Shown here: piece by piece, positions 1-27,929 of the stretch | Layout: every line of letters begins with the position of its first letter | Position numbering within the stretch: position 1 is the first letter of the stretch | Position numbers and translations under genes: made by a program | IMG/VR virus record: IMGVR_UViG_3300001749_000003 | Location: 1 to 27,929 of that record | Length of the DNA stretch: 27,929 bases | Reading direction: 5' to 3' (one strand) | Source of the DNA: a virus | The notes under the pieces: generated by a model | The model's input: the letters and a program-made list of their open reading frames with translations, nothing else | Databases searched by the model: none | Told to the model about the DNA's origin: nothing

Positions 1-1659
1 ACTAGTTACTTTGTACATAAAATAAAAACCATTGTTGTAGATCCTATCTTATACTCCCTACTAAGTTCAGTTGGCCCATTTACATTTACTAGGTTAGGTG
101 AGCAATCATTTTCAGACTATGAAGATACTGTAAAGAAAGTTGAGACAGATATACCATCTTTCGTTGGCACTAGGCAGGTTGAAAATGAGCTAAGAGATAG
201 GGCATTAAATTACTGGGTAGCTACAAGTGGTGCAACTTTTGTTGATAATGGGGATGGTTCTATAAGAGCTACCTTGCCTGCTGGTGGTGGTGTATATAAA
301 AGAACTTCTTCATTAAAGGCGGCAGGCAGTGAGTTTCGACTTAGTTCAGAAGCTTTGCATGTTAGCGGATCTACTAATGATTTAAGGATACAAGATTCTG
401 GGGGCTATACAGGAATATTGTTGTCAGGTATTAATGAGTTAATAGGTGATGAGTATGTAAGAATATCACCAGATACAGGAACTTTAATACAAGATGCTAC
501 AGTGGGTGTATGGTGGAGAAATGCGGGAACTACTGAAATAGTATTTGACATTAGAAACACCCAAATAGAAGATGTTACAGGAGAGATAAATAAAAACCCA
601 TCTGAATTTGTTGTGGATACTGGACACTTCACAACATTGAATGGTAATACTGTAGATGTAAATGGATTAGTTACTGAAAGTACAGGTGCAGAAATAGTTG
701 GTTCAGGTGGTGTACTACTAGAGGGTGTTGGAACAAACAAGTTACTTTATAGTGAAGACTTTACAGATGCTGAATGGAACAAAGCTACAACTACTGTTGA
801 GCTAGCATCAGTTGAGGCACCAGATGGAACACTTACAGCATTTAAAGTGTCTGGATCTGGCTACTTAGCCGCACAAGGTACTTCACTTCCTGGGGACAAT
901 AAAAGTATATGGGCAAGAACTGTAACTGGTACTGGGTTTGCAAATGTATTAGTCCACAATGGTAACAATAAACTAACAGAACTAACAGAGGTATGGAAAA
1001 GAATATCATTTAATTACGAAGATGATGCCAATTTTCCATCTAACTTCTACGCTGCAGATTTAAGATCTGGTGATCTTACTGAATTTTATATATGGGGTGC
1101 GCAACTAGAAGCAAAGAAATATTATACGTCTTATACTAAAACTTCTGGAACAACTGTAACAAGATCTGCTACAAGCTTGACTGCAAGCTTGTCAACTATT
1201 GGTGTTCCAAACCTAAGAAACAACTTTAGTGGTCAGATTAAAGTAAGACCTCAATTTGACTATGATGATGCCAGAGTAAACTTCTCTAGGCCACTAGCAA
1301 TAGAATCAGATGATGGTGCTTATTTACTTGCCATTATTTTTAACCCAGCTTCTGATAGGGTGTATATTAGGATGGACAATAATGGTATTGTATCTGAAAC
1401 AAGCTACTTAGTTGGTTCAATAAACTATGCTAGGGACGAACTGTTAAACATAAGGTTTTCAAAGAATAATAGTTCTGGGTTAAAGATGTGGATTAACAAT
1501 ATCACACCAGTTGTAAATGGAGATACAAGCGCTAAAACTGACTATGTCAGTCCACTAACAAAAGTGGAAGTGGGGTCTGGTTTAGACTCAGAGGTATTTG
1601 AATCTATTGTTATTCACCCAACAGCACTTAGTGATATAGAATTGGAAGCACTAACATGA
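1..1659 (+). CDS. Carbohydrate-binding / LamG-like virion protein, 5' end outside window
   Basis: The frame is open from the first base of the window, so this is the C-terminal 552 residues of a longer protein; the TTG at 274 is not a convincing start because open frame continues upstream of it. A segment reading LLYSEDFTDAEWNKA, followed by a beta-rich stretch ending in FYIWGAQLEAKKYYTSYTKT and TVTRSA, is the signature of the carbohydrate-binding domain found in many phage fibre and head-decoration proteins. The last 140 residues (ending FESIVIHPTALSDIELEAL) look like a LamG/concanavalin-type jelly roll. It stops in a 4-base ATGA overlap with the next gene, so the two are probably translated together. 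Position just before the portal is unusual for a tail fibre; it may be a head fibre or a surface-binding virion protein. Role in glycan binding is inferred from the family; the exact virion location is not visible. Confidence 0.75.
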   Translation, partial: TSYFVHKIKTIVVDPILYSLLSSVGPFTFTRLGEQSFSDYEDTVKKVETDIPSFVGTRQVENELRDRALNYWVATSGATFVDNGDGSIRATLPAGGGVYKRTSSLKAAGSEFRLSSEALHVSGSTNDLRIQDSGGYTGILLSGINELIGDEYVRISPDTGTLIQDATVGVWWRNAGTTEIVFDIRNTQIEDVTGEINKNPSEFVVDTGHFTTLNGNTVDVNGLVTESTGAEIVGSGGVLLEGVGTNKLLYSEDFTDAEWNKATTTVELASVEAPDGTLTAFKVSGSGYLAAQGTSLPGDNKSIWARTVTGTGFANVLVHNGNNKLTELTEVWKRISFNYEDDANFPSNFYAADLRSGDLTEFYIWGAQLEAKKYYTSYTKTSGTTVTRSATSLTASLSTIGVPNLRNNFSGQIKVRPQFDYDDARVNFSRPLAIESDDGAYLLAIIFNPASDRVYIRMDNNGIVSETSYLVGSINYARDELLNIRFSKNNSSGLKMWINNITPVVNGDTSAKTDYVSPLTKVEVGSGLDSEVFESIVIHPTALSDIELEALT

Positions 1660-2135
1660 GTGATGTAGTAAACATACTTTTAGTATTAAAAGGTAGCAAG
1701 AAAGATCAACTAGGTAAATATAAAAATAATAGAGGTTTAGATATAGATCAAGACAACTTACTAGAAGATATATTAAGTCATCCAGATGTTAATCACGCTG
1801 GCTTCAATAGCAGTTTTAAAGTTGGTGCTGGTATGTTGGAGTGGTTTACATACTCAATATACATACACATAGACTCAGACAGACTACAAAAACTGCTTGA
1901 TTGGGTAGAATCTAAACCAAGTGATGCTAAGATATGTGGCTCTTGGAACATGGATGGATCTAAGTATAAAGGTAGTAATGGTAAGGTAAAACATAAAACT
2001 ATTTCTGGGCTACTAGCTGGGTTTGTACCTAACAAAGTAGTCTACAATACAGATGGTGATGAAACTAGCAACACTGTTGCTACAGAACCAGAACAAGTAA
2101 ACCTGTTAGCAGGTCAGAAACCAAGAGAATTTTAA
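1656..2135 (+). CDS. Unknown protein, 159 aa
   Basis: The start codon overlaps the stop of the upstream gene (ATGA), which fixes this start and suggests translational coupling. The protein is soluble in appearance, with a mixed alpha/beta pattern, a KDQLGKYKNNRGLDIDQDN segment early and a short disordered tail rich in E, T and N. I see no membrane segment, signal peptide or known catalytic motif, and I do not recognise the family. It sits between a glycan-binding virion protein and the portal, so it could be a chaperone for the fibre, a small virion protein or an unrelated accessory gene. About 20 bases separate it from the portal gene, which has its own strong AAGGAG ribosome site. Confidence 0.65.
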   Translation: MSDVVNILLVLKGSKKDQLGKYKNNRGLDIDQDNLLEDILSHPDVNHAGFNSSFKVGAGMLEWFTYSIYIHIDSDRLQKLLDWVESKPSDAKICGSWNMDGSKYKGSNGKVKHKTISGLLAGFVPNKVVYNTDGDETSNTVATEPEQVNLLAGQKPREF

Positions 2136-2155
2136 CTTGGTAATAAGGAGTTACT

Positions 2156-3045
2156 ATGAAGAGTGATGTAAGTCAATCTGATGTAGTTATTTCCAAACAA
2201 TCTAATATGGCTACACTACAAGATGGCCTTACCAACCTAGCAACTGGCCTTGGTGGTACTCAAGATAAAGCTACCTTCAATCAGTGGAATCACTCTGGAC
2301 GTAATTTTGATCATGTTACCCTATCAGCACGCTATCGTGAATGCTGGTTAAGCCAGAAAGTTTGTAAGATAGTCCCACAAGATATGACTAGGGAGTGGCG
2401 CAAGTTTAACTCTAAGTTAGCTCAAGAGGCCGACAAAGAATTTGAAGTTGATAGCTTGTTCAGGGAAGCTTACAAGTGGGCTAGGTTGTACGGTACTAGT
2501 TTTATTGTACTAGATATTGATGATGGAAGAACTACAGATAAACCTGTAAATTGGAAGAGGTTAAAAGAAGGATGTTTAAGATCCATGCATGTTGTGGATA
2601 GAACTAGGATAGTAACCTTGGGTGAGATTGATCAGAAACCTATGAGTGTTACATTCGGTATGCCTGACCATTACCAATTCGTAAACACTACTACACCTAT
2701 ACATAAAGACAGGCTTATTCGTTTTGAAGGTACGGAATTGCCAATATATGAACGACAAAGAAACTTATGGTATAGTGATAGTGTATTAATACCACTTACT
2801 CAGCAAATGGATAACTTCTATGTTGCTAGTTCTGCTGCAGCTCAGATGGTATCAGAAGCAAACACCGATGTTATTAGAATACCAGATCTACAAACTATTT
2901 TAGAAAGTGATTCTGGTACTGCTGCTATGATAGCCCGCTTTCAAGGATGGAAACAAATTAAGGGTGTTTATGGTGTTTCAATACTAGATCAAGAGGAAGA
3001 GTTTGACCAGAAGAAGATACAACTTTCTGGATTGAAGGACTTGAT
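2156..3045 (+). CDS. Portal protein (DUF1073 family), exon 1
   Basis: First exon of the portal, the dodecameric ring at the capsid vertex through which DNA is packaged and ejected. The ATG follows AAGGAG at a good distance. The segment LSARYRECWLSQKVCKIVPQDMTREW near residue 60 and ARFQGWKQIKGVYGVSILDQEEEFDQKK near residue 265 match the DUF1073 portal pattern. The frame continues unspliced to a stop at 3103, but the last about 19 codons do not fit the family, while the missing family sequence resumes at 3870. I place the exon end after 3045, in phase 2 (codon AT|T), because GACTTGAT pairs with a downstream GTCAAGT as a group I P1 helix. Exon 1 plus exon 2 gives 1320 bases, 439 residues, reading LSGLKDLI-WEYLKIVAASV across the junction. 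Unspliced RNA would give a truncated, non-functional portal. Confidence 0.88.
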
Positions 3046-3869
3046 AAATAACTTGTCAAGTATAAACCCTTTTAAATCAGTGGAACCCCTAATATTAAGT
3101 TAAGGGCAATACTGAGCTATGGTGAATATCTTAGGATTAGTAACCGAAGTGCAACGACTAAATGTAACTCTCAAGGGAGCTTACAAGAGAGGCCAAGTGG
3201 CTTCGTAATTTAGGGGCATACTCAAGGTAGTATGTAAGATATAGTCTAGGCTGCATAGTAATATGTAGAAGAGTGTAAAGATGAATTATATAACAGAGTA
3301 TCGTAGCAAGAAATATTATGTGGGTAGTGTCCACGCAACAAACGATCATGGCCCACTTAAAGTTTTAGGCAGGCTTGATGATCCAAAATGTGACTTATAC
3401 GCAGTAGAATTCTTAAGTACTGGATTTAAAACTAAAGCCAGAACAAGTGGCATTGTAAAAGGCATGGTGAAAGATTATCATGTACCAGTAGTATTCAACA
3501 GGGGATTTCTAGGTACTGGTAAGCACACAACAAAGAAGAATGGAAAGACAACAAGAGAATACAAAGCATGGACAGGAATGTTCTATCGTTGTTACTCTAG
3601 TGACCCTCAACACAAAAACTATGTAAGAAGGGGTATTACTGTTGATCAAAGATGGCACAACTTTCAAATATTTTGTGATGATATAGAAAAGTTGGAAGGC
3701 TATGAAGCTTGGAAGAATGGGTTTAACATGGCACTTGACAAAGATATAAAATTTAATGGTACATATAGCAACACTAGTTGTATGTTTATAACCAAGGCCG
3801 AAAACACAAAAGAGGCCAATAATAGAAGACACTCTAGTAAGAACTAACGAATCTTGCTTAATAACACCG
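3046..3869 (+). ncRNA. Group I intron interrupting the portal gene
   Basis: About 824 bases separate two halves of one portal reading frame. Seen directly: ACTTGAT at the end of exon 1 can pair with GTCAAGT at 3055-3061, putting a U.G pair at the 5' splice site as in P1 of group I introns. GCAACGACTA at 3151-3160 and AAGATATAGTCT at 3236-3247 match the conserved P7 elements of T4-td-like introns, and GACTA/TAGTC pair exactly. The proposed intron ends in G at 3869. The endonuclease gene lies 3' of P7, in a peripheral loop of the P9 region. Splicing joins the frames exactly. The edges could be off by a few bases; the 3' site was chosen to give six residues between DLI and VAA as I recall for this family. 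Confidence 0.85.
3281..3847 (+). CDS. Intron-encoded HNH-type homing endonuclease
   Basis: A 188-residue basic protein encoded wholly inside the portal intron. The C-terminal half contains YKAWTGMFYRCYSS, then RRGITVDQRWHNFQIFCDDIE, then NGTYSNTSCMFITKAENTKEAN, the order seen in HNH-family endonucleases of phage introns (W..M..RCY, GI.V..RW..F..F, Y...NC.W.....N). The usual central His-Asn-His residues are not all obvious: DKDIKFNGTYSNTSC has the Asn-rich part but a clear first His is lacking, so it may be a variant or a weakened enzyme. Such proteins cut intronless alleles near the insertion site and drive intron spread by recombination; the expected target is the portal gene around the exon junction. 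It stops 22 bases before the 3' splice site. A clear ribosome site is not visible (GAAGAGTG lies upstream of the ATG). Confidence 0.8.
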   Translation: MNYITEYRSKKYYVGSVHATNDHGPLKVLGRLDDPKCDLYAVEFLSTGFKTKARTSGIVKGMVKDYHVPVVFNRGFLGTGKHTTKKNGKTTREYKAWTGMFYRCYSSDPQHKNYVRRGITVDQRWHNFQIFCDDIEKLEGYEAWKNGFNMALDKDIKFNGTYSNTSCMFITKAENTKEANNRRHSSKN

Positions 3870-4299
3870 TTGGGAATATTTAAAAATTGTAGCTGCCTCA
3901 GTTTCTATACCTGCTACTAGGTTCTTATCAGCTTCACCAGATGGTATGAATGCCACAGGTGAGTCAGACTTAGTAAACTATATAGAAACATTACAAGGTC
4001 TACATAAAGACATATTTGTACCAAGACTAAAAGTGGTAGATAAACTACTGGAAGCACACTTTGGATTACAAGGTGAAGATTTTGACTATGAGTGGAATTG
4101 TATTTTCCCTGAGTCAGCATCCCAGAAAGCAGATCGAATTAAGACAGAGCGTGAAAGTGTTTCTGGCTTAGTTGATTCTGGCGTAATATCTAATGAGTCT
4201 GGTCTGAATGAGTTAAAAAGGTCTGGTGCCATATCTAATGATGCTGAAGTTGGTTCTACACCAGCGCAAGCCAACAAAGACAATAAACCAGACAAATAA
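3870..4299 (+). CDS. Portal protein (DUF1073 family), exon 2
   Basis: Second exon of the portal. Read in the frame set by splicing it starts WEYLKIVAASVSIPATRFLSASPDGMNATGESD, a highly characteristic DUF1073 portal block (IPATRL.G.SP.GMNATGE.D). The ATG at 3946 is an internal methionine of this block and not a natural start: conserved portal sequence lies upstream of it and there is no ribosome site. The C terminus (SGVISNESGLNELKRSGAISNDAEVGS, then a K/D/N-rich tail) is typical of the variable portal end. It follows the intron directly and is followed after 14 bases by the protease-scaffold gene, so the head genes form one transcription unit. Confidence 0.88.
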
Positions 4300-4313
4300 T
4301 TAATGGAGTTTTA

Positions 4314-5369
4314 ATGAAACTAACTAACATTAACTTGGTAGATCGTATCAGTGTGCCAACAAAGCGTACACTAACTGATGCTGGCCAAATGCATGTTCCT
4401 TGTAAATTTGCCAAAACAGGTACTCAGCTTTACACAGCTAAGCAACTATGTTTGGTAGATGAAGACCCCAATAAAATTATTGCGGTTCTTAGAGATGAAG
4501 CTGATGTGTTTGATGAAAAGTCTATTGAGACTTTCCGCAGTGCACCAGTAACAATTGGGCACCCTAAAGATGAAAATGGGGAAAACCTAAAACTTACTGT
4601 TGATAATGCCAAAGAGTTACAAGTGGGTATGCTTGAAGGTATGCCAACTCGTGATGAAGATACACTTGGTGGCATATTGGTATTAACTACTGTTGAAGCT
4701 ATTGATGCTTTAGAAGGAGGAACACAAGAACTATCTGCGGGTTATACTTGTGATATTGAAGAAGTAGATGGTAAATATTACCAGCGAAACATTAAGGCTA
4801 ACCATATTGCTATTGTAGCCAAAGGAAGAGCTGGATCAAGTTGTCGTATTTCTGACGAGGCAGACCTTCATATTGCAGATGAACTACTTGCTACACAAAC
4901 CAAAGTGTTAGAACTTGAAGCTAGCAATGAAGCAGTAAAAGTTGCACTAACTGATAGTAAGACCAGCAATGAAGCCCTAGAGATTGAGCTAGAGAAAAGC
5001 AAAGCTGAACTTACTGATGCGAAAGAAGCTGCCAAAGAAGATGTAATTGTTCGATGTAAAGTAATCGAACAAGCCCGATTAATCTCAGATATGCGTATTG
5101 AAGATATTGGTGCTAAGACTACTTTAGAAATTCAGACCTTGGTAGTAGAAGATCAGATGCCAGACAAATCTTTAGAAGGCAAAAGTGAACATTACATATC
5201 TGCCATGTTTGATATAATTGCTGACTCTACTGATGGTGAAACACCAATGGGTAAGCTGATTAAGAAACAAGAAACACACATAACTGTTGACGCTAAGGAA
5301 AAAGTAAAAGATCCTGTAGCTGCAGCTCGTAAACGTATGCAGGCCCGTCAGTCTGCCCAAAGTAAATAA
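4314..5369 (+). CDS. Prohead protease fused to scaffold (DUF2213)
   Basis: The N-terminal 180 residues match the DUF2213 family, regarded as a herpesvirus-assemblin-like serine protease that matures the prohead. Candidate catalytic residues are H83 (in TIGHPKD), S141 (in ELSAGYTC) and H164 (in KANHIAIV), in the order and spacing expected for this fold. The remaining 170 residues are charged and helical (coiled coil about 190-240, repeated ELEASNEAV and ALTDSKTSNEAL phrases), which fits an internal scaffold that is digested after assembly. It ends with a basic tail (AAARKRMQARQSAQSK) that may bind the capsid protein. Start ATG follows AATGGAG. Upstream is the portal, downstream cement and capsid genes. 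The fusion of protease and scaffold in one chain is common; the division point is inferred. Confidence 0.82.
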   Translation: MKLTNINLVDRISVPTKRTLTDAGQMHVPCKFAKTGTQLYTAKQLCLVDEDPNKIIAVLRDEADVFDEKSIETFRSAPVTIGHPKDENGENLKLTVDNAKELQVGMLEGMPTRDEDTLGGILVLTTVEAIDALEGGTQELSAGYTCDIEEVDGKYYQRNIKANHIAIVAKGRAGSSCRISDEADLHIADELLATQTKVLELEASNEAVKVALTDSKTSNEALEIELEKSKAELTDAKEAAKEDVIVRCKVIEQARLISDMRIEDIGAKTTLEIQTLVVEDQMPDKSLEGKSEHYISAMFDIIADSTDGETPMGKLIKKQETHITVDAKEKVKDPVAAARKRMQARQSAQSK

Positions 5370-5381
5370 GGAACAAATAAC

Positions 5382-5885
5382 ATGCCTATTCAAACTTTTA
5401 ACATCTACACTGCAAATGGTTACGCTGGCGATCTAGTTGATTCTGGCCCCCGTGTTGTACAAACAGGTATTCTAACTTCTGCATCAGCGGGTTTTGGTCT
5501 TGTAATGTCTCGTGATTCTGCAACTGTAGATCGTGGTGTTGCACTTTCTGATTCTGGTGCCTCTGGTGCTGTGATTGATGTGTTCGCACTAAGCCAGCGT
5601 GAATACAACCATGAAGCAAGCAACCGACCTTCCGATGGCACTGACTTTGAATATAAAGTTGCTGAATCTGTATCACTTATTCGTGATGGCTACTTATACA
5701 TCAAACTTGCTGCTGGTTCTTCTGCTGTTTCTGGTGGAGATAAACTACAGTTTATTACTGCAACTGGAGAACTTACTGGTGCTGCTGCTTCTGGAACAAC
5801 TCGTTTGGCAACTAGTAACATTGTAGCTGAAGAAGCCGGTATCGCTGGTGACGTTATTAAAGCACGAATCATTCTTGCAGACTAA
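5382..5885 (+). CDS. Capsid cement / decoration protein
   Basis: A 167-residue Ala/Ser/Gly-rich, beta-rich protein placed between the prohead protease and the major capsid gene, the usual place of the small structural cement protein in DUF2213/DUF2184 phages. It starts MPIQTFNIYTANGYAGDLVDSGPRV and has the phrase QFITATGELTGAA near residue 125, which I recognise as typical of such cement proteins (it is processed like DUF2190-type decoration proteins). It would bind the outside of the expanded capsid and stabilise it. Start follows AAGGA with 8-9 bases spacing. Arginine codons are nearly all CGN, unlike most other genes in the window, suggesting high expression. Identification rests on position and composition more than on a strict motif. 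Confidence 0.7.
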   Translation: MPIQTFNIYTANGYAGDLVDSGPRVVQTGILTSASAGFGLVMSRDSATVDRGVALSDSGASGAVIDVFALSQREYNHEASNRPSDGTDFEYKVAESVSLIRDGYLYIKLAAGSSAVSGGDKLQFITATGELTGAAASGTTRLATSNIVAEEAGIAGDVIKARIILAD

Positions 5886-5920
5886 TATTACAACTAATTA
5901 ATAAATAAGGATCCAATAAA

Positions 5921-7012
5921 ATGTCAAAAGTAGTTAAAGTATTCGCCATTGATGAAGATACTCGTATAGAGTTAGTTGATGAAGAAAAAGTTGAGTTTGT
6001 AATTAATGATGCTGTTGAGCACCTGATTAATACTGGTGTGTTGATGGGAGATGACGAGGGTGTATTCTTCCAACGTCAACTTGAATACATTCAGGCACAA
6101 TCCTATGATGTACTTTACCCAGAACTTATGGGCCGTGAGTGCTTCAGTTTAAACTCAGAAGGTGGTGAAGGCATTAACTTAATCACTTACCGTAGCTATG
6201 ATAAGCGTGGTGAGACTGCAATTATTGCTGGTAAGGCAACTGATTTGCCTCGTGGTGATATTTCTGGTAAAGAATATTCTATCGCTGTTAAGACACTTGG
6301 TAATGCCTTTGGATATTCTCGCCAAGAACTAGCTGCAGCTAAAGTAACTGGTATGCCTTTGGAAGCACGTAAAGCTGAAGCCACTCGTCGATCTTACGAA
6401 GAAAAGGTAAACCAAATTATCTGGTTTGGTTCTGCTGAGAATAACCTTAATGGTTTCTTTGATGGCCCTGCTGGTGCACCTTGTTTGTCTGTTTCTAAAA
6501 CTCAAGTTGCTGCTGCTTCTGGTGGTGGTAATAGTCGTGTATGGGGAGTTGATAAAACACCTGATGAGGTTATTAAAGATCTTACAAGTGCTTGTGCTAA
6601 GCATTACTCTGACACTAAGAAGTTATTCCGACCTGATAAGATCTTTCTTTCAGTTGAGAAGAAGCTTTATCTGATGAACACACCTCGTTCTGAAGTGTCA
6701 GATATGTCCATCATGAGTTGGTTCTTAGCCAATAACCAGTTTATTAAGTCTGCTGATGACTTCAAAGATATTAACGAACTTGATGGTATCTACGATGTTG
6801 CTGGTGGAGCATTCGATCCTGCTGGTGGAAAAGGTAATGGTTTCACAACTGTTTCCTCTGGTTCTGATAATGCTCGTATTCGTGAGCCCTTTCCTTATCA
6901 GCATTTACCTGTACAGTATAAAGGTCTTGAATTTGAGATCAACTGTTATGGTCGATTTGCTGGTGTGGAGATGATCCGACCTGCAGCTTTCCAACATTTC
7001 TACGGCGTTTAA
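5921..7012 (+). CDS. Major capsid protein (DUF2184)
   Basis: A 363-residue protein matching the DUF2184 family of HK97-fold capsid proteins: ERQLEYI-like FFQRQLEYIQAQSYDVLYPELMGREC near residue 50, ITYRSYDKRGETAIIAGKATDLPRGD near residue 90, GYSRQELAAAKVTGMPLEARKAEATRRSYEEKVNQ around residue 135, and IREPFPYQHLPVQYKGLEFEINCYGRFAGVEMIRP at the C terminus. It forms the icosahedral shell. A GATCC/AAGGAT ribosome site precedes the ATG. Codons are of the highly expressed type (CGT for Arg, ATT/ATC for Ile, few AGA or ATA), in contrast with baseplate genes. There is no obvious cleaved delta domain, consistent with a separate scaffold in the DUF2213 gene. Confidence 0.9.
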   Translation: MSKVVKVFAIDEDTRIELVDEEKVEFVINDAVEHLINTGVLMGDDEGVFFQRQLEYIQAQSYDVLYPELMGRECFSLNSEGGEGINLITYRSYDKRGETAIIAGKATDLPRGDISGKEYSIAVKTLGNAFGYSRQELAAAKVTGMPLEARKAEATRRSYEEKVNQIIWFGSAENNLNGFFDGPAGAPCLSVSKTQVAAASGGGNSRVWGVDKTPDEVIKDLTSACAKHYSDTKKLFRPDKIFLSVEKKLYLMNTPRSEVSDMSIMSWFLANNQFIKSADDFKDINELDGIYDVAGGAFDPAGGKGNGFTTVSSGSDNARIREPFPYQHLPVQYKGLEFEINCYGRFAGVEMIRPAAFQHFYGV

Positions 7013-7028
7013 TTAGTCGGGGGTCAAC

Positions 7029-7397
7029 ATGCATTGGTTTAAAGAAAATGTAGTTGGCCTACTTGCAGCACTAATCATATTGGGGGGTTCTTATGGAGCC
7101 CTCTACGCTGATGTTAGTGTAAGCAGTAGTGCTATCAAAAAGCAAGAACAGCAAATTGAAAAGCTAAATGATAAGGTAGATGAAATATCTAATATCTTAC
7201 ACTTAAAGCATAACAATTATGATAGTCAATTAGTCATTATAGCAAACTCAACCAACAGATTATTACTGGCACTGGATAAGATAGATGCAGTATATAGGGA
7301 TGTTGTAACTAAGAATGCTGTACAAAGTGAACAAATTAATGCTATCAAACACCACATTAAATTAGAGAGAGAATATAAATATGAAAATCAAGAATGA
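7029..7397 (+). CDS. Small membrane-anchored coiled-coil protein
   Basis: 122 residues: a short N terminus (MHWFKEN), one hydrophobic segment about residues 8-28 (VVGLLAALIILGGSYGALYA), then a charged helical region (IKKQEQQIEKLNDKVDEISNIL) that looks like a coiled coil, and a basic C-terminal helix. This is the layout of an inner-membrane protein with a periplasmic coiled coil, similar in shape to inner-membrane spanins, but no partner outer-membrane lipoprotein gene is visible and the gene is inside the head operon. A start at GGGGGTC-ATG (7029) uses a G-rich ribosome site. It overlaps the next gene by 17 bases. Function unknown: spanin-like lysis protein, superinfection exclusion factor and virion-associated protein are all possible. 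Confidence 0.65.
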   Translation: MHWFKENVVGLLAALIILGGSYGALYADVSVSSSAIKKQEQQIEKLNDKVDEISNILHLKHNNYDSQLVIIANSTNRLLLALDKIDAVYRDVVTKNAVQSEQINAIKHHIKLEREYKYENQE

Positions 7398-7686
7398 AAC
7401 AGTGTGCAACCAATCAATTATATGTGACCAAGCTAACCTAGTTGATGGTGTAGGTCATATCTTAATTGTTGGTGAATCAACACTAGAGATTAGTGACGAG
7501 TTATGGAATGCACAAAAGCATAACTTTGCAGAACAACTTAAGGCTAAAGTACTAACTATTGTTGAAGCACCTAAGTTGACAGAAGAAGAAGAAGCTGAAT
7601 TAGAAGCAGAACAACTTGCCGCTGCAGAAGCACTAGTAGCTAAATCTAAAGCTACAACTAAACCAAAGGCAAGTACTAAAGCATAA
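7381..7686 (+). CDS. Small acidic head-region protein, unknown
   Basis: 101 residues. The first 65 have an alternating beta pattern (VGHILIVGESTLEISDELWNAQ), followed by an acidic helix (LTEEEEAELEAEQLAAAEAL) and a short basic Lys/Thr/Ala tail. It lies between the capsid gene and the DUF4054 connector gene; many related phages have a small unnamed gene at this point. The ATG overlaps the previous gene and is preceded by GAGAGAG. No catalytic motif is visible. The charged tail may mediate assembly contacts, but that is only an inference. Confidence 0.6.
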   Translation: MKIKNETVCNQSIICDQANLVDGVGHILIVGESTLEISDELWNAQKHNFAEQLKAKVLTIVEAPKLTEEEEAELEAEQLAAAEALVAKSKATTKPKASTKA

Positions 7687-7698
7687 TAGGTTAAAACA

Positions 7699-8103
7699 AT
7701 GGTAACTAACCCAACAGATTTTAAATTGAGGTTTCCAGAGTTTGCCAGTATTGATGATGCAAGAATACAACTATTTTTAGATGATGCTGTACTAATGATG
7801 ACTAGCGAGGATAAGTGGCTTGAATACTACACACTTGCTCAGTCGTATTATGCAGCACATCTATTAATTGCTGGTGAGTTCAGTTCTATGGGTGACTCAG
7901 GTGCAATGTTTCCTTTAGCTCATAGTGAGGTTGATGACGTAGTACTAAAGAGAGCTGTTGGTGATGTTGATCCAAAGGCAGAAGAATTATTATCAACTAC
8001 CTATGGCAAAAGATATTTAAAGTATCGTAAGATTTGTCTTACTGGAGTGAGAACCACTACCGTTGGCACAGTGCCGGTACGTGGATTCTCTTACATAAGA
8101 TGA
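7699..8103 (+). CDS. Head-tail connector protein (DUF4054)
   Basis: 134 residues. The N terminus NPTDFKLRFPEFASIDDARIQLFLDDA is the hallmark of the DUF4054 family, followed by the helical YYTLAQSYYAAHLLIAGEF. The family forms the adaptor ring that docks below the portal and begins the neck (HK97 gp6 / SPP1 gp15-like role). The C terminus TTTVGTVPVRGFSYIR probably inserts into the ring. It ends in an ATGA overlap with the next neck gene, as expected for subunits made in matched amounts. Confidence 0.85.
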   Translation: MVTNPTDFKLRFPEFASIDDARIQLFLDDAVLMMTSEDKWLEYYTLAQSYYAAHLLIAGEFSSMGDSGAMFPLAHSEVDDVVLKRAVGDVDPKAEELLSTTYGKRYLKYRKICLTGVRTTTVGTVPVRGFSYIR

Positions 8104-8471
8104 CTATGAATATGGGCGCTGCCTTTCAAGCCCCAATGCTAGTAGCTATGATTAGGCGATCTGTAGCTGAAGGTTCTTATGATACAAATAATGACTGGGT
8201 AGATGGCTTAGTAGAAGATAGTACAATTTATGGTGTACTAACTTCTGGTAACAGGTTTTCACAGTTTGATGAAGGTATATCTATACACTCAGAAGATGGT
8301 GGTAAGCGTTACAGTGACTTTAAGTCATTGTATGTTAGAGATAAGTATGCAGTAGGTTTAGATGACAAAGTAATATTCAAAGGTATTATCTACAACATAC
8401 TACAGAAATCTGATGAAGCACACTTTGGTTTTGAAAGCTATTTAGTTGAGAAAACTAAGGAGAGAGCATGA
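8100..8471 (+). CDS. Head completion / stopper-like neck protein
   Basis: I choose the ATG at 8100, which overlaps the upstream stop (ATGA); a longer frame from 8034 would overlap the connector by 70 bases without a better ribosome site. The resulting 123-residue protein has a beta-rich core (STIYGVLTSGNRF, GGKRYSDFKSLYVRDKYAVGLDDKVIFKGIIYNIL), which is the small-barrel pattern of phage head-closure and stopper proteins that assemble beneath the connector. No exact family name is claimed. It is followed by another ATGA overlap, forming a neck cassette of three coupled genes. Confidence 0.65.
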   Translation: MTMNMGAAFQAPMLVAMIRRSVAEGSYDTNNDWVDGLVEDSTIYGVLTSGNRFSQFDEGISIHSEDGGKRYSDFKSLYVRDKYAVGLDDKVIFKGIIYNILQKSDEAHFGFESYLVEKTKERA

Positions 8472-9004
8472 CACCTAACAGGGAAGATGTTCAAGTAATG
8501 CAAGCCATGATAGATGCAATGGTAGGTATTCCAAAGTTTTCTTACCCAGCCAGACAGAGGGAAGCCAAGAAACCTGCTAATGAGTTTGCACACATAAGGG
8601 TCTTAGAAGAATATCAAGTGGGGATACCACACAGGAAAGCCATATCTTCAACTAATGATACTATAACATATCAAACCAATAGCCCAGCTAGATTAAGATA
8701 TAGGGTTGGTGTAGTTGAAGACTCGGGGATACCAAGCTCAAAGATTATGCATAGCTGGAACTCTGAGGCAATGAAAACCATAATGACTAGTACTGGATAT
8801 GGTTTTATTTCTTGTCATCCCCTATCTAGTGAGGATAGCTTGCTAGAGAAAGAGTGGGAATATAGAAAAGGTTTCTCCATAGAGATGTATGTTACACGAA
8901 CTTTTGAAGAAGTTGTGGACAGAATAAAAGAGTTAGTAATTAGTGCTGGGTTTGTAAGTGGTAGCTCAGAATACATAAGTACTATTGAGATTAATGATAA
9001 CTAA
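8468..9004 (+). CDS. Neck / tail terminator protein (Gp12-like)
   Basis: 178 residues starting at an ATGA overlap. The pattern REDVQVMQAMIDAMVGIP, then EFAHIRVLEEYQVGIP, ISSTNDTITYQTNSPARLRYRVGVVEDSG and ISCHPLSSEDSLLEKEWEYRKGFSIEMYVTRTFEEVVDRIKEL, fits the phage neck terminator family (LIC_12616 / gp12-like), whose ring caps the tail tube and joins it to the neck. The position immediately before the sheath gene supports this. It stops 6 bases ahead of the ribosome site of the sheath gene. Confidence is moderate because the call uses remembered family shape rather than a search. Confidence 0.72.
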   Translation: MTPNREDVQVMQAMIDAMVGIPKFSYPARQREAKKPANEFAHIRVLEEYQVGIPHRKAISSTNDTITYQTNSPARLRYRVGVVEDSGIPSSKIMHSWNSEAMKTIMTSTGYGFISCHPLSSEDSLLEKEWEYRKGFSIEMYVTRTFEEVVDRIKELVISAGFVSGSSEYISTIEINDN

Positions 9005-9016
9005 TAAGGAATGATT

Positions 9017-10501
9017 ATGGCGATTGAAACAACTGAATTCGCTAATGTATCTATTGCAGTTTCACCAGTTGGGGTTTCTGGAGGCAACTTTGGTGTCTTA
9101 GGATTCCTAACTAATGAAGAAGGTGTTGTAGGTACTGCTGAAAGAGGAAGAGCCTATACCAGTTTAGCTAGTGTTGGTGGTGACTGGGCAAGTACTAGTG
9201 AAGTTTATAAAGCTGCAACTGCCTTCTATGCACAAACACCTACACCAACTGATTTTGTTGTATTGGTAGCATTTGAAACAAACCAAGCTGCCGTATTAAC
9301 TGGTGGTGGACATGACCAATTATCAGAGCTAGTACTGATTAATGGCACAACCAATGCTGGTAACTTTAATATTACTATTGATGGTTCTGCTGTTGCTATT
9401 TCTGACTTAGATCTGTCTTCTGCAACTGACCTTGGTGGTGTAGCTGACATATTAGAACTTGCCATTAACACTGAAAATGGATCTAATGTTTGCTCTGTTA
9501 CTCACACAGGTTTGGGCTTTGAAGTTAAGTCTTTGGTTACTGGTAGTGCATCTACAATTACATTTGCTGAAGGTACTGCTGGTGCTGGCGATGTTGATGC
9601 TGCTTCTGCATTAGGTTTAGCTCAACACCAAGGTAAGGTATCACTAGGTATTAATGCTGAAACTCCAGTAGAAGGTCTAGCTAATGCACTATCTATGGGT
9701 ATTGACTTTACTGGTTTGGTAACTCATAAGAAATACCGTGATGTTGCTGGTCAAGCTGATGGTAACAACACTGCAGATATTGCTGACTGGGCTGAAGCTG
9801 CTAAGAAGATCTTCTGTAATACTTCTAACAACTTGGCAACACTAAGTAGCGTAATTACTTCTGATATTGCCTCTGTATTAAAGAGTAAGACATTACGATT
9901 TTCACTTACAACTTTTAGTAAGAGTGTCAACGAGTACCCTTCTGCCTCTGTATTTGGCAGAGCTGCTTCTGTAAACTTCTCAGCTATTAACACAACTATT
10001 ACTTTGAACCTTAAGCAGATGCCAACTATTACTGCTGAAGATTTAACACCTGCTGAATTTGGTGTGTTACAAAGTAAAAATGCCTCTGCTGTAGTTCGTA
10101 TTGGTAAGACTGTTAATGCATACACAAGTTCACGAATGGCTTCTGGCTCATGGCTAGATACTACCCACGGTTTGCTTTGGTTAGAAAATCGCTGTGAAGT
10201 TGATATGTTTAATTTGCTATATCAATCCACAACTAAGATTCCATATACACAAACTGGTATCAACACTGCTGCAGCTACATTAGACAGATCATTGCAAGCT
10301 GCTGTAAGGAATGGTTTAGCTGGTGCAGGCTTCTTGCCAGATGGAACCTATTTGCCTGAAGGTTATCGTGTTAATGTTGTTGCTCTGGCTGATGTTGCAA
10401 GTAGCGATAAGGGTAACAGGATATACAAAGGCCTAAGCTTCGATATGGTTGGTGCAGGCGCATTACATGAAGTTGAAGTATCTGGTAGTTTCTCAGAATA
10501 A
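9017..10501 (+). CDS. Contractile tail sheath protein (DUF3383)
   Basis: 494 residues. An ATG at 9011 is in frame, but AAGGA at 9006-9010 touches it; the ATG at 9017 has a proper 6-base spacing, so I start there. The N terminus (FANVSIAVSPVGVSGGNFGVLGFLT), the middle GLVTHKKYRDVAGQADGNNTADIADWAEAAKKIFCN and the C-terminal region with LKQMPTITAEDLTPAEFGVLQSKNASAVVRIGKT and TTHGLLWLENRCEVDMFNLLYQSTTKIPYTQTGI match the DUF3383 tail sheath family. The sheath surrounds the tube and contracts during infection, which makes this a myovirus. CGN and ATT codons and its place before the tube gene agree with high expression. An internal domain (residues about 95-210, GTTNAGNFNITIDGSAVAISDLDLSSAT) resembles an added surface domain. 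Confidence 0.9.
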   Translation: MAIETTEFANVSIAVSPVGVSGGNFGVLGFLTNEEGVVGTAERGRAYTSLASVGGDWASTSEVYKAATAFYAQTPTPTDFVVLVAFETNQAAVLTGGGHDQLSELVLINGTTNAGNFNITIDGSAVAISDLDLSSATDLGGVADILELAINTENGSNVCSVTHTGLGFEVKSLVTGSASTITFAEGTAGAGDVDAASALGLAQHQGKVSLGINAETPVEGLANALSMGIDFTGLVTHKKYRDVAGQADGNNTADIADWAEAAKKIFCNTSNNLATLSSVITSDIASVLKSKTLRFSLTTFSKSVNEYPSASVFGRAASVNFSAINTTITLNLKQMPTITAEDLTPAEFGVLQSKNASAVVRIGKTVNAYTSSRMASGSWLDTTHGLLWLENRCEVDMFNLLYQSTTKIPYTQTGINTAAATLDRSLQAAVRNGLAGAGFLPDGTYLPEGYRVNVVALADVASSDKGNRIYKGLSFDMVGAGALHEVEVSGSFSE

Positions 10502-10517
10502 TTAAATAGGATTTATT

Positions 10518-11006
10518 ATGTATCAATATAGTTTTGCTAACGTAGATCTGATTCTGGAAGTACCTAATGCTTCTGGAGATTATCAGACTGTTGACGTTAA
10601 AGGTTTCGGAACAGGCGAGAACCTTATTAATGTAGTTAGGCGTGCGCCAATTGCAACAACTCAGTTTGGTGCTTATGGTGACATGATTGTTTCAATGCAA
10701 CGTATTCGTGCTGGAGATCTTACATTCCCAGTACTTATGAATGCACCTGAGAACAAGATCTTCCAAGATTATGCCAACTACTTCCAAGCTCAGGCTGATG
10801 CAGATGGCGCATTAATCTTTCCTATCCAAGGTAAGATTCGAGATAATATGGGTAACGATGAAGCAACACTTACAAATGGTGTTATTCTGGCAATCCCAGC
10901 TATGTCTCGTGGTCAGACCATGAATACTATCACTTGGGTAATCACATTCGAGCAGACAGTTATGAATCGTGGTGATGGTGATGATCAACAGAACTTCGGT
11001 GCCTAA
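10518..11006 (+). CDS. Tail tube protein (DUF3277)
   Basis: 162 residues. The N terminus (YQYSFANVDLILEVPNASGDYQTVDVKGFGTGENLINVVRRAP), the central DMIVSMQRIRAGDLTFPVLMNAPENKIFQDYANYF and the C-terminal AIPAMSRGQTMNTITWVITFEQTV fit the DUF3277 family, the stacked hexameric inner tube of contractile tails. The gene comes directly after the sheath gene with AGGA before the ATG. A strong hairpin terminator follows, so transcription of the abundant head, sheath and tube genes can end here while a smaller fraction reads on into the tape measure and baseplate genes. Codon use is of the highly expressed type. Confidence 0.88.
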   Translation: MYQYSFANVDLILEVPNASGDYQTVDVKGFGTGENLINVVRRAPIATTQFGAYGDMIVSMQRIRAGDLTFPVLMNAPENKIFQDYANYFQAQADADGALIFPIQGKIRDNMGNDEATLTNGVILAIPAMSRGQTMNTITWVITFEQTVMNRGDGDDQQNFGA

Positions 11007-11021
11007 ACAGTAACTAGAATT

Positions 11022-11051
11022 GCCCTACTAACAAGTGGGGCTTTTCTGTTT
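11022..11051 (+). terminator. Rho-independent terminator after the tail tube gene
   Basis: GCCCTACT at 11022-11029 pairs with AGTGGGGC at 11034-11041 (8 base pairs, one T.G wobble) around a 4-base loop AACA, followed by TTTTCTGTTTT. Placed between the tube gene and the chaperone gene, it can lower the supply of downstream tail mRNA relative to sheath and tube, which are needed in far more copies. Confidence 0.88.
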
Positions 11052-11066
11052 TATTAGAGAAAAGTA

Positions 11067-11447
11067 ATGAAAGATTATAAAGCAACATTAAAAGATGGTA
11101 GATCTATTTTCATACCTAGTTGGCCAGTTGATGTGGCACTAGAAAACTTAACCCAAGCTGGAAAGGTGTTGGGGTCAGAAAACATTATTAATATATCAAC
11201 AATAAACATACCTGCTGTAATAGTTGCAGTTATGAACTGTGAAGACCCAAAGACAACTTCAGCTTTAATTAGACATTTTATTTGTCAGGTTAGGATTGAA
11301 GGAGATAAGATTAGTCCTGAAACAATAAATAATATGTTTGAGGGCTCACTATTTACTGTAGCAGAATTGTTTGCTCATGTAATACATAGTCAATATTCAG
11401 ACTTTTTCGAATTAGGTTTAGCAAAGGAACCCTCCCTAGACAAATAG
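11067..11447 (+). CDS. Tail assembly chaperone-like protein
   Basis: 126 residues, between tube and tape measure, the place of the tail assembly chaperone (gpG-like) in long-tailed phages. The sequence begins with a short beta hairpin (YKATLKDGRSIFIPSWPVDVALENLTQAG) and continues helical (IPAVIVAVMNCEDPKTTSALIRHFIC, TINNMFEGSLFTVAELFAHVIHSQYSDFFELG), similar in style to chaperones of Mu/P2-like contractile phages. It would coat the tape measure until the tube polymerises. The downstream frame 11468-11671 is open upstream into the end of this gene, so a -1 frameshift product is possible. The ATG is preceded by GAGAAAAGTA, a weak ribosome site. Confidence 0.7.
   Translation: MKDYKATLKDGRSIFIPSWPVDVALENLTQAGKVLGSENIINISTINIPAVIVAVMNCEDPKTTSALIRHFICQVRIEGDKISPETINNMFEGSLFTVAELFAHVIHSQYSDFFELGLAKEPSLDK
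11402..11408 (+). promoter_or_regulatory. Candidate -1 frameshift site C_TTT_TTC
   Basis: In the reading frame of the chaperone gene the bases are GAC TTT TTC GAA. The -1 frame is open from 11390 to 11671, so slipping on the T run would add FRIRFSKGTLPRQIVSGEA and then the next ORF. It is only a partial match to the X_XXY_YYZ rule (the first base is C, not T). Tail chaperone genes often use this mechanism; here it is a suggestion. Confidence 0.35.
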
Positions 11448-11467
11448 TATCGGGAGAAGCTACCACA

Positions 11468-11671
11468 ATGCCGGTAGATTATAGTGAAGTATATCCAGAA
11501 CTGAATGGATATTTGATAAAACCTTTGTTAGTAAATCCTCCATTATGCACATTAAAAGAGTTGCAAGATGGTACATACAAAATTAGTGACCTAGAGATGT
11601 TTCACCAAGTTATAGAAATAAAACAACACATGCAACCTCCACCCAACGCTGGGCTAGGAGGCTCTAGTTAG
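11468..11671 (+). CDS. Second tail-chaperone frame (gpGT-type T region)
   Basis: 67 residues from the ATG at 11468; contains TLKELQDGTYKISDLEMFHQVIEI, which resembles short proteins encoded just before the tape measure in contractile-tailed phages (DUF6889-like; remembered, not searched). The same frame is open back to 11390, within the preceding gene, and the extra residues (GTLPRQIVSGEATT) look like real protein that flows naturally into MPVDYSEVYPELNGYL. This supports production as a -1 frameshift extension of the upstream chaperone. A free start is also possible, since GGAG lies 11 bases before the ATG. It would link the chaperone coat to the tape measure or tube. Confidence 0.6.
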   Translation: MPVDYSEVYPELNGYLIKPLLVNPPLCTLKELQDGTYKISDLEMFHQVIEIKQHMQPPPNAGLGGSS

Positions 11672-11679
11672 GAGTAAGT

Positions 11680-14600
11680 ATGAGTGACTACGATGATTAT
11701 GAAGGTTTAGAAGTATATGATAGCCCTGATGGTGGAAACATTGATGGGGAACTTGATGAAGCAGCACTATGGCTACAAGGTCAAGGTGGTGTGCTTGATG
11801 AAGATAACGACAGCCCCATATCTAGAAATATACTAGAAGGGGCAATGACTGCTGCAGACTTACAACTAGGTAGAATAAGTCACGTAGAACCAAGGATTCA
11901 AGCTGGTATTAAAGCCCTACTAAGTGGCCAAGATATTAGTGGTGTGTCTGCAGTAGATAAAGCTGCAGCCATACAACAGTTTACTAGTGAGATAGGAATA
12001 GCACCAGAAGTGTTTGCTAGTAGGATCAAGCTAGATCCATCAGTGCAAGTACCAAACTACTCTGGTGATATTAAGACAGTACTTTCCATGTTGCAAAATA
12101 CTTCTGGAGAGTACATGGTTAGGGGCCCAGGAAAAACACTACCTGGGAACTATATAGATAGTGAGAAGAGGTTAGAAGCTAATGATGATCTAACTACTGC
12201 AATTGGTTATATAACTGAGTTATCTGATTTATATATTGATGGCAGAACAAGAGGATCAAGTGTAGAACAAGCAAGAAGGAGTGCTGTTGAGGCTGGATTA
12301 GTATCTAGGCTTAGAGATGGTGTTTTCTATGATGGATCTAAGGACATATTACCACTTCCAAACGAGGTTGGTATATATGGAGAAAACACTAGAGGTGTAA
12401 CTGGTTTAGTTAGGACACAAGGAATATATGGATCAATTCAAGGTACTGCTGATGATAGGCTGTCTTCTGGCAGGTTTGATGAATACTACCAAACAAGTAA
12501 TGCTGCTGGAGAGAAGACTAGGTTTGTCCGTGATAGTAATGGAGGAAAAGTTTTTAAAAATGACGTTTCCAAGGAAGACAGAACTAGAATACTCAAAGCT
12601 ACACCATCTTTAGCCAACTCATTGTTTGCTAAACCTAAGCCAGCAAGAGGTACTAGGTTTACTCAGGAAGAAAGAGATAAACATAGTAGAGATCAAAAGT
12701 ATCTTCTTGATCAAGCTCAATACAAAGCTGAGTTTGCTAGAAAGGTACTAAGGCAACAATTCCCTACAACTAGGGATGAAAGTGCAGGCCAAATAAACAT
12801 GGCTGGCTTTGATAGACCAGTTGGCGAACAAGAAGAAATGCAAAACCTTAGAAATGAGGCTGCAATACTTGGGTTAGATTGGTCTGCAGGAGTTGATCTT
12901 GATAACGTAGGTGGTGTATCAACTAGCACACTATCAACTGAAGATGCCATGAAGGTGGGTATTTTCTCTTCAGGTGGTGTAGGATCTGACAAGTCTGGTG
13001 GGTTTGGCTATACTCAAATGTCAGATGTAGATAGGTTTATTGAAGAAGAGTTAAACCCAGAAGTGGATAATGTTGTGTCATTAAATCCTAAACAGGGAAC
13101 TCCAGAATGGTTGGCTCAACGTAGGGGTAAAATAACAGCATCAGTTATAAAAGGTATATTATTAGAAGGTGGTGTTGATGACATAGCACTACAACTAGCC
13201 AAAGAAAGGTTAGGCACTGCTGAACCATTTGAAGGTAATGCTGATACTAGGGAAGGCAACAAAGGAGAAGATAAAGTTGCTGCATCTTTCCTAGCTGGTG
13301 TTGGTAAGAACTTCACCATGGGAGAGGCACATTTTGTGTCTGGTGATCCAAAGGGATTGAAAGGTTTTGGTGTATCACCAGACGGCTGGCTAATAAACGG
13401 TGAAGGTGAAAGTGAGGGGCTAGCAGAGTTTAAACTTCTAAGTGGCAGTAGTATGAAGACTGCTGTGAAAGACTACACTAACCAGATGCAACTACAAATG
13501 GCTGTGACTGGTGAAAAGCAAGTACACTTTTATGCGCTAGACAAACATTCGGGTGAATACTTACATGAGGTAGTTAAAGAGGATGTTGACCTACAAGACA
13601 AGATAATTTCTGCTGGCAGGCAAGCAATTGATAAAGCCTCAAAGCTAGATCACATAGGAGTTCAAGCTTTGAGCAAAGATATAGAAGCCAAGAAGATGGG
13701 CCCAAGAGCACCATCAAGATCTATGACAAAAGGCCAAAATAAGTCTTTTGAGGTAACTAAGGGTGTTGTGGAGAATGTAACAGCATTTGATCCTGCAGTT
13801 GCTAATGTTGATACAGAGTTAGGTGCCGCATCTAAAACTGTTATGGCACAGAAGCTAGAAAAGTTAGATCAAGCTGAAAGACTTAAGAATGCTGTAGATA
13901 GTGCACAAGATGTTTCTGGTATGAGCAAGATCGAATCTGAACAATCAGAAACTAGACGAATGAAAGCCCAAGCAATATTTAGCAATAATAATAGAAGAGC
14001 TGGGTTTGAAGGTAATCAGCCAGATAGTGAGATGGCTAAGTACTACGAAGAAGCACAGAAGAAAGCTGCAGATGCAACTAATGAAGCTACCAACTCAGTA
14101 TCAGAGTTTGGAAAAGCAACCATGAAAGCTGTCGGTATATTATCAGAGCTTGGTGGTATGGTTATGTCTGGCAATAAGTCTGGTATGGATGAAGTACGTT
14201 TTGCTAATGAAGTTGGAATGGATGTTAGAAATGTCCGTGGTATGCGTGAATCCTTAGAGAAAGGTATGCTTAGTGACACAGGTATTAACAAAGTTATAAG
14301 TAGAGCTGGAAGTCTGGTAAACACTTTTAATAGTGAACTAGGTTTTGCTTCAGAGTACACCAACATACTAGAAGCAAGAGGTGTATCTAACTTAGAATCA
14401 GTACGTAGTATGGATATACCTAGACCTTCTGAATTGAAAGATATGAACCCACAACAAATGGTAAGCATGGTTGCTGGACTAATGGAAGGCAAAACACAAG
14501 AAGAGAAAGTCCAGATTGGTAGAATATTCGGCATGGCAGAGTTGGCTTCAAATACTGCCTCACCAATGGCAATAGATGCTGCTTATGATCTATCTATTAA

Positions 14601-15261
14601 TCAACAGAACTTAGAGGCCACTAGAGCAGGTATTGTAGATGTTGAGCAAGTTAAGAGACAAGCACTAGAACAAACTGGTGAGATAGGTTCAGTAGGCGGA
14701 TCAATTGCGACTGGTTCTGTTGTAGCTGGTGCTATTGCTGGTTCTGCAACTATGGGTTTTGTTGGTGTTAAGGCTGCCCAAATGTTATCAAGAGCTGCAC
14801 CAAGTGCTAATGCTGCTAAGATGGCCAAAAGTATGTCTGTACTTGGTAAATCTACACCACTTGCAATGGCTGCTGGCTTGGCACCTTTGGCAATAAGAGG
14901 ATTATCTGGTGTTAAAGATGATGGTACTGTTGGTGATTCTGCATTAGACATTATGGAGTTTGCTGGCTATGGAGCTGCTTTAGGATCAGTAATTCCTGGG
15001 GCTGGCACTTTGTTAGGTGCTGGTTTTGGAACTGCTTTAGGTATTGGTAATGAGGTAATGGAATACTTTGAAAGTGATCCGTTGCCAGATCCTAACATAG
15101 GTGAAATGAGGCAGACACATGGCCCTAAAGATAAAGAGAAGAATATAGTGAATGTAGAAGTTACTAATGAAATATCAAGAGATCTTATTAGAACTACTAC
15201 AGATGTTAATGGTGATCTAAATGTAGATGAAGAGTCTGGAATAGGAACTGGAGATAGCTGA
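11680..15261 (+). CDS. Tape measure protein with embedded YqaJ-like nuclease domain
   Basis: 1193 residues, located between chaperone and hub genes; this place, the long charged helical stretches, the hydrophobic C-terminal segments (about 1004-1035 and 1094-1125) and the terminal NIVNVEVTNEISRDLIRTTTD block identify a tape measure. It would set a tail of roughly 180 nm at 0.15 nm per residue if all of it counted. Residues about 465-660 form a separate domain of the YqaJ / lambda-exonuclease nuclease family: KQGTPEWLAQRRGKITAS (472 on), REGNKGEDKVA, GFGVSPDGW with D568, AEFK with E583 and K585, and NQMQLQMAVTG with Q602-Q606. The D...ExK plus QxxLQ pattern is intact, so the domain may be active. 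The N-terminal 465 residues match nothing I know. Most Arg codons are AGA/AGG. The tape measure enters the cell with DNA, so a nuclease could be delivered early. ATG follows GGAG. Confidence 0.85.
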   Translation: MSDYDDYEGLEVYDSPDGGNIDGELDEAALWLQGQGGVLDEDNDSPISRNILEGAMTAADLQLGRISHVEPRIQAGIKALLSGQDISGVSAVDKAAAIQQFTSEIGIAPEVFASRIKLDPSVQVPNYSGDIKTVLSMLQNTSGEYMVRGPGKTLPGNYIDSEKRLEANDDLTTAIGYITELSDLYIDGRTRGSSVEQARRSAVEAGLVSRLRDGVFYDGSKDILPLPNEVGIYGENTRGVTGLVRTQGIYGSIQGTADDRLSSGRFDEYYQTSNAAGEKTRFVRDSNGGKVFKNDVSKEDRTRILKATPSLANSLFAKPKPARGTRFTQEERDKHSRDQKYLLDQAQYKAEFARKVLRQQFPTTRDESAGQINMAGFDRPVGEQEEMQNLRNEAAILGLDWSAGVDLDNVGGVSTSTLSTEDAMKVGIFSSGGVGSDKSGGFGYTQMSDVDRFIEEELNPEVDNVVSLNPKQGTPEWLAQRRGKITASVIKGILLEGGVDDIALQLAKERLGTAEPFEGNADTREGNKGEDKVAASFLAGVGKNFTMGEAHFVSGDPKGLKGFGVSPDGWLINGEGESEGLAEFKLLSGSSMKTAVKDYTNQMQLQMAVTGEKQVHFYALDKHSGEYLHEVVKEDVDLQDKIISAGRQAIDKASKLDHIGVQALSKDIEAKKMGPRAPSRSMTKGQNKSFEVTKGVVENVTAFDPAVANVDTELGAASKTVMAQKLEKLDQAERLKNAVDSAQDVSGMSKIESEQSETRRMKAQAIFSNNNRRAGFEGNQPDSEMAKYYEEAQKKAADATNEATNSVSEFGKATMKAVGILSELGGMVMSGNKSGMDEVRFANEVGMDVRNVRGMRESLEKGMLSDTGINKVISRAGSLVNTFNSELGFASEYTNILEARGVSNLESVRSMDIPRPSELKDMNPQQMVSMVAGLMEGKTQEEKVQIGRIFGMAELASNTASPMAIDAAYDLSINQQNLEATRAGIVDVEQVKRQALEQTGEIGSVGGSIATGSVVAGAIAGSATMGFVGVKAAQMLSRAAPSANAAKMAKSMSVLGKSTPLAMAAGLAPLAIRGLSGVKDDGTVGDSALDIMEFAGYGAALGSVIPGAGTLLGAGFGTALGIGNEVMEYFESDPLPDPNIGEMRQTHGPKDKEKNIVNVEVTNEISRDLIRTTTDVNGDLNVDEESGIGTGDS

Positions 15262-16223
15262 TGGCAATAGCAAAGTTTGGTCAGTATGTACTACTTGAAG
15301 TGCATGACGAGTCAGGTGCCTTAGTATTCTCTACAGATAACCTAAAGATAGATTTTGATATAAGGCATATCACTGGTTGGAGTAGGGCCAAGTTTACAAT
15401 AACTAACTTGGCCCCAGACACTATACGAAAAATAAGCTATGGAGAAAACTATCTAACACTCAAGGTTAAGTTACATGATGGGCCAGAACACATAATAGCA
15501 GATAGGATGTTCATTAGTAATGCACTGGAAGAGGTTAAGGTTCCAGAAAGCATATTTAACATGTACTGCTACTCTAAATTACGCAGAAAGTTCTTAGAAG
15601 AGCAAATTAATGTTAAGATAGATAGCCCGTCACTAAGGAGGGTTATTCAAGGTTGCCTAGAAGCTGCCAAGTATAAAGGAAGTGTAGAGTTTGTACACTT
15701 CCCAGAAGGTATGTTAGATTATGTACCACCAAGCCCAAATCAAATCCATAGGGGTTCACTAATAACTTGCTTGAAAAGGATTGGTGCTAAAGGCAACTAT
15801 AGGTTTAATGTCTATACAGTTGGTAACAAGTTTGTGCTAATGTATAAACCAGAAGCTAAAAATGTGGAAAGTACTAGCTTATTTGATGGTGAAGGTAACA
15901 TTAAACTTAAGACCAACAACATGAGATCTAACCCTAAGATAGGGCCAGCAACATTAAGTGTCATATCTAACTTAGACCCCAATATAAAACCAGCCACAGT
16001 TTTAGACATATCACAACTACTAACTGTTGGAACTAACACTGATCAGAAAACACTTGAGGTAGCAGAAGAGTACCTGTTTGAGAAGATAGCAGGCTTTAGT
16101 AAGTATCAAGTGTTATCAGTTCAACATAAAGGTTCTAACTGGGACAGCAATTGGATGACCCAAGCAGCGGCAACTTCACCTACTCATGGAACTAACATGC
16201 CCACAGGCAAGTGGTGGGAATAG
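15261..16223 (+). CDS. Baseplate hub protein (gp27/gpD-like)
   Basis: 320 residues, start in a TGATG overlap with the tape measure stop. The sequence opens FGQYVLLEVHDESGALVFSTDNLKIDFDIRHITGWSRAKFTITNLAPDT, the first hub barrel seen in baseplate hub proteins of this phage type, with a middle part (SLRRVIQGCLEAAKYKGSVEFVHFP, then HRGSLITCLKRIGAKGNYRFNVYTVGNKFVLMYKP) and a C-terminal end (YQVLSVQHKGSNWDSNWMTQ). The hub trimer connects tube and spike. Gene order (tape measure, hub, Dit-like, spike) supports the assignment. It ends 8 bases ahead of the next ATG. Confidence 0.78.
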   Translation: MAIAKFGQYVLLEVHDESGALVFSTDNLKIDFDIRHITGWSRAKFTITNLAPDTIRKISYGENYLTLKVKLHDGPEHIIADRMFISNALEEVKVPESIFNMYCYSKLRRKFLEEQINVKIDSPSLRRVIQGCLEAAKYKGSVEFVHFPEGMLDYVPPSPNQIHRGSLITCLKRIGAKGNYRFNVYTVGNKFVLMYKPEAKNVESTSLFDGEGNIKLKTNNMRSNPKIGPATLSVISNLDPNIKPATVLDISQLLTVGTNTDQKTLEVAEEYLFEKIAGFSKYQVLSVQHKGSNWDSNWMTQAAATSPTHGTNMPTGKWWE

Positions 16224-16231
16224 GAGACTAG

Positions 16232-17434
16232 ATGGCTAAGCCAGATAAAGCACAGATAACTTATGAAGTAGATTCAGGGGGTACAAAGACAGAAACAGTT
16301 CTAAGGTTTCACACAGTAATAGCAGAAGAACATGAAGCAAGTGCTGATATTACTAAGTTTCCAGTACAGTCTGGGTTTTCAATTAGTAACCATACTGTAA
16401 AGAAGAACAGGAGAGTAACTATAAGGGGTGCTGTAACTAATCATCAAATAGTAGGAGCTGAAGAGTTTCACGAGTATGGTGGCGGAAATAGTTCTAGAAT
16501 AATGTACAGCGCATTGAGAGAGTTAATAAGACAATCAGTGATATGTAAGGTTCAAACTAATCTTACAACCTATGATCCAGTTGTGTTTACCAAACTAAAG
16601 ACCAAGCAACAAGTAGGGTCTACCGATATTATGGATTTTACTTTAACAGGTGAAGAAGTACAACTTGGTAGTACTGTAAACCAAACTACACCAACATTAT
16701 TAGTATTTACACCTCTTACTGATCAACAGAGAGAGGCCAGAATAGATGAACTTAAGAAGGCGAACATACCAGTATCAGAGGGGGTTATTATCTCTGAAGC
16801 TGCCTATGATCCTAACGAGAGTTTCCAAATAGAAACCAAGGGTGTAAATGGCAAGAACTCAATAACAACCTTTGAGAAAACTGGATATGATCCTGTAACT
16901 AAGGCTTACTCACATAAGGTACACACAAGTGATGTTGATGTTGCTGAACCTACCGAAGATAAAGCCTTTAACTGGGTACAACTACTGTCAGATCCAGAGA
17001 GTGCATTGCCTGACATAGATCTACCATTTGGTGCATCTGCTGTGAGCCCATGTTTGGTTGGTGATGGCATTAGTTTAGTAAGGGAAGAAGTGACTGAGGT
17101 TGTAGATACAGCTTTGGGTACACTTACTAAGTCAGTTTATGGTGCTATATATGGTGCCTTTGGTGTAAATGGGGATAGAAGTTTTGGTCAAAAGGTGCTT
17201 AGCCTTGGGGTAGATTGTTTTATCTCAGGTGCCACAGGTGATAATGTCAGTGTTGATCCTATGTCTGAGAACTTCATTGGTAAGAAAATACCAACTGCAG
17301 AAGAGGCGCTAGAAGGTGCTGCTGAAATAGGGAATAGTATTAGTGACGGTACTGCAGGTAAATCAGTAAAGTCTACGATAACCAAAATTAGTGGTCACTT
17401 TGGTGAGTCTGGTTTCTTTGGAGATATTTTATGA
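16232..17434 (+). CDS. Dit-like baseplate/tail protein
   Basis: 400 residues. An N-terminal domain of about 150 residues (VIAEEHEASADITKFPVQSGFSISNHTVKKNRRVTIRGAVTN, then VQTNLTTYDPVVFTKLKTKQ, MDFTLTGEEVQ) matches the Dit-like N-terminal domain of phage baseplate proteins. The C-terminal 200 residues are low in motif content, with Ala/Gly-rich helical segments (TAEEALEGAAEIGNSISDGTAG) and may bind the tape measure end or peptidoglycan contacts. ATAGGAGACTAG precedes the ATG. It overlaps the spike gene by 4 bases (ATGA). Role: ring around the hub linking to the sheath baseplate; the second half is of unknown purpose. Confidence 0.75.
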   Translation: MAKPDKAQITYEVDSGGTKTETVLRFHTVIAEEHEASADITKFPVQSGFSISNHTVKKNRRVTIRGAVTNHQIVGAEEFHEYGGGNSSRIMYSALRELIRQSVICKVQTNLTTYDPVVFTKLKTKQQVGSTDIMDFTLTGEEVQLGSTVNQTTPTLLVFTPLTDQQREARIDELKKANIPVSEGVIISEAAYDPNESFQIETKGVNGKNSITTFEKTGYDPVTKAYSHKVHTSDVDVAEPTEDKAFNWVQLLSDPESALPDIDLPFGASAVSPCLVGDGISLVREEVTEVVDTALGTLTKSVYGAIYGAFGVNGDRSFGQKVLSLGVDCFISGATGDNVSVDPMSENFIGKKIPTAEEALEGAAEIGNSISDGTAGKSVKSTITKISGHFGESGFFGDIL

Positions 17435-18195
17435 TTGATAATGAAACTTACTCAGTAATATTACCAGCTAGGATTGTAGAATACTTTCCAGAAAACCAAA
17501 CAGCTACAATTCAAATATCTGTTGAGGTTATACACAACAGTTCTACCGAGTTATCAAAATCTAAAGCTAGATTACCAATTGAGAATGTGCCAGTACATAC
17601 ACCTTCTGGTGGTGGTTGGTCTATAACTATGCCAATAAAGACTGGAGATACCTGTTTAGTATTCTTTAGTCAGGTAGGTTATGATCACTGGTTATATGAA
17701 GATAGAGACTTAGCAGGTACTTTAGCAGGATTACCAAAACCATGGTTAGGTAGACAGTTTAGTGAAGAAGATGGATTTGCACTAGTTGGTATGAATACAC
17801 TACCAAGAGCAATCAATAATTATTCTGCAGAAGATAGCCAATGGAGAAATGATGATGTTACTCAGGTTATATCCCTGAACAGTGACAACTCTATAAACAT
17901 AGACAGCACTGTTTCACTTACAGTTAATGCACCTTCAGTTGTTGTTAATAGCACAAATAGTGAGATAAATGCAAGCTCAGTGGTTGTTAATAGTGCTGCA
18001 AACCAAATAAACGGGCCATTGCATGTTACTGGGCCTATATCCTCTGATGTGTCATTAGCTTGCCCAACAGTTACAGCCACCTCGGTTGCTGCTGGTTTGG
18101 TTGCTGCAAGTGCTGGATTGTCAGTTGGAGGTTTAGATATGGGATCACACACACATACTGAGTCTGGAGGAGGTACTACTTCTGGGCCACAATAG
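17431..18195 (+). CDS. Central spike protein (Gp138 N-terminal domain)
   Basis: 254 residues. The first 110 residues form the OB-like domain of the Gp138 family (YSVILPARIVEYFPENQTATIQISVEVI, then PIENVPVHTPSGGGWSITMPIKTGDTCLVFFSQVGYDHWL). Residues 145-230 are repeats of short beta strands (SLNSDNSINIDSTVSLTVNAPSVVVNSTNSEINASSVVVNS) that make a trimeric beta-helix needle. The C-terminal SHTHTESGGGTTSGP has H240 and H242, the His-x-His pair that holds an iron ion at the needle tip in phi92 gp138 and related spikes. It pierces the outer membrane. Start lies in an ATGA overlap, and AGGAG for the next gene lies at its end. Confidence 0.88.
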   Translation: MIDNETYSVILPARIVEYFPENQTATIQISVEVIHNSSTELSKSKARLPIENVPVHTPSGGGWSITMPIKTGDTCLVFFSQVGYDHWLYEDRDLAGTLAGLPKPWLGRQFSEEDGFALVGMNTLPRAINNYSAEDSQWRNDDVTQVISLNSDNSINIDSTVSLTVNAPSVVVNSTNSEINASSVVVNSAANQINGPLHVTGPISSDVSLACPTVTATSVAAGLVAASAGLSVGGLDMGSHTHTESGGGTTSGPQ

Positions 18196-18203
18196 GAGTT
18201 TTT

Positions 18204-18563
18204 ATGACAATACAGATTGCACTAGATCCAGCAACTAATGATATAGTTAAGCTAGATAGTGGTGGAATAGCCAGAGTCAAAGAGGGGCAATATACAGTAC
18301 AGCTAGTAAAGAATAGGCTTAAAACACAGTTGGGTGAGTGGTTGCTGGATCCAACTGTAGGCTGGCTAAACTTTGATGTCTTTGAAAGGAATCCAGACTT
18401 GTTTAATATAGAGCTTAAGGCTAGGCAAATTATATTATCTACCCATGGAGTTCAGGCTATTGAGAGTTTAAGTACAGAGCTAGTAAGTAGAACACTACTG
18501 CTTAGTTTTGTAGCAACAACTATATATGGCGGTATAGAAGTAACTATACCTTGGAGTTTATAA
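18204..18563 (+). CDS. Baseplate wedge protein, gp25/W-like (DUF2634)
   Basis: 119 residues. The pattern MTIQIALDPATNDIVKLDSGGIARVKEGQYTVQLVKNRLKTQLGEWLLDPTVGWLNFDVF, followed by an amphipathic alpha/beta end (EVTIPWSL), is typical of the gp25-like family (lysozyme-like fold without activity) that anchors the sheath to the baseplate. AGGAG precedes the ATG and its stop TAA overlaps the start of the J-like gene (TAATG). Confidence 0.85.
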   Translation: MTIQIALDPATNDIVKLDSGGIARVKEGQYTVQLVKNRLKTQLGEWLLDPTVGWLNFDVFERNPDLFNIELKARQIILSTHGVQAIESLSTELVSRTLLLSFVATTIYGGIEVTIPWSL

Positions 18564-19714
18564 TGGCAGGATTAACAAGAGAGGGGTTTATCCCACTCAA
18601 TTATGATGAAATAGTTACTAGAATTAGTGACAGATTAGAAGTATTCAGCTCTGGGATTGATCTAAGTCCAGAATCACCAGATGGCCAATTAGTAAATATT
18701 GTTGCATTTGAGTTATCTCAAGTATGGAATGAGTTAGGTTTGGTATATAATAGTTATAATCCAGACCTAGCAACTGGCGATGGTTTGCGTAACATAGGTT
18801 TAATATCTGGCATTGCTTATGGTGCCGCAACTAGATCTGTAGTAACCAACGAATTGTTAGGTGTGGCAGGCACAATAGTTCCAAAGGGTACAATATTTAC
18901 AGACAGTTTAGGTAATGAGTTTGAGACAGAGCTAGATGCAACAGTTCCATCATCAGTGACATCTACCGCAACATTGTCAGGCTCTACTGCAGTGCCACCA
19001 AATACTGTGATTGTTATTAAGTCACCTATAACTGGGCTAACATCTATAACACAAACTACAAATGGCAAGCAGGGTTCAGAAGCACAGACAGAAGCAGCTT
19101 ATAGAAATGAGCGAAATAAGACTGTACTTAGAAACTTTGTAGGTGTAGAAAGTACTATCCAAGCTAGGTTGTTTGAAACACTTGGAATAGATCAAGTAGC
19201 TGTTATCAATAATGATAACCCAAACAGTGCACTACCAGATGGCACACCAGCACAAACTATTCATGTTACAGTTGGTGAACTAAATGGAGTTACTGATGAA
19301 GAGATAGGCCAAGTGATACTGACCACTAAAGGCCTAGGTTGTCCTACCTTTGGATCAACTTCTGTAACTGTTCAAGATGCACAAGGGGAAGACCATACGA
19401 TAAATTTTAGTAAGGCAGTGGCCAAGCAAGTGTTTGTAAATGTCACAGTAACTTTCTTAGATAACGACTTCGCTGGTGCTAGTGATGCAATAGCAGTTGA
19501 TCTACAAACTCACATAAATAGTTTACTTACAGATGAAGATGTTGTTTGGTCAAGGCTGTTTGGTATTGTAACGCCTTATGCTAAGGCCCAAGTAGATCTG
19601 CTAGAACTTAGTACTGATGGAGTTACATACTCTGCAGGCAACCTAGTGGTTGGTTCTGGTGAGTATGCATCTACAACACTTGGACAAATACAAATAACTG
19701 TTACTAATAGTTAG
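18563..19714 (+). CDS. Baseplate protein J-like
   Basis: 383 residues from the ATG at 18563, which overlaps the previous stop (TAATG) and has GGAG six bases upstream; a TTG at 18551 in frame is an artefact. The sequence GLTREGFIPLNYDEIVTRISDRLEVFSSGIDLSPESPDGQLVNIVAFELSQVWNELGLVYNS and the block GSEAQTEAAYRNERNKTVLRNFVGVESTIQARLFETLGIDQVAVINN match the baseplate J / Mu gp47-like family. It builds the wedge ring around the hub and holds the tail fibres. The C-terminal part is beta-rich. The order gp25-like, J-like, DUF2612 is the standard baseplate order. Confidence 0.88.
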   Translation: MAGLTREGFIPLNYDEIVTRISDRLEVFSSGIDLSPESPDGQLVNIVAFELSQVWNELGLVYNSYNPDLATGDGLRNIGLISGIAYGAATRSVVTNELLGVAGTIVPKGTIFTDSLGNEFETELDATVPSSVTSTATLSGSTAVPPNTVIVIKSPITGLTSITQTTNGKQGSEAQTEAAYRNERNKTVLRNFVGVESTIQARLFETLGIDQVAVINNDNPNSALPDGTPAQTIHVTVGELNGVTDEEIGQVILTTKGLGCPTFGSTSVTVQDAQGEDHTINFSKAVAKQVFVNVTVTFLDNDFAGASDAIAVDLQTHINSLLTDEDVVWSRLFGIVTPYAKAQVDLLELSTDGVTYSAGNLVVGSGEYASTTLGQIQITVTNS

Positions 19715-19722
19715 GAGATTAT

Positions 19723-20334
19723 ATGATAGTAACAGATAAAGGTAAGCAAGTAATGGAGGGGCTATTACTAAACCAATATCAAAACAGTCCTAACCTACAA
19801 GAATACTTAATGGCTTTTATATCAGAATTAGACTTCTTGTTTGAAACTACACAGAGGGTTTATGAAGAAAGGTTCTTAGATAAGGCAGTTGGGGCTCAAT
19901 TGGATGTTATAGGTATCATATTACAACAACCAAGAACTGTAATACTTCCAGAGTTGTGGTTTGGTTTTCAGGGTGGGCTAAATGTTGACAAGATGGCTAA
20001 TGAATCTGCACCTGCAATAGGTGGTATGTTTAAGGATGAAGCAACAGGTTATGGTGATATTACACCATTGTCAGATGTACACTACCGAAGACTGCTTATG
20101 GCCAAGGCATCTATCATGAACTCAACTACTATTGACATAAACACAGCTTACCATGTTATTAGCTTACTTCTTGAGAGAGTTCCAAGCAACTTCAAAATAG
20201 AAGACCTAGGTAGTAGGAGTATACAACTGACCATAAGCACAACTAATGTTAGTGATACTGAGGTTTCATTGATACTTTATGCCACTAAGTACTTTGTACC
20301 GGCTGGCATAACTTTCACCATTAACAAGGTATAA
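19723..20334 (+). CDS. Baseplate/tail protein DUF2612 (wedge, gp48-like)
   Basis: 203 residues with the hallmark LDKAVGAQLDVIGIILQQPRTVILPELWFGFQGG near residue 50 and the segment DVHYRRLLMAKASIMNSTTIDINTAYHVISLLL near residue 120, which match the DUF2612 / gp48-like family that completes the baseplate periphery and connects to the fibres. AGGAG precedes the ATG. Five bases later the fibre gene starts, in line with a baseplate-to-fibre supply chain. Confidence 0.85.
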   Translation: MIVTDKGKQVMEGLLLNQYQNSPNLQEYLMAFISELDFLFETTQRVYEERFLDKAVGAQLDVIGIILQQPRTVILPELWFGFQGGLNVDKMANESAPAIGGMFKDEATGYGDITPLSDVHYRRLLMAKASIMNSTTIDINTAYHVISLLLERVPSNFKIEDLGSRSIQLTISTTNVSDTEVSLILYATKYFVPAGITFTINKV

Positions 20335-20339
20335 TAAAT

Positions 20340-22199
20340 ATGACAGCACCCAAGGATTTGAATAAGGTATGGGCTATATCTGGTGGATTAACAGATCCAG
20401 ATATAGCAACACCGGGGAAGTATGAAGGAGGTTGGGTTTCAGAAATACCAACCTATCAAAACTTTAACTATGTACTAAATGCACTAGACAATAACATGCT
20501 AGCACTTGCCGAAAGGAGTGTGTTTCCTTGGCAAGATAATATAGCTTACAAAGAAGGATGTAGAGTAGAAAGGTCTGGCAAAATATTTACTTGTATTACA
20601 GCACATAATAGTAGTGCTGGATCTAATGTAAGAGATCCAAACTTAGATACAACTAACTCTTACTGGGTATATGGTATAGTTGTTGGTAATGTAAGTTCGA
20701 CCACACTAACCTATGAAGACGGGCTAAAAGTTGTTGATGTAAATAACAGGACTTCTTCACACTGGAACGGTAGTGATATTACTGTTGAAAATGATAATGC
20801 CACAATTAGCCTTAAAACATCCGATCCAGCTAAGAAGAACTGGCTACTAACTAATGTTGATGGTGAAGTCCTATTAGTAGATGTGGGTACAACTGCTACA
20901 CCAGATGCAAGAGACATTAGATCTGTAGCTGCAGGATCACACAAAATATATCACGAGGGTAATAAGCCTACACAAGCTGATGTTGCAAACACAATACCTG
21001 CTAACCCTGAAGATGGTAAGTTGTATGGTAGGCAAAATAGTAACTGGGTGCAGATGACCAGTACCACTGTTCAGTCAGATCCTCCACCACCTGTTGTTGG
21101 TAATGGGCAAGGTTGGTACAACTTAGAGGATGGCACTCTTTATGTTGATATAAACGATGGGGATAGTTCTCAGTGGGTTCCATCTAGTCCAGCTTTTGCA
21201 CCTAACTATAGTGCATCAGATGTAGATTGCTTAAACTCTTTAGGGGGTGACTCAAATGTACAAGCAGTATTAGATAGCCTAGCTGGTGATGGTGGCAGTG
21301 GCGGTGGCGGTGGCTCAGGTGTAAGTGGTAGAAACTTACTTATTAATGGAGATTTTAAAGCCAATTGCTGGCAAAGAGGTACAACTTTTACGATAGAAGA
21401 AGGTTTTGATAAGTTTCAACGATATACTGCCGATAGATGGCAAGTTACGGCTACTGGTGGCAATGTAAATGTTTATAAAGCAAGTAGGGCTACATTTACA
21501 GAGGATTCAGCCAACAGTGGTATAACCTTAGTAACTGCAGCAGGTAATTCATATAGGAGCCTAGAAACTAAACTTGAATCTGAAGATGTAGGTCATTTAT
21601 ATAACAAGCAAACTGCACTACAATTTATTGCTGTAAGTGACAGGGCTGCTACAGTTAGGTTAGAGCTAATAACCCCCAACTCTACTGACGAGTGGGCTGT
21701 CAGTATAGTAGAAGATACTATTGACATATCGATAGCTGCAGGAGAAACCAAAATAGAACATGTATTTGCTGCACTTGGCACAAATGTTCTTCGTGGTTTA
21801 GGGATAAGAATATCTATTGTGGAAACTGCAGCTATTACTTTTTCTATTACAAATGTCCAGTTGGAAGAAGGTGACACTGTTAACCCTTATCAATTTAGAT
21901 CTGTTGCAGAAGACTTTGCTTTATGTCAAAGATACTACTGCATACTACTAACTCGTATGGTTTATGGAACTACAATCACCAGTGATATAAAGTTAGGTAG
22001 AACAGAAAAGCTACCAGTACAAATGAGGGTTCCACCAAGTATGGAGATAGGCTCTTTTACAACAACAAACTTTGAATCAATTAATGCCTTTTCCTATGAT
22101 AGGCAGACTTTTGATTTATCAGCAACAAGAGTTGTTGGAACAAGTAACCAACTAGGTAGTGGGTTTATGGCTAACTTCACTGCCTTTGCAGATCTATAA
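20340..22199 (+). CDS. Tail fibre / receptor-binding protein
   Basis: 619 residues. N-terminal 120 residues (VWAISGGLTDPDIATPGKYEGGWVSEIPTYQNFNYVLNALDNNM) are of the baseplate-attachment type. Residues 60-120 include WQDNIAYKEGCRVERSGKIFTCI, a chitin-binding-like CBM fold. A shaft region follows (PTQADVANTIPANPEDGKLYGRQNSNWVQM), then a Gly-rich linker near 316-328 (GDGGSGGGGGSG) and a carbohydrate-binding C-terminal half (GRNLLINGDFKANCWQRGTTF, DRWQVTATGG, NVQLEEGDTVNPYQFRSVAEDFALCQRYYCIL) as in many phage fibre proteins. It would bind a surface polysaccharide. The start has only a weak ribosome site (AAGG far upstream). No chaperone gene follows except the 30-codon ORF. Confidence 0.85.
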   Translation: MTAPKDLNKVWAISGGLTDPDIATPGKYEGGWVSEIPTYQNFNYVLNALDNNMLALAERSVFPWQDNIAYKEGCRVERSGKIFTCITAHNSSAGSNVRDPNLDTTNSYWVYGIVVGNVSSTTLTYEDGLKVVDVNNRTSSHWNGSDITVENDNATISLKTSDPAKKNWLLTNVDGEVLLVDVGTTATPDARDIRSVAAGSHKIYHEGNKPTQADVANTIPANPEDGKLYGRQNSNWVQMTSTTVQSDPPPPVVGNGQGWYNLEDGTLYVDINDGDSSQWVPSSPAFAPNYSASDVDCLNSLGGDSNVQAVLDSLAGDGGSGGGGGSGVSGRNLLINGDFKANCWQRGTTFTIEEGFDKFQRYTADRWQVTATGGNVNVYKASRATFTEDSANSGITLVTAAGNSYRSLETKLESEDVGHLYNKQTALQFIAVSDRAATVRLELITPNSTDEWAVSIVEDTIDISIAAGETKIEHVFAALGTNVLRGLGIRISIVETAAITFSITNVQLEEGDTVNPYQFRSVAEDFALCQRYYCILLTRMVYGTTITSDIKLGRTEKLPVQMRVPPSMEIGSFTTTNFESINAFSYDRQTFDLSATRVVGTSNQLGSGFMANFTAFADL

Positions 22200-22238
22200 C
22201 ATAACTAATAATTAATCTTTAACTAACAAGGAATAACT

Positions 22239-22331
22239 ATGCACTCTAAGATACTAAAGAAATACTGGAACTTTCTGGTAAGAATATTACTAAAAATGTT
22301 CTTGGACTACCTAAGACGGAGGAAATCCTAA
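22239..22331 (+). CDS. Cationic amphipathic small peptide, 30 aa
   Basis: A 30-codon ORF too short for standard gene finding, in the 133-base gap between two fibre genes. It has AAGGA five bases before the ATG, a real stop (TAA) at 22329-22331, and the next gene starts one base later, with the GGAGGA ribosome site of the next gene inside its end. The peptide has nine Lys/Arg and one Asp in 30 residues, begins MHSKILKKYW and ends YLRRRKS, and the central WNFLVRILLKMFLDYL is amphipathic. It resembles antimicrobial-type peptides and the phage lysis factors that disrupt the outer membrane (disruptin type), but could equally be a leader peptide or regulatory small protein. Translation is likely from the ribosome site; the role is unproved. 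Confidence 0.6.
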   Translation: MHSKILKKYWNFLVRILLKMFLDYLRRRKS

Positions 22332-22332
22332 C

Positions 22333-23223
22333 ATGGCTATTAATTTTCCTAACAGCCCAATATCTGGGAATACCTATGATTACCAAGGTGTAAGATATAC
22401 ATACCTTAATGGATACTGGTCAGTAGTAACACCCAACCAAGCAGGAGTAGCAACCAGTCCTGAAATTATAACTGGCACTGATAGTCTTAAGTATGTAACA
22501 CCCGCTGGACTAGAAGGTTCTGATTACTGGAATGCTAGGAATGTTGGGCCTGCTTCTGGGTTAGATTCTGACACAGTAGATGGCTTGCATGGTAGTCAAC
22601 TTATGAGGTCAGATGCAGATGCACACACTACTGGAAACTTAAGTGGTAATACCTTAACCTATGATAAAGCCATAAATATATCTGGTGAAGACCTCGATAT
22701 GTTAATTACCCCAGGTTTTTATAATGGAAGTGGTATGAATGGACAGCCATCTGGGAATGGTTGGTGGTATGTAACTGTTCAGAAATATAGTACTAATAAC
22801 TTTTATGCTACCCAAAGAGCAACATCTTTTGAAGATGAAGTTACTTATGAGAGAGAATTAGTAGGTGTAACTTGGTCTGATTGGCGTGAGGTATGGACTA
22901 GTAAAAATGCTGAAGCGCAACTAAACTCGCACGATGGATACCAAGTGTTGCCAAGTGGGTTGATTACAAAATGGGGTAGTAAGATTGGTATTGACATAGA
23001 TGGGTCATTTTACACCATAAACTTTCCAACACCTTTTCCTAGTAAGTGTTATAATGTGCAACTAACTTGGTTGAAAACTGGGAGTGTGGTTGGGACAGCT
23101 ACACCAAGGTTAAATTATCTCGATGAAGATATGTTTCAGTTTACAATGGAGAGAAGTGTTGATAGTATGAACTATATTAATGCCACAGGCGGTAATGTTT
23201 ACTGGACTGCCATAGGGGAGTAA
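22333..23223 (+). CDS. Second tail fibre with pyocin-knob and tip domains
   Basis: 296 residues. Start has GGAGGA 10 bases upstream. The N terminus (INFPNSPISGNTYDYQGVRYTYLNGYWSVVTPNQAG) is the short adhesin-attachment domain seen in phage fibres. Residues 75-95 (DSDTVDGLHGSQLM) form the common shaft motif. Residues 117-190 (DLDMLITPGFYNGSGMNG..., WWYVTVQKYSTNN, FYATQRATS, TWSDWREVW) match the pyocin-knob domain, and the end (GYQVLPSGLITKWGS, NFPTPFPSKCYNVQLTW, VYWTAIGE) is the gp37/gpS-like tip domain. It is the second receptor-binding protein of this phage. It is the last structural gene before the hairpin region and the RNA polymerase gene. Confidence 0.88.
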   Translation: MAINFPNSPISGNTYDYQGVRYTYLNGYWSVVTPNQAGVATSPEIITGTDSLKYVTPAGLEGSDYWNARNVGPASGLDSDTVDGLHGSQLMRSDADAHTTGNLSGNTLTYDKAINISGEDLDMLITPGFYNGSGMNGQPSGNGWWYVTVQKYSTNNFYATQRATSFEDEVTYERELVGVTWSDWREVWTSKNAEAQLNSHDGYQVLPSGLITKWGSKIGIDIDGSFYTINFPTPFPSKCYNVQLTWLKTGSVVGTATPRLNYLDEDMFQFTMERSVDSMNYINATGGNVYWTAIGE

Positions 23224-23230
23224 AAGTAAA

Positions 23231-23258
23231 AGAGCTGGCTAGAGTATTAGCCAGCTCT
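23231..23258 (+). terminator. Hairpin after the last fibre gene
   Basis: AGAGCTGGCT at 23231-23240 and AGCCAGCTCT at 23249-23258 form a perfect 10-bp stem with an 8-base loop. No T tract follows (AAACTAACT), so it is a hairpin that may stabilise the 3' end of the tail mRNA or work with the adjacent inverted repeat. The same GCCAGCT sequence is used in the hairpin behind the RNA polymerase gene. Confidence 0.6.
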
Positions 23259-23270
23259 AAACTAACTAAA

Positions 23271-23328
23271 AATTTTCAAATTAGGTTAATATTTGAGCTG
23301 ATTATTTAAGTGACCTAATTTGAAAATT
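23271..23328. repeat. 16-bp perfect inverted repeat
   Basis: AATTTTCAAATTAGGT at 23271-23286 is the exact reverse complement of ACCTAATTTGAAAATT at 23313-23328; the stem can be extended by a wobble and one further pair. The loop is about 26 bases. It sits between the fibre operon and the polymerase repeats. It could be an operator, a processing site, or part of a termination zone; nothing in the sequence decides this. Confidence 0.8.
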
Positions 23329-23360
23329 AAACATCTTAGTTGGATTGTATAGTATATAAA

Positions 23361-23388
23361 TTGATCTAGGTAGTTGTGTAGTTATAAA
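23361..23388 (+). promoter_or_regulatory. Sigma70-like promoter in repeat unit 1
   Basis: TTGATC (23361-23366), 16 bases, TATAAA (23383-23388). Compared with TTGACA-17-TATAAT this has four and five matches. The same arrangement occurs in units 3 and 4, but unit 2 has lost 8 bases of the spacer. Host RNA polymerase could start early transcription of the phage polymerase here. AT-rich DNA makes chance matches common, but the threefold conservation of spacing is suggestive. Confidence 0.45.
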
Positions 23389-23465
23389 ATATTATATATG
23401 TTGGATAGTATATAAATTGATCTAGGTAGTTATAAATATTATATAATATATATATAGTACATAAA

Positions 23466-23493
23466 TTGATCTAGGTAGTTGTGTAGTTATAAA
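23466..23493 (+). promoter_or_regulatory. Sigma70-like promoter in repeat unit 3
   Basis: TTGATC (23466-23471), 16 bases, TATAAA (23488-23493), identical to the site in unit 1. About 200 bases ahead of the polymerase ATG. Confidence 0.42.
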
Positions 23494-23521
23494 ATATTAT
23501 ATATGTTGGATAGTATATAAA

Positions 23522-23549
23522 TTGATCTAAGTAGTTGTGTAGCTATAAA
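23522..23549 (+). promoter_or_regulatory. Sigma70-like promoter in repeat unit 4
   Basis: TTGATC (23522-23527), 16 bases, TATAAA (23544-23549). The closest of the three sites to the polymerase gene, about 140 bases upstream of its ATG, leaving a G-rich leader. Confidence 0.42.
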
Positions 23550-23690
23550 ATATTATATATGTTGGATGTGCGTGGGGTGCTTAGGGATGTTGGTGTGTTA
23601 AGGAGTCTCTTTGCCTTTTCGATTATATGTCGAGTTGGTTTGTGATAACTTGAACACTAATGTAATTAACCTAAACTAAAAGGATCTATC

Positions 23691-25643
23691 ATGCCTAATG
23701 TAATTGCTAACTTAATCAAATCTTCCACAACAACTGAGGTAACAACAATGTCCAACACAACTAAGCAAGAAGCAATCAACTTAAATAACATCAACAAGTC
23801 AGCTTTAGTATCAACAATGGCTGCTGAACTGTTTATTCAAGGCTTAAGTGAAAGAGTAAGTATGATAACTGCTGTTGCATTTATTGGTGCAATTGATTAT
23901 CTTGATGATTATGAAGACTTTTCAGAAGCTTTTATAGAAGGTATGGAAATCACCTCACTAGAGATAGTCGGGCTAAATGAACAGCCAGAGTGTGACATAG
24001 ATGGTGAGTTGGTAGAGAGTATACTTCAAGCTGCCAAGTACCTAGATGGTGAGTCAGTTGGGCCTAGGTTGTATGAGTTATGTGAACTTAGGTCTGAGGC
24101 TTATGAACCAACTACAGGTGAGATAGTTAGAAGGTTTGGCTATTCTAAAGTTAAACACTCTGAGTTGTTTATCGAAGCTATCCATGCTCTTGAAGCAACT
24201 GAGTATACAGTTGATATAGATATATTATCAATTGCATTGCAAGTACAAGGTAAGCTTGGCAAGGATAACGATGAAGAGTCTTATGTTATTAGTGGTTGTC
24301 AAAACATGAATCCTGAGTTGGCTTACAAGTCAGAGTTCAAGGGTGACAGAAGAGGAAGAATGTATCAAGCTGCTTGTCATGGGCCTAATGGTCAATCTTC
24401 TGATAGATCAAGAGCACTTATGAATCTTCAAGGTGTTCCAACTGACTACGATGTTGTTACAGTTAAGAAGCATATCTTAGCTGAGATAGAAGACATGGTA
24501 GCTTCTCCAAAGGATAGTGCCAAGGAGTTAAGAGAGTTGGGTGATGTAGAGTTTATCATCAAGCACCTAGATAGTGATGTAGTTAAGAAGCCTTGGAGTT
24601 TTGTTAAGGCTGCCAAGATCATGCGTGAGTTACAAGCAGGTAACAAGCCCTACATTGGTATGGCTGTAGGTTTAGATGCTAAATGTTCTGGGCCTCAGTT
24701 AGGTGCCTTAATGGTTGGTGATCAACAGATTGCTGCTGCTTGTGGTTTCACCATGACTGAGTTAGATGATGCCTATCATTTGTCTTTGGTAGAACTAGCT
24801 AGGGCTGGCTTTACTAACATAACCAGAAATGGTATCAAGAAGGCATACATGGGTGTGTTCTATGGTCAAGGTTGGGCTGCATTTACTGACCTTGAGGAGA
24901 TAGGTTCTGAGCTAGCTAACTCACTTTATGGTGAGGGAATGCCAGCTAATGATGATACAGCTAAGATGTTCCACAAAGCCTTAGTTGCATCATTTGGTCA
25001 GAAGATGATAGCTGTACGTAACTTGTTTAAGTCATACGCCAAAACTACTAAAGGTCGCACTTTACATAGTATGCCTGATGGGTTTGAAGTAGCCATGAAC
25101 TACAAAGTCAAGACTAACATCTTGGGTGAGATCATGGAGTATGACACAGAACAATACGATGTAAGACTACGTAATAATGCTGAGTCTTATAAGTTTATCA
25201 ACTTCCAACTTAAGACCTTGGATGTGCATGAGGGTGACTTTGCTAGAAATGGGTTTGTTAATATGATCCAAGCTACAGATGCACTTATAGCTAGGTTGAT
25301 AGTAGTTCACCTTAAGAGATTAGGTGCTAAGCATATCATATCAGTACATGACTGCTTTCGAGTTAATGTTACTGAGATGCACTTGCTTGAAGAAGCTATC
25401 AAGTTATCATACATGGATCTATTTGGATCTGAGTACAATAACTCAACTAGTGACTTACCACTAGGAACTGACATACTTGGTTTGTACTTTAAAGGAGCCA
25501 ACAAGCAGTTAATAGAAGGAGAAGAAGAAGTTATGGTTAGTCAGTTCTTCAGCTCTGGTAAAAGAAGACTACGTAAGATCAATAGTGTAAAAGTTGTAGA
25601 TCTTATTAGTAGCCTAGGTGATACTTATTACTTCGCTAAGTAG
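23691..25643 (+). CDS. T7-like single-subunit DNA-directed RNA polymerase
   Basis: 650 residues. All core motifs of the T7 RNA polymerase family are present: FKGDRRGRMYQ with D219-R223 (DxxGR motif), GLDAKCSGPQ with catalytic D329 (motif A), RNGIKKAYMGVFYG with R379, K383, Y391 and G392 at exactly the T7 spacing (R627, K631, Y639, G640; motif B), and SVHDCFRV with H553 and catalytic D554 (motif C). About 170 residues separate motifs B and C, enough for a promoter-specificity loop. It is shorter than T7 polymerase (883 residues): the part before DxxGR is about 200 residues shorter, so the N-terminal promoter-melting domain is reduced or different. ATG follows AAAAGGAT. Upstream repeats carry sigma70-like sites; downstream lie five candidate promoters for the enzyme itself. 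The C terminus ends YYFAK, loosely like the aromatic T7 foot. Such enzymes are best known from podoviruses. Confidence 0.9.
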   Translation: MPNVIANLIKSSTTTEVTTMSNTTKQEAINLNNINKSALVSTMAAELFIQGLSERVSMITAVAFIGAIDYLDDYEDFSEAFIEGMEITSLEIVGLNEQPECDIDGELVESILQAAKYLDGESVGPRLYELCELRSEAYEPTTGEIVRRFGYSKVKHSELFIEAIHALEATEYTVDIDILSIALQVQGKLGKDNDEESYVISGCQNMNPELAYKSEFKGDRRGRMYQAACHGPNGQSSDRSRALMNLQGVPTDYDVVTVKKHILAEIEDMVASPKDSAKELRELGDVEFIIKHLDSDVVKKPWSFVKAAKIMRELQAGNKPYIGMAVGLDAKCSGPQLGALMVGDQQIAAACGFTMTELDDAYHLSLVELARAGFTNITRNGIKKAYMGVFYGQGWAAFTDLEEIGSELANSLYGEGMPANDDTAKMFHKALVASFGQKMIAVRNLFKSYAKTTKGRTLHSMPDGFEVAMNYKVKTNILGEIMEYDTEQYDVRLRNNAESYKFINFQLKTLDVHEGDFARNGFVNMIQATDALIARLIVVHLKRLGAKHIISVHDCFRVNVTEMHLLEEAIKLSYMDLFGSEYNNSTSDLPLGTDILGLYFKGANKQLIEGEEEVMVSQFFSSGKRRLRKINSVKVVDLISSLGDTYYFAK

Positions 25644-25658
25644 TAGTTAGTATCTAGT

Positions 25659-25684
25659 TAGCCAGCTATTAAGTTAGCTGGCTA
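25659..25684 (+). terminator. Hairpin after the RNA polymerase gene
   Basis: TAGCCAGCT (25659-25667) and AGCTGGCTA (25676-25684) form a perfect 9-bp stem with an 8-base loop ATTAAGTT, sixteen bases after the stop codon. It is followed by CTATCCCTCTT, which has only short T runs, so termination may be partial. It overlaps a TATCTAGTTAG element like those in the repeat block further on. Confidence 0.65.
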
Positions 25685-25847
25685 CTATCCCTCTTAAGTA
25701 TATAAAGCCACAAGTCTGTAGTGTTCCAGAGACTTAAGGAACTAGTAAGAAGAGTAAGTGGTGACTATAACTAAGATCAAGACCACAACAGGTTCAAGAG
25801 CATAATCGTTCGTACCTCACTTCAGTTCAAAAGATAAGATCAAGACC

Positions 25848-25870
25848 AATATAGATCCTTTCTAGGTAGA
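25848..25870 (+). promoter_or_regulatory. Candidate phage RNA polymerase promoter P1
   Basis: Core TATAGATCCTTTCTAGGTAG; start expected at the first G of CTAGG (25865). Ends like T7-class promoters (…CTATAGGGAGA). First of five copies, in the first unit of a 63-bp duplication. Confidence 0.6.
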
Positions 25871-25910
25871 GTATGTAGAAATACATAACACCAAAGATAA
25901 GATCAAGACC

Positions 25911-25933
25911 AATATAGATCCTTTCTAGGCAGA
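25911..25933 (+). promoter_or_regulatory. Candidate phage RNA polymerase promoter P2
   Basis: Core TATAGATCCTTTCTAGGCAG, start expected at 25928. Differs from P1 by one base within the core; it lies in the second unit of the duplication. Confidence 0.6.
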
Positions 25934-25993
25934 CTATGTAGAAATGCATAATGCCAGAGAAGGGTCAGAGGTATAGACCACAAAGGTCAAATC

Positions 25994-26016
25994 CATTTAG
26001 ATCTTCTCTAGGGAGA
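25994..26016 (+). promoter_or_regulatory. Candidate phage RNA polymerase promoter P3
   Basis: Core TTTAGATCTTCTCTAGGGAG, start expected at 26011. The end CTAGGGAGA is the closest of the set to the T7/K11 start CTATAGGGAGA, and ATTTAG at its 5' end recalls SP6 and K11 promoters. The surrounding sequence is not part of the 63-bp duplication, so the motif is conserved independently. Confidence 0.62.
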
Positions 26017-26071
26017 TTAGTTAAGGTAATAGACAAATAGCAGCCACTTGATTGTGAGCTTGATGGTTATT

Positions 26072-26094
26072 ACTTTGACTTCATTCTAGGGAGG
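26072..26094 (+). promoter_or_regulatory. Candidate phage RNA polymerase promoter P4
   Basis: Core TTTGACTTCATTCTAGGGAG, start expected at 26089. It keeps TTCTAGGGAG but departs from TAGATCC upstream, so it is the weakest copy. Like P3 it is followed by TAGTTAAG. Confidence 0.45.
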
Positions 26095-26159
26095 GTAGTT
26101 AAGATCTAGGTCTGTTGGAATATTAGTGTATAGACCTAAGGTAGTTAGTTACAAGTTAG

Positions 26160-26203
26160 TATCTAGTTAGTATCTAGTTAGTATCTAGTTAGTATCTAGT
26201 TAA
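26160..26203. repeat. Four 11-bp TATCTAGTTAG repeats
   Basis: Three exact copies (26160-26170, 26171-26181, 26182-26192) and a fourth ending TTAA (26193-26203). The same 11-mer also occurs at 25651-25661, next to the polymerase stop. The 11-bp period places each copy on about the same helix face. Confidence 0.9.
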
Positions 26204-26343
26204 TAAGTTATGCCAGACAGGAATCGCTAGTGTAGGATTAGAGCTTGGCTACTTACTTAATAGTATCAATAGGTTATGATAGTCTTCGACAGTATCTAGA
26301 TAGTGGCTAGATAGTGGCTGGCTAATAACTTGACGTGGGAGAG

Positions 26344-26492
26344 GGCTAGTTAGTGTTGGGTTAGGCTAGTTAGTGGCTAGTTAGTGTTGGGTTAGTGGCT
26401 AGTTAGTGGCTAGTTAGTGACTAGTTAGAGTTGGATTAGGCTAGTTAGTGGGCGATGGGTCTAGTTAGTGTTGAGGTATGGGCTAGTTAGTA
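26344..26492. repeat. Helically phased GGCTAGTTAGTG array
   Basis: Exact copies start at 26344, 26364, 26375, 26397, 26408 and 26439; one- or two-base variants start at 26419, 26459 and 26481. Distances are 20, 11, 22, 11, 11, 20, 20 and 22, all close to whole helical turns (137 bp over 13 turns, 10.5 bp each). The array looks like a set of protein-binding sites on one face of DNA. Confidence 0.85.
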
Positions 26493-26511
26493 GACTGGAG
26501 GGTGTAGGTTG

Positions 26512-26638
26512 TTAGGCACCCGAGACACTTACTTAGTCAATATCAAGTACTTACTTAGTCAATATCAAGTACTTACTTAGTCAATATCAAGTACTTACTT
26601 AGTCAATATCAAGTACTTACTTAGGCACCCGAGACACT
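26512..26638. repeat. Four 22-bp iterons between 18-bp direct repeats
   Basis: TTAGGCACCCGAGACACT occurs exactly at 26512-26529 and 26621-26638. Between them are TACTTAG and four identical 22-bp units (26537-26558, 26559-26580, 26581-26602, 26603-26624), each containing TCAATATC, the palindrome AAGTACTT and ACTTAG. The unit length equals two helical turns, as in iterons of replication origins. No spacers are present, so it is not CRISPR. A variant (TACTTACTTAATAGTATCAATA) lies near 26250. Confidence 0.9.
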
Positions 26639-26961
26639 AGTTACGCACCTATTAAGCTATCATAGTATATAGATCTACCTAGCTTTAATTAGCAACTATT
26701 TAGCTTTAAGTAGTCTTATCAGTAACTTAGTAAGTTATTAGTAAGCTACGAGTTAGTCCTAAGTTAGACTGAGTTAGATATTTAGACTTAGTAGTATATT
26801 AGTAAGTTGGCTTTAAGCTAGATGCCAGTAATCATAGTTATACCTAGTTAGACCTAGTTAGAGATCTTTCTTTCTGGTCTAATAGTTATAGAGCTAAGTG
26901 TTATCAGCTAATAATTGTTAGTTGATACTAGTTAGCTCTAAGTAGCACTGAGTAGAAAACC

Positions 26962-26984
26962 GTTATAGATCCTTTCTAGGCACA
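26962..26984 (+). promoter_or_regulatory. Candidate phage RNA polymerase promoter P5
   Basis: Core TATAGATCCTTTCTAGGCAC, start expected at 26979, about 110 bases before the next gene (27092). Identical to P1/P2 over 16 bases in unrelated surroundings almost 900 bases away, which argues for a functional site and places it as the promoter of the downstream small genes. Confidence 0.65.
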
Positions 26985-27091
26985 ATAGGTTAGGGATGGA
27001 TCACCTAAGAAACAAACGATCCACTTTAAATCATTTAACAATTTTAATAACTGGTAAGCAGAAGCTGCCATAACTTATAGAGAGAAATACT

Positions 27092-27508
27092 ATGTCAATC
27101 TTAAACAAACTAAGCACACTTACTAAAGTTAATTCTGAGACAGCACCCAAGCGTGTTGCGATGACTGAAACACAAGTTAAGCAGTGCAAAGCAGCAATCA
27201 CACGAGACAATCGTGGTTATAATGTACATCCTAATAAGTTCGATATTGCTGTACCATACCGAGTTGCTGTAAATTTTAACAACGAGTGGTTTGGCTATGG
27301 TAACTTTACCAGTGCTGATGTTGCTGCTGCTGTAGGTGCTATCGTATCGTCTGCTTACTTTGGTGATGATGCTGTTATTGGATCTTTTGACAGTGAAGTA
27401 GTAGAAGGCCATGAGGAATTCCAAAGCTGGTTAGCAAACTCAGAAAATGCTGATGTTATTGCTAAAGCTAACCAAGAAAACACAGTAGATGATAGTGCTC
27501 CGTTCTAA
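27092..27508 (+). CDS. Unknown small protein with SSB-like acidic tail
   Basis: 138 residues. Not recognised. A basic, Thr/Lys-rich N terminus (MSILNKLSTLTKVNSETAPKR) is followed by a compact region with IAVPYRVAVNFNNEWFGYGNF, SADVAAAVGAIVSSAYFGDDAVIGSF and an acidic C-terminal part ending TVDDSAPF. The last residues resemble the DDDIPF tip of single-stranded DNA-binding proteins, which recruits partner enzymes; the body does not look like a standard OB fold, so this may be only a resemblance. The gene lies about 110 bases after candidate promoter P5, has AGAGAG before the ATG and a strong terminator behind it, so it is probably a highly transcribed single gene. CGT/CGA arginine codons support good expression. 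Confidence 0.68.
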   Translation: MSILNKLSTLTKVNSETAPKRVAMTETQVKQCKAAITRDNRGYNVHPNKFDIAVPYRVAVNFNNEWFGYGNFTSADVAAAVGAIVSSAYFGDDAVIGSFDSEVVEGHEEFQSWLANSENADVIAKANQENTVDDSAPF

Positions 27509-27520
27509 GTAAGTTAAATA

Positions 27521-27560
27521 AAGCCAACTAGCTTGTTAATTCAGGTTAGTTGGCTTTTCT
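27521..27560 (+). terminator. Rho-independent terminator
   Basis: AAGCCAACTA (27521-27530) and TAGTTGGCTT (27547-27556) pair perfectly over 10 bp, loop 16 bases, followed by TTCTGG. Ends the transcript of the 27092-27508 gene. Confidence 0.8.
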
Positions 27561-27670
27561 GGTAACAGTTTAGGTGCCACCATGTTAAACTTAAAGAATA
27601 TTTACTGTTGTAGCCTATATCAATTAACAAGTAACTAATCAGTAACAAATAACTAACTCTGGAGAATATT

Positions 27671-27880
27671 ATGTCTACTTTAAAATCAGTACAAGAAGGT
27701 TTATTACGTCTATCAACAATTGAAAAGCTGGCCACACCTGAAGATATACCACTAAGAATTTGGGTTAAGATGGCAAGTGTTTTGTTACCTGCAAGTATAC
27801 CTCAGAATACCAAAATACATCTTATCAAAGTTGCAGCTAGAAGCTTGGTAGCAAAAGTAGCACCAACCGAGGCTGTGTAG
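27671..27880 (+). CDS. Unknown small protein, 69 aa
   Basis: 69 residues with GGAG 7-8 bases before the ATG. It is predicted largely helical (LKSVQEGLLRLSTIEKL, RIWVKMASVLLP, KIHLIKVAARSLVAKVA), with a net positive charge and no Cys or clear motif. I do not recognise it. The region VKMASVLLPASIP is mildly hydrophobic but not long enough for a membrane segment. It follows the terminator by about 110 bases, where I see no clear promoter, and is followed by another start codon two bases after its stop. Small early-type phage gene, function unknown. Confidence 0.6.
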   Translation: MSTLKSVQEGLLRLSTIEKLATPEDIPLRIWVKMASVLLPASIPQNTKIHLIKVAARSLVAKVAPTEAV

Positions 27881-27881
27881 C

Positions 27882-27929
27882 ATGTTTACTACAGAAGAAA
27901 AAGCAAACATGACTGCTGAACATAGGGCT
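27882..27929 (+). CDS. Start of a further gene, cut by the window end
   Basis: An ATG two bases after the previous stop opens a frame MFTTEEKANMTAEHRA that has no stop up to the window edge (16 codons). Its composition is like a normal N terminus. No good ribosome site is visible, so it would depend on translational coupling. Too short to identify. Confidence 0.4.
   Translation, partial: MFTTEEKANMTAEHRA

Follow-up and report, generated by a model that had tools for sequence, protein, structure and literature searches.

Enzymes inside tape measure proteins are regarded as cell-wall cutters. Could the tail tape measure encoded by an uncultured virus instead carry an exonuclease of the type that acts on DNA, and what would such an enzyme do there? 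The window, the whole stretch of DNA that was analysed, comprises 27,929 nucleotides (positions 1 to 27,929 of IMG/VR virus record IMGVR_UViG_3300001749_000003). The original prediction, made from the letters of the window, placed a YqaJ-like nuclease domain inside a tape measure of 1193 residues, and this was borne out by Pfam, PHROG, PDB profile and fold matches and by the tape measure slot that the gene occupies.

The window makes up the first half of a contig of 56,534 bases. The final 2,688 bases of the contig repeat its initial 2,688 with six mismatches, all within the last 84 bases, and the unit trimmed of this repeat is 53,846 bases long. The end repeat indicates that the viral genome is essentially complete; it may alternatively be the assembly overlap of a permuted genome. 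From 8468 onward a tail completion gene is followed by sheath, tube, chaperone and chaperone extension, after which come the 1193-aa protein, the baseplate hub and more baseplate genes (Table 1). The best named matches of the sheath are Chaseviridae (Vibrio phage VPs20, Aeromonas phage ZPAH14 and Shewanella phage SppYZU05, 34-43% identity), and the genome agrees with that family in its lytic myovirus size class (~50-57 kb), its T7-type RNA polymerase and its related structural genes. By these comparisons the source virus is a Chaseviridae-like lytic myovirus of roughly 53.8 kb.

Table 1. Features in and around the 1193-aa ORF (window coordinates; lambda Exo equivalents in presumed numbering).
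Feature	Position	Strand	Basis
Tail assembly chaperone, short form (gpG-like), 126 aa	11067..11447	+	PHROG 11820, E=1.4e-14
-1 frame open stretch (annotated ORF 11468-11671, 67 aa)	11390..11671	+	PHROG 4364, E=9e-10; open-frame analysis
C TTT TTC, -1 frameshift heptamer variant	11402..11408	+	Sequence; 17 loci compared
Assigned tape measure with internal exonuclease domain, 1193 aa	11680..15261	+	Between chaperones and baseplate hub; orthologs
Lambda-exonuclease/YqaJ fold domain, residues 466-674	13075..13701	+	Profiles, predicted fold
Pfam YqaJ span, residues 476-612	13105-13515	+	Pfam profile
R481 and S488 (lambda Exo R28, S35)	13120..13143	+	Invariant in 33 aligned domains; profile alignment
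E530 (lambda Exo E85)	13267..13269	+	Invariant in 33 aligned domains; profile alignment
D568, predicted metal ligand (lambda Exo D119)	13381..13383	+	40/40 sequences; profile alignment
E583-x-K585 (lambda Exo E129/K131)	13426..13434	+	40/40 sequences; profile alignment
Q602/Q604/Q606 motif (Q602, lambda Exo Q157)	13483..13497	+	40/40 sequences (motif also a search pattern, see text); profile alignment
Hydrophobic Gly/Ala-rich C-terminal segments, ~residues 1009-1121	14704..15042	+	Hydropathy scan; SLT in relatives
Baseplate hub, directly 3' of the 1193-aa ORF	15261..16223	+	PHROG 196, E=1.1e-15

Translation of the ORF is uninterrupted over its 1193 aa. Its sole matches in Pfam and PHROGs are to the nuclease domain and no profile names it a tape measure; PHROG 19855, 'virion structural protein', was matched by three aligned relatives. 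A heptamer T TTT TTC was found in phase near the end of the chaperone ORF in all 16 Chaseviridae-like relatives compared, and C TTT TTC occupies this register in the window's chaperone. The -1 frame at this site stays open until just short of the tape measure start and is probably a gpGT-like chaperone extension reached by frameshifting. Nearly all of the 16 relatives likewise have an open -1 frame that ends no more than a few dozen bases from where the tape measure begins. This conserved frameshift site, in the chaperone gene just before the ORF, argues for its assignment as a tape measure.

Length and virion content were also considered. A helical tape measure spans ~0.15 nm per residue, so that a tail of 110-130 nm takes roughly 730-870 helical residues, and complete tape measure ORFs of the relatives (1131-1723 aa) have spare length for a globular insert. 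Tails of 110-130 nm have been reported for Chaseviridae (PMC8472413). Of the twelve top proteins that LC-MS/MS identified in virions of Escherichia phage 4HA13, the tape measure is named second, with the major capsid protein directly before it (PMC9699118). The ortholog of the window protein at 4HA13 locus AC4HA13_0067, annotated as tape measure and equated with the virion protein of that paper by shared name and gene order, carries the YqaJ domain (E=7.4e-10). Position, the upstream chaperone frameshift, length and the virion-found ortholog together identify the 1193-aa protein as the tail tape measure, as judged from sequence comparison. The hydrophobic segments near its C terminus are a candidate membrane-active part. 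Cleopatravirinae orthologs have a lytic transglycosylase (SLT) domain in the matching region, whereas a Pfam scan detected none in the window protein. The Cleopatravirinae tape measures hold two enzymes, the YqaJ nuclease mid-protein and the SLT transglycosylase near the C terminus.

Within the window protein, PF09588 (YqaJ) matched residues 476-612 with E=1e-8 and 36.1 bits (curated cut-off 22), and PHROG 434, RecE-like exonuclease, matched residues 465-650 (E=1.6e-15); agreement of this degree goes far beyond chance. When a profile of 33 related domains was searched against the PDB, the matches included LHK-Exo (7e-32), mimivirus nuclease R354 (9e-16) and lambda exonuclease (6e-12). The AlphaFold2 model of the isolated domain had a pLDDT of 87.8 and, by VIA-align, matched LHK-Exo 3syy with Z 20.6 (rmsd 4.1, 183 aligned) and lambda exonuclease 1avq with Z 19.5 (rmsd 3.5, 191 aligned), well above the scores of unrelated structures. 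Cas4, R354 and herpes SOX are also among its fold neighbours. The full-length model, which is partly trustworthy (mean pLDDT 59), places the globular domain after a helical N-terminal region and ahead of a long C-terminal one, also helical. The PDB matches listed for this model all fell on the nuclease domain, covering residues 466-674 (Z 20.7 to 3syy), and gave no fold assignment for the N- and C-terminal parts; the domain is predicted to fold within the whole protein.

The motifs that had been named beforehand lie where they were placed: QGTPEWLAQRRGKITAS at residues 472-488, GVSPDGW with D568, AEFK with E583 and K585, and the glutamines Q602, Q604 and Q606. Seven residues, R481, S488, E530, D568, E583, K585 and Q602, are invariant across the 33 aligned domains; the profile alignment to lambda exonuclease pairs them with its R28, S35, E85, D119, E129, K131 and Q157. 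Every metal and phosphate ligand of the lambda-exonuclease type is present in the window domain. By profile and predicted fold, residues 466-674 are a complete lambda-exonuclease/YqaJ PD-(D/E)XK domain, and the embedded nuclease is apparently active.

An artefact in which assembly or annotation joined two genes was considered. In its favour, the annotation of Aeromonas phage pAh6-C divides this region among several short genes. The relatives' single ORFs, found on dozens of independent contigs, and the separately sequenced named isolates refute this explanation almost beyond doubt. The pAh6-C tape measure (4608-8202) is annotated as three hypothetical genes where relatives have one ORF; the split is either a frameshift in the record or real.

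The spread of the domain was followed in relatives. The environmental ones were reached via the sheath, hence with no bias for the nuclease, and named Chaseviridae were added. Proteins in the same slot matched YqaJ in 18 of 20 cases. The two exceptions, which have no intact motif set, are a truncated piece of 513 aa and the first fragment of the pAh6-C gene; the pAh6-C genome does contain a YqaJ domain in its tape measure region. Exactly one YqaJ match per genome was obtained in 12 of 12 records, including seven named Chaseviridae from both subfamilies, and in 11 of these 12 the open frame that holds it measures 1207-1352 aa. Full-length orthologs covering at least 80% of the query were found in 23 and 72 named phage records. 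An alignment-based scan gave 48 loci, with the domain mostly inside tape-measure-sized ORFs that were complete or clipped by the contig end, and 29 complete tape measure ORFs from viral contigs (1131-1723 aa, some of them near-copies of each other) carry it. Searched as a single query, the whole protein found no relatives in viral contigs, and among named phages only its nuclease domain was matched, in stand-alone exonucleases; the rest of the protein is too diverged for such a search. When bacterial and archaeal genomes were scanned with the domain alignment, using a degenerate pattern that is narrow, no relative was found, which is in line with a lytic lifestyle. The combination of nuclease and tape measure in one protein is thus real, and it is no oddity of a single phage: the genomes compared indicate that the embedded nuclease is a trait of the whole Chaseviridae family and its uncultured relatives.

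A tree of 52 domains set the 12 enzymes that stand alone on one side of a supported branch (98/88). The tree fits a single ancient fusion followed by vertical descent, with rooting and long branches as a caveat. Of 40 distinct sequences, including a few stand-alone ones, all 40 keep D568, E583 and K585. The glutamine motif served as search pattern for the loci of the alignment scan, and independent support for it comes from the loci reached via the sheath. In most close pairs, dN/dS of the YqaJ domain was 0.02-0.13, below that of the rest of the protein. The invariant active-site residues and the low dN/dS point to selection on catalysis, beyond the fold alone, and disfavour a decayed or structural-only domain.

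These values also bear on a role in which the domain mainly grips the genome end in the tail, as a plug or guide, with catalysis incidental. Lambda-type exonucleases grip 5'-phosphorylated ends and the host protein may contact the leading DNA end, both of which would suit such a role. The catalytic residues, however, are as invariant as the DNA-contact ones over very divergent sequences, and dN/dS is well below 0.2 in most close pairs, so that we regard mere holding of DNA as very doubtful.

Known systems share parts of this arrangement. LHK-Exo (3syy/3sz4) and lambda exonuclease (1avq, 3sm4), both PF09588, have fold, motif order and active-site residues in common with the window domain, but they are stand-alone enzymes of ~200-226 aa, usually beside an annealing gene, whereas the window domain lies in the middle of a tail protein and no annealing partner was detected. 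Chaseviridae tape measures (phiEcoM-GJ1, Mangalitsa, PP101, SSEM1, 4HA13, ZPAH14) have the same gene position as the window protein, with 15-16% identity over the full length, and the embedded domain was found in the scanned orthologs of Mangalitsa, SA91KD, 4HA13, ZPAH14, VPs20 and SppYZU05. Tape measures of the T5 pb2 and TP901-1 type embed peptidoglycan-cutting domains. They likewise have an enzyme built into the ruler and delivered at injection, but theirs cuts the cell wall, not DNA. The host defence SNIPE cuts phage DNA (PMC13190303); it too unites nuclease, tape measure and DNA at the injection site, but from the host side, as a mirror image of the window protein.

Deposited labels for the gene differ among genomes: 'exonuclease/yqaJ' in ZPAH14, 'exonuclease' in LA93P1 and LA93P2, 'putative endonuclease' in SKA49, 'tape measure' in Mangalitsa, PP101, SSEM1 and 4HA13, and 'tail fiber' in many others. 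A search of the open literature found no paper with both Chaseviridae and YqaJ. In the portions available, the papers on 'tape measure' with YqaJ or a nuclease domain concern separate genes. No account of a tape measure that contains a DNA exonuclease domain, or of what such a domain is for, was found in the open papers searched. The remark in the original prediction that no described case was known therefore holds for open papers joining the two and has to be qualified for GenBank, where some orthologs are already labelled 'exonuclease'. The two halves were known from separate annotations; their union in one tape measure appears to be new relative to the open literature.

The recombination genes around the domain were examined. 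No RecT, ERF or Rad52-type annealing partner (PF03837, PF04404, PF04098) was found in the source genome and nine relatives, while most of the stand-alone relatives examined adjoin RecT, Bet, ERF or SAK-type annealing genes. Besides a 5'-3' replication exonuclease of its own, the source genome encodes endonuclease VII, ligase, A-family polymerase and primase-helicase. With no annealing partner found and a separate 5'-3' exonuclease present, the embedded domain does not look like an ordinary two-component recombination module; judged by gene content, it does not form half of any recognisable Red-type pair, and replication work has other candidates as well. That it is encoded in a late structural gene, and that the 4HA13 ortholog is reported from virions, points to a role in assembly or entry.

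The domain could accordingly act late in the producing cell, where free or newly made tape measure, or a cleaved fragment of it, would serve in late recombination, in concatemer formation or in trimming DNA ends when the genome is packaged or head and tail are joined. Late action is favoured by the late expression of tail genes and by the domain being the only YqaJ (lambda-type exonuclease) in each genome. Virion DNases offer a precedent, as T4 gp4 is a head-completion DNase (PMC7824862). Like the window protein, gp4 is virion-associated and has a restriction-endonuclease-like fold, but it is a head protein that acts in assembly, not a tail protein, and is not of the lambda-exonuclease type. 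Against late action, a recombination enzyme need not be fused to a structural ruler, an annealing partner was not found, the genome has another 5'-3' exonuclease as well as endonuclease VII, and the family-wide fusion inside the tape measure favours a role in the virion or at injection. Late action is, on balance, unlikely.

Tape measures exit the tail ahead of the DNA, and the phage probably carries the nuclease into the cell together with its DNA. Lambda-type exonucleases bind a double-stranded end, which they require, and degrade the 5' strand. We tentatively favour the reading that a virion-delivered 5'-3' exonuclease resects the ends of the phage's own incoming linear genome. The tape measure would leave the tail before the DNA, so that the nuclease domain would enter the cell with the first genome end. 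There it would digest the linear phage DNA from its free ends in the 5'-3' direction and leave 3' single-stranded tails. If the ends are terminally redundant, complementary 3' tails could anneal and close the genome, and resected 3' tails would be poor RecBCD substrates. The terminal redundancy here is ~2.7 kb, repeated at the contig ends. Long direct repeats have been reported for Chaseviridae (PMC8472413; PMC9699118), including a direct terminal repeat of 3.1 kb in 4HA13 (PMC9699118). The broader proposition is that a family of lytic phages injects a tape-measure exonuclease and has its genome ends processed before any phage gene is expressed, with the circle closed and RecBCD escaped; it is possible and is put forward with a little more reserve.

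Several points stand against end processing, among them the chance that the contig end repeat is an assembly overlap and that the domain acts late instead. Joining of the resected ends would need single-strand-binding or host proteins, as an annealing protein was not found. Lambda-type enzymes are trimeric rings, and a tail tube of ~4 nm would be too narrow to take three folded domains abreast, so that the domain would have to be staggered, unfolded or at an end.

The original prediction had also suggested that the delivered nuclease could attack host DNA, plasmids or prophages. As an injected weapon it would degrade these, or competing phage genomes, after entry; it sits in an injected-type protein, and members of the wider fold (Cas4, R354, herpes SOX) cut in several ways. 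By sequence and fold, however, its nearest relatives are lambda Exo and LHK-Exo, which are end-dependent enzymes, and each virion would deliver only a few copies. Lambda-type exonucleases need DNA ends and intact circular replicons such as host chromosomes and plasmids have none, which makes attack on them less likely; degradation of a competing phage's linear DNA is possible. Use as a weapon is, overall, quite improbable, and genome-end processing appears to fit the sequence and fold comparisons better than attack on host DNA, plasmids or prophages.

A conserved DNA exonuclease at this place would give the tail ruler a further tool, one that works on DNA just as injection takes place. Injection is difficult to study, and host defence is now known to target it (SNIPE). 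A specific question thereby becomes testable in a laboratory phage, namely whether a lytic phage treats its own genome ends with an enzyme that it brings along. The comparison also corrects the scattered labels (tail fiber, exonuclease, endonuclease, hypothetical) of one gene in about a hundred deposited genomes.

Several other features of the source genome were observed. It has two T7-type RNA polymerase genes, at window 23691-25643 and contig 47897-49741. The copy in the window is divergent and corresponds to the Chaseviridae polymerase. The second (614 aa) is the better Pfam match of the two and has counterparts of 594-617 aa in several uncultured relatives, with none seen in the named Chaseviridae tested.

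A homing-endonuclease-like ORF at window 3281-3847 seems to split the portal gene (2156-3103, possibly resuming at ~3946), and another at contig 51059-51967 seems to split the large terminase gene (50640-50849, then 52112-53380). The latter matches HNH endonucleases and the former is similar to it by eye; both are perhaps intron-borne. Apparently paralogous short proteins of ~80-140 aa, in five or six copies, are encoded at contig 28576-29977 and 33139-33375 and share the pattern 'YPRL ... W ... GxxFW'.

Follow-up and report, generated by a model that had tools for sequence, protein, structure and literature searches.

The occurrence of a compact T7-like single-subunit RNA polymerase (ssRNAP) beside the genes of a contractile tail raises the questions of which phage lineage carries such an enzyme and how a polymerase with a reduced N-terminal domain would open its promoters. 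We addressed these questions in a stretch of 27,929 nucleotides (the window; positions 1 to 27,929 of IMG/VR record IMGVR_UViG_3300001749_000003) and in the whole record of 56,534 bp, which amounts to 53.85 kb of non-redundant sequence after removal of a 2,688-bp end overlap. The polymerase, here called RNAP1, is encoded as follows:

23691..25643, + strand: RNAP1, chasevirus-type ssRNAP, 650 aa, ATG start (motifs, PHROG, AlphaFold model)

The open reading frame spans exactly these coordinates, in agreement with the length of 650 residues given in the original prediction, and the opposite strand is closed across it. The translation contains DxxGR (D219-RRGRMY), motif A (D329-AKCSG), motif B (R379-xxx-K383-xxx-M387-xxx-Y391-G392) and motif C (H553-D554), including the catalytic Asp, Lys, Tyr and Asp of ssRNAPs, and the spacing of motif B is that of T7 (R627/K631/M635/Y639/G640), as had been predicted. 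Profiles were needed to place the protein, since the single sequence stayed below the Pfam cut-off and a phmmer search of the PDB was uninformative; RNAP1 matches the PHROG RNA polymerase family at 6e-29. The best structural match of an AlphaFold model built from 44 aligned sequences (pLDDT 86.6) is T7 RNAP (Z 31.7, 450 residues). Residues 1-28 are disordered, and residues ~485-506, which correspond to the specificity loop of T7, form strands in the model. The PHROG match, the model and the presence of the gene in dozens of relatives indicate that RNAP1 is not a chance reading frame.

RNAP1 has the T7 fold and motifs, but DxxGR is preceded by 218 residues as compared with 420 in T7 (motif at 219 versus 421), which bears out the predicted deficit of about 200. 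A profile alignment pairs residue 157 of RNAP1 with residue 313 of T7, so that the loss amounts to ~156 residues of the N-domain and ~46 residues of the thumb region that precedes DxxGR. The predicted reduction of the N-terminal domain is therefore real, but promoter-binding N-domain accounts for only some of what is missing. A recent deletion peculiar to this phage was considered and rejected, because DxxGR lies at 195-290 in nearly all relatives with an intact motif (most at 199-246); within the clade of RNAP1 described below it lies at 199-260 where intact. In this polymerase family the reduced N-domain is ancestral and does not reflect a recent loss. The ordered N-domain alone (residues 27-214) had no match among known folds at E<=0.001 in Foldseek, and the N-domain residues folded alone were without a clear match in the PDB.

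Sheath, tube, baseplate hub, spike, wedge and fibre genes are all encoded in the window, and RNAP1 does stand beside a complete contractile tail, as the original prediction had it; with sheath and baseplate genes present, this is not the podovirus structure of Autographiviridae. Two of the tail loci are:

9011..10501, + strand: tail sheath (PHROG 205, E=1.4e-89; 34% identical to the PP101 sheath)
18204..19714, + strand: baseplate wedge genes, gp25- and gp6-like (PHROG 120 and 6)

The combination of a compact T7-type RNAP and a contractile tail has reportedly been known since phiEcoM-GJ1 (2008), a member of Chaseviridae. It is not the anomaly it had been taken for, since Chaseviridae share the gene, its compact form and the genome order. 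The strong matches of RNAP1 in a tblastn search of 50,697 phage records are Chaseviridae, which the literature presents as myoviruses that encode a T7-like RNAP (PMC12842549, PMC6872899, PMC6989608). In Cleopatravirinae, a well-described myovirus clade of the kind that the original prediction had itself named as refuting it, the polymerase layout is the same: the RNAPs are 631-648 aa long, DxxGR lies near residue 218, and the gene is the first of a collinear genome. The RNAPs of Nefertitivirinae have 718-845 aa. The RNAPs of phiEcoM-GJ1 (gp1), 4HA13, PP101 and Myduc are likewise compact, with DxxGR near 218, and are first genes, as RNAP1 probably is. RNAP1 is nevertheless only 21-27% identical to chasevirus RNAPs.

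The phylogeny, which comprised 45 polymerases, places RNAP1 in a clade of 16 rows (support 100/100), all members of which are IMG/VR virus contigs. Its sister is a clade of 23 rows containing both chasevirus subfamilies, and together they form a clade of 39 rows (100/99) that leaves T7, SP6, phiKMV and N4 outside; RNAP1 falls in neither Cleopatravirinae nor Nefertitivirinae. The genome as a whole is collinear with 4HA13 and PP101, its non-redundant length is within the Chaseviridae range of 52-56 kb, and identity to one or the other of these phages is 50% for TerL, 48% for the portal, 44% for the major head protein and 43% for the DNA polymerase. The genes are unidirectional, with the contractile-tail genes in chasevirus order and a large ssRNAP at the left end, accompanied by DNA polymerase and primase/helicase; chaseviruses also have a non-coding gap after the RNAP gene and a similar end element. 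Judged from these sequence comparisons, the phage is a sister lineage of Chaseviridae, outside both named subfamilies.

Several other genes deserve mention. The portal gene is split into 2156-3103 and 3946-4299 by a group I intron at window positions 3015-3945 (Rfam RF00028, 63 bits), which contains an ORF for an HNH endonuclease at 3281-3847. The large terminase gene (genome 50640-52112; L006:5640-7112) is also interrupted, by a segment that carries an ORF of 302 aa for an HNH endonuclease of the same family, and Rfam called no intron there at its cut-off. A protein of 1193 aa in the tape-measure position (window 11680-15261) includes, at residues 465-650, a domain like the RecE exonuclease (PHROG 434, E=1.6e-15).

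Two features precede the RNAP1 gene:

23600..23619, + strand: AAGGAGTCTCTTTGCCTTTT, probable left genome terminus or packaging-cut element, 89-91 nt before the RNAP1 start
23345..23567, + strand: four 56-bp A+T-rich tandem repeats, each with ATTGATCTA(G/A)GTAGTT, left of the presumed genome end

The element AAGGAGTCTCTTTGCCTTTT is found upstream of RNAP1 in 13 loci of the clade (the window and 12 others) and is unique in the genome, where the next best site has 6 mismatches, as compared with best values of 4-7 in random genomes. It resembles the first ~35 nt of the PhageTerm-opened chasevirus genomes Myduc (..AGGAGTCCCATAACCTTTTCGATTT), 4HA13 and Mangalitsa (both TTAAA(A)TACGGTCCCTAC..CAACTTTTTC). 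This likeness to mapped left ends suggests that the RNAP1 gene probably enters the cell before all others, and it would probably lie, together with its candidate promoters, inside a terminal repeat. The direct terminal repeats of Chaseviridae, of ~3 kb, start before the RNAP gene, and in Myduc the RNAP gene is in the terminal repeat (PMC6872899); what the present genome shows before RNAP1 is the end-like element at 23600. The contig itself ends elsewhere than 23600. Its 2,688-bp end overlap is unlikely to be a true terminal repeat, given 6 mismatches and a location in the terminase-portal region, and looks like an assembly overlap. The 56-bp repeats are overlapped by host-promoter-like hexamers and score < 6 bits with the promoter matrix described below; they carry degenerate promoter-like ATTGATCTAGGTAGTT, and similar CTAGGTAGTT sites occur before RNAP1 in relatives.

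The RNAP1 gene is followed by a long non-coding gap with a repeated motif, TnnAGATCCTTTCTAGGTAGAGTA and variants, which occurs five times in the window, always in this gap:

25644..27091, + strand: non-coding gap of 1.45 kb (1,448 bp) holding all five candidate RNAP1 promoters
25843..25874, + strand: candidate promoter 1, AGACCAATATAGATCCTTTCTAGGTAGAGTAT, 29.4 bits (matrix scan)
25906..25937, + strand: candidate promoter 2, 23.8 bits (matrix scan)
25989..26020, + strand: candidate promoter 3, 19.9 bits (matrix scan)
26067..26098, + strand: candidate promoter 4, 26.0 bits (matrix scan)
26957..26988, + strand: candidate promoter 5, 18.3 bits (matrix scan), ~100 nt before the first downstream gene
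27092..27508, + strand: first gene after the promoters, 138 aa, with an acidic end DDSAPF like an SSB tail

The layout of the candidate promoters is a T/A-rich stretch followed by TTCTAGGnAGnGTA. As the motif was first spotted by eye in the window and one relative, only a scan that leaves the window out constitutes an independent test. We therefore trained the matrix on 8 other loci, with the window excluded, and scanned the whole 56-kb genome on both strands. The five gap sites rank first to fifth genome-wide (18.3-29.4 bits), and the next site scores 10.7; the best score over 40 shuffled genomes was 18.6, slightly above the weakest window site at 18.3. The motif is present at the corresponding place in relatives (L004/L020, L021 with six copies, L022, L023, L024, L026, L027, L019 and G009). 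Counts of its short form, T[CA]TAGGnA[GC], over 11 loci are 30 for the coding strand of the gap, where 2.6 are expected, and 2 for the opposite strand, and the density is 23-fold above that elsewhere. L031 and G016 belong to a sub-clade whose sites have TATAGG, like TATAGGGAGA, the initiation part of the T7 phi promoter, to which T(C/A)TAGGnAGnG corresponds in the RNAP1 clade. We conclude that the gap motif is probably an ssRNAP promoter, with the start, on the analogy of T7, at the first G after CTA.

For comparison, chasevirus promoters were listed by ICTV as not yet identified in 2022 (PMC12842549), and the authors of PP101 hypothesised eight promoters (PMC6989608). A candidate motif of Cleopatravirinae, CATTAGTTG(G/C)ATGTGAA, is annotated in GJ1 and recurs in ST32, Y2 and Faunus. 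This promoter-like motif (CATTAGTTGnATGTGAA) differs from that of the RNAP1 clade, and none of this type was noticed in the gaps of the clade. T7 promoters are dispersed over the genome of a podovirus, whereas here a single cluster is found in a phage with a contractile tail, and late-gene expression is consequently not explained by these candidates alone. Between promoters 4 and 5 (window 26142-26624) there are short tandem repeats of 11, 22 and 33 bp with CTAGTTAGT and ACTTACTTAGTCAATATCAAGT units, and chasevirus gaps after the RNAP gene (L053, L054, L046, L047) contain many GCATGTAATATTGTGACAATATTG palindromic elements.

The TTCTAGG repeats could instead be packaging, terminal-repeat or replication signals. 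They lie in a region that is terminally repeated in chaseviruses and in which repeats are common, and chaseviruses carry AATATTGTGACAATATT palindromes in the corresponding gap. Yet the sites have one orientation only, toward the genes, and an initiation-like GG followed by purines; the T7-like TATAGG of the two relatives is what drifting polymerase-promoter pairs would give, and a separate conserved end-like element exists. We consider such signals a distinctly improbable explanation.

A second alternative concerns promoter opening itself. N4 RNAPII (673 aa; gp15/gp16, Schitoviridae) is another known minimal ssRNAP whose N-domain and thumb are truncated, in the same way as those of RNAP1, and cofactors are needed by most characterised T7-like RNAPs (PMC4496689). 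RNAP1 might likewise be too short to open double-stranded promoters alone, and an ssDNA-binding cofactor, for example the product of the 138-aa gene at 27092 with its SSB-like end, would recruit it to single-stranded or pre-melted DNA, the repeated motif being a site for the cofactor or a replication origin. N4 RNAPII is also the nearest polymerase outside the clade in a joint tree, on a long branch. On the other hand, the conserved element of ~23-27 bp with T7-like T[CA]TAGGnAG exceeds the short A+T-rich site of N4 RNAPII (-7 to +2), RNAP1 has the equivalent of the T7 specificity loop, and the 138-aa protein has no family match. Furthermore, N4 RNAPII is split into two subunits encoded by two genes and needs gp2 for specificity, whereas RNAP1 is one open reading frame; a fusion of the N4 RNAPII type was rejected, as profile comparison gave no significant match to gp15. 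We regard the N4-like mode as rather doubtful. Given the candidate promoters in the gap, RNAP1 is likely to use a T7-like double-stranded promoter as its substrate and not, like N4 RNAPII, single-stranded DNA only.

The genome differs from those of Chaseviridae, which have only one ssRNAP, in encoding two:

genome 47897-49741 (L006:2897-4741), outside the window: RNAP2, second compact ssRNAP, 614 aa (PHROG 414, E=2e-68; Pfam RNA_pol, E=5.5e-41)

The RNAP2 gene is located between those for DNA ligase and terminase. The protein has DxxGR at residue 210 and keeps D316, R371, K375, Y383, H547, D548 and the His that corresponds to H784 of T7, and its catalytic residues are invariant among six aligned homologues. 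Its profile scores are 125 bits with T7 and 126 bits with mitochondrial RNAP, and the best named phage match is VSW-3 (28% identity). In the joint tree RNAP2 groups with T7, SP6, phiKMV and VSW-3 (99/94) and RNAP1 with Chaseviridae (100/100), so the two are only distant relatives and do not represent a recent duplication. Among 24 records searched, RNAP2 is present at 49-54% identity in 4/4 full-length clade genomes (G009, G010, G012, G016), in the 52.5-kb G013 and the fragments G011 and G015, and at ~40% identity in G018/G019 on the chasevirus side, and is absent from PM1, 4HA13, GJ1 and Spp001; absence from short contigs carries no meaning. In 21 further records, mostly complete chasevirus genomes, the profile gave weak matches only, nearly all at the known RNAP gene, and overall RNAP2 is absent from about 25 chasevirus genomes. 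The simplest history, as read from this distribution, would be presence in the common ancestor followed by loss in Chaseviridae; the basal position of G018 in the RNAP tree is weakly supported (92/78).

It could be argued that RNAP1 is an ordinary chasevirus RNAP and RNAP2 a decaying or non-transcribing relic, for instance a primer-making enzyme for replication, given that one ssRNAP suffices for chaseviruses and that several relatives have substitutions in RNAP2 (Ser or Ala for the Gly of DxxGR, Asn or Ser for the Gly after the Tyr of motif B). However, the retention of every catalytic residue, full length and identity of 49-54% across the clade argue that RNAP2 is under selection, and we find the relic reading unlikely. 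Intergenic sequence from five genomes was inspected for RNAP2 promoters and showed no repeated motif. Directly after RNAP2, five relatives have a conserved, apparently structured element whose core, CGTTACYAYCCCGC...AGGGAGAG, is flanked by arms that vary yet stay complementary (L074:3350-3430, L075:3355-3465, L077:3365-3470 and the end of RNAP2 in L073 and L076); it has no Rfam match, and the genome studied here may have a diverged form of it after RNAP2.

Taken together, we think it probable that RNAP1 is the early ssRNAP of a chasevirus-like myovirus, reading the gap promoters rightward, with RNAP2 acting later. By the logic of chaseviruses and T7, the RNAP1 gene would probably enter the cell first, as part of a long terminal repeat like that of Chaseviridae, and would first be transcribed by host RNA polymerase; RNAP1 would then recognise the approximately five T7-like promoters that stand in tandem directly after its gene and carry transcription to the right, into early and replication genes that all point the same way. 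RNAP2 probably serves a later stage, a guess based on the position of its gene next to terminase. A fuller version, in which RNAP1, of chasevirus type, would act early and middle and RNAP2, from the T7/mitochondrial side of the tree, late in a two-ssRNAP cascade, RNAP2 being ancestral and lost in Chaseviridae, and in which the clade would be intermediate between the one-polymerase strategy of T7-like phages and the multi-polymerase strategy of N4-like phages, is put forward only tentatively. In a search of 5.39 million open papers, the phages with two ssRNAPs were only N4-like and phiKZ-like cases, and no report was found of myoviruses whose two ssRNAPs differ in ancestry.

The RNAP1 clade supplies a clear, testable family of T7-like candidate promoters for a polymerase ~230 residues shorter than that of T7. 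With polymerase and candidate promoters together, promoter opening by a reduced N-domain becomes directly testable, and a compact orthogonal transcription pair is on offer. The conservation of RNAP2 indicates that some myoviruses outside the N4 group keep two T7-type polymerases.

Follow-up and report, generated by a model that had tools for sequence, protein, structure and literature searches.

Predicted T7-class promoters behind a single-subunit RNA polymerase gene in a virus and its uncultured relatives

Genome context and features of the locus

The window analysed here is a stretch of 27,929 nucleotides that forms the first half of a 56,534-bp IMG/VR record (IMGVR_UViG_3300001749_000003). 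A stretch of 2,688 bp recurs, with 6 mismatches, at both ends of this record, which may be an assembly overlap or a long terminal repeat such as that of Chaseviridae (about 3 kb); the unique length is therefore about 53.8 kb. Almost all genes lie on one strand. Terminase, portal, capsid, tail sheath and baseplate genes are followed by a gene for an RNA polymerase (RNAP1), a noncoding gap and small early genes, and these by replication and nucleotide genes, a second RNA polymerase gene (RNAP2) and terminase genes. Gene names beyond those from family scans were assigned by eye from translations and position, the replication genes by eye only. The features discussed below are the following, with scores and ranks taken from a matrix built on relatives.

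23345..23567, + strand: tandem 56-nt repeats upstream of RNAP1, located with a tandem repeat finder
23691..25643, + strand: RNAP1, a 650-aa single-subunit RNA polymerase of Chaseviridae type
25644..27091, + strand: noncoding gap of 1,448 nt without an ORF of at least 60 aa; contains all five sites
25707..25735, + strand: single-copy block CACAAGTCTGTAGTGTTCCAGAGACTTAA (around AAGTCTGTAGCGTTCCGG), from a de novo motif search
25848..25874, + strand: candidate promoter P1, covering -17 to +10 with +1 at G 25865; score 22.8, rank 1
25911..25937, + strand: candidate promoter P2, +1 at G 25928, 63-nt tandem copy of P1; score 18.0, rank 3
25994..26020, + strand: candidate promoter P3, +1 at G 26011, terminating in CTAGGGAGA; score 17.3, rank 4
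26072..26098, + strand: candidate promoter P4, +1 at G 26089, core of the 15-mer only; score 22.0, rank 2
26142..26624, + strand: 11-nt and 22-nt direct repeat arrays between P4 and P5
26962..26988, + strand: candidate promoter P5, +1 at G 26979; score 14.8, rank 6
27092..27508, + strand: first ORF downstream of P5, 138 aa, C-terminal DDSAPF
47897-49741 of the record (L006:4397-6241): RNAP2, a T7-like single-subunit RNA polymerase of 614 aa, directly before the terminase genes

Comparison with Y2 and PP101 revealed that the gene order is that of Chaseviridae. The layout of this family is found throughout: a genome of 52-56 kb, one coding strand, an early RNAP with a gap behind it, replication genes, terminase and a contractile tail. 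Together with RNAP identities of 20-27%, the gene order suggests that the window belongs to a sister lineage of Chaseviridae, or one otherwise related to them. Elsewhere in the window, a group I intron with an adjoining ORF lies in the portal gene region (3015-3847), and an ORF similar to the adjoining one interrupts the large terminase gene (L006:7559-8467). A 1193-aa protein of the tail region (11680-15261) carries a YqaJ-like recombinase domain (Pfam 1e-08).

Five sites in the gap behind RNAP1

The original prediction described five candidate promoters for the phage RNA polymerase on the + strand. All five exist between 25848 and 26984, are intergenic, and have a G at exactly the start positions that it had named. 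Their consensus is approximately AAT(G/A)A-T--T-TCTA, continued from +1 by GGTAGAGTA. The 15-mer TAGATCCTTTCTAGG occurs exactly at 25852, 25915 and 26966 and with two mismatches at 25998, and no further match with up to two mismatches was found on either strand of the whole 56.5-kb record; P4 shares only the core TTCTAGGGAG with the 15-mer and differs from it at five positions. As described, the sites lie behind the polymerase gene, P1 beginning 222 nt past the RNAP1 stop codon, and P5 precedes the next gene, 113 nt ahead of the ORF at 27092.

P1 and P2 do belong to a duplication, a 63-nt tandem repeat. The accompanying statement that P3, P4 and P5 lie in unrelated surroundings is right only in part, since P3 and P4 have 17 of 19 nt in common from TCTAGGGAG to TTAAG, and P5 is 83% identical to P2 over 35 nt. 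Owing to this duplication and these likenesses, the sites do not represent five independent events in the window genome, and the independence of the motif has to be drawn from other genomes. A search of the complete genome for copies ahead of operons, proposed along with the prediction, went against it: all copies fall into the single gap and none stands in front of another operon. The dispersal ahead of many operons that is typical of T7-class promoters is thus absent from the window genome, and the late genes would need either long read-through or another polymerase.

Conservation of the motif in relatives

About 15 uncultured relatives were identified, with RNAP1 sequences 36-60% identical to that of the window. 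When the RNAP1 query alignment was built without Chaseviridae it detected only one relative, and with Chaseviridae it detected 48 loci, about 15 of them from the window's clade; an RNAP1 search of genome contigs returned no relative. The exact pattern GATCCTTTCTAGGNAGA had no match in all viral contigs because its upstream part is lineage-specific. Behind the RNAP gene, relatives with enough sequence there carry one to six copies of the motif on the coding strand: six in G005 (spaced by 36-55 nt), five in G014, three or four in G001, G007, G010 and G016, two each in G006, G008, G009 and G013, and one each in G011 and G012. Additional intergenic copies stand ahead of other genes in G012 (at 47311) and G016 (at 7526), 5 to 7 kb downstream of RNAP1.

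The agreement between genomes was evaluated with matrix scans, all run without a core filter in the scanned genome. The first relative, L007 (RNAP1 53% identical), has four sites of the same kind behind its RNAP. A matrix of the five window sites ranks all four at the top of this 12.4-kb locus, and the L007 matrix places P1 and P2 first in the 53.8 kb of the window genome. In G001, G005, G006, G007, G008, G009 and G010, whose RNAP1 is 45-53% identical, the window-only matrix scores highest at a + strand position within the gap behind RNAP1. This is not so in the more distant relatives, where the core reads TATAGG, as in T7, in place of TCTAGG. Conversely, a matrix from 12 relatives, with the window phage excluded, was scanned over both strands of the whole 53.8-kb window genome and recovered P1, P4, P2, P3 and P5 at the ranks given above, the best score per shuffled genome averaging 15.0 and reaching at most 18.7. 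A de novo search of the gaps also recovers the motif, with a summed score of 308 versus 237 in shuffled sequence; shuffled sequence is the valid control here, as reversing the sequence only mirrors the search and is uninformative. The five sites are therefore more than chance, and the motif itself is conserved, as originally proposed.

Anatomy of the motif

Across 40 sites from 13 genomes, T occurs at -4 with a frequency of 0.98, C or A at -3, T (1.00) at -2, A (1.00) at -1 and GG at +1/+2, frequencies that are inflated in the core columns as the sites were picked by their core. The most conserved positions are -4 to +2 together with +4, +5, +8 and +9, where A+4, G+5, T+8 and A+9 are strongly preferred. 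The segment from -15 to -5 varies by lineage, T-13 and G/A-12 being commonest, and the upstream part (-17 to -5) is common to the copies within a genome, a T7-class trait. In the T7 promoter, positions -17 to -5 serve binding and positions -4 to +6 serve initiation (PMC4496689), and judged by its sequence the motif has this same division. The T7-class layout, the same position and coding strand in a dozen relatives and, in some of these, the copies in front of other genes argue strongly that the five sites are promoters, which we regard as very probable. The best reading of the sequences is that they serve a single-subunit phage RNAP.

The two RNA polymerases

RNAP1 matches phrog_414 (5.8e-29). 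In a 38-sequence alignment D219, R221, R223, D329, R379, K383, Y391, H553 and D554 are invariant; RNAP1 retains all catalytic residues, and its specificity-loop region is present. An AlphaFold2 model (pLDDT 87.8, pTM 0.86) has T7 RNAP as its best structural match (Z 25-32), including the T7 promoter complex 1cez (Z 25.5 over 493 residues, model residues 19-649 aligned). Mitochondrial RNAPs, N4 vRNAP (21) and N4 RNAPII (17.5, one subunit) follow as lower matches, and the model thus predicts a fold like that of T7 RNAP. Ahead of the DxxGR motif RNAP1 has about 219 residues, some 200 fewer than the roughly 420 of T7 RNAP. In T7 RNAP this part carries upstream recognition elements, and its shortness in RNAP1 counts against RNAP1 as the reader of the sites.

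The original prediction spoke of the phage RNA polymerase and of a polymerase-promoter pair. The T7-class promoter reading stands, but the polymerase is not unique, as RNAP2 is also encoded. RNAP2 is 28% identical to Autographivirus-type RNAPs. Every near-complete genome of the clade (G009, G010, G012, G013 and G016) encodes it, as do the fragments G011 and G015 and two genomes of Chaseviridae-like type (G017 and G018); in Y2 it was not found. A search for RNAP2 promoters in the complete genomes found no promoter-like repeated family outside the gap. A T7-like GGGAGAG near RNAP2 was considered as a promoter and rejected, since in four relatives it belongs to a conserved RNA hairpin. This long hairpin is located in the spacer that separates RNAP2 from the small terminase gene of G009, G010, G015 and G016 (L079, L081, L077 and L078); its stem sequences differ yet stay paired, and its apical GUUACUACCCCGC...AGGGAGAG is conserved. 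The loci scanned gave no Rfam match for it, and the pattern GUUACUACCCCGC...AGGGAGAG was not found in the window genome.

Which polymerase reads the sites

Promoter similarity between genomes follows RNAP1 identity (rho 0.74, Mantel p 0.0002, 12 genomes). Eight genomes contain both polymerases, and among them the divergence of RNAP1 and RNAP2 is discordant (rho -0.60). In this comparison promoter similarity correlates with RNAP1 at 0.50, with RNAP2 at -0.03 and with five other genes at -0.13 to 0.20. The partial correlation of promoter with RNAP1 is 0.60 (permutation p 0.003); RNAP2, too, keeps a positive value when RNAP1 is controlled for (0.38, p 0.02).

These values bear on the strongest rival explanation, in which the sites are promoters for RNAP2, or for both polymerases, and RNAP1 uses something else. 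It would suit the greater closeness of RNAP2 to Autographivirus RNAPs, its presence in all near-complete clade genomes and the lack of such a cluster in the same gap of Chaseviridae without RNAP2. However, promoter form tracks RNAP1 rather than RNAP2, and G017, which encodes an RNAP2 40% identical to the window's, lacks such a cluster behind its RNAP1 and shows no repeated T7-like site in other places. We therefore consider this alternative unlikely and RNAP1 the probable reader of P1 to P5, because the promoter form co-varies with RNAP1 and because RNAP2 in G017 occurs without the cluster. As the sites adjoin RNAP1, physical linkage or shared descent may alone produce the correlation.

With RNAP1 as the reader, the host RNA polymerase would make RNAP1 first. 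RNAP1 would then bind the T7-class sites in the gap, its specificity loop contacting the lineage-specific bases from -15 to -5, melt TCTA at -4 to -1 and begin RNA at the GG of +1 and +2. The transcripts would drive the same-strand block of early and replication genes downstream. In T7 the RNAP gene likewise lies directly 5' of tandem promoters for its own product, an arrangement that the proposed model mirrors. A wider scheme, to which we give somewhat less than even chances, is a cascade of two polymerases in this myovirus lineage, in which RNAP1 acts on the T7-class sites behind its own gene, the T7-type RNAP2 acts on a separate late-gene set, and the TATAGG/TCTAGG specificity has changed together with RNAP1.

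Alternative functions of the sites

The sites could also be elements of a replication origin or of packaging, such as iterons near a genome terminus. They are limited to one repeat-rich gap, the matching gap of Chaseviridae holds other multi-copy elements, and in three Chaseviridae (Myduc, 4HA13 and Mangalitsa) terminal repeats predicted by PhageTerm end inside the gap behind the RNAP. Yet the strict TxTAGG core, the lineage-specific upstream part and the T7-class start suit promoters better than iterons; the spacing is irregular (63, 83, 78 and 890 nt), and G012 and G016 have intergenic copies elsewhere. We judge this explanation to be quite improbable; promoters with an additional role in priming replication, as T7 has them, would be compatible with the promoter reading. 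Operators for a regulatory protein, suggested by the partly palindromic form of some L007 copies (TACTCT-CTAGGT-AGAGTA), are highly implausible, as conservation is asymmetric and a palindromic operator was rejected for want of the dyad in the window copies and in the six of G005.

Comparison with known systems

The promoters of T7, T3 and K11 (Autographiviridae) resemble the sites in their extent of about -17 to +6, in T at -4, TA at -2/-1 and GG at +1/+2, in the GGGAGA start (here P3) and in tandem copies directly behind the RNAP gene. They differ in that the window's clade has C instead of A at -3 (A in distant members), that conservation here extends to +10 (GGTAGAGTAG), and that the window genome has few copies, all in one gap, together with a second RNAP.

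Chaseviridae (phiEcoM-GJ1, PP101, Y2 and 4HA13) share the gene order, the one-strand genome of 52-56 kb and an RNAP followed by a noncoding gap, which in annotated members has few or no annotated genes and mostly measures 1.0-1.3 kb. On the other hand, RNAP1 is only 20-27% identical to theirs, their gap has no TxTAGG cluster, and no RNAP2 was found in Y2. According to ICTV (2022), promoters of the Chaseviridae single-subunit RNAP "have not yet been identified" (PMC12842549). The PP101 authors hypothesised eight consensus promoters using PHIRE, the sequence being given only in a figure (PMC6989608), and a review mentions promoters of similar sequence across the genome (PMC8472413). The gap of Cleopatravirinae (L008, L009, L012-L015 and L019) contains several copies of GCATGTnAATATTGTGACAATATT, which in Y2 and PP101 is limited to the gap except for the left end of PP101; these repeats are candidate promoters or iterons of Chaseviridae.

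N4 RNAPII is similar in size to RNAP1 (673 versus 650 aa) and is matched by the RNAP1 family profile (6.2e-6). It is a heterodimer that depends on gp1 and gp2, and its promoter is minimal and AT-rich, spanning -7 to +2 (PMC4496689), whereas RNAP1 is one chain and the sites described here are longer and GG-initiating. N4 also has two single-subunit RNAPs, of other kinds (PMC4496689). A literature search for phages that encode two single-subunit RNAPs found the phrase in no paper, a result that speaks only weakly for absence.

The comparison provides exact candidate promoters with predicted starts for what appears to be a sister lineage of Chaseviridae, and shows that this lineage encodes two unlike single-subunit RNAPs. 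It also gives roughly 12 putative natural pairs of a polymerase and a promoter that diverge together, from which new orthogonal RNAP-promoter pairs might be obtained.

Other elements of the gap and its flanks

Upstream of RNAP1, three of the 56-nt repeats contain a sigma70-like TTGATC-18-TAAAAT, and every repeat includes TCTAGG or TCTAAG. These repeats are candidate host-driven early promoters, a weak assignment as total matches in the sigma70-like promoter scan do not exceed those in shuffles. Within the gap, the CACAAGTCTGTAGTGTTCCAGAGACTTAA block is kept about 40-110 nt past the RNAP1 stop in most relatives, and the repeat arrays between P4 and P5 could be an origin-like region. A 26-nt inverted repeat without a loop (26889-26940, 81% complementary) lies just upstream of P5, and segments around it have more stable folds than shuffled sequence. 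The ORF at 27092..27508 had no family match in family scans; its DDSAPF end resembles the acidic tip of single-strand DNA-binding proteins.

Follow-up and report, generated by a model that had tools for sequence, protein, structure and literature searches.

The question raised by this locus is why a single short word should be packed, in one orientation and at intervals of about one or two helical turns, into a non-coding strip of a phage genome. The strip probably helps to cut and package the viral DNA, or to start copying it, since it sits where the physical genome end of related phages lies. The phage, its arrays and their counterparts in relatives are described below, followed by the readings that compete to explain them.

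The phage and its genome

The window, the whole 27,929-nt stretch analysed, comes from a viral record of 56,534 bp (IMGVR_UViG_3300001749_000003) whose ends overlap by 2688 bp, which yields a closed unit genome of 53,846 bp. Both limits of the overlap fall within genes, and its six mismatches are all (6/6) confined to the last 84 bp; it is therefore more likely an assembly overlap, and its reading as a real terminal repeat (DTR) was rejected. The metagenome record was closed at a place unrelated to the strip, and the DTR end of the phage itself is one that we infer. The phage has a contractile tail, and its called genes, all on the + strand, include those for portal, capsid, sheath and baseplate proteins, a primase/helicase, a PolA-type DNA polymerase and a ribonucleotide reductase. 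No similarity of the window to known phages was found at the DNA level. The capsid protein is 44–47% identical to those of Chaseviridae, and the single-subunit RNA polymerase (ssRNAP) about 27% (tblastn). Members of the Chaseviridae have contractile tails, genomes of 52–56 kb, a single-subunit RNA polymerase and terminal repeats of about 3 kb (PMC12842549). The tail sheath, the ssRNAP and the 53,846-bp unit genome all agree with this description, and on these sequence features the phage is treated here as a Chaseviridae-like myovirus of 53.85 kb.

The T7-type ssRNAP gene that adjoins the strip (23691..25643, + strand) encodes 650 aa, matches phrog_414 (5.8e-29), and was further identified by tblastn, motifs and alignment, with motif C (VHDCF) present. 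A second, different ssRNAP gene lies between the ligase and terminase genes (G000:C1:47897-49741; L004:2897-4741) and sets the phage apart at least from Erwinia phage Y2, as judged by annotation; the same pair of genes is found in the relatives G005 and G013. No homologues of the RNAP were found in cellular genome contigs. The non-coding strip of 1448 bp (25644..27091, + strand; ORF map and synteny) runs from the end of the first ssRNAP gene to the start of the early genes (27092); no wider gap separates ORFs of 60 aa or more anywhere in the genome.

Oriented and phased words in the strip

The initial annotation had counted about 17 CTAG words in positions 26101-26520, where few would be expected by chance, and the recount gave exactly 17. 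Base composition predicts about 1.5 in a stretch of this length and dinucleotide shuffling of the window about 2.4, and no other 420-bp segment of the genome contains more than 8. The words start at 26106, 26163, 26174, 26185, 26196, 26227, 26296, 26307, 26346, 26366, 26377, 26399, 26410, 26421, 26441, 26461 and 26483. The accompanying argument that CTAG is a rare word has to be given up, as the word occurs at its expected frequency in this phage (genome-wide 291 copies vs 298 expected by a maximal-order Markov estimate; 163 in the window vs 158 in shuffles), and rarity is therefore no argument. The word that matters is the longer CTAGTTAG(T), which occurs 16 times forward and never in reverse in the strip, compared with two forward and three reverse copies in the other 52 kb. 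The same bias marks CTAGTT (18 forward, 1 reverse) and GTTAG (28 forward, none in reverse) in the window.

The words are organised in several arrays, all on the + strand. The first array (26142..26202) comprises 5.5 copies of an 11-bp unit (TAGTTAGTATC) as delimited by Tandem Repeats Finder, with CTAG spacings of 11, 11 and 11 bp, and is followed at 26291..26318 by two variant units (CTAGATAGTGG) placed 11 bp apart. In the second array (26343..26491; Tandem Repeats Finder, 26344-26491), GGCTAGTTAGT units alternate with GTTGGGTTAGT-like variants along a lattice whose steps are 11 or 9 bp, and the + strand is rich in G and T, with a GC skew of about +0.69. Beyond it lies a perfect 22-bp array, 4.5 copies of ACTTACTTAGTCAATATCAAGT at 26527-26624, flanked by two copies of TTAGGCACCCGAGACACT (26512-26529 and 26621-26638); the whole element (26512..26638) begins where the genome shows its largest fall in GC skew (26516). 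An inverted repeat with 26-nt arms, no spacer and 81% complementarity is also present in the strip, at 26889-26940.

Spacings of 11, 20 and 22 bp between CTAGTTAG units, and a mean of 10.5 bp per turn over 137 bp, had likewise been proposed, and both hold: the second array covers 137 bp in 13 lattice steps, or 10.54 bp per step, and in the phase test the nine CTAGs within it keep to a 10.5-bp period (R = 0.90, P ~3e-4 vs random placement). Between the first array and the second the phase is not kept: with all 16 words pooled, R is 0.32 at 10.5 bp and 0.71 at 10.25 bp. The autocorrelation analysis that had been suggested places the genome maximum of lag-11 self-similarity (z 6.2–6.8) in two windows overlapping the strip, with the next-best window at 3.0, and the phased array is confined to the strip rather than being repeated in coding DNA. 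The next-highest lag-11 windows (G000:C1:49233-51404) overlap a 444-bp non-coding gap (49742-50185) behind the second ssRNAP gene.

Candidate promoters

Four tandem candidate promoters, recognised as a repeated element with equivalents in relatives, are predicted at about +205 to +450 past the RNAP stop, all on the + strand: promoter 1 (..ATAGATCCTTTCTA|GGTAGA) at 25848..25870 with a putative +1 at 25865, promoter 2 (..TTTCTA|GGCAGA) at 25911..25933, promoter 3 (..CTCTA|GGGAGA) at 25994..26016, and promoter 4 (..TTCTA|GGGAGG) at 26072..26094, about 70 bp upstream of the first CTAGTTAG. A fifth candidate (26962..26984, + strand) lies upstream of the first early gene and just downstream of the inverted repeat. 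In several relatives, between one and six promoter-like elements sharing the core TCTA|GG(T/G)AGA lie about 200–450 bp past the RNAP stop, and tandem TCTA|GGKAGA candidates are found in L067, L068, L070, L071, L073 and L079. The core is close to the T7 start-site sequence CTATAGGGAGA. The TCTA|GG pattern detected no such elements at that place in some relatives, for example L076, and a search of viral contigs for the exact promoter word gave only four isolated single matches. In four chaseviruses, TCCTATTATAA(A/T)G sits 91–107 bp upstream of the right DTR end. According to the ICTV profile, the promoter sequences of the Chaseviridae ssRNAP have not been identified (PMC12842549); the tandem TCTAGGKAGA elements are direct candidates for promoters of polymerases of this type, as possibly is TCCTATTATAAAGGCCC in true chaseviruses.

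Resemblance between TCTAGTTAGTA and TCTAGGTAGAGTA led us to consider the array as a promoter decoy. That idea is weakened by the relative G002, which keeps CTAGTT words though its own promoter-like element is CTATAGG.

Counterparts in relatives

The relatives compared are viral contigs encoding related ssRNAPs (about 36–62% identical over the aligned parts), and they keep the post-RNAP strip wherever the contig extends far enough. Their shared layout runs from the ssRNAP gene through usually tandem T7-like promoter elements and directly oriented repeats to the early genes. The sequence of the repeats varies between lineages, while the period is often one or two helical turns (10–12 or 21–22 bp): 11 bp in L076, 11/22 and 10 bp in L075, 21 bp in L073 and L077, 21–22 bp in L074, 10–12 bp in G002, and 11 and 22 bp in the window. 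When the 10–11-bp signal was tested with windows of equal length from the same contigs as controls, the combined P was about 4e-4 with a conservative floor, or 1.5e-3 without the window; the periodicity did not rise above these controls in L066, L071, L077, L078 and Y2. An exact search for CTAGTTAGTNNCTAGTTAGT in viral contigs gave no match. CTAGTTAG itself is enriched at the strip only in G002 (five copies, against none in 17.5 kb of other G002 sequence), whose strip has no other recognised similarity to that of the phage, and other lineages carry other words. The proposal that a protein binds along one face of the DNA is supported in part. The comparison favours functional helical spacing, because in several relatives the same place is occupied by unrelated repeats that also have a period of one or two turns; CTAG as such is not the conserved element.

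Among true chaseviruses, all six examined whose record gives a DTR (6/6) have the RNAP gene within it and its right end within the post-RNAP strip, of which the strip described here is the positional counterpart by synteny with both chaseviruses and viral-contig relatives. The repeats measure 2608 bp in Y2, 2665 bp in PM1 and 3373 bp in ZPAH14, as exact terminal duplications, and 3120 bp in 4HA13, 3202 bp in Myduc and 3234 bp in Mangalitsa, as annotated with PhageTerm. Each of the 11 chasevirus strips examined (11/11) contains 7–14 copies of one word, nearly all forward: GCATGT in Cleopatravirinae (forward/reverse 14/0, 14/1, 10/0, 10/0, 9/0 and 9/0), GTATGA (7/0 each) in four phages of the Nefertitivirinae/Shantouvirus side, and GTGTGA (8/0) in Spp001. 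The words flank the right DTR end. Where that end is known in Cleopatravirinae (five phages), the first right-hand word lies at +67 to +102, and in ZPAH14 the words straddle the end; agreement among the Cleopatravirinae is partly due to common descent. The chasevirus strips resemble that of the phage in gene order, in a non-coding length of about 1.0–1.5 kb and in having oriented words. They differ in that the phage word is CTAGTTAG in tight tandem, whereas the GCATGT or GTATGA words of true chaseviruses form looser clusters, those of GCATGT not being cleanly phased at 10.5 bp. GCATGT also occurs within the 21-bp array of L073, which links the helical-array and chasevirus-word styles. We know of no published description of the oriented chasevirus words, and searches of the accessible literature turned up none. 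In Proteus phage Myduc, a 218-bp tandem duplication (L087, 2767-3202) ends exactly at the annotated right DTR end.

Placing the terminal repeat

GC skew drops most strongly at two places in the genome, one on either side of the RNAP gene. One lies at the end of the second array (26516) and the other 2868 bp away at 23648, just past four 56-bp repeats (..GATCTAGGTAGTTGTGTAGTT..; 23345..23567, + strand; Tandem Repeats Finder) that carry CTAGGTAGTT and lie upstream of the RNAP gene. The same pair of drops occurs in G001 (2894 bp apart) and G002 (3047 bp apart), at distances near the known DTR lengths. In Y2 and 4HA13, the left DTR end is 17–18 bp from one of the strongest skew drops; the signal at the left end of PM1 is less clear (top 0.5% of positions). 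At the right ends the drop is weak (top 3% in 4HA13, top 2% in PM1) or missing (Y2), so that the skew flip as an exact marker of the right end was discarded. The left boundary of the phage DTR, predicted in the region of the 56-bp repeats, is accordingly better founded than the right one. One end of a DTR of about 2.5–3 kb is placed by inference within the strip at 26.05–26.55 kb, where the position of the words (about 26.1–26.2 kb) and the skew flip (26.52 kb) disagree. Arrays of 11 and 20 bp also occur upstream of the RNAP gene in G002 and G005, near the predicted left DTR boundary (L055 1-421; L057 1-657).

A proposed terminal-repeat boundary array and its rivals

In phage T7, the short-repeat array known as SRL adjoins a terminal repeat of 160 bp. 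The word CCTAAAG occurs 11 times forward and never in reverse in the first 420 bp of T7, with many copies 13 bp apart and most of them just right of the terminal repeat. To our knowledge, the role of the T7 short-repeat arrays is not settled. Like the T7 SRL and SRR arrays, the phage arrays consist of many copies of a 7–9-nt word in one orientation, adjacent to ssRNAP promoters (candidate ones in the phage) and spaced near one helical turn (12–13 bp in T7, mostly 11 and 9 bp in the phage); the T7 arrays lie at the boundary of the terminal repeat and the phage array at a predicted boundary. The T7 word is not that of the phage, the T7 terminal repeat is far shorter than the roughly 3 kb of the chasevirus family, and the phage is a myovirus with its promoters in a tandem cluster and its DTR end placed indirectly. 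Since the word differs between lineages, the phage array is an analogue of SRL/SRR and not a member by sequence. Our leading reading, held tentatively and at a little short of an even chance, is that the CTAGTTAG arrays are an SRL-like array at the DTR boundary that would be transcribed by the phage polymerase and bind a maturation or packaging protein; as part of that same tentative reading, they would correspond to the CCTAAAG arrays in T7 and, in chaseviruses, to the oriented GCATGT/GTATGA words.

Under such a mechanism, the phage polymerase would transcribe the arrays from the upstream promoters, and a phage protein, the terminase small subunit or another maturation or replication factor, would bind the phased words on one face and bend the DNA. 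Protein and passing transcription together would mark the concatemer junction at which the terminal repeat is cut, duplicated and packaged. No terminase small subunit gene was identified. Ring-shaped small terminases that select bent pac DNA provide a precedent (PMC4737164). The DNA binding of small terminases is usually weak and sequence-independent in vitro, and specific binding is hard to demonstrate (PMC9611059).

The initiator, partition and silencing proteins named in the initial annotation as possible ligands gained no specific support. The first genes past the strip have no PHROG or Pfam match, though one of them may encode a phage-specific initiator or ParB-type protein. The anatomy points first to a DTR boundary beside candidate promoters for the phage polymerase, with an origin possible. 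The main rival is in fact a transcription-primed replication origin, on account of the position of the T7 origin, the G-rich arrays and the iteron-like perfect 22-bp array. Transcripts from the promoters would enter the arrays, whose presumed non-template strand is G-rich, and an R-loop would prime the leading strand through the PolA-type polymerase, the phased and 22-bp repeats serving as iterons for an initiator. The primary origin of T7 likewise lies directly behind the RNAP gene and has two tandem promoters, as the phage has candidate ones by sequence; genes for a primase/helicase and a DNA polymerase are present in the phage, and the strong positive skew of the arrays (+0.69) ends in an abrupt flip, a pattern shared by G001 and G002. 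Several points weigh on the other side: no initiator gene was recognised, helical spacing is not a requirement of R-loop priming, an array skew of this strength is not seen in the strips of true chaseviruses, and we know of no phased repeat array or long G-rich strand at the T7 primary origin. As an account of the arrays, an origin is rather unlikely, albeit a serious candidate, and the DTR-boundary and origin roles could share the strip.

Neutral tandem repeats, produced by replication slippage in an unconstrained non-coding strip and 11 bp long by chance, would explain why the units within an array are nearly identical, and therefore recent, why sequences differ by lineage and why several relatives lack significant periodicity. 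They would leave unexplained that the CTAGTTAG word is common to two otherwise dissimilar strips (that of the phage and that of G002), that orientation is strict and words are conserved across Chaseviridae genera, that one- and two-turn periods recur at the same place, and that the combined control test of 10–11-bp periodicity gives the low probabilities stated above; slippage alone is thus quite improbable. Least likely of the readings considered is a regulatory array, in which a phage or host protein would bind the words cooperatively and control read-through into the early genes as a silencer or roadblock, or in which the transcript would bind something. Its location between the promoter cluster and the early genes suits that role, and the near-total single orientation of the words is something that a transcript would conserve too; against this, the RNA of 26100-26530 is not predicted to fold with significant stability (z -1.6), no Rfam family was found in the strip, and a silencer would not account for the position of the words at the DTR end in chaseviruses.

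The DTR-boundary reading may extend beyond this phage. It is conceivable, though we would sooner doubt than assert it, that one cis element is common to the whole of the Chaseviridae and their uncultured relatives. Tandem ssRNAP promoters would lead into a fast-evolving, strictly oriented and often phased array at the right DTR boundary, and a phage protein co-evolving with the array would recognise it and link transcription with duplication of the terminal repeat and with packaging. Should this be true, the promoter elements would rank among the earliest proposals for this family of polymerases. How DTRs are cut and duplicated in long-terminal-repeat phages is poorly understood outside T7, and the oriented words (GCATGT-word or CTAGTTAGT DNA) offer a defined target for pull-down, footprinting and deletion in culturable chaseviruses.

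Other features of the genome

Outside the strip, a group I intron (Rfam match) lies beside the portal gene at 3015-3268 of the window, with an HNH endonuclease gene next to it (3281-3847). The terminase large-subunit gene also seems split (G000:C1:50640-53380) into a 69-aa start and a main part from 52112, with an HNH endonuclease gene (51059-51967) between them; no Rfam intron match was found there. In the tail-gene region (window 11680-15261), a 1193-aa protein has a match to RecE-like/Cas4-type exonucleases at about residues 465–656.
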